From Stigmatella aurantiaca (GTDB lineage Bacteria > Myxococcota > Myxococcia > Myxococcales > Myxococcaceae), in NCBI RefSeq assembly GCF_900109545.1, contig NZ_FOAP01000031.1, positions 1 through 64,000 on the forward strand: DNA of 64,000 bases. The letters run 5' to 3'. Both the position numbers and the translations under genes were made by a program. The stretch's first letter is position 1. Each line of letters starts with the position of its first letter. The notes below the pieces were generated by a model. It saw only the letters and a program-made list of their open reading frames with translations, made no database searches and was not told the origin of the DNA. Shown in pieces: positions 1-64,000 of the stretch.

Positions 1-213
1 TCGCTCACCGCGGCGCAGATCGCCGCCTCGGCCAACCAGCAGGCCACGGGCATTGGGCAGATCCGCCAGGCGATGCGGGACGTGAACCAGTCGGCACAGC
101 AGACGCTGGCCTCCACCCGGCAGACCGAGCGCGCGGTGCAGGACCTCAACACCATGGGGCTCAAGCTCAAGGGCCTGTTGAGCGAGTTTGGGCGCGGCGC
201 CCAGGCCACCTGA
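1..213 (+). CDS. Methyl-accepting chemotaxis protein, C-terminal end (5' partial)
   Basis: The reading frame is open from base 1 and stops at 211-213, giving the last 70 residues of a protein that begins upstream of the window. The segment is rich in Ala, Gln, Thr and Ser with heptad-like spacing (ASANQQATGIGQI near its start, a Gln-Ala-rich helix after it), which is the descending arm of a chemoreceptor signalling domain. Such receptors sense a ligand and control a CheA kinase through a long coiled coil. There is no C-terminal NWETF-type tether for CheR. The ligand domain lies outside the window, so the signal cannot be inferred. The family call is fairly secure from the helical pattern, although another coiled-coil protein is possible. 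Confidence 0.75.
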   Translation, partial: SLTAAQIAASANQQATGIGQIRQAMRDVNQSAQQTLASTRQTERAVQDLNTMGLKLKGLLSEFGRGAQAT

Positions 214-236
214 GGACGGCTTTCCCCGGGGGGGGT

Positions 237-273
237 GGTGACAGCCGTCACGGGACTGGTGAGTGCTGTCACC
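237..273. repeat. Inverted repeat with internal short hairpin downstream of the chemoreceptor gene
   Basis: GGTGACAGC at 237-245 is the exact reverse complement of GCTGTCACC at 265-273. A second, nested dyad (GTGAC at 238-242 and GTCAC at 247-251) uses the left arm. No T-tract follows, so this is either a factor-independent-like terminator for the receptor gene or a regulator site with repeated GTGACA half-sites ahead of the next gene. Which of the two applies cannot be decided from sequence. Confidence 0.4.
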
Positions 274-347
274 CCCTTGGGGGGATTTCCCGTTCGTAAG
301 CGCTTGAAATCATGTGGGCCTCCTGAGCGTGAGGTGCGACATCGGCA

Positions 348-363
348 TGGCATGTGAGGTGCA
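348..363 (+). promoter_or_regulatory. Candidate sigma-54 promoter for the gene at 410
   Basis: The string TGGCATGTGAGGTGCA matches the -24/-12 sigma-54 consensus (TGGCAC-N5-TTGC type) at the invariant GG and GC with correct spacing and two other mismatches. It ends 46 bases before the ATG at 410, leaving room for a start about 12 bases downstream and a leader containing the AGGGAG ribosome site at 397-402. Myxobacteria use many sigma-54 promoters in development. No enhancer-binding site could be assigned. This is a motif match only. Confidence 0.35.
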
Positions 364-409
364 GAAGGACAGGACATCACCTTTTCGCACCACGCCAGGG
401 AGTGCCACC

Positions 410-1609
410 ATGAAGACCTCGTTCGGCTCCAAGTTCTCCACCCGCTCCTTGAACCTGCCCTCGGCCAGCAGCCACACCCGTCCTCAGGCTCCCGCGCGCG
501 CCTCCACGCTGCCGCCCTCGGCCAGCAGCCACACCCGTCCTCAGGCTCCCGCGCGCGCCTCCACGCTGCCGCCCTCGGCCCCCTCGCCGCTGTCCACCAA
601 GCCCACCGCGGCCGCTCCGGGCGCGACGAACACCCCGGCGGCCCCCCAGGCCACGACGCCCCTGAAGCACCCGGGAATGCCCGAGGGCGCTCCCTCCTAC
701 AGCCCCTACTCGCAGAGCCACGGCCAGTCCGACAACCTGATGATCTCCGGCGGCGACAACAAGCTGACCGCGCCCCCGACCGCCAAGCAGAACATGTACG
801 TCGACCGGCCGGGCAACCCCTACCAGAAGGATGTCTTCGGCGGCACGGTGAACGCCAACACGGGCTCGATGCAGGCCTCCACCACCCACCAGACCGGCGG
901 CGGCGTGTTCCACCACTCGGCGGAGGCCTCCATCAACGGGCCGCAGGCGTCCTACCAGACGCAGGGCACGCACGCGGGGCGCTTCGGCATCTCCAGCGCC
1001 CAGCTCACCGCCGAGGCCAACGCGTTCCGGGCCAGCGGGCAGGCCGGCATCTCGGCCGACAGGAACAGCCACGCGTACACCGCCGCGCTGACGGGCAAGG
1101 CCGAGACGGGCGTGGGGGTGACGGGCAGCGTCAGCCACGACTTCAACCGGCACGCGGGCGGCTACCTCAAGGGCGAGGCCAAGGCCGGTGCCGGCGCCTA
1201 CGCCGAGGCGGTGGCCTCGCTGGATCCGCGCACCGCCACCGCGATGCTCTCCGCGCAGGCCGGCGCGAGCGCCACGGCCGGTGTGTACGGCACGGCGGGT
1301 GGCCACCTGGGCCGGCTGCACGGCTCCGTCACCGGCGGCGCCGTGGCGGGCGTGGCGGCCCAGGCGGGCGGCAAGCTCGGGCTGGAGAACGGCTTCCTCA
1401 AGCACTCCGCGGACGTCAACGCCGCCATGGGCGTGGGCACGCACTTCAAGACCGACGCGGCGCTCGACGTGCGCCACCACATCAAGCCCGGCATCGCCGA
1501 GGGCCTGCGCCCGGGCATCGCCTCGGCGGCGGGCGTGGGCGCTCCGGGCGCCGCGCTGGCGCCCGAGCAGTCCGGGTTCGAGAAGTTCTTCACCAAGTTG
1601 GGCTGGTAG
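410..1609 (+). CDS. Ala/Gly-rich hypothetical protein with N-terminal 19-residue duplication
   Basis: Function not recognised. The ATG at 410 is chosen over an upstream in-frame start at 314 because AGGGAG sits seven bases before it; the protein is 399 residues. Residues about 15-75 are Pro/Ser/Ala-rich and contain two perfect copies of a 19-residue unit, typical of a disordered leader. Residues about 140-390 are rich in Gly, Ala and His with recurring GxxAxAGA-like strings (for example VAGVAAQAGGKLG) but no clear membrane segment or signal peptide. The texture resembles low-complexity stalk or translocation regions of secreted toxins, but no catalytic motif is visible. It stands alone, convergent with the MFS gene whose stop is at 1614. 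A possible sigma-54 promoter precedes it. Likely a myxobacterial lineage-specific protein. Confidence 0.7.
   Translation: MKTSFGSKFSTRSLNLPSASSHTRPQAPARASTLPPSASSHTRPQAPARASTLPPSAPSPLSTKPTAAAPGATNTPAAPQATTPLKHPGMPEGAPSYSPYSQSHGQSDNLMISGGDNKLTAPPTAKQNMYVDRPGNPYQKDVFGGTVNANTGSMQASTTHQTGGGVFHHSAEASINGPQASYQTQGTHAGRFGISSAQLTAEANAFRASGQAGISADRNSHAYTAALTGKAETGVGVTGSVSHDFNRHAGGYLKGEAKAGAGAYAEAVASLDPRTATAMLSAQAGASATAGVYGTAGGHLGRLHGSVTGGAVAGVAAQAGGKLGLENGFLKHSADVNAAMGVGTHFKTDAALDVRHHIKPGIAEGLRPGIASAAGVGAPGAALAPEQSGFEKFFTKLGW
458..580 (+). repeat. Perfect 57-bp in-frame tandem duplication
   Basis: The unit beginning CCCTCGGCCAGCAGC at 458 recurs identically at 515, and a third 9-base start occurs at 572, so the period is exactly 57 bases (19 codons). 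Base identity, including silent positions, implies a recent duplication inside the coding sequence. It lengthens the Pro/Ala-rich N-terminal linker of the protein starting at 410 and is a likely site of length variation between strains. Confidence 0.95.
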
Positions 1610-1613
1610 TCCC

Positions 1614-2855
1614 TCAGGGCGCGGGAGGCGTGGCCGGCGGGTGTGGCCGGGCGCGCGCGAGCAGCACCACGGCCCCGGCCGCCAGCAGGGGTACCGCTCC
1701 CGTGGGGACCAGCGCCATCTGGGCGCTGGCGTGCCGCAGGAGCAGGGCCGTGAGCGCGCTGCCCACGCCGATGCCGAGCGCCCAGCACGCCCCGTACAGC
1801 GCGAAGCCCTCGGCCTGCCGGTCCGAGGGCAATGCCTGTTGAAGCAGGTAGGTGAGCAGCCCCACCAGCGGGGCCAGGAAGAGCCCGGCCGCCGCCAGCC
1901 ACACCCCCAGCCCCAGGACGCTGTCCATCCACACGGTGGGCAGCAGCAACCCCCCCCACAGCGCCAGGAAGACCAGGGCCCTGCCGAGGGCTCGCTGCGG
2001 GGAGGAGGGCCGCAGGAGGCTCGCGTGAACCAGGCCCCCCACGGCGCTCGTGACGGACAGCAGGGCGGAGAGGCCGCCCCACAGCTCCGCGCGGGAACCC
2101 AGCTCCACCAGCCGGGCTGGCAGGGCCGTGTCCACCGAGCCCCAGCCCACGCCGCACGCCACCACGCTCACGTAGACGAGCAGGGGCAGCCCCTGCAGCA
2201 AGGGCCGCAGCGAGACCCGGTCTCCGGGAAGGGTGGAGGAGGGCGGCGGCGCGCGCGGCGGCAGCCAGCGGTTGATGCCCAGGGCCAGCAGGGCCCCGGC
2301 GCCGATGACGCCCAGGGAGAGCGACGGGTGCACCAGGGCCAGGGCGCCCACGAGCGGCGGCCCGCCGATCCACGCCACCTCGATGAGCACCGCGTCGATG
2401 GCGAAGGCCGGCGCCAGCCGGGCCGGGGGCAGCAGGGAGGGCAGCAGCGCGCGGTAGGCCCCCGCGACGCCCGCGGGGATGACGCCCAGCAGCAGCGAGA
2501 GCACCAGCAACACGGGCAGAGAGGCGCGCAGGGTGCCCGCGAGGGCCATCGCCCCGCACAGGAGGGCCTGCAGCAGCAGCGGGGTGCGCAGGGCGCCCGG
2601 CAGGGAGCGCCGGTCCATCTGCCGTCCGCGGAAGGGCGAGGCCACGGCGGCGCCCACCGAGTAGGCGCTCGTCATCCAGGCGCCCGAAGCGAAGGAGCCC
2701 AGGGCCGCCTCGCCCACCAGCAGCAGCGCGAAGGGCATCATCGCCCCGCCCAGCCGCGGGAAGAGCGAGGCCAGCACCCAGCGGCGCCAGCCCGGATCCG
2801 CCCACAGCGCGCGTTGGGCCCGCAGCCCGCTGTCCTCCTGCCCCATTCCGGACAC
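1614..2855 (-). CDS. MFS transporter
   Basis: A 413-residue integral membrane protein with about 12 hydrophobic segments, matching the usual major facilitator length. After the first segments the loop with RGRQMDRRS corresponds to the conserved cytoplasmic loop 2-3 of the family. GTG at 2855 is preferred because GGGAG lies seven bases upstream; an ATG follows at 2846 without a good site. It is the last gene of a minus-strand run (4030 to 1614) behind a methyltransferase with an 11-base gap, so co-transcription is likely. Substrate is unknown; drug or small-molecule export is the usual role of such orphan myxobacterial MFS genes. It faces the gene at 410-1609 tail to tail. Confidence 0.85.
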   Translation of the reverse strand: MSGMGQEDSGLRAQRALWADPGWRRWVLASLFPRLGGAMMPFALLLVGEAALGSFASGAWMTSAYSVGAAVASPFRGRQMDRRSLPGALRTPLLLQALLCGAMALAGTLRASLPVLLVLSLLLGVIPAGVAGAYRALLPSLLPPARLAPAFAIDAVLIEVAWIGGPPLVGALALVHPSLSLGVIGAGALLALGINRWLPPRAPPPSSTLPGDRVSLRPLLQGLPLLVYVSVVACGVGWGSVDTALPARLVELGSRAELWGGLSALLSVTSAVGGLVHASLLRPSSPQRALGRALVFLALWGGLLLPTVWMDSVLGLGVWLAAAGLFLAPLVGLLTYLLQQALPSDRQAEGFALYGACWALGIGVGSALTALLLRHASAQMALVPTGAVPLLAAGAVVLLARARPHPPATPPAP

Positions 2856-2866
2856 GTGGCCGCTCC

Positions 2867-3595
2867 CTATCGCTGCGCGGAGACCAACAGGAACATGGGC
2901 CGGTCCTGCTCCTCGGCCATTTCAGGGTGCGCCGCGAGCTGCGCGCTGGAGGGGCCCCACTCCTCCACGTGCCGCAGGGTGAAGCCCTGCCGGATCAGCG
3001 CGTTCAGCGTGGTCCCAAGCGTCCGGTGGTACTTGACCACCCCGTCCGCCAGCCAGCGCGTCGTGCGCTTCCCTTCGAGCTGATAGCTGTCGACGGGCCA
3101 CGTCCGGTGCCCCTCGGGGCCGCGCATCCAGGCGGGCTGGCGCGAGGCCATGTAGATGGGATGCTCGGTGGAGAAGACAAAGCGTCCGCCGGGCACCAGC
3201 CCCCGGTGAATGGTGGCGAGGAGCCGCGGGAGATCCTCGACGTAGTGCAGGGCCAGTGAGCTGAAGGCGAGCTCAAAGGCCCCTTCCGGAAGCGCCAGGT
3301 GCTCCAGGTCGGTCTGCTGGTAGGTGATGGCGTCGTCCGAAGTGACTGCCTTCGCGCGGGCGAGCATCTTCCCGGACAGGTCCAATCCGAGTACGTGGGC
3401 GGCGCCGTGCTCCCGGGCCCAGCGGCAAAACCCGCCGAAGCCGCACCCGAGGTCGGCGATCCGGAGGCCCTGGACGTTGGGGAGCAGCGCCCGGAGGGAG
3501 GGCCACTCCGGGGCGCCGGCGAGGCCTTTCAGGGAGCGCGCGAGCTGGCTGTAGCCTTCGAAGAAGCCTGGATCATCGTAGATGTTCTGGCTCAT
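2867..3595 (-). CDS. Class I SAM-dependent methyltransferase
   Basis: A 242-residue cytosolic protein. The glycine-rich SAM motif I is clear (IADLGCGFGGFCRWA near residue 48), followed by GLDLSGKML where the acidic residue binds the ribose, then DLEHLALPEGAFELAFSSLALHYVED matching motifs II-III of the UbiE/COQ5-like Methyltransf_11 group. The C-terminal part carries the variable substrate domain, so the acceptor molecule is not predictable. The ATG lies 24 bases after the upstream hypothetical gene and the stop is 11 bases before the MFS gene; the three probably form one transcript, suggesting a small molecule that is methylated and then moved across the membrane. That link is inference from spacing. 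Confidence 0.88.
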   Translation of the reverse strand: MSQNIYDDPGFFEGYSQLARSLKGLAGAPEWPSLRALLPNVQGLRIADLGCGFGGFCRWAREHGAAHVLGLDLSGKMLARAKAVTSDDAITYQQTDLEHLALPEGAFELAFSSLALHYVEDLPRLLATIHRGLVPGGRFVFSTEHPIYMASRQPAWMRGPEGHRTWPVDSYQLEGKRTTRWLADGVVKYHRTLGTTLNALIRQGFTLRHVEEWGPSSAQLAAHPEMAEEQDRPMFLLVSAQR

Positions 3596-3619
3596 GTCCC
3601 GCGGCCGCCCCCGAGGCTG

Positions 3620-4030
3620 TCAGAGCTTGGACTCGAGCAGCTTGCGGATGCCGTCCGTGCGCTGCTGGATGTCGTCCACGTTGGTGTGGGGTTTGTGATC
3701 CAACACGAGCGTGCCCCCCTCGAAGGCCGCCATCCGGTCCCCGTAGCTGATGTCCGTGCGGTTCTGGATCTCGATCTTCTTCAGCCCGCCCTTGAGCGCC
3801 TCCTTGCCCATGTCGTCAACGGTGATGGCCTTGAGCGCCGCGATGAGCGGCTCGAAGTACACCTTCGGCCAGCACTCGTCATAGAGGTGCGTTTGCTCCT
3901 CCAGCGCCAGGGTGTCCCAGTGCACCGTCACTGGCACGTCGAAGCCCGCGGCCGCGTCGATGTCCTTCTTGAACTGGGGGAAGCGCTTGGTTTCGAACTC
4001 CTTGGCGGCCCTACGCTCGGCAAGTCCCAT
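3620..4030 (-). CDS. Conserved hypothetical cytosolic protein
   Basis: A 136-residue soluble protein starting at the ATG at 4030 (AGGAAC six bases before it); an upstream in-frame start at 4090 gives an unconvincing Cys/Pro-rich extension. The sequence is well mixed (VTVHWDTLALEEQTHLYDECWPKVYFEPL; later TDISYGDRMAAFEGGTLVLDH), without signal peptide, membrane segment or Cys pairs, which looks like a folded single-domain protein. No enzymatic motif recognised. It is the first gene of the 4030-1614 minus-strand operon, so it probably supports the methyltransferase/MFS pair. Confidence 0.75.
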   Translation of the reverse strand: MGLAERRAAKEFETKRFPQFKKDIDAAAGFDVPVTVHWDTLALEEQTHLYDECWPKVYFEPLIAALKAITVDDMGKEALKGGLKKIEIQNRTDISYGDRMAAFEGGTLVLDHKPHTNVDDIQQRTDGIRKLLESKL

Positions 4031-4235
4031 GGCTGTTCCTGACGAAGAGTGGATGGCCGCACAGCAGGGGCCACGCGGCGCGCCGGGCACGCTAACGCGG
4101 GGCCTGGGCGGGTGGCTACCGAGTTACGGGTGACTTGACGGGCGAAGCAGGGGCGTTGACGGGTGAATGTTTTCCCGGGAGGGCCCTGGGGAGGCCGTTG
4201 CCGAAGGAGGGGCGCCGCCCAAGCTTGCCCCCGTG

Positions 4236-5576
4236 ATGGCCCCTCCTCCGTGGCGATGTGCCGTTGGGTGGTTCGTGGTGCAGGCAATCATGGCGTGTGG
4301 CACGGGGACTTCTCCGTTGCCCCCCCGCCAGACGGTAGACCCGCCGGAGATGCCCCTGCCGGGGCCGGAGGTGGGCTCGCCCAGCGTGCCACCCCCTGCC
4401 CCGCCTGTGGAAGCTCCGTCCGTGGAGGCTCCGCCCATGGAGGCCGTGGACTGGGAGGTGCTTCCGCTCTTCGATGAGGGCGTCAGCCGCAGTGTGAAGG
4501 CTTCCGCGCCACGGTTCGACGCTTCCGGCCAACTGTGGATCTCCGAGGCACGCTCTGACCAGATCGGCAGCTCGTCCATGGGCGTGGTGCGGTGGGACGG
4601 AACGCAGTGGCGGCATGAGGATTCCGTCTCCACGGATGGCATGTATTCGACGGGCTTCTCGCTGGCGTGCGATGCCCAGGGCCGGATGCTGGTGGGATGG
4701 TCGGAGCTGCCCGCGCGAGGCTCGGACCCCGTCCTGCTCTGGCGCCAAGGCACCGGGCTCATGCCCAGCCTGCAGACCTGGACGGACACCTGGCCTACCC
4801 GTCCCACCGGGGGAACGGTGCTGTCCAATGCTCAGGGCGAAGCCATCTATGTATGGAGAGATCCGGCGGCCGATGGGACTCACCGGACGCTCCGCAGCCT
4901 TCGCATCCAGGAGGACGGCTACGCGCCGTTCGCCCCGCCCTTGCCCTTGCCGGCCGAGGGCCGGAATTTCGGTGCCCCCCTCCAGGATACCCAGTTCTTC
5001 GCGCTCGATGACGAGGGTGGGCTGGTGGCCGCGGTGTTCGACCCCAGCGCGCCCCCGGACCAGGGGCTGCACGTGTGGCGCTGGCAGGGCGATGCGTGGA
5101 CCGAGCTGCCCTCGCTGCCCGGGGGAGCCGGCCTGGAGACCTTGGGGTTCCGCATCGCGGCGGAGGCGGGGGCCCTCGTGGTGTCCCGGTCCCGGGCCGA
5201 TGCCAAACAGGTGAGGTTGGACGTGTTCCGCTGGAAGGACGGCGGGTGGGAAGCGCTGCCCACCGGCGTGTCCATGCCGCGGCCGGTGCCGTCCATCGCG
5301 GGGGGCTTCGCGGCGGTGGCCGTGGATGCGCATCAACGCGTGTGGCTGGCTTATCCCCACCAGGACCCCACCCTCGGTGGCGTGCGGGTGATGGTGTGGA
5401 CAGGCGCAGGCTGGCAGCCCGTGGGGCAGCCCCTGCGCGGTTACAAGAAGCCCTTCTGGGCCGCGAGCGAGGTGGAGCTTCGGGTTCAGGGAGAGCAGGC
5501 GGCCGTGTCCTGGTCCGAGCCCACCATCTCGGGCGCTGGCTCCGTGTTCGTGGCCCTGCTTCGCGCGAAGCCCTAA
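4236..5576 (+). CDS. Propeller-like surface lipoprotein
   Basis: From ATG 4236 the protein is 446 residues: a charged start, hydrophobic stretch and lipobox ending IMAC, so Cys is the likely lipidated residue. A longer in-frame start at 4167 exists and neither start has a good ribosome site. After a Pro/Glu linker (residues about 30-70) come repeated strings of the type G-(Q/R)-(L/M)-W-(I/V) and VRWDGTQW, VWRWQGDAW, VFRWKDGGW, VMVWTGAGW spaced about 50-70 residues apart, which are blades of a beta-propeller. Probably exported and anchored in the outer membrane. No catalytic residues are evident, so ligand binding or scaffolding is likely. The upstream 4091-4235 stretch contains two near-copies of TTGACGGG(C/T)GAA at 4134-4164. 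Confidence 0.7.
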   Translation: MAPPPWRCAVGWFVVQAIMACGTGTSPLPPRQTVDPPEMPLPGPEVGSPSVPPPAPPVEAPSVEAPPMEAVDWEVLPLFDEGVSRSVKASAPRFDASGQLWISEARSDQIGSSSMGVVRWDGTQWRHEDSVSTDGMYSTGFSLACDAQGRMLVGWSELPARGSDPVLLWRQGTGLMPSLQTWTDTWPTRPTGGTVLSNAQGEAIYVWRDPAADGTHRTLRSLRIQEDGYAPFAPPLPLPAEGRNFGAPLQDTQFFALDDEGGLVAAVFDPSAPPDQGLHVWRWQGDAWTELPSLPGGAGLETLGFRIAAEAGALVVSRSRADAKQVRLDVFRWKDGGWEALPTGVSMPRPVPSIAGGFAAVAVDAHQRVWLAYPHQDPTLGGVRVMVWTGAGWQPVGQPLRGYKKPFWAASEVELRVQGEQAAVSWSEPTISGAGSVFVALLRAKP

Positions 5577-5612
5577 GCCCGCGGGTGCCCCCGCCGGGGT
5601 ATCCTTCCGGGC

Positions 5613-7016
5613 ATGAGCAGCCAGCAGAAGTTCAAAAGGGTCATCCTCATCGGCGGAAGCATGGCGGGCCTTCTCGGCGCGCGCGTCCTGTCGGACCACT
5701 TCGAGCAGGTGATCCTCCTGGAGCGGGATCCACGTCCCACGGGCCCCGAGCCCCGCAAGGGCGCGCCCCATGCCCGCCACATCCACGCCCTGCTGGGCGC
5801 GGGCGTGGAGACGCTCGATGCCTTCTTCCCGGGGCTCGTGCGGGAGCTGACCGCCGAGGGCGCGGTGCTCGTCGACATGGGGCGTGACGGCGCCCTGTTC
5901 CAGGCGGGCCAGTGGAAGAGGCGCTATGTCCTCGGCATCGAGACCGTGCTCTGCACCCGCGTCTTCCTGGAGTGGAAGATCCGCTGCCGCATCGCCGCGA
6001 TTCCCAACGTGGAGATCCGCTATGAGACTTCCGCCGAGGCGCTGCTCTGGGACGAGGCGCGCACCCGCGTCACCGGCGTGCGGGTGAAGACGGGCGGCGC
6101 GGAGGAGACGCTCGAGGCGGACCTCGTCGTGGATGCCAGTGGGCGGGGCTCGCGCGCCTCACGCTGGCTGGAGCAGCTCGGCTATGAGCCCCCGCCGGTC
6201 GAGGAGGTGGGCATCGACCTGGCCTACTCCAGCCGCCTCTACGCGCCCCCCGAGGATGCCTCCCGGGATTGGAAGCTCCTCATCGTCTATCCCAATCCGC
6301 CCGAGAACTCCCGGGCGGGCATTGTCTCCAGCGTCGAAGGCGGGCGGTGGATCGTCACCCTCAGTGGCTACTTCGGCGACCATCCCCCCACGGATGAGGA
6401 GGGCTTCCTGGCGTTCACCCGGACGCTGTCCACGCCGCACGTGGCCGAGGCCCTCGCGCGGGCCCGGCCGCTCAGCGAGCCCGTCCGGCACAAGGTTCCC
6501 TCCAGCCGCTGGCTTCATTACGAGAAGCTGGAGCGCCTGCCCGAGTCCTTCATCCTCTTCGGCGACTCGGTGTGCGCCTTCAACCCCATCTACGGCCAGG
6601 GCATGTCGGTCATCAGCCTGTGCGCGCGGCTGCTCGGGGAGCAGCTCACGGCCCACACCCGTGCCTCGCCGGGCTCGCTCCACGGGTTCTCCCAGCGGTT
6701 CCAGCGCAAGCTGGCCGGCTTCCTCACCGTTCCCTGGAAGATCTCCACCACCATGGACCTGAAGTACCCGCAGACGCAGGGCCAGCGGTACTTCGGGATG
6801 AAGCTCGTGCACTGGGGCTTCGACGCCATGATTGGCCTGGCCGCTGTCACCGAGGAGACGGGCAAGCCGTTCTACGACATGCTGCACATGAAGCGCGGCG
6901 CCGAGGCCCTGATGTCCCCCGGGTACCTGGCGGCGCTCGTCGGCTATGGCCTGAAGCGCCGCTTCGCCTCGCCGGAGCCATCAGACGTACACCGGATGCC
7001 CCGCGCGCCGTTGTGA
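5613..7016 (+). CDS. FAD-dependent monooxygenase / oxidoreductase
   Basis: A 467-residue cytosolic flavoprotein. Residues 9-25 hold the dinucleotide fold (VILIGGSMAGLLGARVL) with the acidic LLERD end of strand 2; VVDASGRGS near residue 175 and FGDSVCAFNPIYGQGMSV near 320 are the second and third FAD-contacting motifs of the PF01494-like hydroxylase group. These enzymes use NAD(P)H and oxygen to hydroxylate or epoxidise aromatic, polyketide or isoprenoid substrates. ATG at 5613 lies 36 bases after the preceding lipoprotein gene; a short CCGGGC precedes it, without strong Shine-Dalgarno. No biosynthetic partners are adjacent, so the substrate is unknown. Confidence 0.85.
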   Translation: MSSQQKFKRVILIGGSMAGLLGARVLSDHFEQVILLERDPRPTGPEPRKGAPHARHIHALLGAGVETLDAFFPGLVRELTAEGAVLVDMGRDGALFQAGQWKRRYVLGIETVLCTRVFLEWKIRCRIAAIPNVEIRYETSAEALLWDEARTRVTGVRVKTGGAEETLEADLVVDASGRGSRASRWLEQLGYEPPPVEEVGIDLAYSSRLYAPPEDASRDWKLLIVYPNPPENSRAGIVSSVEGGRWIVTLSGYFGDHPPTDEEGFLAFTRTLSTPHVAEALARARPLSEPVRHKVPSSRWLHYEKLERLPESFILFGDSVCAFNPIYGQGMSVISLCARLLGEQLTAHTRASPGSLHGFSQRFQRKLAGFLTVPWKISTTMDLKYPQTQGQRYFGMKLVHWGFDAMIGLAAVTEETGKPFYDMLHMKRGAEALMSPGYLAALVGYGLKRRFASPEPSDVHRMPRAPL

Positions 7017-7032
7017 CGGTGAGGCTCCCGGC

Positions 7033-7344
7033 TCAAGGGAAGGCCGCGCAGCTGGCCGTGTTCGGCATGCAGTAGGGCAGGGGGATGCGATCCGGGGAGT
7101 AGTAGTACCCCGGGCAGCAGCGGTAGCCCGAGTTGCATGAGTCCAGGACCTGCGGCTCCGGCGTCGCAGCGAGCGACTCGGCCTCGATGGGGGGCTCACC
7201 GCACAGGGGCCGGTAGGTGCCTCTCACGCAGGTATTGCCCGTGGGACATTGGTAGTCCGGCGTGCAGGGAGACAGGGCCTGCTTCTGGTCCTGAAGCCCG
7301 TCGTCGGCGGGGGCCGGGATTGTCCCATCCATGGAACGGTGCAT
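7033..7344 (-). pseudogene. Small Cys-rich protein lacking an export signal; probable decayed gene
   Basis: The frame encodes 103 residues with eight Cys, arranged CTPDYQCPTGNTC and CNSGYRCCPGYYY, the style of small exported Cys-rich myxobacterial proteins. Such proteins normally begin with a lipoprotein or Sec signal, but here the sequence starts MHRSMDGTIPAPADDG with none. In the same frame an ATG-AAG-AAG-AGA start at 7395 is followed at once by TAG (7381-7383), then a basic Pro/Arg-rich stretch. This suggests the original N-terminus was lost by rearrangement. It could still be a functional cytosolic protein. It lies between the convergent FAD gene and the divergent hydrolase gene. Confidence 0.5.
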
Positions 7345-7441
7345 GCAGAGGGGGCGTCTTCTGGGAATGGGGGCTTGGGGCTATCTCTTCTTCATCGGCA
7401 GCCGGGCAGCCCGCCCGCTCCGCAACCCCAAGGATACGACC

Positions 7442-8077
7442 ATGAGCACGCCCTACCGCCGCCTCGACCTCAACAACGCCGCCGTGCTGATGGTGGACCA
7501 CCAGGCCGGCCTGCTGTCGCTGGTCCGTGACTTCAACCCGGATCAGTTCAAGAACAACGTGCTGGCCCTGGCGGACCTCGCCGCCTTCTTCAAGCTGCCG
7601 GTGGTGCTGACCACCAGCTTCGAGGACGGCCCCAACGGCCCGCTCATCCCCGAGCTGAAGGCGAAGTTCCCGGACGCGCCCTTCATCCCGCGCCCCGGGC
7701 AGATCAACGCCTGGGACAACGAGGACTTCGTCAAGGCGGTGAAGGCCACCGGCCGCAAGCAGCTCCTCATCGCCGGCGTGGTGACCGAGGTGTGCGTGGC
7801 CTTCCCCGCGCTGTCGGCCCTGGCGGAGGACTTCGAGGTGTTCGTGGTGTCCGATGCCTCGGGCACCTTCAACGAGGTGTCGCGCGACGCCTCGTGGGAC
7901 CGGATGTCCCAGGCGGGCGCCCAGCTCATGACGTGGTTCGCGGTGGCCTGCGAGCTGCAGCGCGACTGGCGCCGGGACGTGGAGGGCCTGGGCGCGCTGC
8001 TCTCCAACCACATCCCCGACTACCGCAACCTCATGACCAGCTACAACACGTTCAAGGCGCGCAAGCCCACCCCGTGA
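7442..8077 (+). CDS. Cysteine hydrolase of the isochorismatase/YcaC family
   Basis: The ATG at 7442 is preceded by AAGGA at a good distance, giving 211 residues; an in-frame start at 7331 would add an unrelated 37-residue piece and is rejected. VLMVDHQAGLLSLV near residue 14 gives the nucleophile-activating Asp, FIPRPGQINAW and the following region the substrate face, and GVVTEVCV near residue 118 the catalytic Cys of the Asp-Lys-Cys triad. YcaC-like members hydrolyse small amides or nitriles; the natural substrate is usually unknown. The length matches YcaC (about 208). It is a single gene followed by an AT-rich dyad region. Confidence 0.88.
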   Translation: MSTPYRRLDLNNAAVLMVDHQAGLLSLVRDFNPDQFKNNVLALADLAAFFKLPVVLTTSFEDGPNGPLIPELKAKFPDAPFIPRPGQINAWDNEDFVKAVKATGRKQLLIAGVVTEVCVAFPALSALAEDFEVFVVSDASGTFNEVSRDASWDRMSQAGAQLMTWFAVACELQRDWRRDVEGLGALLSNHIPDYRNLMTSYNTFKARKPTP

Positions 8078-8107
8078 CGTGACGGCGCTCCTCCGGGCTC
8101 CGGGAGC

Positions 8108-8151
8108 AGGCGAAACATTTTTTCTGGATTTTCAGATAATGGGTTTCGCCT
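8108..8151. repeat. 9-bp inverted repeat flanking an AT-rich block
   Basis: AGGCGAAAC (8108-8116) pairs perfectly with GTTTCGCCT (8143-8151) around a strikingly T-rich spacer, inside which TCTG/CAGA can form a second small stem. It lies 31 bases after the hydrolase stop and ends 27 bases before the wall-lytic gene ATG at 8179. It may serve as terminator of the first gene or as an operator/promoter region of the second; the AAGGAG ribosome site at 8168-8173 lies just outside it. Confidence 0.45.
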
Positions 8152-8178
8152 TCTTTCCCGGATTTACCAAGGAGCCGC

Positions 8179-10662
8179 ATGAACCGTCGCACCCCTTCGA
8201 AACGTGTCTTGCGAGGGTTCGCCTCGCTCTGTGTGACGTGGATTCTGTGCCTGACCGGCTGTGGGGAGCTGGGCCCGGAGGGCCTCGAGAGCCAGGCGGC
8301 CTCGGCCACGTCGCAGGACATGACGGTCCTCGCCGCGCCGTCGAACGTGCAGGCGTTCTACGCGGAGAGCCGGTGGACTTCCCGCTTTGGCGTCACGGGG
8401 CCCTACTATGGCCCCGCGGGCCACCGGGGGCACGACATCGCCGCCGGGGCCGGCACGGCGATTCCCGCGCTGCGCTCCGGCACCGTGCGCCGCGTCCAGT
8501 ACTCCCCCATCGTCGGGCACACCATCGCCATCGAGTCCGCGCCCGGGGACTTCTCCGGGTATGACCACGTCATCCGCACCCGCGTGTCCGTGGGCGACTT
8601 TGTCCAGCAGGGGGACATCATCGCCTACGTGGCGGGCGCTGGGGATGACCATGGCTCGGCGTGGTCCGGAGCGCACCTCCACCTCACCCGGGGCTCCACG
8701 GATCGCTGCGTGTTCGGCGAGAACGTGAGCGATCCCGCGCCCCTCATCCGCAATGTGCTCGGCACGGGCTCTGGCGGAGGCACGGGGCCCGGGGGCGGCT
8801 CCGGCGGCATCCAGGTCAGCGTCGAGGAGGGAAAGATTCTTCAGCGCGTCGCCCAGCGCGGCGGGTACACGGGCCCGGTGGACGGCGCGCTCGGCGTCAA
8901 CTCGTGGAAGGGCGTGCAGACCGTCATCAAGGCCGAGGGCTACTACACCGGCCCCGTCGATGGCGTCCCGGGGGAGCTGACGTGGAAGGGCGTCCAGCGG
9001 CTCGCCCAGCGCGGCGGGTACACGGGCCCCGTGGATGGGTTCCCCGGGCCGAACACCTACGCGGGGCTCAACAACTGGCTCGCGCAGTCTCCGGGCACTC
9101 CGCCCCCGTCGGGCATTCAGGGCGTCTACGGCATCGATGTGGGCACCACCCAGCGGGATCTTGACTTCAACGCCGTTCGCAGCGCCGGGTACCAGTTCGC
9201 CATCGTCAAGGCGGGCGGCTCCAACGTCTCGCCCATCTACGTCGCGCCGTACTACGCCCAGCAGGTCGCCCGGGCCCGTGCGGCCGGACTCCTCGTCGGG
9301 CACTACTGGATGGCGGGCTCCACCACCCCCGCCAATGACGCCCAGTACTTCGTGGATCACCTGTACGACTACCGCGCCGGGGATCTCCTGGTGCTCGACA
9401 ACGAGGCGATCGACGACGGCATCTTCTGGAATGACGCCATGACCGCCGCCTTCATGCAGGCGGTGAAGAACCGCCTGGGCAAGGCCCCGTTCCTGTACAC
9501 CTATTCGAGCCTGCTCACGGCCAACACCTGGACCCAGACGAAGGCCGTGGGCTCCAAGCTGTGGATCGCCCACTACACGGGCACGCCGGGCAACCCGAAC
9601 ATCGGCTCGGCCTTCCCCGCGTGGGACATTCACCAGTACACCTCCTCCGGGAACCAGAACGGCATCCCGCTCGACCTGAACGTCGCCAAGCTGTCCGCGT
9701 TCGCGGGCCTCGCCCAGCCGCCGCTCGGCGTGACGGCGCCCCCGGCCACCGCCATCCCCGGTGGGGGCTCGGGCGGCGGGGGTGGAAGCGCTCCGGCCAT
9801 CACCGTGGAGCAGGGCCGCATCCTGCAGACGCTGGCGCGCCGGGGCGGCTACACCGGGCCCATCGATGGCGTGCCGGGCACCCAAACCTGGCTCGGCGTG
9901 CAGAAGGTCCTCCGCGAGCTGGGCTACTACGAGGGCCCCGCCGACGGCGCTCCGGGCCTCAACACCTACAAGGGCTTGCAACTGCTCGCCCAGGACGGTG
10001 GCTACTCGGGGCCCATCGACGGCATCCCCGGGCCCAACACGTACGCCGGCATCCAGGCGTATTTGAATGGCACCTCCGGCGGGGTGCCGCCCGTCAGCAA
10101 CGCGCAGGGCGTGACGCTGCAGCGGATTGCCAAGGCGGGCGGGTACACCGGCGCCGTGGACGGCGTCCCGGGCGCGAACACGTGGAAGGGGTTCCAGCAG
10201 GTGCTCACCGGCTACGGCTACTCGGGGCCTGTGGATGGCGCCATGGGGACGAACTCGTGGATGGCGCTCCAGCGCTTCGCCGCCAAGGGGGGCTACACGG
10301 GCCCCATCGACGGCGCCATGGGCACCAACGGCTGGAAGGGCGTGCAGACCGTGCTGAAGGGCTTTGGCTACACGGGCCCCGTGGATGGCGTCATGGGAAC
10401 GAACTCGTACGCCGCGCTCCAGCGCGTGGCGCGCCTGGGCGGGTACATGGGGCCCATCGATGGCGCCATGGGGGTGAACTCGTGGAAGGGCGTGCAGACC
10501 TTCCTGAGCGGCACCGGGTACACGGGCCCCGTGGACGGCGTGCCGGGAACGAACACCTACAAGGCGCTCCAGGCCCTGGCGGCCCGGGGCGGCTACGCGG
10601 GCCCGCTCGACGGCCTCCCCGGAAGCAACACGTACGCGGGGCTGGCGAACCTCCTGGACTGA
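8179..10662 (+). CDS. Modular secreted cell-wall hydrolase: M23 peptidase + GH25 muramidase + 13 peptidoglycan-binding-like repeats
   Basis: An 827-residue lipoprotein (lipobox LTGC, Cys28). Residues about 65-185 form an M23/LytM peptidase with H82-x3-D86 and the HLH pair at 166-168 as zinc ligands. Residues about 315-510 are a GH25-type lysozyme (GIDVGTTQ start; LVLDNEA carries the Asp-x-Glu acids). Between and after them are three blocks of about 24-residue repeats of the form GGYTGPVDGxxGxNTWKGVQ: three, three and seven copies, 13 in all, resembling peptidoglycan-binding modules. One chain could thus cut both peptide and glycan strands, a plausible exported predatory or developmental wall lysin. 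AAGGAG precedes the ATG. Anchoring versus release cannot be decided. Confidence 0.88.
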   Translation: MNRRTPSKRVLRGFASLCVTWILCLTGCGELGPEGLESQAASATSQDMTVLAAPSNVQAFYAESRWTSRFGVTGPYYGPAGHRGHDIAAGAGTAIPALRSGTVRRVQYSPIVGHTIAIESAPGDFSGYDHVIRTRVSVGDFVQQGDIIAYVAGAGDDHGSAWSGAHLHLTRGSTDRCVFGENVSDPAPLIRNVLGTGSGGGTGPGGGSGGIQVSVEEGKILQRVAQRGGYTGPVDGALGVNSWKGVQTVIKAEGYYTGPVDGVPGELTWKGVQRLAQRGGYTGPVDGFPGPNTYAGLNNWLAQSPGTPPPSGIQGVYGIDVGTTQRDLDFNAVRSAGYQFAIVKAGGSNVSPIYVAPYYAQQVARARAAGLLVGHYWMAGSTTPANDAQYFVDHLYDYRAGDLLVLDNEAIDDGIFWNDAMTAAFMQAVKNRLGKAPFLYTYSSLLTANTWTQTKAVGSKLWIAHYTGTPGNPNIGSAFPAWDIHQYTSSGNQNGIPLDLNVAKLSAFAGLAQPPLGVTAPPATAIPGGGSGGGGGSAPAITVEQGRILQTLARRGGYTGPIDGVPGTQTWLGVQKVLRELGYYEGPADGAPGLNTYKGLQLLAQDGGYSGPIDGIPGPNTYAGIQAYLNGTSGGVPPVSNAQGVTLQRIAKAGGYTGAVDGVPGANTWKGFQQVLTGYGYSGPVDGAMGTNSWMALQRFAAKGGYTGPIDGAMGTNGWKGVQTVLKGFGYTGPVDGVMGTNSYAALQRVARLGGYMGPIDGAMGVNSWKGVQTFLSGTGYTGPVDGVPGTNTYKALQALAARGGYAGPLDGLPGSNTYAGLANLLD

Positions 10663-10673
10663 GTCCGCCTCAC

Positions 10674-10703
10674 GCCGCGGCCGGAGGCGGTCCGGTCCGC
10701 GGC
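10674..10703. terminator. GC-rich hairpin between convergent genes
   Basis: GCCGCGG (10674-10680) and CCGCGGC (10697-10703) are exact complements with a 16-base spacer that itself is partly self-complementary. It sits in the 63-base gap between the convergent wall hydrolase and protease genes, where a bidirectional terminator is expected. There is no T-tract. Confidence 0.4.
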
Positions 10704-10725
10704 GGGGAGGGGGCCTGCTCGCCGG

Positions 10726-11853
10726 TTACGGGGTGCTGCCCGTCTTGAGCGTGAGGCCGTAGGCGGCCAGGACGGGGTTGACCGGCTGGAAGTAGGTGGT
10801 GCCCCCGCTCGTGCAGTTGCCCGAGCCTCCCGATGTCATGCCCTGGGCCTGGCTGCCGGAGAGCCAGGGCCCGCCGGAGTCACCCGGCTCGCTGCACACG
10901 TTCGTCCGGGTGAGGCCGGTGACCGCCCCCTCGGCGTAGTTCACCGTCACGTTGCGCGCCTGGATCGTTCCACACATCCAACCCGTGGTGTTTCCATGCC
11001 GGCAGACCGAGGCGCCCACCGCCGCGGCCGTGGAGCCGGCGACCACCGTGTTGCCGCCACTGCCGTTGCGCACCCACGGCTGCGGCGTCCAGGAAGCGTT
11101 GGTCTTCACCCAGGCGTAGTCGCGGCTGGGAAAGACCGAGGCCTGGACGACGCCCATGACGACGCCGTTGTAGCCGGTGACGGTGGCCCCCGCGGGGGCG
11201 CAGTGGCCCGCGGTGACGAAGCCTCCCTGGACGGAGAAGCCCACCGTGCACCGGGCGCTGCCGGCGAAGAACGGATCCCCTCCGCGCACGTCGTACACGG
11301 GGCGGGGCGCCTCGGAGGAGGGGACGATCCGGAGGGCCCCGTCCGCGGCCCCCTGGCTCCGGGCGAGGAAGGCCTGGGCGCGCGGCAGGTGGGCGTCCTG
11401 GGCCAGCACCACCACGCTGTTGGTGGGCACGTCCACGTACCAGGCATGGATGGACGGGGGCGCTTCCCGCGCGTGGGTGTTCAGCGCCTCCATCACCCGC
11501 TCCAGCTGTGCCTGGCTCCGGGCCACGCGCCGGGGCTCGGCGCCCGCGCGGCGGACGAGGGCCTCCCCGGCCTCGGAGGTGACGCCCACGAGGAGCTGGG
11601 TGCCTTGCGCATCGAGCCAGGCTCCCGCGAAGTCCTCGCCCAGCGCGTCCCGCAGCGCTGGCTCGAGCGCCTGGGCACGCGCCTCCAGTGTCAGGCGGCG
11701 CAAGGTGGACGCCTCGGTCAAGCCTTGCCCCGCCGTCACGCCCTGCGCGGGCTCGGGCGGCAGCGGCTCGGCGGTGGCGGCCAGGCCCTGGAGGGCGGTC
11801 CAACCGGTCAGCACGGAGGTGGCGAGAGACGGCAGGAGAGTCTTGCGTGTCAT
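10726..11853 (-). CDS. Secreted S1 serine protease, alpha-lytic/streptogrisin type
   Basis: A 375-residue pre-pro-protease from ATG 11853 (CTGGAG ten bases upstream). A Sec signal occupies about residues 1-28. Residues about 30-185 form the pro-region with [12 protein letters not shown]-type segments of alpha-lytic peptidase prodomains, which fold the enzyme and are removed. The mature chymotrypsin-like domain shows the triad: TAGHC (His), RDYAWVKT (Asp) and GDSGGPW (Ser), plus Cys pairs around them. It should be exported and active outside the cell as a digestive enzyme. Its neighbour is another exoenzyme facing it, consistent with a predatory set. A LysR gene lies 91 bases upstream on the same strand but probably controls the divergent NmrA-like gene. 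Confidence 0.9.
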
Positions 11854-11944
11854 GGGCTGTGCTCCAGGGGGAAAAAGAGACTGTGGGGAGACAAGGATCG
11901 CACATCTGTCCCGGAATCCGGGACATGAACATCCGTTTCCCGGC

Positions 11945-12889
11945 TCACCGCAGCGGGGCGGTGGCCCGCATGAGGGCATCGCGCAGCCAGCGGTGCGCCG
12001 GGTCGTCCTCGTAGCGCTCGTGCCAGAGTTGCACGGTGTTGAAGGTGGGCAGGGGCAGGGGCGGCTTGAGCACCTGGAGACGCCAGGCCTGGGCGAAGCC
12101 CTCCACCATGCGGCGGGGGGCTGTCAGCACCAGGTCCGAGCGGGTGATGACCAGCGGCGCCGTGAGGAAGAAGGGCAGCCGCAGGGCGATGCGCCGCGAG
12201 AGCCCCTGCTTCGCCAGGACCTGGTCCACGATGCCCTCGCCCTCGCCCCGGGGGCTGATGAGCACGTGCGGCAGGCGCAGGTATTGCGCCAGCTCCAGCC
12301 GGCGGTTCACCTCCGGGTGGTCCTGGCGGACGATGCAGGAGAACCCCTCCTCGAACAGCTTCTGCTGGCGCAGCGCGGGCGCGGGCGTGGGGAAGGCCTG
12401 GATGACGAGGTCCACCGCGCCGCTCTCCAGCAGCTCGGGCGTCCGGCGCTCGTCGACGGGGCGCACGTCCAGGTCCACCTTCGGCGCCTCCGTGCGCAGC
12501 AGCGCCAGCAGCGGCGGCAGGATGATGGAGGCGAAGTAGTCGCTGGTGGCCAGGGTGAAGCGGTGCACGGCGGTGGAGGGCTCGAAGAGGGGCTCGTCGT
12601 GCAGGGCCCGCTGCAGCTCCAGCAACCCCCGGCGGATGGGCACGGCGAGCTGCTGCGCGCGCGGGGTGAGCACCATGCCGCCCCGGCCCCGGATGAGCAG
12701 CGCATCGCCGAACACCTCCCGGAGCTGCCGCAGCGCATGGCTCAGCGCCGACTGGGTGAGCCCCAGCCGGGCCGCCGCCTTCGTCACGCTCGCCTCGGTC
12801 AGCAGCGCATCCAGGGCCACCAGGAGGTTCAGGTTGACGCGGGACAGGTCCACGGGGGCGGAGGAGGCGGGAACATGAATGCGGCTCAT
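11945..12889 (-). CDS. LysR-family transcriptional regulator
   Basis: A 314-residue regulator of normal LysR length. The N-terminal winged HTH is clear ([38 protein letters not shown], residues about 18-54, followed by FGDALLIRG), then a two-lobed periplasmic-binding-protein-like effector domain. ATG 12889 is preferred; an in-frame ATG at 12919 would place the start inside the dyad at 12896-12919. It is divergent from the NmrA-like gene at 12978, the classical layout in which the regulator controls its neighbour and itself from the shared gap. The effector is unknown; the C-terminal lobe looks like the NodD/LinR-like branch, which is only an impression. Confidence 0.9.
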
Positions 12890-12895
12890 GGGCTT

Positions 12896-12919
12896 ATGAA
12901 TAGCATGCAGTGGCTTCAT
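12896..12919. promoter_or_regulatory. Candidate LysR operator
   Basis: ATGAA at 12896-12900 and TTCAT at 12915-12919 form an inverted pair about 14 bases apart in the 88-base gap between the divergent LysR and NmrA-like genes. A GCATGC palindrome (12903-12908) lies inside. The size fits a LysR recognition site covering the regulator start. Motif support only. Confidence 0.35.
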
Positions 12920-12977
12920 CTCCGGCGGGAGCGCATCTTGAGTCCCGTTGCTGCCTCGCAACCCCACGGAGAACGCC

Positions 12978-13868
12978 ATGAGCATCGTCATCAACACCCC
13001 CAATGGTTCCATCGGCCGCGGCCTCGCGGAGAAGCTGCTGGCGGCCGGCAAGGCCCTCACCGTCATCAGCCGCAGCCCGGACAAGGTGGCGGAGCTAGCG
13101 AAGCGGGGCGCGCGCGTCATCGAGGGCTCCATCGACGAGCCGGCGGTGCTGGAGCGCGCCCTGGCCGGCGCCGAGGCGCTGTTCTGGCTCACGCCCCCCG
13201 CCACGCGGCCGGACTACCACGCCTGGGCGGTTCAGGCCGCGCGCGCGGCGGCCCAGGCCGTGAAGGCCCACGGCGTGAAGCGCGTCGTCGTCCTGTCCAG
13301 CGTGGGCGCCCAGACGGGCCGCGGCACCGGCCCCGTGGGGGTGATGAAGGAAGTGGAGGCGGCGTTCCTGGCCGCCAGCCCCCACGTCACCGTGCTGCGC
13401 CCGGGCTTCTTCATGGAGAACCTGCTGCGCAGCATGGACTCCATCGCGAAGGCGGGGGCCATCTTCCAGCCGTTCCCCGCGGACCGGCGCGTGCCCATGG
13501 TGGCCACGGGGGACATCGCCGCGAAGGCGGCCGAGGTGTTCCTGGACACGGCGTGGACGGGCCACCGCTACCTGGGCGTGCACGGCCCCGCGGACTTGTC
13601 GCACCGCGAGGTGGCGGAGATCCTCTCGCGGGAGCTGGGCAAGCCGGTGCAGTACACCGAAGTGACGCTGGAGCAGGCCCGGCAGGCGATGCTCGGGGCG
13701 GGCATGCCGGCCTTCCTCGTGGAGCTGTTCCTGGAGATGTACGCGGCCATCCCCGAGGGGCGCATGGACGCGGCCGAGCCCCGCACGGCGGAGACCACCA
13801 CCCCGACGACGCTGGCGCACTTCGCCCAGGACGTGCTCCGCCCCCAACTGGCGGCCTCCGCCCGCTAG
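12978..13868 (+). CDS. NmrA-like NAD(P)-binding protein
   Basis: A 296-residue atypical short-chain dehydrogenase-like protein. The glycine motif near the start reads [16 protein letters not shown], a variant of GxxGxxG, followed by VISRSPDKV, where Arg/Ser suggest NADP-type binding. [12 protein letters not shown] replaces the usual Tyr-Lys active site, as in NmrA and QOR2-type redox sensors or quinone reductases. ATG 12978 follows CGGAG. It is divergent from a LysR gene, and such LysR/NmrA pairs commonly respond to quinone or electrophile stress; that role is inferred from family habit. Confidence 0.85.
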
Positions 13869-13945
13869 CCTGGGGTCCGTCCCGGCACGCGGCCGCCCGG
13901 AAGGGGTGGGCGGCGCGGGGAAAGCAGGGTAGATGCACAGGGGTC

Positions 13946-14941
<996 letters not shown>

Positions 14942-14955
14942 GGCTCAACACCTTG

Positions 14956-14977
14956 CCCCGCATATAATGATGCGGGG
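14956..14977. terminator. Strong hairpin terminator between dusA and ygfZ
   Basis: CCCCGCAT (14956-14963) and ATGCGGGG (14970-14977) form a perfect 8-bp stem with a 6-base loop, 15 bases after the dusA stop. It lies in an 80-base gap between convergent genes and could act in both directions. No long T-run follows. Confidence 0.65.
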
Positions 14978-15021
14978 GGCCCCGGGATGAAGGTCTCTGT
15001 GGGTAAAGGTGGGTGATTTCC

Positions 15022-16089
15022 CTATGGACGGAAGGGCAGGGGGGCCACCTTCACGGTGGGGCCCTCGGCGAGCGTCAGCTCCGTGCCCGGATCCAGGTGG
15101 TCCCGGTGGACGTAGCCCAGCGCGACGCGCTGGCCCTGGGCCGGGGAGTGCACCACGCTGGTGAGCCAGCCCACCTTCTTCTCGCCCTTGCGCAGCTCCG
15201 TGCCGGGCACGGCCTCGGCCTCGCCGAGCAGCAGGCCGGTGAGCTTGCGGTTCATGTGGCCGCGGAAGGTGGCGCGGGCAATCACCTCCTGCCCGATGTA
15301 GCAGCCCTTGTTGTACGAGATGGCGCTCGTGAGGTTCGCCTCCAGGGGAATGGTGGTGTCCACCATGTCCTGCCCGTAGCGCGGCACCCCCGCCTCCACC
15401 CGCAGCAGCTCCAGCGCCCCGAAGCCCAGGGGCTTCAGCCCGTGCGGCCCGCCCGCCGCCACGAGCGCACCCCAGACGCGCTCCAGCGCCTCGCGGGGCA
15501 CCCACAGGTCCACCCCGTGCGGCTCGAAGGGCGGGGGGCTCAGCACCCCCACCGGCGCCCCGGCCAGCGTCACCGTCCGGCTCTGCGCGGCCCCGAGCGG
15601 CTCGAAGGGGGCCCCCAGGGCCGCGGCCAGCACCTCGGGCGTCCGGGGACCGAGCAGCCGCAGGAGCGCCAGCTCCCCGGTGGCCTCGTGCAGCTCGGCG
15701 TCCTCGGAGATGAGGTATTTGTCCAGGAACTCCCGGACCTTGGCGCCCGTGCCGGGCTCCAGGTCCATCAGCAGGTCGGCCTCCCGCTTGAGCAGGCGGG
15801 CATCGGCCACCATGGCCCCCTTGGCGGTGATGAGGGCCGCATAGGCGACAGCGCCCACGGCGAGCCCCTTCACCTCCTGGGTCACCATGCCGTGCAGGAA
15901 GCTCGCGCGGTCTTCCCCCGTTATCCGGAGCGTCTCGCGGTAGGAGGCGTCGTGGAGGGCCACGGCCTCTCGTGCCGCTCGATACTCGGCCTCCGAGTCT
16001 CCATAATCGGCCACCGCTTCCCGGCCGCCAAGATTCGAGAAGTGGGCGCCTGCTTGCTCGTGAAGAAAATGCAGAGACAGCGGTTCCAT
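15022..16089 (-). CDS. ygfZ: Folate-binding YgfZ/GcvT-family Fe-S cluster maturation protein
   Basis: A 355-residue protein starting at ATG 16089. The diagnostic motif KGCYIGQEV is present about residue 265, with the preceding DTTIPLEANL that positions the folate pocket, and a GcvT-like N-terminal half (SFLHGMVTQEVKGL near 65). YgfZ/IBA57-type proteins bind tetrahydrofolate and help assemble or repair [4Fe-4S] clusters in the cytosol. It is divergent from the cupin gene with only 38 bases between the two start codons, so overlapping promoters are expected in that gap, which includes the AT-rich string TATATAGAC. Confidence 0.9.
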   Translation of the reverse strand: MEPLSLHFLHEQAGAHFSNLGGREAVADYGDSEAEYRAAREAVALHDASYRETLRITGEDRASFLHGMVTQEVKGLAVGAVAYAALITAKGAMVADARLLKREADLLMDLEPGTGAKVREFLDKYLISEDAELHEATGELALLRLLGPRTPEVLAAALGAPFEPLGAAQSRTVTLAGAPVGVLSPPPFEPHGVDLWVPREALERVWGALVAAGGPHGLKPLGFGALELLRVEAGVPRYGQDMVDTTIPLEANLTSAISYNKGCYIGQEVIARATFRGHMNRKLTGLLLGEAEAVPGTELRKGEKKVGWLTSVVHSPAQGQRVALGYVHRDHLDPGTELTLAEGPTVKVAPLPFRP

Positions 16090-16127
16090 GTCCGTCGCTA
16101 TATAGACGCCCAGGAGCGAATGCCACG

Positions 16128-16454
16128 ATGGATGTGAAGCACCTGTCCGCCTTCCAAGCCTTCTCCGCGGAGAAGCTCCAGAAGCACAACGTCTTCCAGT
16201 CCGGGCGCTTCTTCCTGGACGTGTACTGCGTCGCCCCCGGGCAGGCGCAGAAGCCCCACCAACACGCCCTGTCCGACAAGGTGTACCTCGTCCTCGAAGG
16301 CCGCTGCCGCTTCCGGCTCGGCGCCGAGGAGGAGACCCATGGCGCGGGTGCCACCGTGTTCGCCCCCGCGGGCGTGGAGCACGGCGTGGCCAACGACGGG
16401 CCGGACAACGCCCGTCTCCTCGTTCTGATGACCCCCCCTCCGGAGCATGCATGA
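16128..16454 (+). CDS. Small cupin-domain protein
   Basis: A 108-residue single-domain cupin. The first metal motif is PHQHALSDKVYLVLEG (His, His and a possible Glu), the second is FAPAGVEHGVAND with the fourth His. Such small cupins bind a metal and act as sensors or simple dioxygenases/isomerases; activity here is unknown. ATG 16128 follows AGGAG by 11 bases. Its stop overlaps the ATG of the VKOR-DsbA gene by an ATGA junction, showing translational coupling and a shared redox-related role. Confidence 0.88.
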   Translation: MDVKHLSAFQAFSAEKLQKHNVFQSGRFFLDVYCVAPGQAQKPHQHALSDKVYLVLEGRCRFRLGAEEETHGAGATVFAPAGVEHGVANDGPDNARLLVLMTPPPEHA

Positions 16455-17776
16455 GCCAGAAGGCCTCCTCGCCCTCTCCCGTCCCCGCCCGTGGCGCCCA
16501 GGTGCTCCTGGGCCTGGGCATCGCCGAGAGCGCGCTCTCCCTCTTCCAGTGGTCCCAGCTGCTCACGCTGCGTGGGGGTGGCGCCACCGTGTGTGGCGTC
16601 TCCGAGCACGTCAACTGTGAGACCGTGTGGAACTCGCCCTTCGCCAGCCAGGTGCACGCGCTGACGGGCATTCCCGTGGCGGGCCTCGGCCTGCTGTGGG
16701 GCATCGTCGCCACGGCGCTCGCGGGCCTGTACCTGGCCTGGCGCGGCGGGGGCCACAGCGTGCGCCCCGCCGTCAACGGCCTGCGGCTGACGGCGCTCGC
16801 GGGCGTGGCGGCCACGGCGCTCTTCGCCGGCGTGAGCGCGGGCACGGGCGTGCTGTGCCCCACGTGCCTGGGCACCTATGCGCTGGTGATTGCCTTCGCG
16901 GCGGTGGCCTGGCGCGGCCTGCCGGGCCCCGTGGTGCCGCAAGGCGGCGAGTGGGGCCGCACCCTGACGTGGACGGTGGGCTTCACCGTGGCGGGCTTCC
17001 TCGCGCTGCTCATTCCAGGCAGCGCCACCCCGAAGGCCTCCTCGGGCGAGACGGCGCTGCCCCAGGTGAGCGCCGAGCCGGGCTCGGTGGAGCAGTACCT
17101 CAAGGGGCTGTCCGGGCGGGAGCAGCAGATGGTGTCCGATGCCCTGGCGCAGTACCGCCGGGACACGCCGCAGCCGGCCCTGGCCCCCGCGCGCCGCCGC
17201 TTCGGCCCCGCGGACGCGCCGGTGAAGGTGGTGGAGTGGACCGACAGCAAGTGCCCGCACTGCAAAATCCTGGTGGAGTCCGTGGCGGACCTGAAGCGGC
17301 GCGTGCCCGAGGGGAAGTTCTCCCTGGAGGCGCGGCAGTACCCGCTGGACGGGGCGTGCAACCCGGCCATCCCGCCGCAGTACAGCGATGGCTCGGGCAC
17401 GCGGTGCCTCGCCGCCAAGGCGCAGATCTGCCTGGAGGGGGCCTCGGACTACTGGTCGCTGCGCGAGAAGCTCTTCGCCAACCAGGCGGCGCTCACCGGC
17501 CCGAAGGTGATGGAGATCGCCTCCTCCGGCACGGTGCCGCGCTCGCAGCTCGAGGCGTGCGTGAACAGCCCCGAGACGGGGGCCCGGCTCCGCGAGGACG
17601 TCTCCTACGCGAAGCAGCACGACATCCACGGCACGCCGCTCATGGTCGTCAACGGCCGCGAGGTGCCGCCCAGCGTGCCCTTCCTCTACGCGCTGGTGAT
17701 GGCCGGCGGTGACACGAGCGCGCCCGCGTGGAACGTGCTGCCGCCCCCGAACCCGCCGCAGGCCCACGCGCACTGA
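16451..17776 (+). CDS. VKOR - DsbA-like thioredoxin fusion (disulfide-bond formation)
   Basis: A 441-residue membrane protein. Residues about 15-175 form a vitamin K epoxide reductase domain of four to five membrane segments with the loop Cys pair CGVSEHVNC and the active CPTC; this re-oxidises its partner with quinone. After another hydrophobic segment, residues about 245-425 are a DsbA/thioredoxin-fold domain with the active CPHC and the cis-Pro loop GTPLMVVNGREV. The fusion joins donor and acceptor of the oxidative folding pathway in one chain, with the thioredoxin part placed in the periplasm. Two further Cys (CNPAIPPQY, CLAAKAQIC) are within that domain. It is coupled by ATGA overlap upstream and a TGATG overlap downstream. 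Confidence 0.92.
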   Translation: MSQKASSPSPVPARGAQVLLGLGIAESALSLFQWSQLLTLRGGGATVCGVSEHVNCETVWNSPFASQVHALTGIPVAGLGLLWGIVATALAGLYLAWRGGGHSVRPAVNGLRLTALAGVAATALFAGVSAGTGVLCPTCLGTYALVIAFAAVAWRGLPGPVVPQGGEWGRTLTWTVGFTVAGFLALLIPGSATPKASSGETALPQVSAEPGSVEQYLKGLSGREQQMVSDALAQYRRDTPQPALAPARRRFGPADAPVKVVEWTDSKCPHCKILVESVADLKRRVPEGKFSLEARQYPLDGACNPAIPPQYSDGSGTRCLAAKAQICLEGASDYWSLREKLFANQAALTGPKVMEIASSGTVPRSQLEACVNSPETGARLREDVSYAKQHDIHGTPLMVVNGREVPPSVPFLYALVMAGGDTSAPAWNVLPPPNPPQAHAH

Positions 17777-18159
17777 TGGGCAAGAAAGACCGCAAGCCCG
17801 AGCCCGCCGCCCCCGCCGCGCCGTTCCACAACCCGTTCGCGGCGCTCGCGGGCCAGCGCGAGGCGCTGCCTTCGGGCCCGGCGCCCCAGGCGGCCCCGCC
17901 GAAGCCCGAGGCCCGCAAGGGGCCCGCGAAGGCCGTGGTGCGCATGGAGCGCAAGGGGCGCGGCGGCAAGGAAGTGACGGTGGTGGAGCAACTGGGCCTG
18001 CCCCCCGCGGAGCGCGAGGCGTGGCTCAAGGCGCTGAAGGGCTCGCTGGGCTGCGGGGGCGCGGTGGAGGAGGACGTCCTCGTGCTGCAAGGCGACCACC
18101 GGGAACGGCTGCCCGCGCTGCTGGAGGCGCGAGGCGTGCGCCGCGTCGTGGTGGGCTGA
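17776..18159 (+). CDS. SUI1/eIF1-like translation factor (YciH family)
   Basis: A 127-residue protein with a Lys/Pro/Ala-rich, probably disordered N-terminus and a C-terminal SUI1 domain. The signature RKGRGGKEVTVVEQLGL begins near residue 60, followed by the usual Gly-rich turn (LKGSLGCGGAVEED) and a final LQGDHRERLPALLEARG. Bacterial YciH proteins bind the small ribosomal subunit and can affect start-site fidelity or stress translation. ATG 17776 reuses the last base of the preceding stop (TGATG), so it is coupled to the VKOR-DsbA gene; the functional link is not obvious. A hairpin at 18184-18208 ends the operon. Confidence 0.9.
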   Translation: MGKKDRKPEPAAPAAPFHNPFAALAGQREALPSGPAPQAAPPKPEARKGPAKAVVRMERKGRGGKEVTVVEQLGLPPAEREAWLKALKGSLGCGGAVEEDVLVLQGDHRERLPALLEARGVRRVVVG

Positions 18160-18183
18160 GCGCCCGGACGGAAAATGGGCGCC

Positions 18184-18208
18184 CGGGGCAGGGGTCAACC
18201 CTGTCCCG
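18184..18208 (+). terminator. Terminator hairpin after the cupin-VKOR-SUI1 operon
   Basis: CGGGGCAGGG (18184-18193) pairs with CCCTGTCCCG (18199-18208) over ten positions with a single G-U wobble, closing the five-base loop GTCAA. It begins 25 bases after the stop. The rest of the 207-base gap up to the convergent gene end at 18367 is G/C-rich, with no coding signal seen. Confidence 0.6.
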
Positions 18209-18366
18209 GACCGCCCTGTGACACACCCACGCAGCGCCCGGGTCTGGAGAAAAGGAGAGAAAGCTCCAGCATCCAAGCGAAGACAGGGTGCCAGGGCGGA
18301 GCCCGGAGGGACATTGCCCCCGGGGACAAAGCCCGGGGCGTCCACTCAACACTCCCCGGGCGCGGA

Positions 18367-19341
18367 CTACTGGAGAAACCCGGACGGGCCCTGACCGGAG
18401 TCCGGCGAGGGCTCCGGGCGCATCCGCGAGGTGGGCCGCGGCCGTGCGTCGCTCACCGCCGGACCTGCCGGGTGGAGCTGGGAGACGAGGCACGCCGCGC
18501 TTCCCCCGGCGAGGTGGAACTGGTCCAGGGGGAGCTCCACCGGACAGCGGCCCTGGGCGCGCAGCAGCGTCTGCACCCAGGCGGTGCGCGCGCCCACGAA
18601 CACCGTGGCGCCCACCTCCACCAGGTTGAGGCCAAAGCCGAGCGCCTCCTCGCGCGGAACGCTCAGCACCTGGCGGATGCCCTCGGTGCGCTCCAGGGTG
18701 CGCAGCGCCGCGGGCGTGAAGGCATCGGGGCACACCAGCGCGGTGCCGTCCGACAGCACGTGCAGCGCGGTGTCCAGGTGGTAGAGGTGCGGATCCTTCA
18801 GCTCCAGCGGCGTCACCGGCGCATCGAGGAAGATCTCCAGCATCACCGCCGCGCGCCGGGAGGAGCGCTGGCCGTAGCCCAGGAGCGCGCCCCGGCCGCC
18901 GGGCAGCATCGCGAGATCTCCCCCCTCGAAGGCCACGGGCGGGGGGCTGAAGATGTCGAAGCCGAGCCGGTCCAGCACGCGCGCCCGGGCCTGTTGCTCC
19001 TGCTGGCGCTGGCGGAAGACAGGGGAGGCCAGCAGGGCACGCTTCTGGCCGTGCTTCTCCAGGAGCAAGGCGTTGTCCTTGGCGAAGACGCAGTCATAGG
19101 CCCCGTGCACGAAGGGCAGCTCCAGCAAGTGGGCGCCCGCGGCGCGCAGGGCGCGGCGGAAGAGCCGGTGCTGGGCGCGGGCGCGGCGCCAGTTGACGGC
19201 GCCGACCTTCATGTGCGGGTTGATGGTCCACGCGACCTGATAGGCACAATCAGAGGTGCGCAGGCCACAGCGCGTCTCTTCACAGCAAAGCTCGCTGACC
19301 ACGAATGTCGGGGGCACAGGTTGTCGGATCCGGAAGGCCAT
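18367..19341 (-). CDS. Guanidino-group-modifying enzyme (DDAH / arginine deiminase / amidinotransferase superfamily)
   Basis: A 324-residue enzyme from ATG 19341 (GAGGG nine bases upstream; an in-frame ATG at 19347 adds two residues). The fivefold pseudo-symmetric superfamily motifs are visible: FVHGAYDCVFAKDN (Asp83 and Asp89 region), FEGGDL with Glu139 and Asp142 that grip the guanidinium group, YHLDT with catalytic His188, and GGSAAC with the nucleophilic Cys284. Members hydrolyse or transfer the amidino group of arginine-like substrates. The exact reaction (hydrolysis of methylarginine, deimination or transfer) cannot be assigned. The C-terminal 25 residues are low complexity. It is divergent, 66 bases away, from a heme-oxygenase-like diiron enzyme gene, suggesting a common pathway on an N-modified guanidine. 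Confidence 0.85.
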   Translation of the reverse strand: MAFRIRQPVPPTFVVSELCCEETRCGLRTSDCAYQVAWTINPHMKVGAVNWRRARAQHRLFRRALRAAGAHLLELPFVHGAYDCVFAKDNALLLEKHGQKRALLASPVFRQRQQEQQARARVLDRLGFDIFSPPPVAFEGGDLAMLPGGRGALLGYGQRSSRRAAVMLEIFLDAPVTPLELKDPHLYHLDTALHVLSDGTALVCPDAFTPAALRTLERTEGIRQVLSVPREEALGFGLNLVEVGATVFVGARTAWVQTLLRAQGRCPVELPLDQFHLAGGSAACLVSQLHPAGPAVSDARPRPTSRMRPEPSPDSGQGPSGFLQ

Positions 19342-19407
19342 CACCATTTTCCCTCTGTCCGAGGACGGCATCAGGCCGTCCCGGGTTGTCTGGGAAGGAT
19401 GTGCACC

Positions 19408-20349
19408 ATGTGGGAGCAGCGAGAGGCTGGGGGGGAGGTCAAGGCAGGAGCTGGCACCCGCCTCGAAGGGCAGGCAAGGGAGCTGGACCCGGGCCTGCTC
19501 CACCGGCTCCTGTTGCGCTTCAACCGGGGCCGGTTGAACCCGTCCTTTCCGCAGGAGGACTGGGAAGCCGATGTCATGCGGGAGGCCCGCTTGCGGTGCC
19601 TGGAAGGGGCCTTCGTGGAGGCCGCGCGCGAGGCCATCGCCGGGTGGGCCGCGGAAGCGCCGGAGGATCCGGATGCGTTCGTGGCCTGGTTCGAGGACCT
19701 GAAGCAGACGGGGCCGGGGCAGGGGGATCTGCTCTTCACGTGGCTCGCCCAGGAGGCGCCGCTGGAGCCGTTCCGCTGGTTCCTCACGCAGGAGGTGGCG
19801 GGCGAGGCGGGCTTCGATGATCTCGTGGCGATGACGCAGGTGAAGCTGCCCACGCGGGCGAAGCTGGAACTGGCGCGCAACTACTGGGACGAGATGGGGC
19901 GGGGCCGCGAGGACGCGATGCACGGGCCGATGCTGGAGGGGCTCGCCCAGGCGTTGGACCTGCACCCCACGGACGAGGACACGGTGTGGGAGGCACACGC
20001 GCTGGCGAACCTGCTGGTGGCCTTCGCGGCGAACCGCCGCTACACGTACCACTCGGTGGGCGCGCTCGGGGCGGTGGAGCTGACGGCCCCGGGCCGCGCG
20101 CTGTGCGTCAACGAGGGGCTCCAGCGGCTCGGGTTCGGCATGCCGGTGCGGCGCTACTACGCGCTGCACTCCACGCTGGACGTGAAGCACTCGGAGGCGT
20201 GGAACAAGGAGGTGCTCCGGCCGCTGGTGGCGGCGGACCCGCGCGTGGCACGCCCCATCGCGGAAGGTGCGCTGATGCGCCTCCGGGCCGGGGCCCTCTG
20301 CTTCGAGCGCTACCGAAAGGAACTGGGGCTCACGCCGAAGGGGGACTGA
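19408..20349 (+). CDS. Heme-oxygenase-like diiron oxidase (HDO superfamily, Haem_oxygenas_2)
   Basis: A 313-residue all-alpha protein from ATG 19408 (AAGGA eight bases before; ATG 19399 is too close to that site). The expected diiron ligand set is complete: Glu162 and His172 (YWDEMGRGREDAMHG), Glu224 (GAVELTAPG), then His254-x3-Asp258-x2-His261 (LHSTLDVKH). This pattern distinguishes HDO oxidases such as UndA, CADD and SznF's central domain from true heme oxygenases. Known members activate oxygen for N-hydroxylation, oxidative C-C cleavage or desaturation. Here the divergent neighbour acts on guanidino groups, so an arginine-derived substrate is an attractive but unproven idea. It ends before an inverted repeat at 20362-20401. 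Confidence 0.85.
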   Translation: MWEQREAGGEVKAGAGTRLEGQARELDPGLLHRLLLRFNRGRLNPSFPQEDWEADVMREARLRCLEGAFVEAAREAIAGWAAEAPEDPDAFVAWFEDLKQTGPGQGDLLFTWLAQEAPLEPFRWFLTQEVAGEAGFDDLVAMTQVKLPTRAKLELARNYWDEMGRGREDAMHGPMLEGLAQALDLHPTDEDTVWEAHALANLLVAFAANRRYTYHSVGALGAVELTAPGRALCVNEGLQRLGFGMPVRRYYALHSTLDVKHSEAWNKEVLRPLVAADPRVARPIAEGALMRLRAGALCFERYRKELGLTPKGD

Positions 20350-20361
20350 GCGCGTGCGTGG

Positions 20362-20401
20362 ATTCCTGACGCTGCGCGCCAGAACCGCCCGTGTCAGGAA
20401 T
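20362..20401 (+). terminator. Inverted repeat after the diiron oxidase gene
   Basis: ATTCCTGAC (20362-20370) and GTCAGGAAT (20393-20401) pair perfectly with a 22-base GC-rich loop, starting 13 bases after the stop. The following 20402-20450 stretch is unusually AT-rich (ATATTCAATTTAATCAAG) and probably carries the promoter of the GH30 gene. The element may be a terminator or an operator for that promoter. Confidence 0.45.
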
Positions 20402-20492
20402 GATGCATATTCAATTTAATCAAGTATTTCTGGAATAGGGGGTTTCTTGATACGAGCCGGGGATCATCCTCCACCTCGAAGGAGTTCCCCCA

Positions 20493-22757
20493 ATGAAGCG
20501 AGGCTTTCCCATCCTCATGGGCCTGGCCGTCAGCGCCCCTGCGTTCGCCGCCGGCGAAACGGCCCAGGTGTGGCTCACCCGGCAGGACCTGTCCCAGGCG
20601 CTGCAACCGCAGGGCAACGTGGTGTTCGGCGCGGATGCCAGCGCCGGGCAGACGACCCTCTACGTGGACGAGAAGACCACCTACCAGACGCTGGATGGCA
20701 TCGGCGCGTCGCTGACCGACTCCTCGGCCTGGCTCATCAAGAACAAGCTGAGCGCGGCCAACCAGGCCGCGGTGATGGCCAAGCTGTTTGATCCGGTCAA
20801 CGGCATCGGCGTCTCCTGGCTGCGCCAGCCCATGGGGGCCTCCGACTTCTCGTCTCGCGGCAACTACTCGTACGACGACATGCCGGCCGGGCAGCGGGAT
20901 GACACGAACCTGTCCCGGTTCACCCTGGCCCATGATCAGCAGTACATCATCCCGCTGGTGAAACAGGCCCTGAGCCTGAATCCGAACCTCAAGGTGATGC
21001 TCTCGCCATGGAGCGCGCCGGGGTGGATGAAGGCCAATGACTCGATGAACGGCGGGACACTGAACACCAGCGCCTACGGCCAGTTCGCCCTGTACTTCGC
21101 CAAGACGGTGAAGGGCTACGAGGCGGCGGGCATCCCCATCTACGCGCTGACCATCCAGAACGAGCCGCTGCATCAGACCTCGGGCTACCCGACGATGTAC
21201 ATGACGGCCGCCGAGGCGAACAACTTCATCAAGTACAACCTGGGGCCGACGCTGGCCAACCAGGGCCTCAAGACGAAGGTGCTCGGGTATGACCACAACT
21301 GGGATCAGCCGGGCTACGTCCAGACGCTCTACGCGGACGCGTCCACCTACGGCTACCTCGCGGGCTCCGCCTGGCACTTCTACGGCGGCAACGTCGAGAC
21401 GATGAGCGACATCCACTACCAGTACCCCGAGAAGGACGTCTACTTCACGGAGGGCTCCAGCGGGACGTGGCACACCAACCTCTTCGAAGCGAACATCACC
21501 AACGAGATCAACATCTTCCGCAACTGGGCGAAGACGTACACGGACTGGAACATCGCGCTCGACACGAACCGGGGCCCCACCAACGGCGGGTGTACGACGT
21601 GCTCGGGGCTGGTGACCATCAATCAGGCCACGGGCCAGGCCTCGTACACGTCCACGTATTACGCGATGGGACACATCAGCAAGTTCGTCGTCCCGGGGGC
21701 CAAGCGCATCGCGTCCTCGGGCTTCACGAAGGGGCTGTTCAACGTCGCGTTCAAGAACCCGGACGGCTCCAAGTCGCTCATCGTCTACAACCAGAACGGC
21801 GCGAGCACGCCGTTCGCGGTGAAGTGGGGCAACGCCTCGTTCACCTACACGCTGCCCGCCACGTCCATCGCCACGTTCAAGTGGGCGGGCACCCAGGCGG
21901 GTGACACGGCGATCCGCTCCGGGGACCGGCTCCTGGCCTCGTCGTACCACGAGGGGCGCGGCGTGCGGCTGGAGAGCACCACCGACGCGGGCGGGGGCCA
22001 GGCCATCGGGTTCACGTCCTCGGGCAGCTTCCTGCGGTTCGAGAACGTGGACCTGACGAACGTCACCTCCGTGAGCGCCCGCGTGGCGAACGGCGGCTCG
22101 AATGCGACGCTGGAACTGCGGACCGACAGCCCCACGGGCCCGCTGCTCGGCACCGTGGCCGCCAACGTCACGGGCGGCTGGCAGACGTGGGTGACGAATA
22201 CCGCGTCCCTCACGGGGGCCTCGGGGGTGAAGGACCTCTACGTGGTGTTCCGGGGCAGCACCAACCTGAACTGGCTGCAGTTCGGCGGGGGCACCTCGCA
22301 GCCTCCCACGGGCAACCTGCTCACCAACCCGGGCTTCGAGGCGGGAACGCTGAGCGGCTGGTCGGACTGGCACCCCACGACGCAGGCCGCCGCCGCGCAT
22401 CAGGTGGACTCCGACACGCCCCGCGCGAGCAGCTTCAAGCTGACGCACTACGCGGGCACCGCCTATCAGCAGACGACGCACCAGGCGGTCAGCGTGCCCA
22501 ATGGCACGTACCGGGCCAGCGTGTGGGTGCGCTCGGGGGGCGGACAGACGAACCTGCGCCTGGAGGCGAGCAACCACGGTGGGGGCACGACGTTGTACAG
22601 CACGGACCTCAAGGGCACGGCGTCGCCCAGCACCTGGACGCAGCTGACCCTCAGCAACATCCCCGTGACGACGGGCACGGTGACGATTGGCATCCACTCG
22701 AACGCGGCCGCGGGCAACTGGGCGGCGTTCGATGATGTCGAGCTGACGCGGCAGTAG
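20493..22757 (+). CDS. Secreted GH30 glycoside hydrolase with C-terminal carbohydrate-binding domains
   Basis: A 754-residue exported enzyme with a Sec signal (residues 1-19, ending AFA). Residues about 40-470 form the GH30 (beta/alpha)8 barrel plus beta-sandwich: the acid/base Glu224 in TIQNEPL, the nucleophile Glu320 in YFTEGSSG, and SPWSAPGWMK typical of glucosylceramidase/endo-beta-1,6-glucanase relatives. Residues about 475-605 resemble a CBM6 module (GGGQAIGFTSSGSFLRFENVDL) and 612-754 a CBM4/9-like sandwich (NLLTNPGFEAGTLSGW). AAGGAG precedes the ATG. Likely substrates are beta-1,6- or beta-1,3-glucans of fungal walls or glucosylceramides; the exact linkage cannot be read. It acts outside the cell as a degradative enzyme. 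Confidence 0.92.
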   Translation: MKRGFPILMGLAVSAPAFAAGETAQVWLTRQDLSQALQPQGNVVFGADASAGQTTLYVDEKTTYQTLDGIGASLTDSSAWLIKNKLSAANQAAVMAKLFDPVNGIGVSWLRQPMGASDFSSRGNYSYDDMPAGQRDDTNLSRFTLAHDQQYIIPLVKQALSLNPNLKVMLSPWSAPGWMKANDSMNGGTLNTSAYGQFALYFAKTVKGYEAAGIPIYALTIQNEPLHQTSGYPTMYMTAAEANNFIKYNLGPTLANQGLKTKVLGYDHNWDQPGYVQTLYADASTYGYLAGSAWHFYGGNVETMSDIHYQYPEKDVYFTEGSSGTWHTNLFEANITNEINIFRNWAKTYTDWNIALDTNRGPTNGGCTTCSGLVTINQATGQASYTSTYYAMGHISKFVVPGAKRIASSGFTKGLFNVAFKNPDGSKSLIVYNQNGASTPFAVKWGNASFTYTLPATSIATFKWAGTQAGDTAIRSGDRLLASSYHEGRGVRLESTTDAGGGQAIGFTSSGSFLRFENVDLTNVTSVSARVANGGSNATLELRTDSPTGPLLGTVAANVTGGWQTWVTNTASLTGASGVKDLYVVFRGSTNLNWLQFGGGTSQPPTGNLLTNPGFEAGTLSGWSDWHPTTQAAAAHQVDSDTPRASSFKLTHYAGTAYQQTTHQAVSVPNGTYRASVWVRSGGGQTNLRLEASNHGGGTTLYSTDLKGTASPSTWTQLTLSNIPVTTGTVTIGIHSNAAAGNWAAFDDVELTRQ

Positions 22758-22767
22758 GAACGGTTTG

Positions 22768-22782
22768 CCGGAAACCTTCCGG
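22768..22782 (+). terminator. Short hairpin after the GH30 gene
   Basis: CCGGAA (22768-22773) and TTCCGG (22777-22782) enclose a three-base loop, 11 bases after the stop at 22757. The stem is short but perfect; there is no T-tract. Confidence 0.4.
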
Positions 22783-22885
22783 TGAGACGGGCGAGAGGGG
22801 CTCGAGCCACTGCGCAACGGCCCCTCCTCGCCAAGGCCCGGGCCTCGCGGTCGCATGCCGGATGCGCAGGCGATACAATGCCGGG

Positions 22886-24787
22886 ATGGCTGACCATTAC
22901 CTGCTGCGTGATTTCGGTTATCAGGACGCCAGCAATGTCTGGAGGTGGCACCGTCCGGACACCCGCCCTGTGACGACCACGGTCGAGCAGCGGGCATTGG
23001 ATGTCTGGAATCGCCAGATCGCGAGCCACCAGGTGGCCTGGACGGACGAGCTCACCGGGGACCGGTACTTCGTGTCGAAGACGGTCAAGGTGTACCGGCT
23101 GGCCCTGGTGGGCCATGGCAGCAGCATCGCGTACTACCTCAGCGCGATGCCGGAGGAGTTCAACCACGCGAACACGGTCCTGTGCGGTGCCGTGGATGCC
23201 TGGGACCGCACCGTGCGGGGCGACGGATTCATCAACCACGAATCCCAGCAGATCGCGCACTGGGGCTCGAGCACCCCCAAGTTCAGCACCGATTACATGG
23301 AGCGGGCCGAGTTCGTGCGGATGAACCAGGAGGCGTTCACGCGGGCCAAGAAGGGAGGGGCGTCCGTGGTGAAGCGCGAGGTGACCGCCGTGCGGAAGCG
23401 CGGAGAGATTTTCGAGCTGGAAACGAAGGGCGGCCTGCCCATTCTGGCGGTGAAGGTCATCCTGGGGACGGGGGCGGGGCCCCACTTCGATTTCGGAAGC
23501 GAGCGCGGGCCGGTCATCTCCAAAGCGGTGATTCCCACGGAGGTCGCCAAGGCGCAGGCGGCGCTCCGGGGAAAAGTGCTTCACCTGGATGACTTCATGG
23601 TGCTGTACCCGCGCAACGCGGCGATGCATCAGGCGGTGACACACCAGGAGCCCGCGCGGGACCAGCTCGTCATCGTCCACGGTCCCAACGCCGGCATCGA
23701 CGCGGTGCAACGCGCCTGGCAGTACGGCTTCCGGGTCATCTGGCTCACGGGCTCGGAGCCACCGGTCTGGCTGGAGGGCAACCGCCTGCCCATCCATGGC
23801 GTCTGGAACCAACATAAAGACGATCCAGAGGGCCCCCTCTGGTACGTCAAGATCGGGCGGACCCGCCCGGAGGTCCGGGCCGACGGAGAGTTCATCACCG
23901 TCACCTTCACGCCGACGGGGAAGGACACTCCGGTGACCGTGCGGGCCAGCGCCTACGTGATTGCGCTGGGCCAGAACGCGATGGCTCCGGGGGCCATTGG
24001 TGATGTCCTCAAGCAAGGCGGCATCACCGTGAAGGAGCTGGAGCCGATTTACGACGTCAACCAGATCTTCGGACAGCCCTACCAGACCGCGCTGGGCTTG
24101 CAGACGAAGGGAACGCGGTACAACCGGGGGCTGCAAATCATCGGCGCGGCGGCCAGCTCGCTCGCGGCCACGTACAAGGGGCTGAAAACGCCCATCGAGC
24201 ATAACTACCTCGAGCAGTTCCAGCCGGGAGACAACGCCTCGATCGCCGAGGCGAAGAACATGCTGAGCGCGCTCCGGTATTTGAAGAAGAAGAAGAAAGA
24301 GACCGACACCGAGGTCGACGTGGTGGATCTGCTCGAGCATCAGGTCAACCCGGACAAGGTCCCGGAGGCGATGAAGACGCCCAAGGGCGGGAGCGTGCCG
24401 GCGTCCAACCCCTTCCGCAAGATCGGAGGGCTTGCCACGCCGCAGCGGCCGGCCACCACGGCGGTCACGTCGGTGCTGGTGTCCACGCAGCTGGGCGGGG
24501 TGCGCGCGGCCATCGCTGCCATGAGAGGGCTCATGCCCAGCTACATCTACCGGGGCCAGGTGAACCTCTCGAGCGACGACCGGACGATGGTGGCGGTCTA
24601 CCTCGCGAGGGAGTACCCCCATCTCACGGGGGATGATCTGGAGGAGATTGTCCAGTTCGTCATGAAGCTGCGCCGCAGCAAGGCAAGCGACGGCTTGGAC
24701 ACGGTCCTGGGCTTCGATGAGGAACTGACGAAGGAAATCGAAGCGTACCTCGTGAAGCTGAACGAGAAGCGGTACTTCCAGGCCTGA
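22886..24787 (+). CDS. FAD/NAD(P)-binding oxidoreductase-like protein of unknown function
   Basis: A 633-residue soluble protein from ATG 22886. The dinucleotide-binding segment LALVGHGSSIAYYLSAM near residue 70 resembles a Rossmann GxGxxG (here G-H-G-S-S), and VKVILGTGAGPHFDF near 195 matches the second GTGxxP element of flavin monooxygenases; a third conserved-looking Gly stretch is IIGAAASSLAATYKGL near 425. The C-terminal 200 residues contain a Lys-rich segment (LKKKKKETDTE) and an alpha-helical tail without clear domain. No signal peptide. The overall layout suggests a single-chain flavin-dependent oxidoreductase, possibly N-hydroxylating, but no family name can be given. It sits alone between the GH30 gene and a 349-base non-coding stretch. 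Confidence 0.6.
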   Translation: MADHYLLRDFGYQDASNVWRWHRPDTRPVTTTVEQRALDVWNRQIASHQVAWTDELTGDRYFVSKTVKVYRLALVGHGSSIAYYLSAMPEEFNHANTVLCGAVDAWDRTVRGDGFINHESQQIAHWGSSTPKFSTDYMERAEFVRMNQEAFTRAKKGGASVVKREVTAVRKRGEIFELETKGGLPILAVKVILGTGAGPHFDFGSERGPVISKAVIPTEVAKAQAALRGKVLHLDDFMVLYPRNAAMHQAVTHQEPARDQLVIVHGPNAGIDAVQRAWQYGFRVIWLTGSEPPVWLEGNRLPIHGVWNQHKDDPEGPLWYVKIGRTRPEVRADGEFITVTFTPTGKDTPVTVRASAYVIALGQNAMAPGAIGDVLKQGGITVKELEPIYDVNQIFGQPYQTALGLQTKGTRYNRGLQIIGAAASSLAATYKGLKTPIEHNYLEQFQPGDNASIAEAKNMLSALRYLKKKKKETDTEVDVVDLLEHQVNPDKVPEAMKTPKGGSVPASNPFRKIGGLATPQRPATTAVTSVLVSTQLGGVRAAIAAMRGLMPSYIYRGQVNLSSDDRTMVAVYLAREYPHLTGDDLEEIVQFVMKLRRSKASDGLDTVLGFDEELTKEIEAYLVKLNEKRYFQA

Positions 24788-25136
24788 GAGGCTCCCGTTC
24801 ACTTCAAGAGCCTGCTCGCGAAGCCAATCCCACGCCTCGTGATCGAGGTGCGAGTTGCTGGCGGCGCCGTAGGTGGGCTGGAAGCACATCGCGAGAAGCG
24901 GCGAGTTTGCGCTGCCTTCCCAAAAGGCCAGCCAGGCTTTCAATCCACTCAAACCGGGGCCTTACCGCAAGTTGGCGGCACCCGGACTTCGACATCGGTT
25001 GCGATGTAACCCGCTTCACTCAGGAGGCGTGAAGCGCTTCACGGTGTCGAGACGGTCTGGGTGGCACCTTGGCTTCTATCAGGGGCCACAAGAGGTGGCT
25101 CTTGATGAACGGGTACACCCCATGAAGGAAACCGCC
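24788..25136. other. 349-base stretch without a supported gene
   Basis: No convincing start, ribosome site and codon bias coincide here. On the minus strand a frame starting with TTG at 24952 reads WLAFWEGSANSPLL, then CFQPTYGAASNSHLDHEAWDW before entering the antisense of the upstream gene; it looks protein-like for about 55 residues and may be a gene scar, but no family was recognised. The right part (25011-25045) holds several copies of CGCTTCAC/GTGAAGCG and is probably regulatory for the lipoprotein at 25137. Confidence 0.5.
25028..25043. promoter_or_regulatory. 16-bp palindrome of LacI/GalR operator style
   Basis: CGTGAAGCGCTTCACG is a perfect palindrome with the AA-x-CG-x-TT core typical of LacI/GalR-family operators. 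An additional half copy CGCTTCAC lies at 25012-25019. It is 94 bases upstream of the lipoprotein ATG at 25137 and far from other starts. No LacI gene is in the window, so the binding protein would be elsewhere. Confidence 0.45.
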
Positions 25137-25799
25137 ATGAAGAAGACGACGTCTCTGTTGACCCTGTCCGTTGCTTGCGCCGCCTTCCTGTCCGCCTGTG
25201 GTCCCGAGGGAGAACTGCCTCAGGGGGCGGCCTCGGAGAGCGCCGAGGGAGGGGCGGATAACCCGGTGGTTCCCGAGGGAGCGCAGCTGGGGACCGGGCA
25301 GTTCGAGCTCTCCGTGACGAACAGCACGAGCACCCTCAGCGCGCACGGTGGCTGGGGGGGAAGCTGGGGATCCATTGGTTGTATGTCTGGCTATGTCGCC
25401 GTCGGGATTACTGGCCGCAGCGGCTGGCACGTCGACCAGTTGTCGCTCATCTGCGCGTACATGAATACGGACGGGAGCCTGGGGTATCAGTACACGACCA
25501 GCAGCTTCGGGGGGTCGGGCGGTTCAGCCTTCTGGAGCCAGTGCCCGAGTGGCCAGGCCGTGGTGGGTTTCCACGGCGGCGCGGGCCAGTACGTGGACCG
25601 GGTGGGTGTCCACTGCGCCAGCATCAACAGCTGGCGCACCTCCACCGCGGTGCAGTACAGCACGGTGGCGGCGGGAGGCAGCGGGGGGGGCTCCTTCAGC
25701 GAGATTACCCCCCTCTCCTACGTGGTGACGTCGCTCAACCTGCGCGGCGGCCTGTTCCTCGATCAGTTCCAAGGCGTCGCTTCCCTCATCGCCCAGTAG
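25137..25799 (+). CDS. Lectin-like lipoprotein with duplicated Cys motif
   Basis: A 220-residue lipoprotein from ATG 25137 (AAGGAAA before it; an in-frame ATG at 25122 is less well placed). The signal ends LSAC with Cys22. After a short acidic linker the mature domain contains two copies of one pattern, C-x2-G-x2-(A/V)-V-G-x2-G-(R/G)-x-G-x-(H/Y)-V-D-x-(L/V)-x-(L/V)-x-C (residues about 86-112 and 137-162), the first preceded by GGWGGSWG. This resembles jacalin-like or vitelline-membrane-type beta-prism folds that bind sugars. No catalytic residues. Probably displayed on the outer membrane, and perhaps under the palindrome at 25028-25043. Confidence 0.72.
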   Translation: MKKTTSLLTLSVACAAFLSACGPEGELPQGAASESAEGGADNPVVPEGAQLGTGQFELSVTNSTSTLSAHGGWGGSWGSIGCMSGYVAVGITGRSGWHVDQLSLICAYMNTDGSLGYQYTTSSFGGSGGSAFWSQCPSGQAVVGFHGGAGQYVDRVGVHCASINSWRTSTAVQYSTVAAGGSGGGSFSEITPLSYVVTSLNLRGGLFLDQFQGVASLIAQ

Positions 25800-25844
25800 T
25801 CCCCAGGAAGGTGTGGAGGAGGCGAGGGTGGCACTTGATGCAGC

Positions 25845-25873
25845 GGCCCGGAAGGAGCCAAGGTGTCCGGGCC
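25845..25873 (+). terminator. Hairpin after the lectin-like gene
   Basis: GGCCCGGA (25845-25852) and TCCGGGCC (25866-25873) pair perfectly with a 13-base loop, and ATTCT follows. It lies between the stop at 25799 and the aldo/keto reductase ATG at 25892, so it should end the first transcript or regulate the second. Confidence 0.45.
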
Positions 25874-25891
25874 ATTCTGGGGAGGTTCGTC

Positions 25892-26749
25892 ATGACTGCC
25901 ACCACTTCGCTTCCTGCCGCCGCCGCCGGGACGTTCCGTCTCGGTGACACGGTCATCCACCGCATGGGCTTCGGGGCCATGCGCATCACCGGCCAGGGCA
26001 TCTGGGGCGAGCCCCGGGACCTGGAGGAATCCCGGCGGGTGCTCCGCCGCGCGGTGGAGCTGGGCATCCAGCTCATCGACACGGCGGACTCCTACGGGCC
26101 CGACGTGTCCGAGCGCATCATCGGCGAGACGCTCCACCCGTACGCGAAGGGACTGCTCATCGCCACCAAGGGAGGGCTGACCCGGAGCGGGCCGGGCGCC
26201 TGGCACGCCAACTGCCATCCGGAGCACCTCACGAAGGCGCTGGAGGGGAGCCTGCGGCGGCTGCGCGTGGAGCGCATAGACGTGTACCAGCTGCACACGG
26301 TGGATCCGCAGGTGCCGTTCGAGGAGTCGGTGGGCACCCTGGCGCGGCTGCGCGAGCAGGGGAAGATCCGTCACGTGGCGCTCTCGAACGTCTCGGTGGA
26401 GCAGCTCCGGCAAGCGCGGAAGATCGTCCCCATCGTCTCGGTGCAGAACCGCTACAACCTGACGAACCGGCGCAGCGAGGACGTGCTGGAGGAGTGCGAG
26501 AAGGAGGGCATCGGCTTCCTGCCCTGGTCTCCGCTCTCCGCGAGCGCCCTGGCCACGGCGGGCAGCCCGCTGCTCCAGGCGGCGCAGCGGCACCACGTCA
26601 CGCCAGGACAGCTCGCGCTCGCGTGGCTGCTGCACCGCTCGCCGGTGATGCTGCCCATCCCTGGCACGTCCTCCGTGAAGCACTTGGAGGAGAACACGGC
26701 GGCGGCGGCGGTGAAGCTGACACCCGAGGAAGTCCGCGCGCTGGAGTAG
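25892..26749 (+). CDS. Aldo/keto reductase
   Basis: A 285-residue cytosolic NADPH-dependent reductase. The catalytic tetrad is visible: Asp in LIDTADSYG (with Tyr five residues later), Lys in LIATKGGL, and His in YQLHTVD; the C-terminal PIPGTSSVKHLEENT is the coenzyme phosphate-binding loop. It belongs to the short AKR branch that reduces aldehydes and ketones of low specificity. ATG 25892 follows GGGGAGG. Single gene; role in detoxification is the usual guess. It ends 68 bases before a small lipoprotein gene. Confidence 0.92.
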   Translation: MTATTSLPAAAAGTFRLGDTVIHRMGFGAMRITGQGIWGEPRDLEESRRVLRRAVELGIQLIDTADSYGPDVSERIIGETLHPYAKGLLIATKGGLTRSGPGAWHANCHPEHLTKALEGSLRRLRVERIDVYQLHTVDPQVPFEESVGTLARLREQGKIRHVALSNVSVEQLRQARKIVPIVSVQNRYNLTNRRSEDVLEECEKEGIGFLPWSPLSASALATAGSPLLQAAQRHHVTPGQLALAWLLHRSPVMLPIPGTSSVKHLEENTAAAAVKLTPEEVRALE

Positions 26750-26817
26750 AAGACCGTGGCATGGACGCTGGGGCGGCCGTGCTGGTAGGTTGAAGCGCTG
26801 TGGATGAGAGGGGACAC

Positions 26818-27027
26818 ATGGGGTGGTTCCGGTCAGGAATGGCTGTGCTTTCAGTCATGGCAATGACGGGCTGTCCTTCTGAGTTCGGCAAGGACGGGCG
26901 TGTCGCCAAAGCAATTCACAAGGACACGGTGGACCTTTCCATCAAGCGCTGCTCGAAAGCGAGAATCGAGGAGGTCTGCGGCAAGGGAAAGCAACACACG
27001 CCGGAGTGCAGGGATTGCCTCAACTGA
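26818..27027 (+). CDS. Small Cys-rich lipoprotein
   Basis: A 69-residue protein from ATG 26818 (GAGAGG upstream; GTG/ATG choices further upstream add six residues). The signal peptide ends MTGC, giving a mature chain of about 51 residues with four more Cys (RCSKARIEEVC, ECRDC). No known domain. Its last 22 bases overlap the start of the next Cys-rich gene, so the two are co-translated and probably act together at the cell surface. Confidence 0.65.
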   Translation: MGWFRSGMAVLSVMAMTGCPSEFGKDGRVAKAIHKDTVDLSIKRCSKARIEEVCGKGKQHTPECRDCLN

Positions 27028-27911
27028 ACTGGCGCACGGTGGTGAAGGGCTGCGCGGGCATGGTGTTGCCGCTGCCATTCGTGTTGCTGCTTTGGGGAGT
27101 ACTCCGGCCGGGTGTGCCCGTCGATGCATCCGTGAAAACGCACATCAGCCCCATGCTGAGTCACGAACAGCGCATGCGGTTGACGGCCTACCGGCACGAG
27201 TGCGCGTCAGGTGCCGAGTGTGAGCCGCCGCTGGGTTGCCTGTACGAGTCGCGGTACAAGCAGGCGTACTGCACCGACAGCCAGTGCATGACGGATGAGC
27301 AGTGCCCCGAAGAGCACGTTTGCCGTCCTCTCGCGACGAAGGAGCATGGTCCGTGGGTGCGCATCTGCATTCCCGTGGGCGTCCGGCAGGAAGGGGAAAA
27401 CTGCGAGCCGGCCCCCAAAGACAAAGAATATGCCTGCGCTGCCGGGCTGGAGTGCGTTGGCCATGATGACCACTGGTGCGCCCGGCCGTGCCATCAGGAG
27501 GATCAAGCGGCAACGTGCCCCGATGGCTTTCTCTGTGCGGACACCGGACTTCGCCCCGCGTGCTTGCCTACCTGCGAAAAGCAGGGTTGCCCCAAAGGCC
27601 AGCATTGCGTTCAGTTCAACGAGGGCGCTTCGGTGTGCGCACGCGCATATGGTCCCAATTGCCAGCAATCTGCTTGCCCCGAGGGCCGCGACTGCTGGGT
27701 GCTCACGAAGCCGCCACACCCTGGGACGGTGTGGATGGGATGCATCGAGCGGTGTGGTGAAGGATTCCCTGCGTGTAGCACTGGCAAGGTTTGCGATGTT
27801 TGGCAGTGTCTGCCGGAATGCCATCCGCAGGCCCCTGGCGCATGCGCAGAGGGCTACCGGTGCACACAACCCGAGCCGGACAGGCCGGTCGCATGCCGTC
27901 CTGACTGGTAG
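27006..27911 (+). CDS. Cys-rich exported/anchored protein with Dickkopf/EGF-like repeats
   Basis: The frame from GTG 27006 gives 301 residues. A hydrophobic segment (MVLPLPFVLLLWGVL, about residues 19-33) acts as an uncleaved anchor or signal. The rest has more than 30 Cys in patterns such as CASGAECEPPLGC, CTDSQCMTDEQCPEEHVC, and repeated CPxGxxC, typical of myxobacterial 'extracellular Cys-rich' proteins whose disulfides stabilise a rod-like surface chain. No enzymatic motif. The GTG start overlaps the upstream lipoprotein gene by 22 bases; a second GTG at 27039-27044 would shorten the N-terminus before the membrane segment. Function unknown. Confidence 0.7.
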   Translation: MQGLPQLNWRTVVKGCAGMVLPLPFVLLLWGVLRPGVPVDASVKTHISPMLSHEQRMRLTAYRHECASGAECEPPLGCLYESRYKQAYCTDSQCMTDEQCPEEHVCRPLATKEHGPWVRICIPVGVRQEGENCEPAPKDKEYACAAGLECVGHDDHWCARPCHQEDQAATCPDGFLCADTGLRPACLPTCEKQGCPKGQHCVQFNEGASVCARAYGPNCQQSACPEGRDCWVLTKPPHPGTVWMGCIERCGEGFPACSTGKVCDVWQCLPECHPQAPGACAEGYRCTQPEPDRPVACRPDW

Positions 27912-27968
27912 GCTCCTGTCCTGGCATCGCACTCAAGGTTTCGCACTCCGCCCGATGGCCACAGCCGG

Positions 27969-27998
27969 TTGACAGGTGGCGTGGCCGGGGGCTCAGAT
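27969..27998 (+). promoter_or_regulatory. Candidate sigma-70 promoter for the metallo-hydrolase lipoprotein
   Basis: TTGACA at 27969-27974 is a perfect -35 hexamer; TCAGAT at 27993-27998 is a weak -10 at 18-base spacing. The ATG is at 28020. The 108-base gap has no other evident signal. Confidence 0.35.
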
Positions 27999-28019
27999 CT
28001 GCATTCCAGGAGGCGTGGA

Positions 28020-29192
28020 ATGCGGAGCGTTCACCGGTGGCTCATGGGAGGGGCATGTGGGCTGGGCCTCTTCTTGAGCGGCTGCCCCTCACCGACCACG
28101 GGGTTGAACATCCACCCCCTGGCCGAGACCCTGACCGCCCTGGGAGGGGCCGTGGAGGTGCAGTACCTCGGGGTGGGGGGCTACCTGGTCCGGCGGGGTG
28201 AAGACGCCCTGCTCTTCGCGCCCTCGTTCACCACTCCCGGCTTCTCGAAGCTCCACCCCGCGGCGGAAATCCAGAGCGATGAGGCGCTCGTCCAGCGCTG
28301 CCTGGAGCAGAAGGCGGGGGCGAAGCTGGAGGACGTGGAGTTCATCCTGGTGGGGCATGCGCATTACGACCACCTGCTGGATGTCCCCGCGGTCATGAAG
28401 CACCATGCGCCCCGGGCGATCACCCTGGGCTCCCGGACGACGCGCCACATCCTCGCGGGCGCGGACCTCTCCCGCCGCACGCTCGTGGTGGACGAGTGCG
28501 CCGCCGGGAGAGACGGCCGCGCGGGGCGGTGGATCTACAACGCGAAGCGCACGGTCCGCGTCCTGGCGATCGAGTCCGAGCACTCCCCCCACGTGGGGAA
28601 CTACAAGCTCATGGGCGGCCACTACCTGACCGACCGCAAGGAACTGCCGCGCCGGGCGTTCGACTGGAAGGAGGGCCAGACCTACGCCTACCTCGTGGAC
28701 TTCCTGCACCCGGATGGAAGCGTGGACTTCCGCATTCACTACCAGGACGCGGCCAGCCGCGAGGGCTACGGGGACATCCCCGAGGCCGTGCGGAAGGAGC
28801 ATCCCTTCGTGGACCTGGCCATCACCTGCGTGGGCGCGTCCAACACGGTGGCGTCCTACCCGGGACCGTTCCTGGAGCGGGCCAAGCCCCGGGCCATCGT
28901 GTTGGGACACTGGGAAGACTTCTTCGGCGAGCAGTTCTGTGATGACAGGGACAGGGAGGCCCGGGTGGTGCGTCTGGCGGACGTTCCGGCGTTCGTTGAG
29001 CGCGTGGAGCGCCACAAGCCTCCGGAGGCGAAGGTGCTGATGCCCGCGCTGTACAGCAAGATGTTCTTTCCCCGCGAGGCCTCGCCCGCAGCCCCCGCGG
29101 ACACGCCGCCCCGGGAGTGCCCGGTCCGTCCCGGGGCTTTCCCTCAGAAGGACCCGCCCCCGCGCCTGGTCCTGGATGGGTTCCCGCTGTAA
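28020..29192 (+). CDS. Metallo-beta-lactamase-fold lipoprotein
   Basis: A 390-residue exported protein from ATG 28020 (AGGAGG eight bases upstream). The lipobox is LSGC. The metal motif HAHYDHLLD (His-x-His-x-Asp-His, residues about 119-124) identifies the MBL fold; downstream His in IESEHSPHVGNY and in LGHWEDFF are probable further zinc ligands. The domain starts with YLGVGGYLVRRGEDALLF, as in UlaG/RomA-like hydrolases acting on phosphodiester or lactone substrates. Being a lipoprotein it should act in the periplasm or on the surface. Substrate unknown. It stands alone, ending three bases from the LysR remnant on the other strand. Confidence 0.82.
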   Translation: MRSVHRWLMGGACGLGLFLSGCPSPTTGLNIHPLAETLTALGGAVEVQYLGVGGYLVRRGEDALLFAPSFTTPGFSKLHPAAEIQSDEALVQRCLEQKAGAKLEDVEFILVGHAHYDHLLDVPAVMKHHAPRAITLGSRTTRHILAGADLSRRTLVVDECAAGRDGRAGRWIYNAKRTVRVLAIESEHSPHVGNYKLMGGHYLTDRKELPRRAFDWKEGQTYAYLVDFLHPDGSVDFRIHYQDAASREGYGDIPEAVRKEHPFVDLAITCVGASNTVASYPGPFLERAKPRAIVLGHWEDFFGEQFCDDRDREARVVRLADVPAFVERVERHKPPEAKVLMPALYSKMFFPREASPAAPADTPPRECPVRPGAFPQKDPPPRLVLDGFPL

Positions 29193-29195
29193 GGC

Positions 29196-29354
29196 CTACT
29201 CGGCCGCCAGGGAGAGCAGCCCGGCGCCGGAGATGATCCGGCGCGCCGCCTCATCCCGCAGGCGGGCCAGGGCCTGGCTCACCGTGGACTGGCTGACGCG
29301 GACGAGGTTGAGATCCAACCGCGCCAGCCGGGTCGAATCCTGAGCCCTGTTCAT
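29196..29354 (-). pseudogene. Remnant of a LysR-family regulator
   Basis: A 52-residue frame from ATG 29354 reads RLARLDLNLVRVSQSTVSQALARLRDEAARR. The first part matches the start of a LysR HTH (LDLNLL), but the middle of the HTH is missing and the text jumps directly to the recognition helix SQSTVSQALARLRD, then to an unrelated-looking tail ending LLSLAAE, as if two in-frame deletions removed about 85% of a normal 300-residue regulator. It is divergent from the acyl-CoA dehydrogenase operon, where a LysR activator would be expected, so the operon has probably lost its regulator. A truncated functional mini-protein is less likely. Confidence 0.7.
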
Positions 29355-29412
29355 GGAAACACATGACCAAGATTCACTGGATTCATCAACCTGCCGGTGC
29401 GCAGGATGGCCC

Positions 29413-30651
29413 ATGGACTTCGAACCCAGCGCCAAGGCCAAGGACTATCTGGATCGCGTGAAGCGGTTCATGAACGAGCACATCCTTCCGGTGGAGGGCC
29501 GCTACTGGGAAGAGGTCCACGCGGCCCAGGCGGGCGGGGACTGGCGCCGGTGGAAGGTGCCCGCGCTGATGGAGGAGCTGAAGGCGCGCGCCCGGGCCGA
29601 AGGGCTGTGGAACCTGTTCCTGCCGGACGCGAAGCTCGGCGCGGGCCTGAGCACCCTGGAGTACGCGCCCATCGCGGAGGAGACGGGCCGCAGCTTCCTG
29701 GCGCCCGAGGTCTTCAACTGCAACGCCCCGGACACCGGCAACATGGAGGTGCTCTGGAAGTACGGCTCCGAGGAGCAGAAGCAGCGCTGGCTCACGCCGC
29801 TGCTGGCCGGGGACATCCGCTCGGTGTTCTGCATGACGGAGCCCGACGTGGCCTCCTCGGACGCCACCAACATGGGCGCCACCGCCACCGTCGAGGGGGA
29901 CGAGGTGGTGCTCACCGGCAAGAAGTGGTGGTCCAGCGGCCTGGGCAACCCGCGGGCGAAGGTCGCCATCTTCATGGGCCGGACGCCGGAGGCCTCGGCG
30001 GGCCGCCACCACCAGCACTCCATGGTGCTCGTGCCCCTGGACGCGCCGGGCGTCACCATCCAGCGCATGCTGCCGGTCTACGGCGACTACGACGCGCCCC
30101 ACGGCCACGGCGAGGTCCACTTCGAGAACGTGCGCCTGCCCCTCTCCGCCATCATCGCGGGGCCGGGCAAGGGCTTCGAGATTGCTCAGGGCCGGCTGGG
30201 CCCGGGCCGCATCCACCACTGCATGCGCTGCATCGGCGCGGCGGAGCGGGCGCTGGAGCTGATGATCGACCGGGGCATGAGCCGCACCGCCTTTGGCAAG
30301 CCGCTGCTCAACCTGGGCGGCAACCGCGAGCGCGTCGCCGAGGCGCGCGTGGCCATCGACCAGGCGCGCCTGCTGACGCTCTATGCCGCCTGGAAGCTGG
30401 ACGCGGTGGGCGCGCTGGGGGCGATGAGCGAAATCTCCGCCATCAAGGTGGTGGCACCCAACGTGCTCCAGAAGGTGGTGGATGACGCCATCCAGATTCA
30501 CGGCGGGGCGGGCGTGTCGCGGGACACCCCGCTGGCGGGCTTCTTCGCCCAGGCGCGCAGCCTGCGCATCGCCGATGGACCGGACGAGGTCCACAAGGGC
30601 GTCATCGCCCGCATCGAACTCTCCAAGCGTGGTTTTTCCAAGGGATCCTGA
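29413..30651 (+). CDS. Acyl-CoA dehydrogenase, ACAD10/11-like
   Basis: A 412-residue FAD enzyme. Typical features are MTEPDVASSDATNM near the FAD pocket, KKWWSSGLGNP, GHGEVHFENVRLP, and the C-terminal IQIHGGAGVSRDTPLAGFFAQARSLRIADGPDEVHKGVIAR. This form, with an unusual R/W-rich segment early on, is the ACAD10/11 branch that in bacteria (LvaC) and mitochondria works on phosphorylated 4-hydroxyacyl-CoA. ATG 29413 follows AGGATG. Two bases separate it from the SDR gene and a kinase gene follows; together they make the gene set of the 4-hydroxyacid pathway. A broken LysR remnant is divergent upstream. Confidence 0.92.
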   Translation: MDFEPSAKAKDYLDRVKRFMNEHILPVEGRYWEEVHAAQAGGDWRRWKVPALMEELKARARAEGLWNLFLPDAKLGAGLSTLEYAPIAEETGRSFLAPEVFNCNAPDTGNMEVLWKYGSEEQKQRWLTPLLAGDIRSVFCMTEPDVASSDATNMGATATVEGDEVVLTGKKWWSSGLGNPRAKVAIFMGRTPEASAGRHHQHSMVLVPLDAPGVTIQRMLPVYGDYDAPHGHGEVHFENVRLPLSAIIAGPGKGFEIAQGRLGPGRIHHCMRCIGAAERALELMIDRGMSRTAFGKPLLNLGGNRERVAEARVAIDQARLLTLYAAWKLDAVGALGAMSEISAIKVVAPNVLQKVVDDAIQIHGGAGVSRDTPLAGFFAQARSLRIADGPDEVHKGVIARIELSKRGFSKGS

Positions 30652-30653
30652 CC

Positions 30654-31454
30654 ATGAGCGGACAGCGGATCTTCATCACCGGAGGCGCCAGTGGGCTGGG
30701 GCGCTCGCTCGCGCTGCGCTTCGCCCGCGCGGGCTGGAAGGTGTGCATCGGGGACATCCATGAGGGGCGCGGGGCGGAGGTCCTGGCGGAGCTGGAGGCG
30801 CTGGGCGCCCAGGCCCTGTCCCTGCGCTGCGATGTCCGGCGCGAGGAGGACCTGCGCGCCGTGGCGGAGCGGCTGGAGGCGGACTGGGGCGGCGTGGACG
30901 TGGTGGTGAACAACGCGGGCGTCGCCCAGGCGGGGGCCATCGAGGACGTGCCGCTCGATGACTGGCAGTGGATCATCGACATCAACCTCCTGGGCGTGGT
31001 GCGCGGCTGCAAGGTGTTCACGCCGTTGTTCAAGCGGCAGGGCGGGGGCCACTTCGTCAACGTGGCCTCGATCGCCGGGCTGCTCGATGCGCCCATGATG
31101 AGCAGCTACAACGCCACCAAGGCCGCCGTCGTCTCGCTGTCGGAGACGCTCCAGAACGAGCTGCACTCCCACGGAATCTCCGTCAGCGTCGTCTGCCCGG
31201 CCTTCTTCAAGACGAACCTGGTGGAGTCCATGCGCGTGACGCATCCCCGGTTCCAGGCGACGGTGGGCAAGTTCTTCGCCCGCGCCAAAATCACCTCGGA
31301 GGATGTCGCCGAGGACATCTTCACGGCGGTGAAAAAGCACAGCTTCTTCGTGCTCCCGCACCGGGAAGCCCGGTACATCTGGCGGCTGAAGCGCTTCCTT
31401 CCCCGGGAAGTCTATGCTCCGCTCATGAGGAGGAGCACGCGCCGGATGCGCTAG
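30654..31454 (+). CDS. Short-chain dehydrogenase/reductase
   Basis: A 266-residue classical SDR: FITGGASGLGRSLALRF binds NAD(P), followed by NNAGVAQ, the catalytic Ser in NVASIAGL, and the YxxxK motif SYNATKAA; the C-terminus is hydrophobic/basic as in fatty-acyl or hydroxyacyl SDRs. It starts two bases after the dehydrogenase stop. In the pathway inferred for this operon it would oxidise or reduce the hydroxyacyl intermediate (compare LvaD). Cytosolic, possibly membrane-associated. Confidence 0.9.
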   Translation: MSGQRIFITGGASGLGRSLALRFARAGWKVCIGDIHEGRGAEVLAELEALGAQALSLRCDVRREEDLRAVAERLEADWGGVDVVVNNAGVAQAGAIEDVPLDDWQWIIDINLLGVVRGCKVFTPLFKRQGGGHFVNVASIAGLLDAPMMSSYNATKAAVVSLSETLQNELHSHGISVSVVCPAFFKTNLVESMRVTHPRFQATVGKFFARAKITSEDVAEDIFTAVKKHSFFVLPHREARYIWRLKRFLPREVYAPLMRRSTRRMR

Positions 31455-31478
31455 CGCACCCGGGCGCACGCCACGCCC

Positions 31479-32570
31479 ATGTCATCCACGCCGCCCACTG
31501 ACGAGGCCCGGGCCGTCCGTCCCGGAGAGGAGCTGGACCTGCCCGCCGTCGACGCCTGGCTCAAGGCCCAGGTGCCGTCGCTCGAAGGCACGCCCCAGGT
31601 CACCCAGTATTCCGGGGGGGCCTCGAACTGGACCTACCGGCTCCAGTACGCGAACAGAGACCTCATCCTGCGCCGGCCGCCGGCGGGCACCAAGGCCAAG
31701 TCCGCGCACGACATGGGGCGCGAGTTCTCGGTGCAGCAGGCGCTCAAGTCCGCCTATCCGGCCGTGCCCACCATGGTGGCGCTGTGCCAGGACCCGGCCG
31801 TGATGGGCTCGGAGTTCTACGTGATGGAGCGCATCGCGGGCCTCATCCCGCGCTCGCGCCTGCCACAGGGGCTCCAGCTCGACAAAGCGCAGACGCGCCA
31901 GCTGTGCCTCAACGTCATCGACAAGCTCATCGCGCTGCACCGGGTGGATCCGCAGGCGGTGGGGCTCGCCTCGCTGGGCAAGGGCAAGGGCTACCCCCGG
32001 CGCCAGATCGAAGGCTGGTCGGACCGCTTCGAGAAGGCCCACACCTGGAACGTGCCGCGCTTCCGGGCTGTGCGCCGCTGGCTGGAGGAGCACACCCCGG
32101 AGGACATCGCCACCTGCGTCATCCACAATGACTGGCGCTTCGACAACGTGGTGCTCGACCCCCAGCGCCCCACGGAAGTCATCGGCGTGCTGGACTGGGA
32201 GATGGCGACGCTGGGAGACCCGCTGATGGACCTGGGCAGCGCGCTGGCCTACTGGGTCCACGCAGATGACGACCTGGTGCTGCGCACCATGCGCCGCCAG
32301 CCCACGCACCTGCCCGGCATGCTCCGGCGCGAGGAGGTGGTGGCCTACTACCTGGAGCGCACGGGGCTGAAGCCCGCCAACTGGACGTTCTACGAGGTGT
32401 ATGGCCTGTTCCGGCTCGCGGTCATCGTCCAGCAGATCTACTACCGCTACCACCACCGGCAGACGCGCAACCCCGCCTTCAAGCACTTCTGGATCATCGT
32501 CAACTACCTGCACTGGCGCTGCCGGCGCCTCATCAAAAAGTCACGGGCAGCCGCTCCAGACCGTGGATGA
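31479..32570 (+). CDS. APH-family kinase (ACAD10/11 N-domain-like; putative hydroxyacyl-CoA kinase)
   Basis: A 363-residue phosphotransferase. The Gly-rich ATP loop is YSGGASNWTYRL near residue 43, then a Lys/Arg-bearing strand, the Brenner motif VIHNDWRFDNVV (catalytic Asp) near 213 and the metal Asp in VLDWEMATLGDP near 234. This APH subfamily is fused to acyl-CoA dehydrogenase domains in human ACAD10/11 and is separate in bacteria (LvaA), where it phosphorylates 4-hydroxyacyl-CoA. Here it directly follows the ACAD and SDR genes, so the same role is inferred. No good ribosome site is seen; ATG 31479 is the first in frame. Its 3' end overlaps the convergent P450 gene by 38 bases. Confidence 0.88.
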   Translation: MSSTPPTDEARAVRPGEELDLPAVDAWLKAQVPSLEGTPQVTQYSGGASNWTYRLQYANRDLILRRPPAGTKAKSAHDMGREFSVQQALKSAYPAVPTMVALCQDPAVMGSEFYVMERIAGLIPRSRLPQGLQLDKAQTRQLCLNVIDKLIALHRVDPQAVGLASLGKGKGYPRRQIEGWSDRFEKAHTWNVPRFRAVRRWLEEHTPEDIATCVIHNDWRFDNVVLDPQRPTEVIGVLDWEMATLGDPLMDLGSALAYWVHADDDLVLRTMRRQPTHLPGMLRREEVVAYYLERTGLKPANWTFYEVYGLFRLAVIVQQIYYRYHHRQTRNPAFKHFWIIVNYLHWRCRRLIKKSRAAAPDRG

Positions 32571-33744
32571 GCAGGCTGTCGCGCCACCGCAGCGTGGCGG
32601 GGTCCACCGCGAAGCGCAGCCGGGGCAGCCGCTCCAGGAGCAGGCGGAAGGACACCTGGGCCTCCAGCAGCGCCAGCGGGGCCCCCAGGCAGAAGTGGAT
32701 GCCCGAGCCGAAGGCGATGTGCCGGTTGGGCTGGCGGCCGATGTCGAAGCGCTCCGGCTCGGGGAACACGTCGCCGTCGCGGTTGGCGGACAGCAGCCCC
32801 GCCACGAGCATCTCCCCGGCGGGGATGTGCTGCCCATGGAACTCGGTGTCCTCGGTGGTGAAGCGGCTGGTGGAGTGCCGCACCGGGCCGCAGTAGCGCA
32901 GCATCTCCTCCACGGCGGAGTCGAGCAGCGCGGGCTCGGCACGCAGCCGCTCGAGCTGCCCGGGGTGCTGGAGCAGGGCCCAGACGCCATTGCCAATGAG
33001 GTTCACCGTCGTCTCGTGGCCGGCCACCAGGAGCAGGAACACCATGCTCATCAGCTCCTCGGGGGTGAGCCGGTCGCCCTGCTCCTCGGCGGCGATCATC
33101 GCGCTGGCCAGGTCATCCTGCGGGTCGGCCCGGCGCCGGGCGAGGAAGTCCTGGAGGTAGGTCTGGAACTCCTGGGCCATGCGGCGCAGGGGCGCCAGGT
33201 CTCCGTCCTTCGGCGGGGTGAGGAAGGTGGTGGTCCACTCGCGGAACCGGTCCTGGTCCTCCACGGGCACCCCTAGCAGCTCCGCGATGACGGTGATGGG
33301 CAGGGGAAAGGCAAAGGCATCCAGCAGGTCCACCTGCTGCTGTGGTTGGAGCTGGTCCAGCAACTGGCTGGCGATGGCGGTGATGCGCGGGCGCAGGGCC
33401 TCCACCCGGCGCAGGGTGAAGGCCTGGGCCACCAGCGAGCGCAGCCGGGTGTGCATGGGCGGATCCGCGCTGAGCATGTGCTGATCGAGGTGCTTGAGCG
33501 AGCTCACCCGGAAGTACCGCCGCTGGGACTCCTTGGGGAGCTTCTGCTTGCTCTTGGCGAAGCGGGGATCCTTCAGGAAGTCCACCGCGGCCTGATACCG
33601 GCACACCACCCAGATGGGCCCCTCCATGGAGGGGTGGCGCGAGCGGGCCACGGGCGTCTCCCGCCGCATCCGGGCATACAGCGGGAAGGGATTCGCGGTG
33701 ACCTCCGGAGACCACAGCTCATAGGGAACATCCGGAGTGCTCAC
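32533..33744 (-). CDS. Cytochrome P450 (bacterial class, CYP107-like)
   Basis: A 403-residue soluble P450. Motifs: AGHETTVN (oxygen-binding I helix), the ExxR pair in EEMLRYCGP, the meander and the heme loop FGSGIHFCLG with Cys352 as thiolate ligand. It hydroxylates small molecules with ferredoxin partners encoded elsewhere. It is the last gene of the minus-strand run 36604 to 32533 but 61 bases from the preceding methyltransferase, so co-transcription is uncertain. Natural-product tailoring or fatty-acid hydroxylation are both plausible. Tail-to-tail overlap with the kinase gene is unusual but short. Confidence 0.93.
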   Translation of the reverse strand: MSTPDVPYELWSPEVTANPFPLYARMRRETPVARSRHPSMEGPIWVVCRYQAAVDFLKDPRFAKSKQKLPKESQRRYFRVSSLKHLDQHMLSADPPMHTRLRSLVAQAFTLRRVEALRPRITAIASQLLDQLQPQQQVDLLDAFAFPLPITVIAELLGVPVEDQDRFREWTTTFLTPPKDGDLAPLRRMAQEFQTYLQDFLARRRADPQDDLASAMIAAEEQGDRLTPEELMSMVFLLLVAGHETTVNLIGNGVWALLQHPGQLERLRAEPALLDSAVEEMLRYCGPVRHSTSRFTTEDTEFHGQHIPAGEMLVAGLLSANRDGDVFPEPERFDIGRQPNRHIAFGSGIHFCLGAPLALLEAQVSFRLLLERLPRLRFAVDPATLRWRDSLLIHGLERLPVTF

Positions 33745-33805
33745 GCGAACCTCGGCGCCACGGGGAGGGCCAGCGCCGGAAGCCTAACAACGGCTCAGCG
33801 GCGCT

Positions 33806-34726
33806 TCACGCGGAACGGGTCGCCACGAGCGCCACCACCGCGATGCGCTCCACGTTGGCGTAGGGGCGCTTCTCCAGCTCCTCGCTGAAGACGTCGGGAT
33901 CCAACTCCTCGTAATGGGCTTGCACGCCGGGCCGTTGCAGGAAGGGCAGCAGGGCGGCCTTGAGCTGATCCTCGCCGTCCACCACGGGGGTGCCGCTGTA
34001 GAGGACGAACGTGCCGCCGGGCCCCAGGCGCTCCATCGCCTCGCGCGTGAAGCGCACGGACAGCTCGATGCCATAGCTGCCCCCGCCGTGGCGGTACGTG
34101 CGCGAGCCCTCGTCCACGAGGTACGGGGGGTTGGCCATCACCAGGTCCACGTCCCCCGGAATCGCGCGCAGCCCATCGCTCCGCGTGCACTCCACGCCGG
34201 ACACCCCGTTGAGCGCGGCGTTGATGCGCGAGAAGCGCAGGGCGCGCGTGCTCACGTCGGACAGGACAATCGTGTCCACCCGGCCCGCCAGGGACAGGCC
34301 TCCGGCCCCGGAGCCGCAGCCCAGGTCCACCGCGCGCCGGAAGTGCCCGGGCACGCGCGAGAGCAGCGAGGCGAAGCGGTACGTGTCGGGCCCGAAGAAG
34401 ACGGAGTCCTCCGACAGGGTGGGGTAGGCATCGTGCAGGTAGAGCCCCCCGCCGAGGCTGGAGAAGCGCACCAGGCTGCGCAGCCAGCCGTTCGTCAGGT
34501 GCTCCACCATCTCCGCGCGCTCCAGCAGCTCCAGCAGGGGCTTGGGCAGCACCTCCGGCTGGAAGGGGCGGCTCCAGCCGAACACATCCCGCACGGTGCG
34601 GGCCGCCTGGGAGGAGGGCCGCTCGTTGACGCGGCGGTGGGCCTCGGGGGTCACGGTGATGAAGTGGTAGCCCGAGTCGCGCAGCGCCCGGCCCAGTTGC
34701 AGCAGCGGTTCGTCCTGGATGGTCAC
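33806..34726 (-). CDS. SAM-dependent methyltransferase with NPPY motif
   Basis: The GTG at 34726 gives 306 residues starting VTIQDEPLLQLGRALRD; a longer GTG at 34795 would add 23 residues including two Cys. Both lack a strong ribosome site. An N-terminal domain (residues about 1-120) precedes the Rossmann fold: AVDLGCGSGAGGLSLAG (motif I), IVLSDVSTRALRFSRINA, and MANPPYLVDEG, the NPPY motif of N-methyltransferases acting on Gln or adenine/guanine bases (PrmC/RlmG-like). The target is probably protein or RNA rather than a metabolite, but that is inferred. It lies between P450 and EamA genes on the same strand. Confidence 0.82.
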   Translation of the reverse strand: MTIQDEPLLQLGRALRDSGYHFITVTPEAHRRVNERPSSQAARTVRDVFGWSRPFQPEVLPKPLLELLERAEMVEHLTNGWLRSLVRFSSLGGGLYLHDAYPTLSEDSVFFGPDTYRFASLLSRVPGHFRRAVDLGCGSGAGGLSLAGRVDTIVLSDVSTRALRFSRINAALNGVSGVECTRSDGLRAIPGDVDLVMANPPYLVDEGSRTYRHGGGSYGIELSVRFTREAMERLGPGGTFVLYSGTPVVDGEDQLKAALLPFLQRPGVQAHYEELDPDVFSEELEKRPYANVERIAVVALVATRSA

Positions 34727-34808
34727 CTGCCCAGCTTTGAGATGGGGGCAAGCCCTGTCAAGGCACGCGTGCCCGGGCTGTCCGTCAGCCGCCACCGGGC
34801 GGCGGGGC

Positions 34809-35726
34809 TCAGGCCGGCGCGGTCTGCCGCGAGCGCTCCGGGGCGAACTGGGCCATCGCCGCGCTGGAGAGGATGAGCGTACCGCCGAGGATCAGCGAGG
34901 GCGTGAGGGGCTCGTGGAGCATCACCACGCCCAGCGCCACGGCCACCAGCGTGTCCAGCAGCGACATGACGCCCACTGCGGCGAGCGACACGCGCTGCAG
35001 CAGCCAGTAATAACAGCCATACGTCATCACCGTGCCGCCCAGCGCCAGGTACAGCACGGCCATCACCGCGCGTGGCGTCCAGTTCGCCGTCTGTCCCCCC
35101 TCCAGGAGGAAGGAGGCGCCCAGCAGGGGCACCGCGCTGCTCAGCGTCTGGATGAACACGAGCACCAGGGGCGGCACGTGCGCCATGTGCCGCTTCACCA
35201 GCACGTTGGCCACGGCCATGAACCCCGTGGACACCAGGATGAGCCCTCCCCCGAGCCACACGAGGTGGGACACCTCCATCTGCCCGAGCTGTGAGTACTG
35301 CAGGGCCACCACGCCCACCACCCCCAGCCCGGCGGCGAACAGCTTGGGCGCCGTCAGCGGTTGATCCGGCATCAGCACGCGCCCCACCAGCAGCAGCCAC
35401 ACGGGGAAGGTGGAGAAGAGCAGCGAGGCCCAGCTCGTGGGCACCCACTGCTGGCCGACGAAGAGCAGGGCGAAGGGAATGGAGAGCTGAAGACAGCCCA
35501 GGCCCATGATGTGGCCCGTGGTGCGCCTCCCCAGCTTCATGCCCTGGGCGCGGGCGAAGGGCAGGAGGATGAGCCCCGCCACCAGCATGCGGATGCCCGC
35601 GAAGCGCAGCGGCGGCAGGTCATCCAGCCCCGCCTTCACCACGGCCCAGGTGGAGCCCCACAGCAGGAAGCAGGTGCAATACGCGACGGCGAGCTTGACG
35701 GGATGCGCTGCGGGCTTCGGAACCAT
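34809..35726 (-). CDS. EamA/DMT-family transporter
   Basis: A 305-residue protein with ten hydrophobic segments in two similar halves, the drug/metabolite transporter (EamA) organisation; LLWGSTWAVVKAGLDDLPPLRFAGIRM at the start and LLDTLVAVALGVVMLHEPLTPSLILGG near the end are the paired repeat signatures. ATG 35726 is used. Such proteins export amino acids, nucleosides or other metabolites. It is 53 bases after the PhyH gene on the same strand. Confidence 0.92.
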   Translation of the reverse strand: MVPKPAAHPVKLAVAYCTCFLLWGSTWAVVKAGLDDLPPLRFAGIRMLVAGLILLPFARAQGMKLGRRTTGHIMGLGCLQLSIPFALLFVGQQWVPTSWASLLFSTFPVWLLLVGRVLMPDQPLTAPKLFAAGLGVVGVVALQYSQLGQMEVSHLVWLGGGLILVSTGFMAVANVLVKRHMAHVPPLVLVFIQTLSSAVPLLGASFLLEGGQTANWTPRAVMAVLYLALGGTVMTYGCYYWLLQRVSLAAVGVMSLLDTLVAVALGVVMLHEPLTPSLILGGTLILSSAAMAQFAPERSRQTAPA

Positions 35727-35779
35727 GGGCAGCGCGGGGCGTAGCACGGGAGTTCCCCGTCTGCCCAGGAGCGGACGGC

Positions 35780-36604
35780 TCAAAAGCCGCGTGGCGGCAG
35801 GGCAGGCGAGCGGCGCAGCCAGTTGTCCTCGGGGTAGGTGGCCGTGCCATCGATGAGGTGGAGCGAGTAGGCGTGCCGGCTGCGCGAGGAGGTGTTGGCG
35901 CCGCTGCGGTGCGGCAACAGGCCGTGCAGCACCACCAGGGTGCCCTTCTCCACCTCCAGGGGCACCATGCCCTCCTCGGACAGTGGGGTGGCGTCCAGCG
36001 TCCGGAACACCGTGCCGCCCTCGGGGGCGCGCACGAAGCGCCGCTTCAGCCCCTGGCGGTGCCCCCCGGGCTGAGCCCACAGGCAGCCGTTCTCCAGCGT
36101 GGCATCCTCCAGGGCGAACCAGAAGCCCAGGCACGTGGAGGGCTCGGTGTAGAGGAACGCCGCGTCCTGGTGGCTGGTGACTTCCCCGCCGATGTGGGGC
36201 TGCTTGAAGATGTACATGGACTGAAGGAGGAGCGGCCGCTGGAGCCCTAGCTCCGCTGCCAGCCCTGCCAGCGCGGGCGTGCGCGAGAACCGGTCGAACA
36301 GGGGATCCAGGTCGTGCAGCGCGTGGCCGATCTTGTTGATGGACTGCGCCTGCGCCTGACGCAGGGAGCCGTCGGGCAGGAAGGCGTCCTCCTCGAAGAA
36401 GAAGCGGATCTGGTCCCCCGAGGAGAGGAAGTACGCATCCGACGTGCGCCTCTGTTCGTCGGTGCTGAAGATGGACCGCGTCTCGGGCTGAAAGCCGTCC
36501 ACGAGTGTTTCAGCCCGCTGTTTCAGCGCGTCACAGGCGCCGGCTGTCACGAACCGGGGAAGAACGAGAAAGCCCTGGTGCTCGAAATCGCTGGCCCGGT
36601 TCAT
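35780..36604 (-). CDS. Phytanoyl-CoA dioxygenase (PhyH) family protein
   Basis: A 274-residue Fe(II)/2-oxoglutarate-dependent enzyme. The iron ligands are His and Asp in SHQDAAF (about residue 145) and the distal His in LLPHRSGAN (about 229); an Arg 11 residues after that His (SRHAYSLHL) binds 2-oxoglutarate. The family hydroxylates fatty acyl or small-molecule substrates. CAGGAG precedes the ATG at 36604, a good ribosome site. It is the first gene of the minus-strand run with EamA, methyltransferase and P450. The 151 bases to the divergent ATPase regulator (36756) should hold both promoters. Confidence 0.9.
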   Translation of the reverse strand: MNRASDFEHQGFLVLPRFVTAGACDALKQRAETLVDGFQPETRSIFSTDEQRRTSDAYFLSSGDQIRFFFEEDAFLPDGSLRQAQAQSINKIGHALHDLDPLFDRFSRTPALAGLAAELGLQRPLLLQSMYIFKQPHIGGEVTSHQDAAFLYTEPSTCLGFWFALEDATLENGCLWAQPGGHRQGLKRRFVRAPEGGTVFRTLDATPLSEEGMVPLEVEKGTLVVLHGLLPHRSGANTSSRSRHAYSLHLIDGTATYPEDNWLRRSPALPPRGF

Positions 36605-36755
36605 GTCGTCTCCTGGGCGAAGGAGCGTACCAGTAGCCGACAGGGATGCCGTGGCGGAGGCCCTTATCCGACGCCCTGCGCCAGAGGGTAGGTGCCCGGA
36701 TGCGGTCCCGCCACTATGTCTGGCGCAGTCTCAGCAGGGTTGGGGGGAGGTGGCC

Positions 36756-39700
36756 ATGGGTGAGGTCTTCCTAGGTGAGGACATGACCGTGCCGGGCGCC
36801 GCGCGAGCGGCCGGGAAGGGCACGGCCGAGTCCCCGGGAAGGCATGCACCTCCCTCGGGGGTGGTGGCGCTCGTCTTCACCGAGATTCACGGCGCCACCC
36901 GGCTCTGGGAGCGGTGCGCCCCGGGCATGCGCGAGGCGCTGGAGATTCACGACCGGGTGCTGCGCGCGCTGCTGGAGTCCAGCCCGGGCTACGAGGTGAA
37001 GGTGCAGGGGGGCGCCTTCATGCTCTGCTTCCCCTCGCCGGTGGACGCGGTGCGCTGGTGCCTGGAGGCGCAGCAGGCGCTCCTGGAGGCCCCCTGGCCG
37101 GAGGAGCTCCTTGCGCAGCCCGAGGCGGCCGAGGAAGTGGGCCTGCGGGGCTGGGTGTACCGGGGGCCCCGGGTGCTCATGGGGGTCCACGTGGGCGAGC
37201 CCGAGTGCCGCGTCAACGCGCGGACCGGCCGGGCGGACTACTTCGGGCGCATGGTGAACACCGCGGCGCGCGTGGCGGCGGCGGGCCACGGCGGCCAGGT
37301 GCTGGTCAGTGGGCCGGCGTGGGCCCAGGTGGCCCCCGAGGCCGGGGCGCTGGGGCAGCCGGCCATCCGGCCGCTCGGCTCCTTCCGGCTGCGCGGCATC
37401 GAGGATGCGGTGGCGCTGGTGGAGGTGTTGCCCGCCTCGCTGAGCGAGCGGCGGTTCGGCGCGCCCCGGGCGCCGCGCATCCGTCAGGGCAACGCGCCCG
37501 TCTCCCAGAGCGAGCTCATCGGCCGGAGCGCGGAGCTGGCGCGGTTGCGGCAGGAACTGGGCGCGGGCGCCCGGCTCGTCACCCTGCTGGGCCCGGGGGG
37601 AATGGGCAAGACGCGGCTGGCCACCCACCTGGCGGGGCTGGAGCTGGAGTCCTGCGCCTGGATGGGCGGGGTGTGGCTGTGTGAGCTGGCGGAGGCGCGG
37701 ACCGTGGAGGCGCTCTGCCTCGCCGTGGGCCAGGCCATCGGGGCGTCCCTCCCGCGTGAGGCGGAGGCGGAAGGGCTCGCGGAGCAACTGGGGCACGCGC
37801 TGGATGACTGTGGCGAGCTGCTGCTCATCCTCGACAACCTGGAGCAGGCCACCTCGCACGCCGCGGCGTTGCTGGAGCGCTGGCTCGCGCTGGCCCCGCG
37901 CGCGCGGTTCCTCGTCACCTCGCGCGAGGCGCTGGGCGTGCCCGGCGAGCGTGTGCTGGACCTGGAGCCCCTGCCCTTGCCGGAGCCTGGGGAGCAGCGG
38001 CTGGAGGTGATTGCCCGCTCCGAGGCGGTGCGGCTGTTCGTCCAGCGGGCGCGGGAGTCCCGGGGCGGCTTCGAGCTGACGGCGGAGGAGGCCCCGCGCG
38101 TGGTGGACATCGTCCGGCAGCTCGACGGCAACGCCCTGGCCATCGAGCTGGCCGCGGCGCGCACGGGCGTCATGGGCGTGGGGCAGCTCCGGGACCGGCT
38201 CCCGCGCCGCTTCGAGCTCCTGCGCGGCGGGCGGCGCGACGTGTCGGCCCGGCAGGCCACGCTCCGGGGCGCCATCGACTGGTCCTGGCACCTGCTGTCC
38301 CCCGGGGAGAAGTCCGCGCTGTCGCAGTGCTCGGTGTTCCGGGGGGGCTTCACGCCCGCCGCGGCGGCCGCCGTGCTCGTGCTGCCGCCGGGCTCGCCGG
38401 GTGTGGAGGAGGTGCTCCATGCCTTGCGCTCCAAGTCGCTCCTGCGCGTCGTGGAAGGCAACGGCTCCGGCGAGCCGGAGCGCCTGGGCCTGTACGAGAG
38501 CATCCGGCAGTACGCGGCCGAGCGGCTGCTGGAGCTGAAGGGCGAGGCGGCGGTGGCCTCGCGCCACGCGGACTGGTACCTGGCGCTGGCGCGGGACGCC
38601 GCGGCCCGGGGCCAGGCCCGCGCGGGGGCGGAGGTGCTGCGCCAGCTCTCGCTGGAGCGAGAGAACCTGCTGGCCGTCTGTGATGGCTGTCTGGCGGGGG
38701 CGGCCGCGGAGCCCCGGAGGCTGACCCAGGCGCTGGAGATTCTGGAGGCGCTGGAGCCCGAGGTCCTGGTCCGCGGGCCCGCGCGTCCGCTGCTCACGCG
38801 GCTGGAGCGGGTCATCACGCTGGCCGGCGCGCTCCAGGTGGCCCCCGCGTGCGTGGCCTCGGCCTGGGCGGTGCGGGGCCGGGTGCTGCTGGAGGCCGGA
38901 CAGCCGGAGGCGGCCCGGAAGGACCTGGAGCAGGCCTGCGCGGCGCTCCAGGGGGTGGGCGGGGGCGCGGCGGAGAAGCGCGCGCGGGTGGACCTGTCCA
39001 TCGTGGCCCGCCACCAGGGGGATGTGGCCTCGGCCTGGACGTTCATCCAGCAGGCCCAGGGCCTGTCCTCGGAAGGGGACCGGTGGCTGGATGCCTATGC
39101 GATGGGACACCTGGGGCTCGTCGAGCAGGTCCGCGTGGGCGCGGAGGTGGGCCTGCCCTACCTGTGGGCGGCACAGACGCTGTTCGAGGCCCTGGGCGAT
39201 GTGACGCAAGGCGTGGCCTTCACCATCTATGGCGCGGTGGCGCTCGGGGAGCTGGGGCGAACCCCGGAGGCGGTGGACCGGGTGAGCGAGGCCATGCACC
39301 GCGCCGCCAGCGTCGGGGATCAGGTGGGCCACATCCTCGCGCGCGTGCACCTGGGGGGGATTCTCCTGGATGGGGAGCGGGCCTCGGAGGCGCGCGGCCA
39401 CCTGATGGCGGCGGCGCGGATGGCCCAGCAGCTCCGGGGGCGCGGCCTGGAGGGCATGGCCCTGGGCGAGCTGGGGCGCGCGGAGCTGGCGCTGGGCGCA
39501 TTGGAGGAAGCGCGCCACCGGCTCGCGGACGCGGTGTCCCTGCTCGATGGGGTGGCGCAAGGCTGGGCCCTGCGGTTCGCCGCGCACCGGGCGGCGGTGG
39601 ACGCGATGCTGGGCGACGCCGAGGTGGCGCGCGAGAGCTTCGCGGCGCTGGAGGCCGCGCCCGAGTTCCAGCAGGACCCCGGGCTGCGCAAGCTCATCGT

Positions 39701-39887
39701 GCTCCTGCGGGCCGCCGCGGACCTGTCCGTGGCCCGCAACCCGGGCGGCAGCGGGCTGGCGCGGCAGGCCTGGGCGTCCTCGTGGCGGCTGCTGGAAGAG
39801 GCCCGGAAGACGCCGGTGATGGGCAGCTCCTCCCACCTGCGCGGCGCGCTGTCCTGGCTGGAGCGGATGCTGTCCCAGCCGCCCTGA
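36756..39887 (+). CDS. Degenerate class III cyclase domain - STAND/NB-ARC ATPase - TPR regulator
   Basis: A 1,043-residue cytosolic protein from ATG 36756 (GGGGAGG just upstream; a longer in-frame start at 36603 has no site). Residues about 35-225 are a class III nucleotide cyclase fold, but both metal Asp are changed: FTEIHGAT has Glu43 for Asp and VQGGAF has Gly86 in place of Asp, so catalysis is unlikely; DYFGRMVNTAARV is conserved. Residues about 250-560 form a STAND ATPase (Walker A GPGGMGKT at 279-286; Walker B LLILD to 360; RATLRGAIDWSWHLL-like WH start). The C-terminal half is a TPR-like array. Such proteins act as signal-responsive regulators. Its nearest downstream gene is a MATE exporter (87 bases). 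Confidence 0.85.
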   Translation: MGEVFLGEDMTVPGAARAAGKGTAESPGRHAPPSGVVALVFTEIHGATRLWERCAPGMREALEIHDRVLRALLESSPGYEVKVQGGAFMLCFPSPVDAVRWCLEAQQALLEAPWPEELLAQPEAAEEVGLRGWVYRGPRVLMGVHVGEPECRVNARTGRADYFGRMVNTAARVAAAGHGGQVLVSGPAWAQVAPEAGALGQPAIRPLGSFRLRGIEDAVALVEVLPASLSERRFGAPRAPRIRQGNAPVSQSELIGRSAELARLRQELGAGARLVTLLGPGGMGKTRLATHLAGLELESCAWMGGVWLCELAEARTVEALCLAVGQAIGASLPREAEAEGLAEQLGHALDDCGELLLILDNLEQATSHAAALLERWLALAPRARFLVTSREALGVPGERVLDLEPLPLPEPGEQRLEVIARSEAVRLFVQRARESRGGFELTAEEAPRVVDIVRQLDGNALAIELAAARTGVMGVGQLRDRLPRRFELLRGGRRDVSARQATLRGAIDWSWHLLSPGEKSALSQCSVFRGGFTPAAAAAVLVLPPGSPGVEEVLHALRSKSLLRVVEGNGSGEPERLGLYESIRQYAAERLLELKGEAAVASRHADWYLALARDAAARGQARAGAEVLRQLSLERENLLAVCDGCLAGAAAEPRRLTQALEILEALEPEVLVRGPARPLLTRLERVITLAGALQVAPACVASAWAVRGRVLLEAGQPEAARKDLEQACAALQGVGGGAAEKRARVDLSIVARHQGDVASAWTFIQQAQGLSSEGDRWLDAYAMGHLGLVEQVRVGAEVGLPYLWAAQTLFEALGDVTQGVAFTIYGAVALGELGRTPEAVDRVSEAMHRAASVGDQVGHILARVHLGGILLDGERASEARGHLMAAARMAQQLRGRGLEGMALGELGRAELALGALEEARHRLADAVSLLDGVAQGWALRFAAHRAAVDAMLGDAEVARESFAALEAAPEFQQDPGLRKLIVLLRAAADLSVARNPGGSGLARQAWASSWRLLEEARKTPVMGSSSHLRGALSWLERMLSQPP

Positions 39888-39974
39888 ATTCAATGAGCAC
39901 ATACGAACTCACGGACGGAGCGCCCCTTGGGGGAGGCTCGACAGCGCCCCGGGAGCGTGAGAGGACAGCGGGCC

Positions 39975-41369
39975 ATGTTGGATGGACACGCGGGTGGGAC
40001 CGCAGCACAGCCGCAGCTGGGGTTGTTCCGGTTGACCTGGCCTATCTTCTTGGAGTTCCTCCTCTTCATGCTGATGGGCACGGCGGACACGCTGATGCTC
40101 AGCGGTGTGTCCGACGACGCCGTGGCGGCGGTGGGTGTCGTCCACCAGTTCCTCTTCGTCTGCATCCTCATCATGGAGGTGGTGAGCAACGGCGCCTCCA
40201 TCGTCGTGGCCCAGTACATCGGGGCGCGGAGGACGGAGGAGGCCTCGCGGATCGCCGCGCTCTCCATCACGCTGAACTTCCTGCTGGGCGCGGGGGTGAG
40301 CGTGGGCCTGCTGCTGGGGGGCAACGCCATCCTGGGCCAGATGAACCTGCATGGGCTGGTGCTGGAGCAGGCGCGCACGTACATGGGCATCACCGGCGGG
40401 TTCATCTTCCTGCAAGCCCTCATCAACATCTTCGCCAGCCTGCTGCGCACGTATGGGTTCACCAAGGAGTCGATGTTCGTCTCGTTGGGGATGAACATCT
40501 TTCACGTGCTGGGCAACTATGCGCTGGTGTTCGGCCACTTCGGCCTGCCGCGCATGGAGGTTCAGGGCGCGGCGATCTCCACGGTGCTCAGCCGCGCCGT
40601 GGCGCTCGCGGTGTTCATCTGGATGCTCTACCGCGTGATGGAGATCCGCATGCGGATGCGCGACTACGTGCGCTTCTCGCGCGAGTACATCCGCAAGATT
40701 CTGAAGGTGGGCGTGCCCTCCGCCGTCGAGCAGGTGATGTACCACTGCTGCCAGACGGTGTTCCTGTACTACGCCACCTTCCTGGGGCCCGTGGCGCTGT
40801 CGTCCCGGCAGTACGCGTTCGCGATCTCCCAGTACGTCTTCCTGTTCAGCCTGGCCATCGGGATGGGCACCTCCATCGTGATTGGCAGGCTGGTGGGGGC
40901 CAACCGGCCGGACGATGCCTATCGCCGGGCGCTGGAGAGCCTGAAGTGGAGCCTGGCCATCACCGTGCTGGTGGACGTGGCCGCCATCCTGGTCCGCGAG
41001 CCGCTGATTGGCCTGTTCACCGCCAACGCCGACATCCTCCAATTGACTTCGCAGATCATCGTCCTGAGCCTCCTCCTGGAGTCCGGGCGGTCCTTCAACC
41101 TCGTGCTGGTCAATGCCCTGCGCGCCGCGGGGGACGCCACGTTCACCGTCTACGCGGGCTTCGGCTCCATGGTCTGCCTGAGCCTGCCCCTGGGTTACTT
41201 CCTGGTCTTCCGCATGAACATGGGGCTCGCGGGGGTGTGGCTGGCCATCGCGGCGGATGAGTGGGTGCGAGGCATCGTCATGTGGCTGCGGTGGCGGAGC
41301 CGCGCCTGGGAGAAGCAGTCCCTCGTCCACCCGGCCGAACCCGCGCCGGTCCTGGTGCTCGGTGGCTAA
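39975..41369 (+). CDS. MATE-family efflux transporter
   Basis: A 464-residue membrane protein with twelve hydrophobic segments in two similar halves. FRLTWPIFLEFLLFMLMGTADTLML at the N-terminus and the matching VPSAVEQVMYHCCQTVFLYYATFLGP in the second half are typical MATE (NorM/DinF-like) signatures. It exports organic cations or other drugs with Na+ or H+. ATG 39975 follows AGAGGA at 11 bases. It follows the ATPase regulator on the same strand and its stop overlaps the GTG of the next gene. Confidence 0.92.
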   Translation: MLDGHAGGTAAQPQLGLFRLTWPIFLEFLLFMLMGTADTLMLSGVSDDAVAAVGVVHQFLFVCILIMEVVSNGASIVVAQYIGARRTEEASRIAALSITLNFLLGAGVSVGLLLGGNAILGQMNLHGLVLEQARTYMGITGGFIFLQALINIFASLLRTYGFTKESMFVSLGMNIFHVLGNYALVFGHFGLPRMEVQGAAISTVLSRAVALAVFIWMLYRVMEIRMRMRDYVRFSREYIRKILKVGVPSAVEQVMYHCCQTVFLYYATFLGPVALSSRQYAFAISQYVFLFSLAIGMGTSIVIGRLVGANRPDDAYRRALESLKWSLAITVLVDVAAILVREPLIGLFTANADILQLTSQIIVLSLLLESGRSFNLVLVNALRAAGDATFTVYAGFGSMVCLSLPLGYFLVFRMNMGLAGVWLAIAADEWVRGIVMWLRWRSRAWEKQSLVHPAEPAPVLVLGG

Positions 41370-42417
41370 GTCCCTGGGGCCAGGCCTCCTCGGCGCCGTG
41401 CTGCTCGCGCTGGACTGCGGGTGCGCGGCCTCGGGGCGCGCGGGCGTCCAGGAGTTTCCCGGGCAGGTGGCCGCGGCCACGCAGGGCGTGCTGCCCGCCC
41501 CCCGCCGGGTGTTGACGCTGGAGGCCTCCGAGGTGACGGAGGGCCCCACCCACGTGTCCGCCGCGAGCGGCCTCGTGCGGGCCGGGCAGTGGATTCACGT
41601 CGTCGCGGATGACTCGCTGTTCCTCGCCACGTTCCCCGCCGAGGGGGAGGCCCCCGGCCGGCTCCTGCGCCTGTTTCCGGGAACGCTGCCGGCGGCACCC
41701 AAGGAGCGCAAGGCGCTCAAGCCCGATCTGGAGGCGCTGTGCCTGCTGGAGGGCGTGCCGGAGGCGCCGCACGGGGCCGTGCTGGCGGTGCCCTCCGGGA
41801 GCACGCCGGAGCGAAGGCGGGGGGCCCTCGTCCCGCTGGAGGCGGACGGGGCGCTGGGCGGGCCGGTGCGGGAGGTGGACTTCACGCCCCTGTACGCGCG
41901 GCTGGCCCGGGAGCTGGGCGAGCTCAACGTGGAGGGCGCGGCGCTGGCGGGAAGCCGGCTGTGGCTGCTCAACCGGGGCAACGGAGACAAGGGGCAGGAC
42001 GCGGTGGTGGCGCTGGACGCGGGCGCGGTGCTGCGCGCACTGGGCGCCGGGCAGCCGCCTCCCGCGGACAGTGTCCTCACCGTGCGCCGCTGGAGGCTGG
42101 GCCGGGTGGGCGCCGTGCCGCTCTCCTTCTCGGATGCCGCGCCGCTCCCGGATGGACGCCTCGTCTTCAGCGCCGCCGCGGAGGCCTCGCAGGGCTCCTA
42201 TCTGGATGGCGAGGTGGTGGGCTCGGCGCTGGGGGTGCTGTCCCCGGAGGGCGAGCCCCTGCTGCTCAAGCACGTGAAGACGAAGGTGAAGCTGGAGGGC
42301 GTGGCGGCGTGGCCCACGTCCGAGGGGCTCCACCTGCTGCTCGTGTCGGACGCGGACGATCCCACCGTGGCCGCGCCCCTGTTCGAGACGCTGCTGCTGG
42401 ACACGGGGGCCCGGTAG
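41362..42417 (+). CDS. Exported propeller-like protein (DUF6929-type)
   Basis: A 351-residue protein whose best start is GTG 41362, overlapping the MATE stop by eight bases. The N-terminus (GLLGAVLLALDCGCAASG) is a signal peptide, perhaps with a lipobox at DCGC. The mature chain has repeated WIHVVADDSLFLATF, AVLAVPSGSTPERRRGALVPL and RLVFSAAAEAS elements consistent with a six-bladed propeller. No catalytic residues seen. Translational coupling to the MATE exporter suggests a periplasmic partner, but that is inference. Confidence 0.7.
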   Translation: MAKSLGPGLLGAVLLALDCGCAASGRAGVQEFPGQVAAATQGVLPAPRRVLTLEASEVTEGPTHVSAASGLVRAGQWIHVVADDSLFLATFPAEGEAPGRLLRLFPGTLPAAPKERKALKPDLEALCLLEGVPEAPHGAVLAVPSGSTPERRRGALVPLEADGALGGPVREVDFTPLYARLARELGELNVEGAALAGSRLWLLNRGNGDKGQDAVVALDAGAVLRALGAGQPPPADSVLTVRRWRLGRVGAVPLSFSDAAPLPDGRLVFSAAAEASQGSYLDGEVVGSALGVLSPEGEPLLLKHVKTKVKLEGVAAWPTSEGLHLLLVSDADDPTVAAPLFETLLLDTGAR

Positions 42418-42425
42418 GGCACAGG

Positions 42426-43529
42426 TCAGCCCGTGCGGCGGACCTCTTCCGCGAGCGGGGGCGGTGCCGCCTGGGGGGCGGGGGACAGCCGCCACCAGGG
42501 CTCCACGCGCTCGAACCGGCGGGGCTCGACCGGGGCGCCGGCGCGGGGCATCACGAGCTGAACGCGCTGCGTGTCCGCGAGCCGCAAGAGCGTCTCCGCC
42601 GGCTCATCCCACGCGTGAATGGCGAGGTTGAAGGTGCCCCAGTGCACCGGCAGGAAGGCGCCGCCGCCGAGCAGCTCCAGCGCCTTCAGGGCGTTCTCCG
42701 GGCCCAGGTGGATGTCCCCCCAGGCCGGGTGATAGGCGCCCACCTCCAGCATCACGAGATCGAACGGCCCGAGCCGCTGGCGGATCTCGCCGTACTCCGG
42801 CGTGAGGCCCGTGTCGCCACTGAAGAAGACCTTGTGCTTCGGGCTCTGCACGGCGAACGAGGACCAGAGGGTGCGGTTGCGGTCCCCCAGGCCCCGGCCG
42901 GAGAAGTGCTGGGAGGGCGCGGCGGTGATGCGCAGCTCGCTCCGGGGAATGGGCGCGGATTCCCACCAGTCCAGCTCGGTGATGCGCTCGGGAGGGATGC
43001 CCCAGGACTCCAGGTGCGCGCCCACGCCGAGCGAGGTGAAGAAGGGAACGTCCGTCAGCGCCAGCTCGAGCAGCGTGGGGCGGTCGAGGTGGTCGTAGTG
43101 GTCATGCGAGATGATGACCGCGTCCAGGGGAGGCAGCTGCGAGAGCCGCACCGGCATGGGCTGGAAGCGCTTGGGCCCCATGAAGGAGGAGGGCGAGGCG
43201 CGCTCGCCCCAGACGGGATCCGTGAGCACGCGGGTGCCGTCGATTTCGAGCAGCACCGTGGAGTGCCCGAGCCAGGTGGCCCGGAGGCCCGTCTCGGCGG
43301 GCGTGGTCCAGGTGGCGAGCGGGCTCTCGGAAGGAAGGAGCCCGGGGGGCGTGCGGGCCTGTCCGCCCAGGAAATACTCGCCCATCGTCGAGAAGGCGGT
43401 GCCGCGCTTGAGGCCAGAGGCCACGGTCGCGGTGTTCTGGAATGCTCCATCCCGGAACCGAGGGGAGGCCTGCATGCGTTCGAGGCGGAGGCCCTGGGCC
43501 TTGCCTCCGAAGATGGAACCCTTGGACAT
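42426..43529 (-). CDS. UlaG/NAPE-PLD-like metallo-hydrolase
   Basis: A 367-residue MBL-fold enzyme from ATG 43529. WLGHSTVLLEIDGTRVLTDPVW opens the fold, SHDHYDHLD is the His-x-His-x-Asp-His zinc motif, FFSGDTGL carries the bridging Asp and LPVHWGTFNLA the last His. This is the arrangement of N-acyl-phosphatidylethanolamine phospholipase D relatives, so a membrane lipid phosphodiester is a likely substrate. No signal peptide is seen. It is convergent with the propeller-like gene (eight-base gap) and divergent from the MFS gene at 43603. Confidence 0.9.
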   Translation of the reverse strand: MSKGSIFGGKAQGLRLERMQASPRFRDGAFQNTATVASGLKRGTAFSTMGEYFLGGQARTPPGLLPSESPLATWTTPAETGLRATWLGHSTVLLEIDGTRVLTDPVWGERASPSSFMGPKRFQPMPVRLSQLPPLDAVIISHDHYDHLDRPTLLELALTDVPFFTSLGVGAHLESWGIPPERITELDWWESAPIPRSELRITAAPSQHFSGRGLGDRNRTLWSSFAVQSPKHKVFFSGDTGLTPEYGEIRQRLGPFDLVMLEVGAYHPAWGDIHLGPENALKALELLGGGAFLPVHWGTFNLAIHAWDEPAETLLRLADTQRVQLVMPRAGAPVEPRRFERVEPWWRLSPAPQAAPPPLAEEVRRTG

Positions 43530-43602
43530 GCCCGGAACCTTAACGCCCCGGTTTCCGGGGTGCCATGGTAGTGGCGGCGCTTGAGAACGCACGGAAGGGC
43601 AG

Positions 43603-44808
43603 GTGCTCGGAATGGGTGAGCCCAAGGGGCAGGCGGCAGGGCTGAGCGCGGGGCAGGTGTGGCTGATGGCGGTGGCGGCGGGGGTGGCGGTGGCCAACCT
43701 CTATTACAACCAGCCCCTGCTGGGAGACATCGGCCGGGAATGGGGGGCCGCGGGGCGCGCGCTGGGCTGGGTGCCCACGCTGACGCAGGTGGGCTACGCG
43801 CTGGGCATGTTGCTCATCGTGCCGCTGGGGGACAGCCTGGAGCGGCGGCGCATCATCGTCACGATGACGCTGCTGTCCACGCTGTCGATGGTGGGCATGG
43901 CGTCGTCCCAGAGCCTGGCGTGGATGGTGGGGGCGAGCTTCGCGGTGGGGCTCACCACCGTCATTCCCCAACTGCTGATCCCCTTCGCGGCGCACCTGGC
44001 GGCGCCGTCCGAGCAGGGGAAGGTGGTGGGCATGGTGATGAGCGGCCTGCTCGTGGGCATCCTCCTGTCGCGCACGGCGGCGGGCGTGGTGGGCACGCAG
44101 CTGGGCTGGCGGGCGATGTTCTGGATCGGCGCGGGGCTGATGCTGGTGCTGGCGGGGGTGCTGCGGTGGCGGCTGCCGGTGCAGCCCGCGGCGGAGGTGC
44201 TCTCCTATCCCGCGCTGCTGAAGTCCCTGGTGAGCCTCGTGCGGGAGGAGCCGGTGCTGCGCCTGCACGCGCTGCTGGGGGCGCTCACCTTTGGCGCCTT
44301 CGGGGCCTTCTGGGCGACGCTGGCGCTCTACCTTCAGAGCATGCCGGGACACTACGGCGCCCAGGTGGCGGGGCTCTTCGGGCTGGTGGGGGTGGCGGGG
44401 GCGCTCGCGGCGCCGCTGGTGGGCCGCTATGCGGACGTGCGGGGAGACCGGAAGATCAACGCGCTGGCCATTGGGGTGTTGCTGGCCTCGTTCGGGGTGC
44501 TGTGGTGGGGACGGGAGTGGCTGTGGGCCATCGGGCTGGGGGTCATCCTGTTGGATCTCGGCGCTCAGTCGAACCACATCTCCAACCAGACGCGCGTGTA
44601 CGCGCTGCGCCCAGCGGCCCGGAGCCGGCTCAACACGCTCTATATGGTGACGTACTTCGCGGGCGGGGCGAGTGGGTCCTACGTGGGAACGGCGGCCTGG
44701 ACACACTTCGGCTGGGCGGGGGTGTGCGGCGTGGGCGCGGGCCTGTCCCTCGCGGCGCTCCTGCTGCTGGGGGTGGGCGCCCTCCGGAAGGCTTCTACAC
44801 CTGCTTGA
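43603..44808 (+). CDS. MFS transporter (YnfM/AraJ-like)
   Basis: A 401-residue membrane protein with twelve hydrophobic segments. GVAVANLYYNQPLLGDIGREW is the hallmark N-terminal helix of YnfM-type exporters, followed by LIVPLGDSLERRRII, the MFS loop motif. GTG 43603 has GGAAGGG close by; ATG 43612 is the alternative. It probably exports drugs or sugars; the ligand is unknown. Its 3' end overlaps the convergent Imm11 gene by 14 bases. Confidence 0.92.
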   Translation: MLGMGEPKGQAAGLSAGQVWLMAVAAGVAVANLYYNQPLLGDIGREWGAAGRALGWVPTLTQVGYALGMLLIVPLGDSLERRRIIVTMTLLSTLSMVGMASSQSLAWMVGASFAVGLTTVIPQLLIPFAAHLAAPSEQGKVVGMVMSGLLVGILLSRTAAGVVGTQLGWRAMFWIGAGLMLVLAGVLRWRLPVQPAAEVLSYPALLKSLVSLVREEPVLRLHALLGALTFGAFGAFWATLALYLQSMPGHYGAQVAGLFGLVGVAGALAAPLVGRYADVRGDRKINALAIGVLLASFGVLWWGREWLWAIGLGVILLDLGAQSNHISNQTRVYALRPAARSRLNTLYMVTYFAGGASGSYVGTAAWTHFGWAGVCGVGAGLSLAALLLLGVGALRKASTPA

Positions 44809-45367
44809 ACTTCGTCCCCGTGGCTCCGATGCGCTCCAAGGCCTCTTTGATCTCCTCGGAGACGATGAGGGCGATGGTCCATCCCCAGGTACGGAAGACC
44901 TTGGCATCCCCCACCTTCGAGGGATCGATCCGCATGCCAGCCACGGCGCGGTACTTGCCGGTCTTCTCCGGCCTCCCGTCTTCTGGCATCCAATATTCCA
45001 CTTCCTCGGACGCTCGATCGTCGATGCACTTCACCAGCCGGGTGACGTTCACCAGGAAGAAGGGGTCTGGCTGGCCCTCGATCTCGATAGGGAAAAGTTG
45101 GACATCCTCTGGGGCGAATTCCCTCAGAAGTGAAGCCACTCTGGCGTGGACAATCGGAATGGCCCCCGCATCAGCGAGCGAAAAGTCGAGCACCTTGCCA
45201 GGACGATAGAGGGAGACGCGCAAAGGGCCCTTGACCTGAGCAAGCTCTCCTCGCGTGAACAGCCAAGACCCATGCTCCTGTCCTGCTGCATCGGTGGGCG
45301 TGCCCAGGTACCACCGGCCGGCAATGTGAACGTCATCGGAGAGATCAAAGTACCGCTTCGCCATCAT
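44795..45367 (-). CDS. Imm11 (DUF1629) immunity protein, SitI-like
   Basis: A 190-residue cytosolic protein (ATG 45367, or 45364 with AGAGG better spaced). KRYFDLSDDVHIAGRWYLGTP at the start and KVGDAKVFRTWGWTIALIVSEEIKEALE near the end are the characteristic blocks of the DUF1629/Imm11 family, which neutralises polymorphic toxins and is abundant in myxobacteria. It begins nine bases after the stop of the AHH-nuclease lipoprotein gene, the toxin it should protect against; producer and siblings carrying it are immune. Its own small 3' overlap (14 bases) is with the MFS gene. Confidence 0.88.
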   Translation of the reverse strand: MMAKRYFDLSDDVHIAGRWYLGTPTDAAGQEHGSWLFTRGELAQVKGPLRVSLYRPGKVLDFSLADAGAIPIVHARVASLLREFAPEDVQLFPIEIEGQPDPFFLVNVTRLVKCIDDRASEEVEYWMPEDGRPEKTGKYRAVAGMRIDPSKVGDAKVFRTWGWTIALIVSEEIKEALERIGATGTKFKQV

Positions 45368-45376
45368 CGGCCTCTG

Positions 45377-46417
45377 TTAAGGACTCCGGGTCACCCATTT
45401 GTTGAGTCGCGTTCCTGGCGTGGAGATCATTCGTCCCAGCCGGTGAAGTTCATTCGTCAGGATTTCACGGCACTGCTGAATGCTACGGCACTCCAGCGTC
45501 GCGTCTCTCAAGCGCCGGAAGATTTCTTCGTGGTACTCCTGCGGATGAGGCCCCTTGTGGCCCGGGATGCGAACCTTGTTGGCCGCATCGTCCAGTGACA
45601 TGCCTGCCTTGTCGAAGAGCTCCTGATACCTGGGCGTCCAGGGCCCCCCGCTGTGGGTGGACGTGCTGAATTTGTCAGAGGCGATGTGGTGCTCGGGACC
45701 CTCTGTATCCACTGGCTTGGACGCCGCCGCTCCTACGCTCTGGGCCGTCGCGGTGGACGCGTGGGGCGCCAAGGCGATGGTCACCGCATCGGCGGTCACG
45801 GCCACGGCCTCCACTTGAGACAACGCTGTCAGCGGGATTCCTGCCCGTGCCGCGCTCGCCACGGACGCTTGAGCCGAACCGGGCAGCGTGGGCACCTTGG
45901 CCGGGAAGCTGGCGGCCGTCTGGCCAATGGCGGCCGTGAGCAGCAGGGCAAATGCCCGTGCCGCGTTCTTTCCCATCACCCTGCCGTAGGTTCTCCCGGC
46001 CTCGCGGATCTCCGGGAAGGTGGTGGCGAGCTCCACGGCTTGCACCAGCCGTCTCCATCCCTGGATGAGCGTCCAGAGAGCATCGGCCTTGGAGCCCCGC
46101 GAAGCCTGGGCCTGCCTGTCGATAGGAACGACTCCCTCCCGCTGGGTGTACTGGTACCAGCCACTGTGGGATGCACGTGCGAACTGCTCCCGTGCGCTCT
46201 GCTCAGGGTTGCCCAAGGAGGTCTTCTGCCGGGCTTCCTTCATCAGGGCCCGGGTGAATTCCTTTGTGCCCACCTCCACGGGCCTTGTTTCGCCCGTGCG
46301 AGCAAGGTGAAGGAGGGTGCCGCCCTTGCCGGTGCTGGCTCGGGCCCTGCGCCCGGTGCCGCACGCGGTGGCCATCGCCAAGAGGAGAACCGCGACGGCC
46401 AAACGATGAGGAGCCAA
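45377..46417 (-). CDS. SitA-like polymorphic toxin lipoprotein with AHH nuclease domain
   Basis: The start TTG at 46417 is chosen because GGAGG lies seven bases upstream; it gives a 346-residue protein MAPHRLAVAVLLLAMATACG with a lipobox ending at Cys19. An in-frame TTG at 46486 is longer but has no site and would overlap the SitB gene. The central part (about 145-220) contains hydrophobic segments (NAARAFALLLTAAIGQTA), typical of the SitA/TIGR02269 lipoprotein family. The C-terminal 110 residues form an AHH-type His-Me nuclease: EHHIASDKF (242-250) followed by RIPGHKGPHPQEYHEEIF with three more His. Such lipoproteins are handed to other cells by TraA/TraB outer-membrane exchange in Myxococcus; the nuclease would then kill non-immune relatives. 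Operon with SitB-like and Imm11 genes. Confidence 0.85.
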   Translation of the reverse strand: MAPHRLAVAVLLLAMATACGTGRRARASTGKGGTLLHLARTGETRPVEVGTKEFTRALMKEARQKTSLGNPEQSAREQFARASHSGWYQYTQREGVVPIDRQAQASRGSKADALWTLIQGWRRLVQAVELATTFPEIREAGRTYGRVMGKNAARAFALLLTAAIGQTAASFPAKVPTLPGSAQASVASAARAGIPLTALSQVEAVAVTADAVTIALAPHASTATAQSVGAAASKPVDTEGPEHHIASDKFSTSTHSGGPWTPRYQELFDKAGMSLDDAANKVRIPGHKGPHPQEYHEEIFRRLRDATLECRSIQQCREILTNELHRLGRMISTPGTRLNKWVTRSP

Positions 46418-46463
46418 GAGGCGCCCTCCAGGGCTGGCACCTGCGTGCCGTGAGGGAACCGGA

Positions 46464-46955
46464 CTATTCGCCGGAGTTAGCGCCAACGGCCGAGGTACAC
46501 TGAATCGTGTTCTGTGCCTGCCGGGGATCCAACGTGCACCGCAGTTCCTGCTCGCTGGCGCCCGGTGCGGCGGCCGTGTAGCTCAGCGCGAAGCGCAGCT
46601 CGAACCCCTGCCAGGACAGACTGGAAATCGTCACGTCCTGAGCGGCGTCAGGATTCAACGAGAGCTCCTCCGTCCCCAGCGTGAAGGTGCAGTACTTCCG
46701 GGTCTCCTTGACCTGGGGCACTGCGGGGGCTCGCACGTTGACCCGTTCCACGCGCAGGCAAGGGTCGTACTCGGAGTTCGCGAGCACGGCGCGAAAGAAA
46801 TCCCCTTCGGGTTCGAGGGTTCTGCTGCTGCCCACCACGCTCTTCACGAGGGGCCCCACCTGCAAGAGGGACTCCGTCCCTTGGGGCTTCTCCACGGCTC
46901 GGGACGTCGAACACGCCATGAGCGGCAGGAGCAACAGCAGAACGGCTTTCTTCAT
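46464..46955 (-). CDS. SitB-like lipoprotein, first gene of the toxin cassette
   Basis: A 163-residue lipoprotein from ATG 46955 (a GTG at 46964 adds three residues). The signal MKKAVLLLLLPLMAC ends at the lipobox Cys. The mature domain is soluble, about 145 residues, with two pairs of Cys (DPCLRV, KYCTF; RCTLD, IQCTS) and strand-rich text (FELRFALSYTAA). In Myxococcus sitBAI cassettes the small SitB lipoproteins help SitA to be transferred between cells; the gene order, size and lipid anchor match here, though the sequence family was judged by context. The toxin gene begins 46 bases downstream. Confidence 0.72.
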   Translation of the reverse strand: MKKAVLLLLLPLMACSTSRAVEKPQGTESLLQVGPLVKSVVGSSRTLEPEGDFFRAVLANSEYDPCLRVERVNVRAPAVPQVKETRKYCTFTLGTEELSLNPDAAQDVTISSLSWQGFELRFALSYTAAAPGASEQELRCTLDPRQAQNTIQCTSAVGANSGE

Positions 46956-46974
46956 GTTCTTCACGTCACCTGGA

Positions 46975-46996
46975 TCCGCTGCGGAAGTGCAGCGGA
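46975..46996 (-). terminator. Hairpin between the large surface lipoprotein gene and the toxin cassette
   Basis: On the minus strand TCCGCTGC and GCAGCGGA (46975-46982 with 46989-46996) form a perfect 8-bp stem with a 6-base loop in the 66-base gap. Both flanking genes run on the minus strand, so it should end the upstream transcript or attenuate read-through into the cassette. No T-tract. Confidence 0.55.
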
Positions 46997-47021
46997 CCTC
47001 AGGATACGCCGCAGATTCAAC

Positions 47022-50000
47022 TTACGGGGCCTCGGCGGTGCTCGCGGTGTTCTGGGGCCCGCGTACCTCGCGCAGCACGAAGTCCGCCGCGTTGTTGTCC
47101 GAGTCGTGGCCGTTGCCCCGGAGCGCATCGGCGCCCCCACTGGCCATGGTCGCGGTAGTAGAGGTGCTCACCGCCTTGCGCTCATAGGTGCCCATGGCGG
47201 CCAGGGTTCCCGTGATGGGCGTTCCCTCAGGGGAGTTCGCCGTGGCGCCGTACCCGACCTTGTCCACCGCAAGGGCATCATTCACGCCCGTGCCGATGCC
47301 CGGCTTCCCCAGGCGGATATGCCCCACGGCGCCAGCGAGCTGAATCGCAGCGCCATAGGAAGCATCTCCCGCCGGGGTGCCGCTGTAGGAATTGCCCGTC
47401 ACCAGGTAGAAGCGGTGCGCGCCAATCTTCGCGTCCGCGGGCAGGGTGTAGCTGTTGTTGTAAGCCGTGCCGGTCGCGCTCTTGTACTGGAGCTTCCATC
47501 CCGCCAGGTTCACCTCGGCGTTAGTCGGGTTGTACAGCTCGATGAACTCGTCATTGGCGCTGGCTCCCGCGACGGCGAACTCGCTGATGACCACGTGGTC
47601 CGTCGCGGGGGCGGGCGACGTGATGGTCACGGTACCGAAGTAGCCGGTGGTGGGATCCGCCACGCCCGCCTGATCGCAGTACACATACGCGGAGGGCGCC
47701 TTCCCGGTCTCCACGAAGCGGTAGCGGAAGCCGTAGCGGTAGGCGCCGGCCGTGGACAGGGTGAGCGTGCCCTTCGTCTCATCCTCGTTGGAGGTGGCGG
47801 TGTAGGCGCCATTGGACAGGATGGGCGTCCAGGTCCAGGCCTCCGCGGAGCCCGTCGTGGGGCCATACCCCAGCTCCGCGAAGAGGTAGGGGTAGTAGTC
47901 GTTGCCCGAGAGGTTGCGGTCCGTGACGCTCACGCCGCGAACGCGGCTGGTGATGGCCACGGACGTTCCCGCCGTGGTGGCTGGCAGCGTCTTGGGCGAC
48001 TCGATGTTGCAGAAGTCGATGGAGGGTGTGACCGCCATGCCGCACGCGGAGTTGGCGGCGCCCGGGGAGCCGGAGTCTCCACCCGGCAGCGGCGTCTCCG
48101 CATCACACCAGTACCAGGGATACATATGGGCCGCTGAGCCCAGGATGCGCGAGGACAGGCTCATTGCCTTGCCCTCGGTCTGCGGGAAGGCCGCCGTGTA
48201 CGCCAGCGACTCCAACAGCGTCCCGTTCCGGGAGATGTCGAACTGCCCCGAGCCGTCCAGGACGGCGCTGGCGGGGTAGGCGAAGCCCACCGGGATGCCA
48301 CCGTTGGTGGCGGAGTCCGGATTAGACGCCAGGACGAAGGCTCCCTTCCGGTCCACCACCACCGGCACGCTTCCGGAGCCCACGGTGAAGGTGGACGCCG
48401 TGCCCGAGCCATTCACGTAGGAGACCGTGAGGCCATTGAGGTTGAGCAGGTTGCCCGTGGTGTTGGTCAGCTCGAAGTACTCGGTGGTCCCGGGGGAGGG
48501 CGAATGCATGACCTCGGAGAGGACGAGCTGGCCCGCCTCGGGCGGGGCCGCCGTGTCACACGCACCCTGGAAGCAGACCGCTTGGGTGCCCGTGCAGGCG
48601 GTGGCCACCGGCGTCTGCTGGCAGACGGGGGCGCTGTCCACGTCGGTGCAGGACGCGGTGTAGGTGATGCGCGAGATGCCATCCTCGCCGCACACGGGCG
48701 CCGCAGCCGTGCAGGTGTAGCCCGCGCAGGGGTCCCCCTGGGTGGCGGTGCTCTGCGCGGCGAAGCCCGTGTTGCCCACGTCGTCCGTCACCCGGAGCGC
48801 GAAGTGATACACCGTGGACGGCATGAGCCCGGTCACCAGGGCTGACTCAGCGCTGCCCGCGGCCTGGGGCGCGCCCAGGGGCACTGGCGTGGCGGAGTCA
48901 AACGTCTCCGGCGTCACGGGGGACGTCGCGTAGCGCAGCTCGTGCTGGGTGGCGGTGCCCAGCGTGCCGTCATCCCCCACGGCCACCCAGTTCACCCGCA
49001 CCTGGAGGCTCGTCTTGTGGCTGAAGGTGAGCTCCGCGGAGCCCGGAGACACATCGTCCACGATGGTGAACGGCTCGCTGCGGACGTCATCCAGCGGCGC
49101 GCCCATCACCTCCAACTGGAAGCCGGTGCCCTGCTGATCCACGCGGAGGTTCGAGAACGTGGCCACGCCCGCGACAGGGGTCACGCTCAGCGCATCGCCG
49201 GAGAGCACCGCCGCGGCATTGCCGCCCACCAGGGCCACCATCAGGGTGGGGTTGCTCACGGGAGCCGTGTTGCCGAACGCATCGGTGATGGCCACGGTCA
49301 CCTCCGCCATGGGCTGGCGCACGCTCCGGGACACGGGCTGCGTGCGGAACACCAGCTTCGCCGGGGCAGCGGGAGCCACCTGGGGGGTGGCCGTGCCCGT
49401 CAGCGTGTCTAGGGCCACGTCCTTCGCCGTGACCGTCTGGGAGCCCGAGGTCTTTAGCGTCACCGCGAAGGTCCGCTGGCCCGCGTCCCCCGTGGAGAAC
49501 GGCGCATCCGGGGGAAGGTCCGCCAGCGTGTCACTGGAGCTGAAGTGCACCGTGCCCGTGTAGCCGCTGGCCACGTTGCCGAAGGCATCTTTCGCCGTCA
49601 CCGTCAGGCTCTGGGAGGTGCCCGCCGTCACCGGCGAGGACAAACCCGTCAGCTCCAGGCGCGAGGCGCTCGCGGGAGCGATGGAAAAGGCCGTGCTGGT
49701 GGCTGGGGGCAACGGAGCCGCGCTGGCCATCAGCGTGTAGTCCGTGCCCGCCTGATCAATCCGGACGCCGGTGAAGGTGGCCACGCCCTGCACCGCCGTG
49801 GCCGTGAAGGGGCCCGCGCCCGAGGTGCCCTGCACCGTCAGCGTCACCACTTGGGTGGCATTGCCTACGACGAGCCCGTTGGCGTCCTGGATCTCCACCT
49901 GGATGGGAGCGAGGGGTACGCCAGCCTGGCTGCTCTGCGGCTGCTGCCTGAAGACCAGCCGGGTGGCCGTGGGGTACGGCGTGGAGGCGGAGAGCGTGAC

Positions 50001-51041
50001 CGAGCGCGTGGTGTTGCCCGCATTGTCCTTCACCTGGAGGGCCACGAAGTAGGGCGTGCCCGGCGTGAGGCCGGACACGAGGGCGGACTCGGCGGTGCCG
50101 ACGCTCGCCGGGGAGCCCAGGCCCGTCACGGGCGTGGCGGCCTGGAAGTCCGCCTCCGTGGTGATGCTCGCCGTGGAGTAGCGCAAGTCGTGGCTGGAGG
50201 CCGTCCCGAACACCCCATCATCGCCCACCGCCTCCCACCCGACGGTGAGGGAGGTGGCCGAGGCGCTCGCCAGCGAGAGCACCGGCGCGGCGGGCGGCAC
50301 CGTGTCCGAAATGGTGAAGGGCTCGCTGGGGGCGGACTCCAGTCCTGCCACCGAAGCCGTCAGCACATAGCCCGTGTTCTCCTCGGCGATGGAGAGCCCC
50401 TCGAAGGAGGCCACGCCCGCCACCGCGCTCACCGTGAGCGAGCCGCTCAAGGTCCCGCCCAGGTTGAGGGAGAGCGTCACCGGGGCCGTGCTGGAGGAGG
50501 CCGTGTGGCCCTCGGAGTCCTGGAGCGTCACCTGGACGCCGAAGGGCGCGCGCACCGCGTGCGGCCCCGGCTGCTGGGTGAAGACCAGCTTCGTGGGCGG
50601 GCCCGCGGTGAAGGGACGGACGAACGCCACGGTGGGCCGCATCGAGAGCGTCACCGGCCCGCCGTCGGCGTCCACCGAGGCGGTCACCGTACGGAGGCCC
50701 TCGGTGGTGGAGGTCAACGCCGCCGTCGCCACGCCCTGGGCATCCGTGGGGGCCGAAGGCTGGGTCACGGTGCCTTCAGGCACCTCCACCTTCACCGTGC
50801 GGCCCGGGAGCGGCGCCCCATCCGCCCCGCGAACCGTCACCTGAATGTCCACGGTGTCCTGGCCATCGGCCCGCACGTCCTGGGACCTGCTCACCGTCAC
50901 CGTCGAGCGCTCCGCGTCGGGGCGCCCCGGAGATGGCGTGCTGGGCTTGGAATCTCCACCACCACATCCCGTGGCGAGCAAACCCAGCACCAGCAAGCTC
51001 CACGCGGCGAGCCGCGCGAGCGAGGGGCAAGCGTGCATCAT
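47022..51041 (-). CDS. Giant surface lipoprotein with Ig-like, fibronectin III and lamin-tail domains
   Basis: A 1,339-residue lipoprotein from ATG 51041 (GGAGA upstream), lipobox LATGC. The N-terminal two-thirds alternate Big1-like domains (VTVSRSQDVRADGQDTVDIQVTV; recurring KLVFxxQPxxxxxxxP and VTLSLxxGGTLSG type repeats) with fibronectin-III-like domains (LTVGWEAVGDDG; VRVNWVAVGDDG). A short Cys-rich piece (CAGYTCTAAAPVCGEDG) follows, then two lamin-tail-like domains, LVLSEVMHSPSPGTTEYFELTN and VVISEFAVAGASANDEFIELYN. No enzyme motif. Such chains are extended adhesins or matrix scaffolds on the outer membrane. It precedes the toxin cassette on the same strand. Confidence 0.88.
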   Translation of the reverse strand: MMHACPSLARLAAWSLLVLGLLATGCGGGDSKPSTPSPGRPDAERSTVTVSRSQDVRADGQDTVDIQVTVRGADGAPLPGRTVKVEVPEGTVTQPSAPTDAQGVATAALTSTTEGLRTVTASVDADGGPVTLSMRPTVAFVRPFTAGPPTKLVFTQQPGPHAVRAPFGVQVTLQDSEGHTASSSTAPVTLSLNLGGTLSGSLTVSAVAGVASFEGLSIAEENTGYVLTASVAGLESAPSEPFTISDTVPPAAPVLSLASASATSLTVGWEAVGDDGVFGTASSHDLRYSTASITTEADFQAATPVTGLGSPASVGTAESALVSGLTPGTPYFVALQVKDNAGNTTRSVTLSASTPYPTATRLVFRQQPQSSQAGVPLAPIQVEIQDANGLVVGNATQVVTLTVQGTSGAGPFTATAVQGVATFTGVRIDQAGTDYTLMASAAPLPPATSTAFSIAPASASRLELTGLSSPVTAGTSQSLTVTAKDAFGNVASGYTGTVHFSSSDTLADLPPDAPFSTGDAGQRTFAVTLKTSGSQTVTAKDVALDTLTGTATPQVAPAAPAKLVFRTQPVSRSVRQPMAEVTVAITDAFGNTAPVSNPTLMVALVGGNAAAVLSGDALSVTPVAGVATFSNLRVDQQGTGFQLEVMGAPLDDVRSEPFTIVDDVSPGSAELTFSHKTSLQVRVNWVAVGDDGTLGTATQHELRYATSPVTPETFDSATPVPLGAPQAAGSAESALVTGLMPSTVYHFALRVTDDVGNTGFAAQSTATQGDPCAGYTCTAAAPVCGEDGISRITYTASCTDVDSAPVCQQTPVATACTGTQAVCFQGACDTAAPPEAGQLVLSEVMHSPSPGTTEYFELTNTTGNLLNLNGLTVSYVNGSGTASTFTVGSGSVPVVVDRKGAFVLASNPDSATNGGIPVGFAYPASAVLDGSGQFDISRNGTLLESLAYTAAFPQTEGKAMSLSSRILGSAAHMYPWYWCDAETPLPGGDSGSPGAANSACGMAVTPSIDFCNIESPKTLPATTAGTSVAITSRVRGVSVTDRNLSGNDYYPYLFAELGYGPTTGSAEAWTWTPILSNGAYTATSNEDETKGTLTLSTAGAYRYGFRYRFVETGKAPSAYVYCDQAGVADPTTGYFGTVTITSPAPATDHVVISEFAVAGASANDEFIELYNPTNAEVNLAGWKLQYKSATGTAYNNSYTLPADAKIGAHRFYLVTGNSYSGTPAGDASYGAAIQLAGAVGHIRLGKPGIGTGVNDALAVDKVGYGATANSPEGTPITGTLAAMGTYERKAVSTSTTATMASGGADALRGNGHDSDNNAADFVLREVRGPQNTASTAEAP

Positions 51042-51485
51042 GAATCCATCTCCAGGCGAGGAAAGCGCGGTCTTCGCCAGCGGTGCGCGGCGAAGGCGTT
51101 GTCACGTTGTATCAGAAGGCGCTGATCCTCGAAACACGGCCCCCTGGGAGGGTTCGCCCCGGAGCCGCAAATCCTGCCAGGCCGCGTGATACACGCGGCT
51201 GCAACGGGCGCCTGGAAAAACACGGCTTGAGCTCTCCCGTGTGTCTTTGTGCTTCCTGGTTCCGCTCATCTCCGCGCTGCGGCACTGCGCGCTCTACAGC
51301 GGTGCGAAGGCGAAGAACTCCGCCGCCAACGCCTGGATGAACAGCCTGGCCTCCCTCCCGGACGCGGAGGGTGCCGGGGCTTGGACAGAAGCCGCGCCCC
51401 GGTAGGTGTCCTGGAGTGAGGGGCTCTTCCTTCCGGAGGCAAGACGTGGGAAGCACTGGGAGAGAGCCAAAAGGAATGCGTTGCC
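51042..51485. other. 444-base gap between divergent genes
   Basis: The right half should hold the PilZ-gene promoter and the left half that of the large lipoprotein. A plus-strand GTG frame at 51241-51405 (54 residues, ending AWTEAAPR) has coding-like third-position GC and could be a small gene or the tail of a lost one, but it lacks a ribosome site and any known motif. Nothing else was found. Confidence 0.4.
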
Positions 51486-51827
51486 ATGACGACCCCTGAC
51501 CGCCGCCGCCACCGCCGCTTCCGTGTCCGCCTGAGCGTGCAGTTCCTCCGGGGGGAGGCGGAGGTGGCCGGGGAGATCTTCAACATCTCCTGTTCGGGGT
51601 GCCTGCTCGTCACGCCGGTGGCCCTGAAGCCCGGCGAGCAGGTGGCGGTCCACCTGCCCAGCCTCGGCAGCGCGCTGATGTCCTTCAAGGTGGTGCGGGT
51701 GCGCCCCGTGGGGCCCTGGTTCGCCGTGGCCACGGCCTTCGAACCGAACCTGCCCAACGAGGCCGCCCTGGAGGAACTGGCCACCCGGGAGCCCGCCTCG
51801 GACGACGAGCCCGAGCACCTCTTCTAG
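51486..51827 (+). CDS. PilZ-domain cyclic-di-GMP receptor
   Basis: A 113-residue single-domain PilZ protein. Both ligand motifs are canonical: the RxxxR run in RRRHRRFRVR (Arg11, Arg15) and (D/N)xSxxG as NISCSG at residues 33-38. It should bind cyclic-di-GMP and pass the signal to motility or polysaccharide machinery by contact. The ATG lies after AAGGA. It is a single gene, 58 kb-scale neighbours include a polysaccharide locus starting at 53643, a possible target. Confidence 0.93.
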   Translation: MTTPDRRRHRRFRVRLSVQFLRGEAEVAGEIFNISCSGCLLVTPVALKPGEQVAVHLPSLGSALMSFKVVRVRPVGPWFAVATAFEPNLPNEAALEELATREPASDDEPEHLF

Positions 51828-51849
51828 GCGTGGAGGCCGCCCCGGGGGC

Positions 51850-52941
51850 TCACCCCGCCTTGCGGACCACCAGCAGGTGGAGGCAGCCCGTGTCCTCCGT
51901 GCGCACCTCGGCATGGGCCACGCCGGGCAGTCCCTCCACCAGCCGCAGCATGTCCGCCGGGGTGCGGTAGACGAGGTACCAGTCCAGCGCGCTCTCGGTG
52001 AAGTGGAGCATCGGGTTGTCCGCGTTGAAGTTGCCGAGCACCAGCAGGCCGCCCGGCGCGAGCCCCGCCCACAGCCGCGCGGTGAGGCTCCGGGCGAAGC
52101 GCTCCGTCAGGTAGTCGTACAGCCCGATGGAGTAGAGGAAGTCCTGGGAGCCGGGCTCCAGCTCGCTGCGGCTTCGCAGCAGCGCCAGCACCGAGCCGCA
52201 CCACAGGCGCAGCGCCTCCAGCCGCGTGGCGGGCAGCGCGCCCACGCGGTGGAAGTGGGCCAGCGCCGTGTCCAGCGCGCCCTGGTCCTGGTCCATCAGG
52301 GTGACGCTCTCGAAGCTCACCTCGCGCGCCACCGCCGCCAGCTCGGGCGCTGAACCCGAGGCCACGTTCATCACCCGGCGCGCCCCGCGCGCGTGCTCCT
52401 GGCGCAGCAGCGCGCTGAGCATGTCCCTCCGGTTGCGCACCGCCTGGAAGCCCGGCAAGTCCAGCGCCCACGTGTCCAGCCACAGCCCCAGCGGCGTCTC
52501 CCCCGCGGGCATGCGCCGGTAGATGGCCTCCATCATGAGGAAGTCTCCGGCGTACCCGCGCGGCTTCTCCCAGCACCGGCGCAGCACCGCGCTCTGCCAG
52601 AACAGCGGGCCCGCCTCGGTGCGAAAGCGTTGCTGGAATTCCGAGGCTCGCGTCAGACCCAGCGCTCTCTCGGTTCCACCTGCACGCCACACGTTCATCA
52701 GGAGTGCACCGAGGTGGGCACAATCCTCGGGAAGCGGTGGCTGGTGAACGCGAGGTGAGCTTGCCAGTGTCTTCAGCCAGCCGGTGAGCGTTGTTAATGT
52801 TTCAGTGAAGAGCGGTACCTTGGACAGCGAGGAGGAGTCGGAGATGGAGAACGTCAAGGGAACTCCGGTGGTGAGACATCCTACGCGCCCCCCAACCAGC
52901 CCCTCAGGAGCGGACCGAGCCGTGACACAATCGAGGGACAT
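51850..52941 (-). CDS. PhcB-like SAM-dependent methyltransferase
   Basis: The frame gives 363 residues from ATG 52941. The N-terminal 100 residues are Ser/Thr- and Leu-rich without a clear domain; WEKPRGYAGDFLMMEAIYRR (near 125) and the following helical text are the signature of PhcB-type methyltransferases that make 3-hydroxy fatty acid methyl esters. The Rossmann part begins at VMNVASGSAPELAAV (motif I variant), then VTLMDQDQGAL and GGLLVLGNFN. No other start codon lies between 52941 and an internal ATG at 52698, which would leave 282 residues. The 52941 ATG shares bases with the divergent ATG at 52940, so the true start is uncertain. Confidence 0.82.
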   Translation of the reverse strand: MSLDCVTARSAPEGLVGGRVGCLTTGVPLTFSISDSSSLSKVPLFTETLTTLTGWLKTLASSPRVHQPPLPEDCAHLGALLMNVWRAGGTERALGLTRASEFQQRFRTEAGPLFWQSAVLRRCWEKPRGYAGDFLMMEAIYRRMPAGETPLGLWLDTWALDLPGFQAVRNRRDMLSALLRQEHARGARRVMNVASGSAPELAAVAREVSFESVTLMDQDQGALDTALAHFHRVGALPATRLEALRLWCGSVLALLRSRSELEPGSQDFLYSIGLYDYLTERFARSLTARLWAGLAPGGLLVLGNFNADNPMLHFTESALDWYLVYRTPADMLRLVEGLPGVAHAEVRTEDTGCLHLLVVRKAG

Positions 52942-53542
52942 GCCTTCCCTCATTCACGCGCGGGCTGTCAAGGAGTGCCGGGAGCGGCAGGTGTTCGCTC
53001 CCGCGGGCACGACGGTCCGTGGGCTCATCTTCAACGCGGTGCTCGGGTTGGTGAGCCGTCACCAGGGCGAGGCGGCCTCGGTGGAGCTGCGCGAGCGCAT
53101 CTCGAAGAAGTCATACATCGACTTCTTCCCGTATCCGGCCTCGGACTTCCTTCAACTGCTCTACAGCGCCGCGGAGTTGCTCGCCCCGAAGCATGGGGGC
53201 TCGCTCGATGAGGCCATCCGGGCCTGTGGGGCCGCGGCCGTGTCGGGCTTCTTCCAGTCGGCCGTGGGGCGCACGCTCACCCACCTCATCGGGCGGGGCG
53301 ACCCCAAGCGGCTGTTCTCCAACGCCCCCACCGCCTACTCCACCACGGTGGGCTACGGGCAGCGCACCTACGTCAAGCTGAGCGACCGCTCCGTGCGGCT
53401 GCACTTCCTGGGGGACATGCAGCCGGTGCAGTTCCACCAGGGCGTGCTGGAGGAGGCGCTCGCGGCGGTGGGCTGCAAGGGCCGGGTGGTGGCCAGGCCG
53501 TTCTCGATGGACGAGGCCGAGTACACCATCGAGTGGGAGTGA
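52940..53542 (+). CDS. TIGR02265 (DUF2378) family myxobacterial protein
   Basis: A 200-residue protein, the usual length of the Myxococcus paralogous family TIGR02265. Conserved blocks: VRGLIFNAVLGLV, YIDFFPYPASDFLQLLYSAAELL, FFQSAVGRTLTHLIGRGDPKRLF, and VGYGQRTYVKLSDRSVRLHF, ending near EAEYTIEWE. Function is unknown; the family is restricted to myxobacteria and highly paralogous. ATG 52940 is chosen for length and a nearby GAGGGA, but in-frame starts at 52844 and 52784 would extend over the divergent gene. A hairpin at 53575-53616 ends it. Confidence 0.87.
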   Translation: MPSLIHARAVKECRERQVFAPAGTTVRGLIFNAVLGLVSRHQGEAASVELRERISKKSYIDFFPYPASDFLQLLYSAAELLAPKHGGSLDEAIRACGAAAVSGFFQSAVGRTLTHLIGRGDPKRLFSNAPTAYSTTVGYGQRTYVKLSDRSVRLHFLGDMQPVQFHQGVLEEALAAVGCKGRVVARPFSMDEAEYTIEWE

Positions 53543-53574
53543 GGGGCGGCTGGGTGCTGGCGTGGAGGGCAGGC

Positions 53575-53616
53575 GGGCGGGCGCGCGGGGACTTCTTGTG
53601 AGGGGCGCCCCCGCCC
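53575..53616 (+). terminator. Long GC-rich hairpin after the TIGR02265 gene
   Basis: GGGCGGGCGCGC (53575-53586) pairs with GCGCCCCCGCCC (53605-53616) over 12 positions with a single mismatch, leaving an 18-base loop. It begins 33 bases after the stop and ends 27 bases before the flippase ATG, separating that gene from the polysaccharide locus. Confidence 0.55.
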
Positions 53617-53642
53617 GGTAGCTTCCGCCCTTTGGGCCCTGG

Positions 53643-55157
53643 ATGAACGCGACCGCAACCCCCGAAGTGTCCTCCACCGAGGTGAAGGCCCGTGCGCAGA
53701 AGGGCATCGTCGTCCTGCTGGCACGGACCGTGGCCTCGCAAGGGCTGCGTGTCGTCAGCGCCCTGTTCCTCTCCCGCCTGCTGTTTCCCAGCGACTACGG
53801 CCTGTTTGGCATCGTGGCCTATGCCACGTCCCTGGGCGTCTTCCTCGGCGACCTGGGCCTGAGCGCCGCCCTCGTGCGCCAGCCGCACGAGCCCACCGAG
53901 GATGAGACGTCCACCATCTTCTGGTGCCACCAGGGGCTCACCGCCGCCATCGTCGCCACGGTCATCGCCCTGGCGCCCCTGCTCGTGGAGGGCTACGCCC
54001 TGGGCGCGCAGGCCCTGCCCATGGTCTATGCGATGACGCTGGGCCTGTTCTTCTCCTCCCTGCGGGTCATCCCCTTGATGATGCTGGAGCGCCAGCTGGC
54101 CTTCCCGGTCATCGCCCGCGCGGAGCTCATCGAGAATGTGGCGCAGGTGGCCACCACCATCGGGCTGGCCGCGCTGGGCGTGGGCGCGTGGTCGCTCGTG
54201 GGCGGCGGGCTGGTGCGCGGGGTGGTGGGGCTGGGCTGCATCTGGTGGGCCTCGCCGTGGAAGCCCCGGGGAAAGTTCCGGCTGGACGTCGTCCGGCGCC
54301 TGCTGGGCTATGGCCTGGGCTTTCAGCTCCCGCCGCTCGTGGGGGCCGTGGCCGCGGGCTTCATCCCGCTGGTGGTGGGGCACTTCCTGGGCAAGGAGGC
54401 CGTGGGGCTGGTGAACTGGGCCTGGGCGCTGGCCTCCACGCCGATGATGCTCAGCATCATCCTCAACCGCGTGGCCTTCCCCGCCTACTGCCGGTTGCAG
54501 GATGACCCGGCCGGCTTCGCCGAGTACCTGCGCACCTCCCTGCGGCGCCTGTCCGCCGTGCTCTGCCTGTTCATCCCCCTGGCGGTGCTCGCCGTGCCGG
54601 TGGCCGTGCCGCTCTTCTTCGGGGAGCGGTGGGTGCCCGCGGTGCCGCTCGTCCAGTGGTTCAGCCTGGAGTGCGTGCTCACCACGCTCACCGGCCTGCT
54701 CGCCACCGCGCAGAACGCGGGGGGGCGCCCCTGGGAGCGGCTGGCCGTCACCGTGGGCGTGGGGCTGGCCCGCTGGTCGCTGGGCGCCTACCTCGTCTAC
54801 CGCTTTGGCCTCGCGGGCATCGGTCCCCTGGGGCTCATCGTCGGGCTGGGGGAGCTGTGGGTGACGGCGTGGCGGGTGACGCACCTCAACACTGCGCTCC
54901 GGGGGCTGGTGGCCGAGGTGGTGGAGCCCGTCGTCACGGTGAGCCTGCTGCTCCTGGGGGCCGTCGTCGCCGCGCCCTACCTCGTCCACGAGGGGCTCTG
55001 GGCCCAGGCGCTGGTGGGGGCCGCGGTGTTCGCCGGGCTCGTTCTGGTGCGCGAGCAGCTCCCGGGCCCGCTGCCCCTGGTGGCCGAATTGCGCGCCATC
55101 CTTGCCCTGGTGAACGCCCGGCGCGCTAGGGTCGCGCCCCAAGAGCCCTCGCCATGA
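53643..55157 (+). CDS. Lipid-linked oligosaccharide flippase (Wzx/polysaccharide transporter family)
   Basis: A 504-residue membrane protein with about 12-14 hydrophobic segments. The motif LFLSRLLFPSDYGLFGIVAYATSL near residue 40 and GKEAVGLVNWAWALASTPMMLSIILNRVAFPAY near 245 are typical of the MOP/Wzx-type transporters that flip undecaprenyl-linked glycans across the inner membrane. Its last four bases overlap the start of the following glycosyltransferase (ATGA), so it is first in the plus-strand run 53643-57040. The upstream hairpin isolates it. Confidence 0.92.
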   Translation: MNATATPEVSSTEVKARAQKGIVVLLARTVASQGLRVVSALFLSRLLFPSDYGLFGIVAYATSLGVFLGDLGLSAALVRQPHEPTEDETSTIFWCHQGLTAAIVATVIALAPLLVEGYALGAQALPMVYAMTLGLFFSSLRVIPLMMLERQLAFPVIARAELIENVAQVATTIGLAALGVGAWSLVGGGLVRGVVGLGCIWWASPWKPRGKFRLDVVRRLLGYGLGFQLPPLVGAVAAGFIPLVVGHFLGKEAVGLVNWAWALASTPMMLSIILNRVAFPAYCRLQDDPAGFAEYLRTSLRRLSAVLCLFIPLAVLAVPVAVPLFFGERWVPAVPLVQWFSLECVLTTLTGLLATAQNAGGRPWERLAVTVGVGLARWSLGAYLVYRFGLAGIGPLGLIVGLGELWVTAWRVTHLNTALRGLVAEVVEPVVTVSLLLLGAVVAAPYLVHEGLWAQALVGAAVFAGLVLVREQLPGPLPLVAELRAILALVNARRARVAPQEPSP

Positions 55158-56107
55158 CGAAGCCGGACCTCATCATCTCCATCGTCAACCACAGCAACCC
55201 CGAGTTGCTGCATGACTGCCTGCGCACGCTGTTCCAGACGACCCAGGCCTGCACCTTCGAGGTGTGGGTGGTGGACAACGCCACGGACGGGCGGGGCGTG
55301 GAGGCCATGCGCCGGGACTTTCCCCAGGTGCGCTGGCTCTTCAACACCTCGCGCAAGGGCTTCTCCGCCAACCACAACCAGGTCCTCTCCCAGGCGCAGG
55401 GCCGCTACTTCTGCATCTTCAACGACGACACCCTCGTGCACGAGGGCGCCTTCGACACGCTCGTGCGCTTCATGGACGACAACCCCCGCGTGGGCATGGC
55501 CGGCGCCCGGCTGCTCAACGCGGACGGTACGCCCCAGGACTGCGTCTTCCGGCAGATGGGGCTCTCCACCGCGCTCTTCGACATCTGCTTCCTGCCGCGC
55601 CCGCTGCACTTCCTCAAGGCGCTGCACATCGACCCGGCGCAGTACGGCAACGCGGAGGCCCGGGTGAGCTGGGTGCTGGGCGCGTGCATCATCGTGCGCG
55701 AGCAGACGCTGGCCGAGGTGGGGCTGCTGGACGAGAAGCTCGCGCCCCTGGGGAACACCGAGGACACCGACTGGTGTGTCCGGGCGTGGAAGGCCGGCTG
55801 GGAGGTGGCCTTCTGCCCCGAGGCCGTCATCACCCATCTGACGAGCCGCTCGTTCCGCCCGTCCGCGAAGGGGCATGACCGCGTGCGCGTGGAGCTGTGG
55901 CGCACGCGCCTGGCCTACTTCCGCAAGCACCATGGGCGGCTGCACGAGCAGCTCATGCGGCTCATCCTCGTGGGCACCCTGCCGTGGAACTCGGCGGTGC
56001 TCACCCAGTCCCTGCTGCGGCGGCGGTTGAGCCTCGCGGAGTACCAGCGGCAGCTGTCCACCTTCGTGCGCATCTCCGAGATGGGGCTGCGCGCCCGGGT
56101 GGGGTAG
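55154..56107 (+). CDS. Glycosyltransferase family 2 (rhamnosyltransferase-like)
   Basis: A 317-residue GT-A enzyme. IISIVNHSNPELLHDCLRTL opens the fold, WVVDNATDG is the nucleotide-binding strand, FNDDTLVHEGAF has the metal-binding D-x-D equivalent (DDT), and NTEDTDWCVRAWKAGW holds the catalytic base region. This layout matches rhamnosyl/hexosyltransferases of surface polysaccharides. It is coupled to the flippase by ATGA overlap and followed after six bases by another GT2. Confidence 0.93.
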   Translation: MTKPDLIISIVNHSNPELLHDCLRTLFQTTQACTFEVWVVDNATDGRGVEAMRRDFPQVRWLFNTSRKGFSANHNQVLSQAQGRYFCIFNDDTLVHEGAFDTLVRFMDDNPRVGMAGARLLNADGTPQDCVFRQMGLSTALFDICFLPRPLHFLKALHIDPAQYGNAEARVSWVLGACIIVREQTLAEVGLLDEKLAPLGNTEDTDWCVRAWKAGWEVAFCPEAVITHLTSRSFRPSAKGHDRVRVELWRTRLAYFRKHHGRLHEQLMRLILVGTLPWNSAVLTQSLLRRRLSLAEYQRQLSTFVRISEMGLRARVG

Positions 56108-56113
56108 CCGGCC

Positions 56114-57040
56114 ATGCCCTTCTTCTCCGTCATCATCCCCACGTACAACCGCGCCCAGCTCCTGGAGCGGACGCTCGAATCCGTCTTCGCGCAGGCGTTC
56201 ACCGACTACGAGGTGCTCGTCGTCGATGATGGCTCCACGGACGGCACCGAGGCGGTGCTCGCGCGCCACGAGGGGCGCGTGCGGGTGCTGCGCCAGAAGA
56301 ACCAGGGGCAGGGCGTGGCGCGCAACCTGGCCATGCAGCACGCCACGGGCACCTACGCGGTGTTCCTGGACAGTGACGACCTGTGGTTTCCGTGGACGCT
56401 CGGCACCTATCTCCAGGCCATCGACATGTACGGCGGGCCCTCGGTGGTGATGGGCACGGTGGCCTCGTTCGCGCGCGAGGAGGAACTGGCCCCGGTGACG
56501 CAGGAGCCCTTCCGGGCCTGGGCCTTCACGGACTATCTGGCGAGCGCCCCGGAGCCGTTCATCCGCACCGCGTGCGTCATCGCCGTGCGCCTGGAGGCGC
56601 TCAAGCGCGTGGGCGGGTTCACCGCCCGGCGCATCGCCTCCGAGGACCATGATCTCCTCTTCCGCCTGGGCACCGAGCCGGGCTTCGTGTGGGTGCAGGC
56701 GCCGCTGGTGGTGGGCTACCGCCAGCATGATGCCTCCTCCTCGAAGAGCCTGGAGCAGAGCCACCAGGGGCTGTGCTTCCAATTGGAGCAGGAGCAGGGC
56801 GGGCACTACCCGGGCGGGGCGGGGCGGCGCCGGGACCGGCTGACGTTCATCCTGCGGGGCGTGCGGCACGTGACGCGGTGGCTCACCGAGCACGGGCGGC
56901 CGGACCTGGCCGTGGACCTGTACCGGCGCAGCCTGGGCGTGCACCTGGAGGTGCCGCGCTGGCGCTACCTGCTGGGCTTTCCCCCTTGGATGATGGCCGC
57001 GTCGCTGCGGCGCCGGGCCCTCAGGGCGCGCGCGCGGTGA
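56114..57040 (+). CDS. Glycosyltransferase family 2
   Basis: A 308-residue GT-A enzyme with clear GT2 motifs: FSVIIPTYNRAQLLERTLESV, VLVVDDGSTDGT, FLDSDDLWFPWTL (DxD), and SEDHDLLFRL for the catalytic acidic pair. The C-terminal third is basic and amphipathic, as in membrane-associated transferases. ATG 56114 is six bases after the preceding stop. The last 20 bases overlap the convergent acyltransferase gene. Confidence 0.93.
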   Translation: MPFFSVIIPTYNRAQLLERTLESVFAQAFTDYEVLVVDDGSTDGTEAVLARHEGRVRVLRQKNQGQGVARNLAMQHATGTYAVFLDSDDLWFPWTLGTYLQAIDMYGGPSVVMGTVASFAREEELAPVTQEPFRAWAFTDYLASAPEPFIRTACVIAVRLEALKRVGGFTARRIASEDHDLLFRLGTEPGFVWVQAPLVVGYRQHDASSSKSLEQSHQGLCFQLEQEQGGHYPGGAGRRRDRLTFILRGVRHVTRWLTEHGRPDLAVDLYRRSLGVHLEVPRWRYLLGFPPWMMAASLRRRALRARAR

Positions 57041-58145
57041 CGGGCGGCCGGGAGGGCTGCTCCAGCAGCCACCCGCGCAGCTTGAGCCCCGGCTTCTCCA
57101 CCGCCTGGTACGTGGCCCACGCCACGCCCACGGTGACGCCCAGGAAGGCCAGCAGGTCCAGCCCCCAGAAGCCCAGCGAGAGGTGCGTCCGCTCGAGCAC
57201 GCGCACCACGAGCCCGTGCCACAGGTACGTCCCGTAGGACGTCACCGCCAGCATGTACACGGCCTTGCGCGCCCAGGAGGGCAGCCGCATCGCCTCCAGG
57301 CCCACCACCAGCAGGGCGAAGGCCACGCTCAGGCCGGTGAACACCCAGACCCGGGCATGTCCGTGCAGGGTGGGCCCACACAGCGCGAGCGTGGCGGCCA
57401 GCACGCCCACCCCCAGCAGCGTGCACGTGGTCTTCCACGCGGCGGGCCACTGCCGCCAGGTGGGCGCCGTGCGCGCCAGGAACACCCCGAGCGCCATGCC
57501 GTCCAGGTGCAGGTGCGTGGGCCACTGGAGGAAGGGCACCACCTCCAGCGCCGTCAGGCCCTCGGGCAAGCCGCGCGACACGAGCATCCGCCCCACCAGG
57601 CTCAGGGCGCCTGGCACCAGCCAGACCGCTGCGGGCCACCGCCGGCCGCCCAGGGCGAACGCCAGCACGGGCAGCACCAGGTAGAAGTGCTCCTCCACGC
57701 ACAGGGACCAGCTCTGCACGAAGTCGAGCAGGGGCGCGTAGTTCTGCAGGAAGAAGGCGAAGTGCCAGCCGCCCCCGGCGAAGGGCGCGCCGAAGACGAG
57801 CGGCTTGAGGAACGCGTAGGTGCCCAGCACCACGAAGTAGAGCGGCAGCGTGCGCGTCCAGCGCTTCACCCAGAACTCGCGCAGCAGTGAGCCGGTGGGC
57901 GCCTCCGGCTGGGTGGTGAAGACCTGCCGGCCGATGAGGTAGCCCGAGAGCACGAAGAACAGGTCCACCCCCATCCACCCGAAGGTGAAGGCGTGGCGCA
58001 GCCCCTCCGGGAGGGCATGCGTCACGGTCTCGGGCGCATGGAAGAGCAGCACGGGCAGGATGGCCAGGGCCCGCAGCAGGTCGAGCCCCTCCTGACGGGG
58101 ATCGGGCAACGCCGGGACGGAAGGGGAGGAGGAGGGAAGGGACAT
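57021..58145 (-). CDS. Acyltransferase 3 family (OafA/YrhL-like)
   Basis: A 374-residue protein with about ten membrane segments. LDLLRALAILPVLLFHA is the start motif with the conserved Arg and His, followed by GVDLFFVLSGYLIG and VKRWTRTLPLYF, the acceptor-binding helices; SLCVEEHFYLVLP completes the pattern. Such enzymes add acetyl or other acyl groups to polysaccharides across the inner membrane, fitting the surrounding glycan locus. ATG 58145 has only a weak site. It is divergent from the GT4 gene at 58253 by 107 bases. Confidence 0.92.
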   Translation of the reverse strand: MSLPSSSPSVPALPDPRQEGLDLLRALAILPVLLFHAPETVTHALPEGLRHAFTFGWMGVDLFFVLSGYLIGRQVFTTQPEAPTGSLLREFWVKRWTRTLPLYFVVLGTYAFLKPLVFGAPFAGGGWHFAFFLQNYAPLLDFVQSWSLCVEEHFYLVLPVLAFALGGRRWPAAVWLVPGALSLVGRMLVSRGLPEGLTALEVVPFLQWPTHLHLDGMALGVFLARTAPTWRQWPAAWKTTCTLLGVGVLAATLALCGPTLHGHARVWVFTGLSVAFALLVVGLEAMRLPSWARKAVYMLAVTSYGTYLWHGLVVRVLERTHLSLGFWGLDLLAFLGVTVGVAWATYQAVEKPGLKLRGWLLEQPSRPPVTARAP

Positions 58146-58252
58146 GGCCGGAAGCGCGCCGCAGTGTGGCCCGAACGGGCGCCCACTCAAAGCAGCCAGG
58201 AGGGGGGCCCCTCGGCGGCCATCTTCTTCCGGAGGGGTGATATGGGGGCGGC

Positions 58253-59401
58253 GTGTCCAGCCTGCGCGTCCTTCTTGGCATTCACCATCCCCTCGACCCG
58301 AACCTGGGCGCCCCGGGGGTGACGTTGGCCCTGGGGCAGGCGCTCCAGGGGCTGGGGTGTGAGGTCTCCTATTATGGATACGGCGAGGCCTTCCCCGGCG
58401 TCACCTCCCACTCCGCCCTGCACTCCCTCCGGTTCCCCTGGACCCTGAGCGCGTGGCTGGCCCGGGAGGCGCACCGCTTCGACGTGCTCGACATCACCAC
58501 GGGCGACTGCTGGCCCTGGGCCCGCGTGGGGCGTCCGGGCGCGCGGCGCCGCCAGGCCCTGGTCACCCGCAGCCATGGCCTGGAGCACCTCGTCTCCGAG
58601 CAGCTCCGCGCGGACGTGCGCGCGGGCCGGGCCCAGGTGAGCTGGAAGTACCCGCTCTACCATGGGGGTTTTCGCCTCTGGGAGGTGCGCGAGTCCCTGC
58701 GGCTCGCCGACCATGCCGTGCTCCTCAACCCCCAGGACCGCGACTTCGTCCGGGACCGGCTGGGCGTGCCCGGTGAGCGCCTCTCCGTCATCCCCCACGG
58801 GCTGTCTGGGGCGTTTCTGGAGCGCCCCGCCCCCGAGCCGGGCGCCCCGGAGGGGCCCGTGCGCATCGCCTTCGTGGGCAGCTGGCTCCAGCGCAAGGGC
58901 CGCGAGGAGCTCGTCGCCGTGGCGGCCGCGTTGCGCGCCCAGGGGGTGCCGTTCTCCCTGGAGTTGCTGGGAACCGGGGCCCCCGAGGACGAGGTGCGCG
59001 GCGCGTTCTCTCCCGACGTTCGGGCCCAGGTCCGTGTGGTGCCCCGCTACCGCAACGAGGACCTGCCCGGCCTGCTCCAGGGCGCGGAAATCCTGCTCTT
59101 CCCGAGCCACGCGGAGGGCTACGGTATGGCACTCGTCGAGGCCATGGCCTGTGGGCTCGCGCCCGTGACGACCCCCGTGGGCGTGGCCCCCGAGGTGGTG
59201 CGGGATGGCCAGACGGGCCGCCTCCTGCGCGTGGGGGATGTGGCCGGGTTGACGCAGGCGGTGCGCGCCCTCGCCGAGGACCGCCCGCGCCTCTTGGCAC
59301 TGCGTCAGGCGGCGCAACGGGTAGTGAAAGGAATGACCTGGCAGCAGGCAGGCATACGCACTTTGCGTATGTACGAGCAGGCGATTTCAATGCACTCGTA
59401 A
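58253..59401 (+). CDS. Glycosyltransferase family 4 (GT-B)
   Basis: A 382-residue GT-B enzyme from GTG 58253. The N-domain opens with LGIHHPLDPNLGAPGVTLALGQAL; the C-domain has IAFVGSWLQRKGREEL, and the nucleotide-binding pair LLFPSHAEGYGMALVEAMACGLAPVTTPVG with its E-x7-E acidic residues. Activated sugar donors such as UDP- or GDP-hexose are transferred to a lipid-linked acceptor. It starts the second plus-strand run of the locus, followed by a 91-base gap to the initiating transferase. Confidence 0.93.
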   Translation: MSSLRVLLGIHHPLDPNLGAPGVTLALGQALQGLGCEVSYYGYGEAFPGVTSHSALHSLRFPWTLSAWLAREAHRFDVLDITTGDCWPWARVGRPGARRRQALVTRSHGLEHLVSEQLRADVRAGRAQVSWKYPLYHGGFRLWEVRESLRLADHAVLLNPQDRDFVRDRLGVPGERLSVIPHGLSGAFLERPAPEPGAPEGPVRIAFVGSWLQRKGREELVAVAAALRAQGVPFSLELLGTGAPEDEVRGAFSPDVRAQVRVVPRYRNEDLPGLLQGAEILLFPSHAEGYGMALVEAMACGLAPVTTPVGVAPEVVRDGQTGRLLRVGDVAGLTQAVRALAEDRPRLLALRQAAQRVVKGMTWQQAGIRTLRMYEQAISMHS

Positions 59402-59492
59402 TAAAGTAACATGCCTGGAAGGGGGGCAAGGGAGTTATGAAGGCGACATTGACGCGCCCCGTTAAACGGCCCCACGATGCGCCCCGCCTTCG

Positions 59493-60980
59493 ATGATTAC
59501 CTTTCTTGTCACGTTTCTTGTCGCCCTGACGGTTTGCCTGGGGCTGACGTTGGTGGTTCGTAACCGTGCGCTGGCTTGGGGCTGGGTGGACCAGGCCAAC
59601 TCGAGCCGCAAGGTGCATGTCCAACCCATTCCCCGGCTGGGAGGGGTGGCCATCGTGGCGGGCTTCTTCGCCCCGCTGTGCGCGCTGTTCCTGGTGGACT
59701 CCGGCGTGGGGCTGCTCTTCCAGAGCTACCGCGAGCTGCTCCTGGGCCTGTTCGGGGGCGGGGCCATCATCGCGATGCTCGGGCTGTATGACGACCTGAA
59801 GGGCGCCAACGCCCGGCTCAAGTTCGCCGTGCAGTTCGCCGTGGCGCTGGGGCTCTACGAGCTGGGCTTCCGCGTGGAGCTGATCGCCAATCCGTTCGGC
59901 CCGGAGCTTCCCCTGGGCGTGCTGAGCCTGCCGTTCACCGTGATGTGGGTGGTGGGCGTCATCAACGCCATCAACCTCATCGACGGGCTGGATGGGCTGG
60001 CCGGCGGCGTCGCCTTCTTCGGCGTGAGCACCAACTTCATCCTCTCGCTGGTGCGTGGGGACGTCGTCATGTGCCTGCTCATGGCCGCGCTGGCGGGCGC
60101 CATCCTGGGCTTCCTCGTCTTCAACTTCAACCCGGCCTCCATCTTCATGGGAGACACGGGCAGCATGTTCCTGGGCTTCGTGCTCGCGGCCGTCTCGCTG
60201 AAGACCTCGACCAAGAGCGGCACCGCGGTCGCCATGCTCGTGCCCATCATGTCGCTGGGGCTGCCCATCATGGATACGCTCATCGCCATGGTGCGCCGCA
60301 CGATGCTGGGCAGGCCCATGTTCAGCGCCGACAAGGAGCACATCCACCACCGGCTCATGAGCCGCATGGTGCTCAGCCACCGCGCCTCCGTGCTCGTGCT
60401 GTACGGCGTGTGCGGCCTGTTCACGCTCACCGCCCTGGGGCTCAACTTCGCCAACAGCGCCCAGAGCGCCCTGCTCCTGGTGGGCATGGGCATCGTCATC
60501 TTCGTGCTCATGCGCAAGCTGGGCTACCTGGACCTGCGCCGGGCCGGCGCGGTGAGCCAGGCGCGGCGCAAGAACCAGCGGCTGCACTCGCTGGTGAAGA
60601 CGGTCACCCGCGCCACGCGCCGGGCGGACTCGTTCCAGGAGCTGTGGGGCGTGCTGCGTCCGCTCGCCGAGGCCCTGGATGCCTCGCGCCTGGAGCTGCG
60701 CTTCCAGCAGCAGTGGGGCCATGGCATCACCGACGGGGTGGTGTTCGAGACCGAGCGCCCCGCGGGCTCCGCGGTGCCCCTGGACATGCGCATCGAGGTG
60801 AAGGACGACGATGTGCGGGTCGGCTGGCTGCGGATGTCCTGGAAGGATGGCCGCGCGGAGGTCAACCGGGACGAGGAGCTGGCGCTGGAGCTGGTGGCCG
60901 ATGCGGTGGCCGAGCGCGCCTCCGAGCTGATGGCCCTGGAGGCCGCGGAGCCGGGCCGCGTCGTCTCGATGGGGCGGTAG
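59493..60980 (+). CDS. WecA/TagO-like polyprenyl-phosphate sugar-1-phosphate transferase with extra C-terminal domain
   Basis: A 495-residue membrane enzyme. Ten to eleven segments carry the family motifs: GLYDDLKGANARLKF (metal-binding Asp pair), VGVINAINLIDGLDGLAGG, FMGDTGSM and KEHIHHRLMSR; HIHHRL is typical of WecA/TagO. It would start glycan assembly by moving GlcNAc-1-P or similar onto undecaprenyl phosphate. Unlike WecA (about 350-370 residues) it has 130 more residues after the last segment, FQELWGVLRPLAEALDASRLELRF and onwards, resembling a GAF-like sensory domain. ATG 59493 lies after an 11-base CCGTTAAACGG dyad (59459-59469). Confidence 0.92.
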   Translation: MITFLVTFLVALTVCLGLTLVVRNRALAWGWVDQANSSRKVHVQPIPRLGGVAIVAGFFAPLCALFLVDSGVGLLFQSYRELLLGLFGGGAIIAMLGLYDDLKGANARLKFAVQFAVALGLYELGFRVELIANPFGPELPLGVLSLPFTVMWVVGVINAINLIDGLDGLAGGVAFFGVSTNFILSLVRGDVVMCLLMAALAGAILGFLVFNFNPASIFMGDTGSMFLGFVLAAVSLKTSTKSGTAVAMLVPIMSLGLPIMDTLIAMVRRTMLGRPMFSADKEHIHHRLMSRMVLSHRASVLVLYGVCGLFTLTALGLNFANSAQSALLLVGMGIVIFVLMRKLGYLDLRRAGAVSQARRKNQRLHSLVKTVTRATRRADSFQELWGVLRPLAEALDASRLELRFQQQWGHGITDGVVFETERPAGSAVPLDMRIEVKDDDVRVGWLRMSWKDGRAEVNRDEELALELVADAVAERASELMALEAAEPGRVVSMGR

Positions 60981-60986
60981 CACCGG

Positions 60987-62012
60987 GTGGGAGCGCGGGC
61001 GTTCCTGACGCTGCTCCGTGCCTGGCCCGAAGCCCCGGGGACCGCCTTCTCCGGCGAGCCCGAGGCCCTGGTGCGCGCCGCCGCCCGGCATGGGCTCGCG
61101 GGCTTCATCGAGCAGGCCCTGGCGCACGCCGGGTGGATGTTGCCGGACGCCTCGCGCGAGGCCCTGCGCCGGGAGTCCCGGGGCAGCGCGGCGCGGGCCA
61201 TCCGCGTGCACGCGCTCCTGCTGCGCAGCCTGGAGGCGCTCGCGGCGGTGGACGTCGTCCCCGTGGTGCTCAAGGGCTACGGCCTGGCCCGGCGGCTCTA
61301 CCCGGAGCCGTTTCACCGGGCCACCACCGATGTGGACTTGCTCGTGGCCCCCGCGCAGGTGGAGGCCGCGTCGCGGGCGCTGGAGGGCTTGGGCCTTGTG
61401 CCCGTGACCGAGCGGCCCGGGCATGGCGGGGAGCACGCGCACCACCGGGCGTTTCATGGGCCGGCGGGGCTCGTGGAGCTGCACTACCGGGCGCTCGCCA
61501 CGGGCGGGCAGGCGCTGGAGGCCGGGGTGCTGCTGGCCCACGCGGAGGCGTTCGAGCTGGAGGGCCACCGCGTGCGGTACCTGCGCGCGGAGGAGGAGCT
61601 GGTGTACCTGGCCCTGCACGCGAGCAACCACCTGCTCCAGCGCCTCGCGTGGTTGATGGACCTGAAGCTGCTCCTGCGGGCAAGCCCGGCGCTGAGCTGG
61701 CCCCGGGTGGTGGAGGTGGCGCGGGGCACCGCGTTCCCGCACCTGGCGTGGTACGCGCTGGACGCCGCGCACCGGCTGCTGGGGCTCGCCGTGCCGCCGG
61801 AGGTGCTCGCGGCGCTGGCCCCGCCGCGCTGGCAGCGGGCCCTGGCCCGGCGCTTCTTCTCCGAGGAGCGGCTGCTCGGCGCGCGGCTCGCGGCGCACCG
61901 GGCGGAGTGGTTCACCGTGAAGCTGCTGCTGGCGCCCCGCGTCCGGCCCATGGCGCGCTACGTGCTGTGGCGCCTGGGCGAGGTGCTGCCGTGGAAGGGC
62001 CCCCCGGCCTGA
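60987..62012 (+). CDS. Nucleotidyltransferase-fold protein (PF14907-type)
   Basis: A 341-residue cytosolic protein from GTG 60987, six bases after the previous stop. The motif VVLKGYGLARRLYPEPFHRATTDVDLLV (residues about 91-118) is the signature of the 'uncharacterised nucleotidyltransferase' family: GS-like turn then the D-x-D metal pair. Downstream HxxVELHYRAL-type and helical text complete the fold. Members are found next to surface-glycan genes; the nucleotide and acceptor are unknown. It ends the plus-strand run and is convergent with the surface protein at 62041. Confidence 0.88.
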   Translation: MGARAFLTLLRAWPEAPGTAFSGEPEALVRAAARHGLAGFIEQALAHAGWMLPDASREALRRESRGSAARAIRVHALLLRSLEALAAVDVVPVVLKGYGLARRLYPEPFHRATTDVDLLVAPAQVEAASRALEGLGLVPVTERPGHGGEHAHHRAFHGPAGLVELHYRALATGGQALEAGVLLAHAEAFELEGHRVRYLRAEEELVYLALHASNHLLQRLAWLMDLKLLLRASPALSWPRVVEVARGTAFPHLAWYALDAAHRLLGLAVPPEVLAALAPPRWQRALARRFFSEERLLGARLAAHRAEWFTVKLLLAPRVRPMARYVLWRLGEVLPWKGPPA

Positions 62013-62040
62013 GTCCCGGGAGGCCCCCTGCCGCGGGAGG

Positions 62041-64000
62041 CTAGCGCTGGGCGGTGCGCGCCTTCTTCGGGGCGCTTTCCACCGTCACCGTGCGCTGCAC
62101 CCGGGCGGTGAAGGGCGTGGGGGTGGCGGAGTCCTGGACGGTGTACGTCAGCAGGTAGGTGCCCGGCACATCGGTGTTCAGCGCGCCGGTGCGCACGACG
62201 GCCTGGTTCAGGTTGCCGAAGCAGCGGTCCGTGGCGGTGGCGCCCGGATCCTGGAAGACCGTGCCCACGGTGAGCGTCACCTGGGCGGGGCCGTTGAGGG
62301 TCAGCGCCGGGGGCGTGGTGTCCTTCACCAGCACGGTGCGGAGCGCCTCCGCGTAGTGTCCCCAGCTGTCGTTGACCTGGTACTGCACGTGGTACTCGCC
62401 CAGGGCCCCCCGGTTCGGGCCGGTGGAACCCCCCTGGCCCGAGTTGAAGACCTTCACGGTCAGCGCTCCCTCGCACTCATCGGCGCCGACGGCGCCCAGG
62501 TCCTCGTAGGGGATGCTCGCGTCGCACTCCAGCGTCACCTCCGCCTCGCCCCGCAGCGTCACCGTGGGCAGGGTCTCGTCCTTCACATCCACGGGACGGG
62601 TGCCTGCGGAGGTGGCCGTGTTGCCCGCGTCGTCCGTCACGCGGTAGGTGATTTCGGAGTGGGGCCGCATCGAGTTGAAGCCCACCAGCTCGATGCGCGA
62701 GGTGAGGTCTCCCTGGCAGGCATCGTGGGCCGTCGCGTCCTGGGGCAGCGCCTCGCCGCAGTTCAGCTGCACGTAGGACAGGTTCGCATTGAGCGTGGGC
62801 GGGGTGACGTCCACCACCGTCAGCGTCCCGGTGCACTGGTCGCTGTCCAGGCCGTCCGAGACGGTCAGGGTGATGTCATGCGAGCCCAGGCCGAGGACGC
62901 CCTCCGCGGGGACGTAGCGCAGCGTCAGCGGCTGGGGTCCGTGGTCCGGATCATAGCTGGCGTTGCCGATGGGGGTGCTCGTGGCGCTGTAGGTGGCCTT
63001 GCAGGTCGTGGCCGCGGCGGGCAGCGTGACGTTCTTGCAGACCGCCTCGGGGGGCACGTTCGCGGTGCCGCACGACAGCGTCAGCTCCTGGGACAGGCTG
63101 TTGTTGTCCTCGCGGCACTCGGTCACCGTTCCCTCGCCGGAGGCGTTGGCATCCGCCCGGACGAAGTAGGGCAGGCTCTGGGTGTTGAGCTCCGCCGCCA
63201 GGCGGACCTCCACGCTCTGGCCCGCGGGCAGGGGGGCCGGCAGCGCCGCGACGCCGAGCAGGGCGCTACCCGTGGCCGCGTCACCCTGGTGGAAGGAGAT
63301 GGGCACGCCCTCGGGCGCGCTGGCATCTCCCTGGTTGCGCACCGTGGCGACGAGCCGCGGCGGGGCGCCGGTGTAGTCACAGCCCACGGTGAGCGCGGTG
63401 ACGGTGAGGTCCGCGAGGGCGAAGGGGGACACGCCGTTGCCCTGCGTGTTGGCGCGGAAGGTGTTGAGGCCCGGGACGAGCCACGGGGCGGCCGGGTGGG
63501 TAGGCAGGGTGCCGTCCGGGTTCACGTGGGTGACGGAGTAGGCGTGCTGGTTCCAGATGCGGCGCGTGTTCACCCAGGCCCCGGTCTTCTCCCGGTACAC
63601 GCGGATGCCCGCCACGCCGGAGGTGAGGTAGTTGTTGGAGGGCACGACGAGCTCCGCGCGGTTGTCGCCGTCCACATCCACGATGATGGGGTTCTCGTAG
63701 GCGCTGCCCGAGCTGTGCGTCAGCGGGGTGATGCGCGCCGCGCCGCTGGTGCCGTCGTAGATGCGCAGCCGCGTCTGGTCCGCATGGACGAACTCCGCCT
63801 TGCCGTCCCCGTCGAAGTCGAACGCCACCGAGCTGCCAACGCCGGAGCTGGTGCCCTGGATGGGGCTGGCCCACTTCACGGTGCCGTCGGTCTCAATCAC
63901 CGTGAAGCGGGTGCTGCCCGCCACGCCAATCTCGGGCTGTCCGTCCCCATCCACGTCCGCGATGGCGGGCGCACCGCCGGCCCCGCCGCCCTGGAGGCTC
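62041..64000 (-). CDS. Surface protein with FG-GAP/VCBS-like and Ig-like/DUF5011 domains (5' partial)
   Basis: The frame is open to the window edge and encodes at least the last 652 residues; the start lies beyond base 64000. The visible beginning has the FG-GAP pattern of Asp-rich calcium loops (ADVDGDGQPEIGVAG, FDFDGDGKAEFVHAD, VDVDGDNRAELVVPS), the blades of an integrin-like propeller. A CARDB-like domain follows (LTVTALTVGCDYTGAPPRLVATVRNQG), then HYR-type domain(s) and two DUF5011-like Ig domains near the end (TPPTLNANLSYVQLNCGEAL; PPALTLNGPAQVTLTVGTVF). Probably an exported adhesin. A 28-base gap separates it from the convergent nucleotidyltransferase-like gene. Confidence 0.88.
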   Translation of the reverse strand, partial: SLQGGGAGGAPAIADVDGDGQPEIGVAGSTRFTVIETDGTVKWASPIQGTSSGVGSSVAFDFDGDGKAEFVHADQTRLRIYDGTSGAARITPLTHSSGSAYENPIIVDVDGDNRAELVVPSNNYLTSGVAGIRVYREKTGAWVNTRRIWNQHAYSVTHVNPDGTLPTHPAAPWLVPGLNTFRANTQGNGVSPFALADLTVTALTVGCDYTGAPPRLVATVRNQGDASAPEGVPISFHQGDAATGSALLGVAALPAPLPAGQSVEVRLAAELNTQSLPYFVRADANASGEGTVTECREDNNSLSQELTLSCGTANVPPEAVCKNVTLPAAATTCKATYSATSTPIGNASYDPDHGPQPLTLRYVPAEGVLGLGSHDITLTVSDGLDSDQCTGTLTVVDVTPPTLNANLSYVQLNCGEALPQDATAHDACQGDLTSRIELVGFNSMRPHSEITYRVTDDAGNTATSAGTRPVDVKDETLPTVTLRGEAEVTLECDASIPYEDLGAVGADECEGALTVKVFNSGQGGSTGPNRGALGEYHVQYQVNDSWGHYAEALRTVLVKDTTPPALTLNGPAQVTLTVGTVFQDPGATATDRCFGNLNQAVVRTGALNTDVPGTYLLTYTVQDSATPTPFTARVQRTVTVESAPKKARTAQR

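Follow-up and report, generated by a model that had tools for sequence, protein, structure and literature searches.

Only about a dozen heme-oxygenase-like diiron oxidases (HDOs) have known reactions (PMC13108848). In the mangotoxin pathway the HDO MboA oxidises Leu-Ala-Arg, the arginine deiminase MboE then acts as deiminating enzyme, and ATP-grasp ligases make the peptide (PMC13185094, 2026). The lysine N-oxygenases HrmI and BelK belong to the hormaomycin and belactosin pathways. In streptozotocin biosynthesis (SznE/SznF) an HDO likewise acts on an arginine derivative in the company of a methyltransferase, and we know of no enzyme of the guanidine-modifying enzyme (GME) superfamily in that pathway. 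Here we analysed a locus in which an HDO and a GME are encoded side by side. The initial annotation knew of no described pathway with exactly this pair; this was wrong, because the mangotoxin cluster combines MboA with MboE (PMC13185094).

The locus lies in a 64,000-nucleotide stretch of Stigmatella aurantiaca DNA, referred to as the window, and consists of the following features:

18367-19341 (or 19347), minus strand: GME with an arginine-deiminase-type site (D91, E141, H190, D192 and C286 when numbering starts at the ATG at 19347)
19342-19407, no strand assigned: divergent intergenic region of 66 bp with a hairpin at 19363-19381
19408-20349, plus strand: HrmI-like HDO with the putative metal ligands E162, H172, E224, H254, D258 and H261

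Both open reading frames were intact, that of the HDO encoding 313 aa and that of the GME 324 or 326 aa depending on the start codon. As annotated initially, the genes are on opposite strands and 66 bases apart when the GME starts at 19341, a distance that shrinks to 60 bases with the start at 19347; the same choice determines whether the catalytic residues are numbered H188/C284 or H190/C286. Between the two start codons we identified the hairpin GGACGGC-ATCAG-GCCGTCC (19363-19381), which was present in 13 of 13 correctly oriented loci. In relatives the sequence of its stem varies while pairing is kept, with the arms GCCTCGGC/GCCGAGGC in the relative G034, GCGGGC/GCCCGC in G014 and CCGGAAGGC/GCCTTCCGG in Corallococcus. 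On the far side of the GME the window carries an adjoining YciH/SUI1-like gene (17728-18159), which follows a gene for a VKOR domain fused to a DsbA/thioredoxin domain (16451-17776), and positions 20493-22757 encode a GH30 endo-1,6-beta-glucanase-like enzyme with CBM6 and CBM4_9 domains.

Among 144 relatives, orthologs of the HDO (at least 57% identity) were found in 31 genomes and those of the GME (at least 52% identity) in 25. In all 24 genomes of the Myxococcaceae family having both orthologs the genes are divergent neighbours, so that the co-occurrence in other myxobacteria which the initial annotation proposed to check holds. The pair was also found in Polyangiaceae, Labilithrix, Oligoflexia and metagenome-assembled genomes (MAGs) of Deltaproteobacteria, with 44-55% identity, and not always in the same arrangement: at locus L146 the GME, a methyltransferase and the HDO follow one another on the same strand, operon-like and without a shared promoter. 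Given linkage in 24 of 24 genomes and in several arrangements, we rejected the notion that HDO and GME are chance neighbours. Two genomes deviate. G017 kept the GME and lacks both the HDO and the methyltransferase described below, while the GME of G034 (L063:8182-8664) carries an in-frame internal deletion with loss of E141 and H190, next to an intact HDO and methyltransferase.

The HDO matched the Pfam family PF14518 at 7e-44, above the cut-off. The six ligands proposed initially were correctly placed; they showed no variation in 11 myxobacterial and 11 cross-phylum sequences (Myxococcota to Pseudomonadota) and aligned with their counterparts in HrmI and SznF. Three histidines and three carboxylates on a predicted seven-helix heme-oxygenase fold place the protein within the 3H/3C definition of the HDO superfamily. 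Structure prediction, which had been suggested as a check, concordantly yielded an AF2 model (pLDDT 84.6) that matched HDO structures, in descending order those of the N-oxygenases HrmI (TM-score about 0.8), RohS and SznF. HrmI was also the best sequence match (6e-46), at an identity of only about 30%, whereas SznF was far weaker (2e-5), and the C-terminal cupin domain of SznF was not found in the 313-aa protein, in which Pfam detected PF14518 only. SznF, whose central domain the initial annotation cited as an example of an HDO oxidising methylated arginine, is therefore a far more distant comparison than the lysine N-oxygenase HrmI. The likeness to HrmI and BelK extends to the fold and all six metal ligands; however, HrmI acts on lysine, not arginine, and the window HDO is partnered by a methyltransferase and the GME.

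This proximity to HrmI, by far the closest solved enzyme, invites the reading that the HDO is a lysine N-oxygenase producing a nitro amino acid, and that the GME is a neighbour with a role of its own which shares nothing but the promoter. HDO genes do often stand alone, and lysine is also taken by some cyanophycin synthetases (PMC10206079). Yet GME and HDO recur together in differing arrangements, GME linkage changes at least five times on the HDO tree, and at L146 there is no promoter to share. We regard this reading as quite improbable.

Assignment of the GME to a known family was less straightforward. It passed the PF19420 cut-off (28.2 bits against 23; 1.4e-6), and its nearest solved relatives were the arginine dihydrolases AgrE/ArgZ (4e-35), followed by dimethylarginine dimethylaminohydrolases (DDAHs; 2e-10). 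The AF2 model was weak (pLDDT 62.6) and was used as support only. Asp91, Glu141, His190, Asp192 and Cys286 are invariant across nine orthologs. ADIs, i.e. arginine deiminases, have Asp at the position of Asp192, while DDAHs have Lys, which makes room for the dimethylamino group (PMC11659421). All GME orthologs contain H190-L-D192, and the DDAH-type Lys two residues past the catalytic His is not there. Since Asp192 agrees with the ADIs, the active site is of the arginine-deiminase type, with two putative guanidine-binding Asp residues, Glu, His and Cys. The original placement in the DDAH/deiminase superfamily with His188 and Cys284 thus holds for the superfamily and for both residues (start at 19341), but Asp192 does not fit a DDAH.

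None of three characterised families accommodated the protein. As a DDAH it was ruled out by Asp192 in place of Lys, and its best NCBIfam score, to the dimethylargininase model, was 120 bits, far under the cut-off of 300. Membership of the ArcA family of arginine deiminases was rejected with 15 bits for PF02274 (cut-off 22.8) and a chain about 90 aa shorter than those of ADIs (418-433 aa). ArgZ/AgrE share Cys, His, Glu and the second Asp with the GME; however, the dihydrolases have Asn (Asn71 in ArgZ) where all GME orthologs have Asp91, the GME is devoid of an ornithine cyclodeaminase domain, and the ArgZ/AgrE model gave 91 bits against a cut-off of 450. Asn71, the residue mutated in the N71S structure, is presumably the first guanidine-binding position of ArgZ. 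An Arg at the position of ArgZ R90 holds the substrate carboxylate in the GME superfamily. In the alignment of the myxobacterial orthologs this position is Ser or Thr, and the substrate of the GME may therefore be something other than free arginine.

A third gene, overlooked in the initial annotation, lies 13 kb from the pair. It encodes a methyltransferase and is part of a minus-strand run (32533-36604):

32533-33669, minus strand: cytochrome P450, part of the methyltransferase gene run, conserved only in close relatives
33806-34795, minus strand: SAM-dependent methyltransferase (NPPY, MTS/HemK-like), matching the HDO exactly in its distribution among relatives and adjoining it in other lineages
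34809-35783, minus strand: EamA-family transporter, upstream of the methyltransferase
35780-36604, minus strand: PhyH-family (Fe/2-oxoglutarate) dioxygenase, first gene of the run

All 31 genomes having the HDO, but none of the 113 others, carried a methyltransferase ortholog of at least 48% identity (Fisher 3e-32, kinship between the 144 genomes ignored). Presence and absence of the two genes were concordant even inside the five genera in which they vary (g1, g7, g12, g38 and g43), and in an even sample of 210 genomes from one Pseudomonadota class the HDO ortholog occurred in two and the methyltransferase in the same two only. Clustering of neighbouring genes showed the NPPY methyltransferase directly adjoining the HDO in one family (f7) and the GME in one genus (g12); in Corallococcus it is present but unlinked. 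Because 32 of 48 HDO genomes outside Myxococcaceae have the methyltransferase and 16 do not, it is a strong, not a universal, partner of the HDO. The NPPY motif is present, but a HemK/PrmC glutamine methyltransferase was rejected (54.7 bits against 199 for the curated PrmC model). The order of dioxygenase, transporter, methyltransferase and P450 is kept in one relative (G004, L175), and the run looks like a small operon for tailoring and export around the methyltransferase, with the P450 as a possible extra tailoring enzyme and the EamA protein as a possible exporter.

NPPY methyltransferases act on planar nitrogens, and methylarginine is the substrate of SznF. Together with the dimethylargininase model being the top NCBIfam hit of the GME (120 bits), this is compatible with an SznE/SznF-like sequence in which the methyltransferase would form N-methylarginine, the HDO would hydroxylate it and the GME, as a true DDAH, would remove methylamine for turnover or self-protection. 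Asp192, an arginine-deiminase residue where DDAHs have Lys, speaks against such a role, as do the distance of the GME score from the cut-off of 300 bits, the missing cupin domain and the far closer relationship of the HDO to HrmI. We consider it rather unlikely.

In a scan of species genomes the HDO family comprised at least 456 relatives, and neighbourhoods were inspected for the best 80 of these. Counting genes up to about 7 kb from the HDO, these 80 loci carried a methyltransferase in 36 cases, a GME ortholog in 16, cyanophycin synthetase (CphA) and/or cyanophycinase (CphB) in 13 and a PurD-like ATP-grasp protein in 10; several of the loci stem from MAGs with possible contamination, and kinship was corrected for only in the count along the HDO tree, on which CphA linkage changes at least six times. 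The identity of CphA and CphB was borne out by curated models, at 1079 bits (cut-off 850) and 278 bits (cut-off 127). Their arrangement varies: CphB-CphA|HDO, HDO-CphA-CphB, CphA-CphB-methyltransferase-HDO or methyltransferase|CphB-CphA|HDO. In one genome (G180) the methyltransferase adjoins CphA and the HDO is elsewhere. CphA was encoded in 14 of 48 HDO genomes, compared with 6 of 208 background genomes lacking the HDO. In Allosphingosinicella vermicomposti (L106:7828-8799) the gene directly behind the HDO belongs to a second GME lineage, 26% identical to the window GME and likewise with an arginine-deiminase-type site.

CphA and CphB are absent both beside the HDO-GME pair of the window and from its genome, in which the best CphA match, at 5.7e-5, was not convincing. 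The cyanophycin link is therefore borrowed from other lineages; as a general HDO partner cyanophycin was rejected for the window and kept as a pointer only. Solitary HDO genes without a common neighbour are frequent, above all in Sphingomonadales, and no hidden conserved partner was found in 16 such loci. Together with the 16 of 48 genomes without the methyltransferase, this implies that the HDO is independent of these partners.

The cyanophycin genes adjoining the HDO in other lineages, and AgrE/ArgZ being the nearest relatives of the GME, could also point to a catabolic module in which HDO and GME help to release nitrogen stored as arginine, the role that AgrE/ArgZ have in cyanobacteria. The methyltransferase is hard to fit into such a scheme, cyanophycin synthetase was not found in most myxobacterial HDO genomes, Asp91 occupies the position at which dihydrolases have Asn, and characterised HDOs are mostly biosynthetic (PMC13108848). 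A catabolic role is thus unlikely.

The PurD-like protein, likewise overlooked in the initial annotation, is an ATP-grasp paralog and not a true PurD (GAR synthetase), with 92 bits against 288 for the curated purD model. In the Myxococcota sample this ligase and the GME were complementary (24 vs 7), but the stricter description as mutually exclusive alternatives was dropped because one locus (L122) has both, with HDO, methyltransferase, GME and ligase all together. Two Panacagrimonas genomes (G147 and G158; L170, L172/L173) contain two HDO copies each, with the ligase and the methyltransferase alongside in differing combinations.

ATP-grasp ligases beside related HDOs recall the mangotoxin cluster, which has the same enzyme classes and is the nearest working example of an HDO alongside a GME, and raise the idea of a small peptide antimetabolite that such ligases would build from arginine and HDO and GME would modify (PMC13185094). 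The ligase beside HDO or methyltransferase in 10 of the best 80 of at least 456 loci and the four-gene locus L122 are in line with this. However, the likeness is one of enzyme class: MboA is a desaturase/acetylenase working with the reductase MboB and no methyltransferase is described, while the window HDO is HrmI-like. Of the mbo set (HDO, GME deiminase, two ATP-grasp ligases and a flavin/Fe-S reductase) HDO and GME are present, and no ortholog of the PurD-like ligase turned up in the window's genome, where the best match reached 2e-17 at 30% identity. A mangotoxin-type pathway was accordingly rejected for the window set, and a peptide antimetabolite of this kind seems improbable.

Conserved linkage, co-occurrence, intact active sites and the nearest relatives instead favour an arginine-linked biosynthetic module, to which we assign a probability of roughly 0.5. 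The HDO and its partner methyltransferase would form the core. Like HrmI, the HDO would be a diiron N-oxygenase that depends on O2, and its target would be a side-chain nitrogen of an arginine-family substrate, either a free amino acid (arginine or ornithine) or an arginine residue within a small peptide, for example beta-Asp-Arg. The methyltransferase would methylate this substrate or the oxidised product, the order of the two steps being conjectural, and the GME would hydrolyse guanidine to ureido, giving Cit from Arg in the manner of MboE in mangotoxin biosynthesis. In other lineages the arginine part may be supplied or processed by CphA/CphB, the PurD-like ligase or another GME. The main argument is the repeated linkage of the HDO to arginine enzymes, from which we infer an arginine-derived substrate; because these genes repeatedly lie beside arginine-handling ones, the module probably makes an unusual arginine-derived compound. 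A small N-oxidised signal as the product is a guess. The shared arginine-derived pathway of the initial annotation was thereby upheld in part, through the conserved pair, the full ligand set of the HDO and two independent pointers to arginine, namely CphA/CphB in 13 of the best 80 of at least 456 loci and the second GME lineage. Against the biosynthetic module stand the lysine substrate of HrmI, the missing CphA in the window's genome, the HDO genes lacking a methyltransferase or any partner, and the two deviating genomes, one with a GME and neither HDO nor methyltransferase, the other with both and a GME deprived of its catalytic middle.

More broadly, and tentatively, at somewhat less than even odds, an HrmI-like HDO and a dedicated NPPY methyltransferase may act on arginine or cyanophycin-derived beta-Asp-Arg in an undescribed pathway of hundreds of Pseudomonadota and Myxococcota species, fed or finished by interchangeable modules (CphA/CphB, two deiminase-like lineages and the PurD-like ligase). 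The protein families are known; what is new, as far as the literature searched goes, is their combination with a dedicated methyltransferase and a recurring cyanophycin link. Our searches found no description of this HDO subfamily or of an HDO with cyanophycin.

The module is apparently widespread and undescribed, its HDO subfamily having at least 456 members in species-representative genomes against the dozen or so HDOs of known reaction. Judged by the genes that keep recurring beside the HDO, the likely substrate class is arginine and its storage polymer, so that a small panel of candidate substrates would allow a direct test of function. If the cyanophycin link is true, the polymer would feed the synthesis of oxidised small molecules in addition to storing nitrogen.
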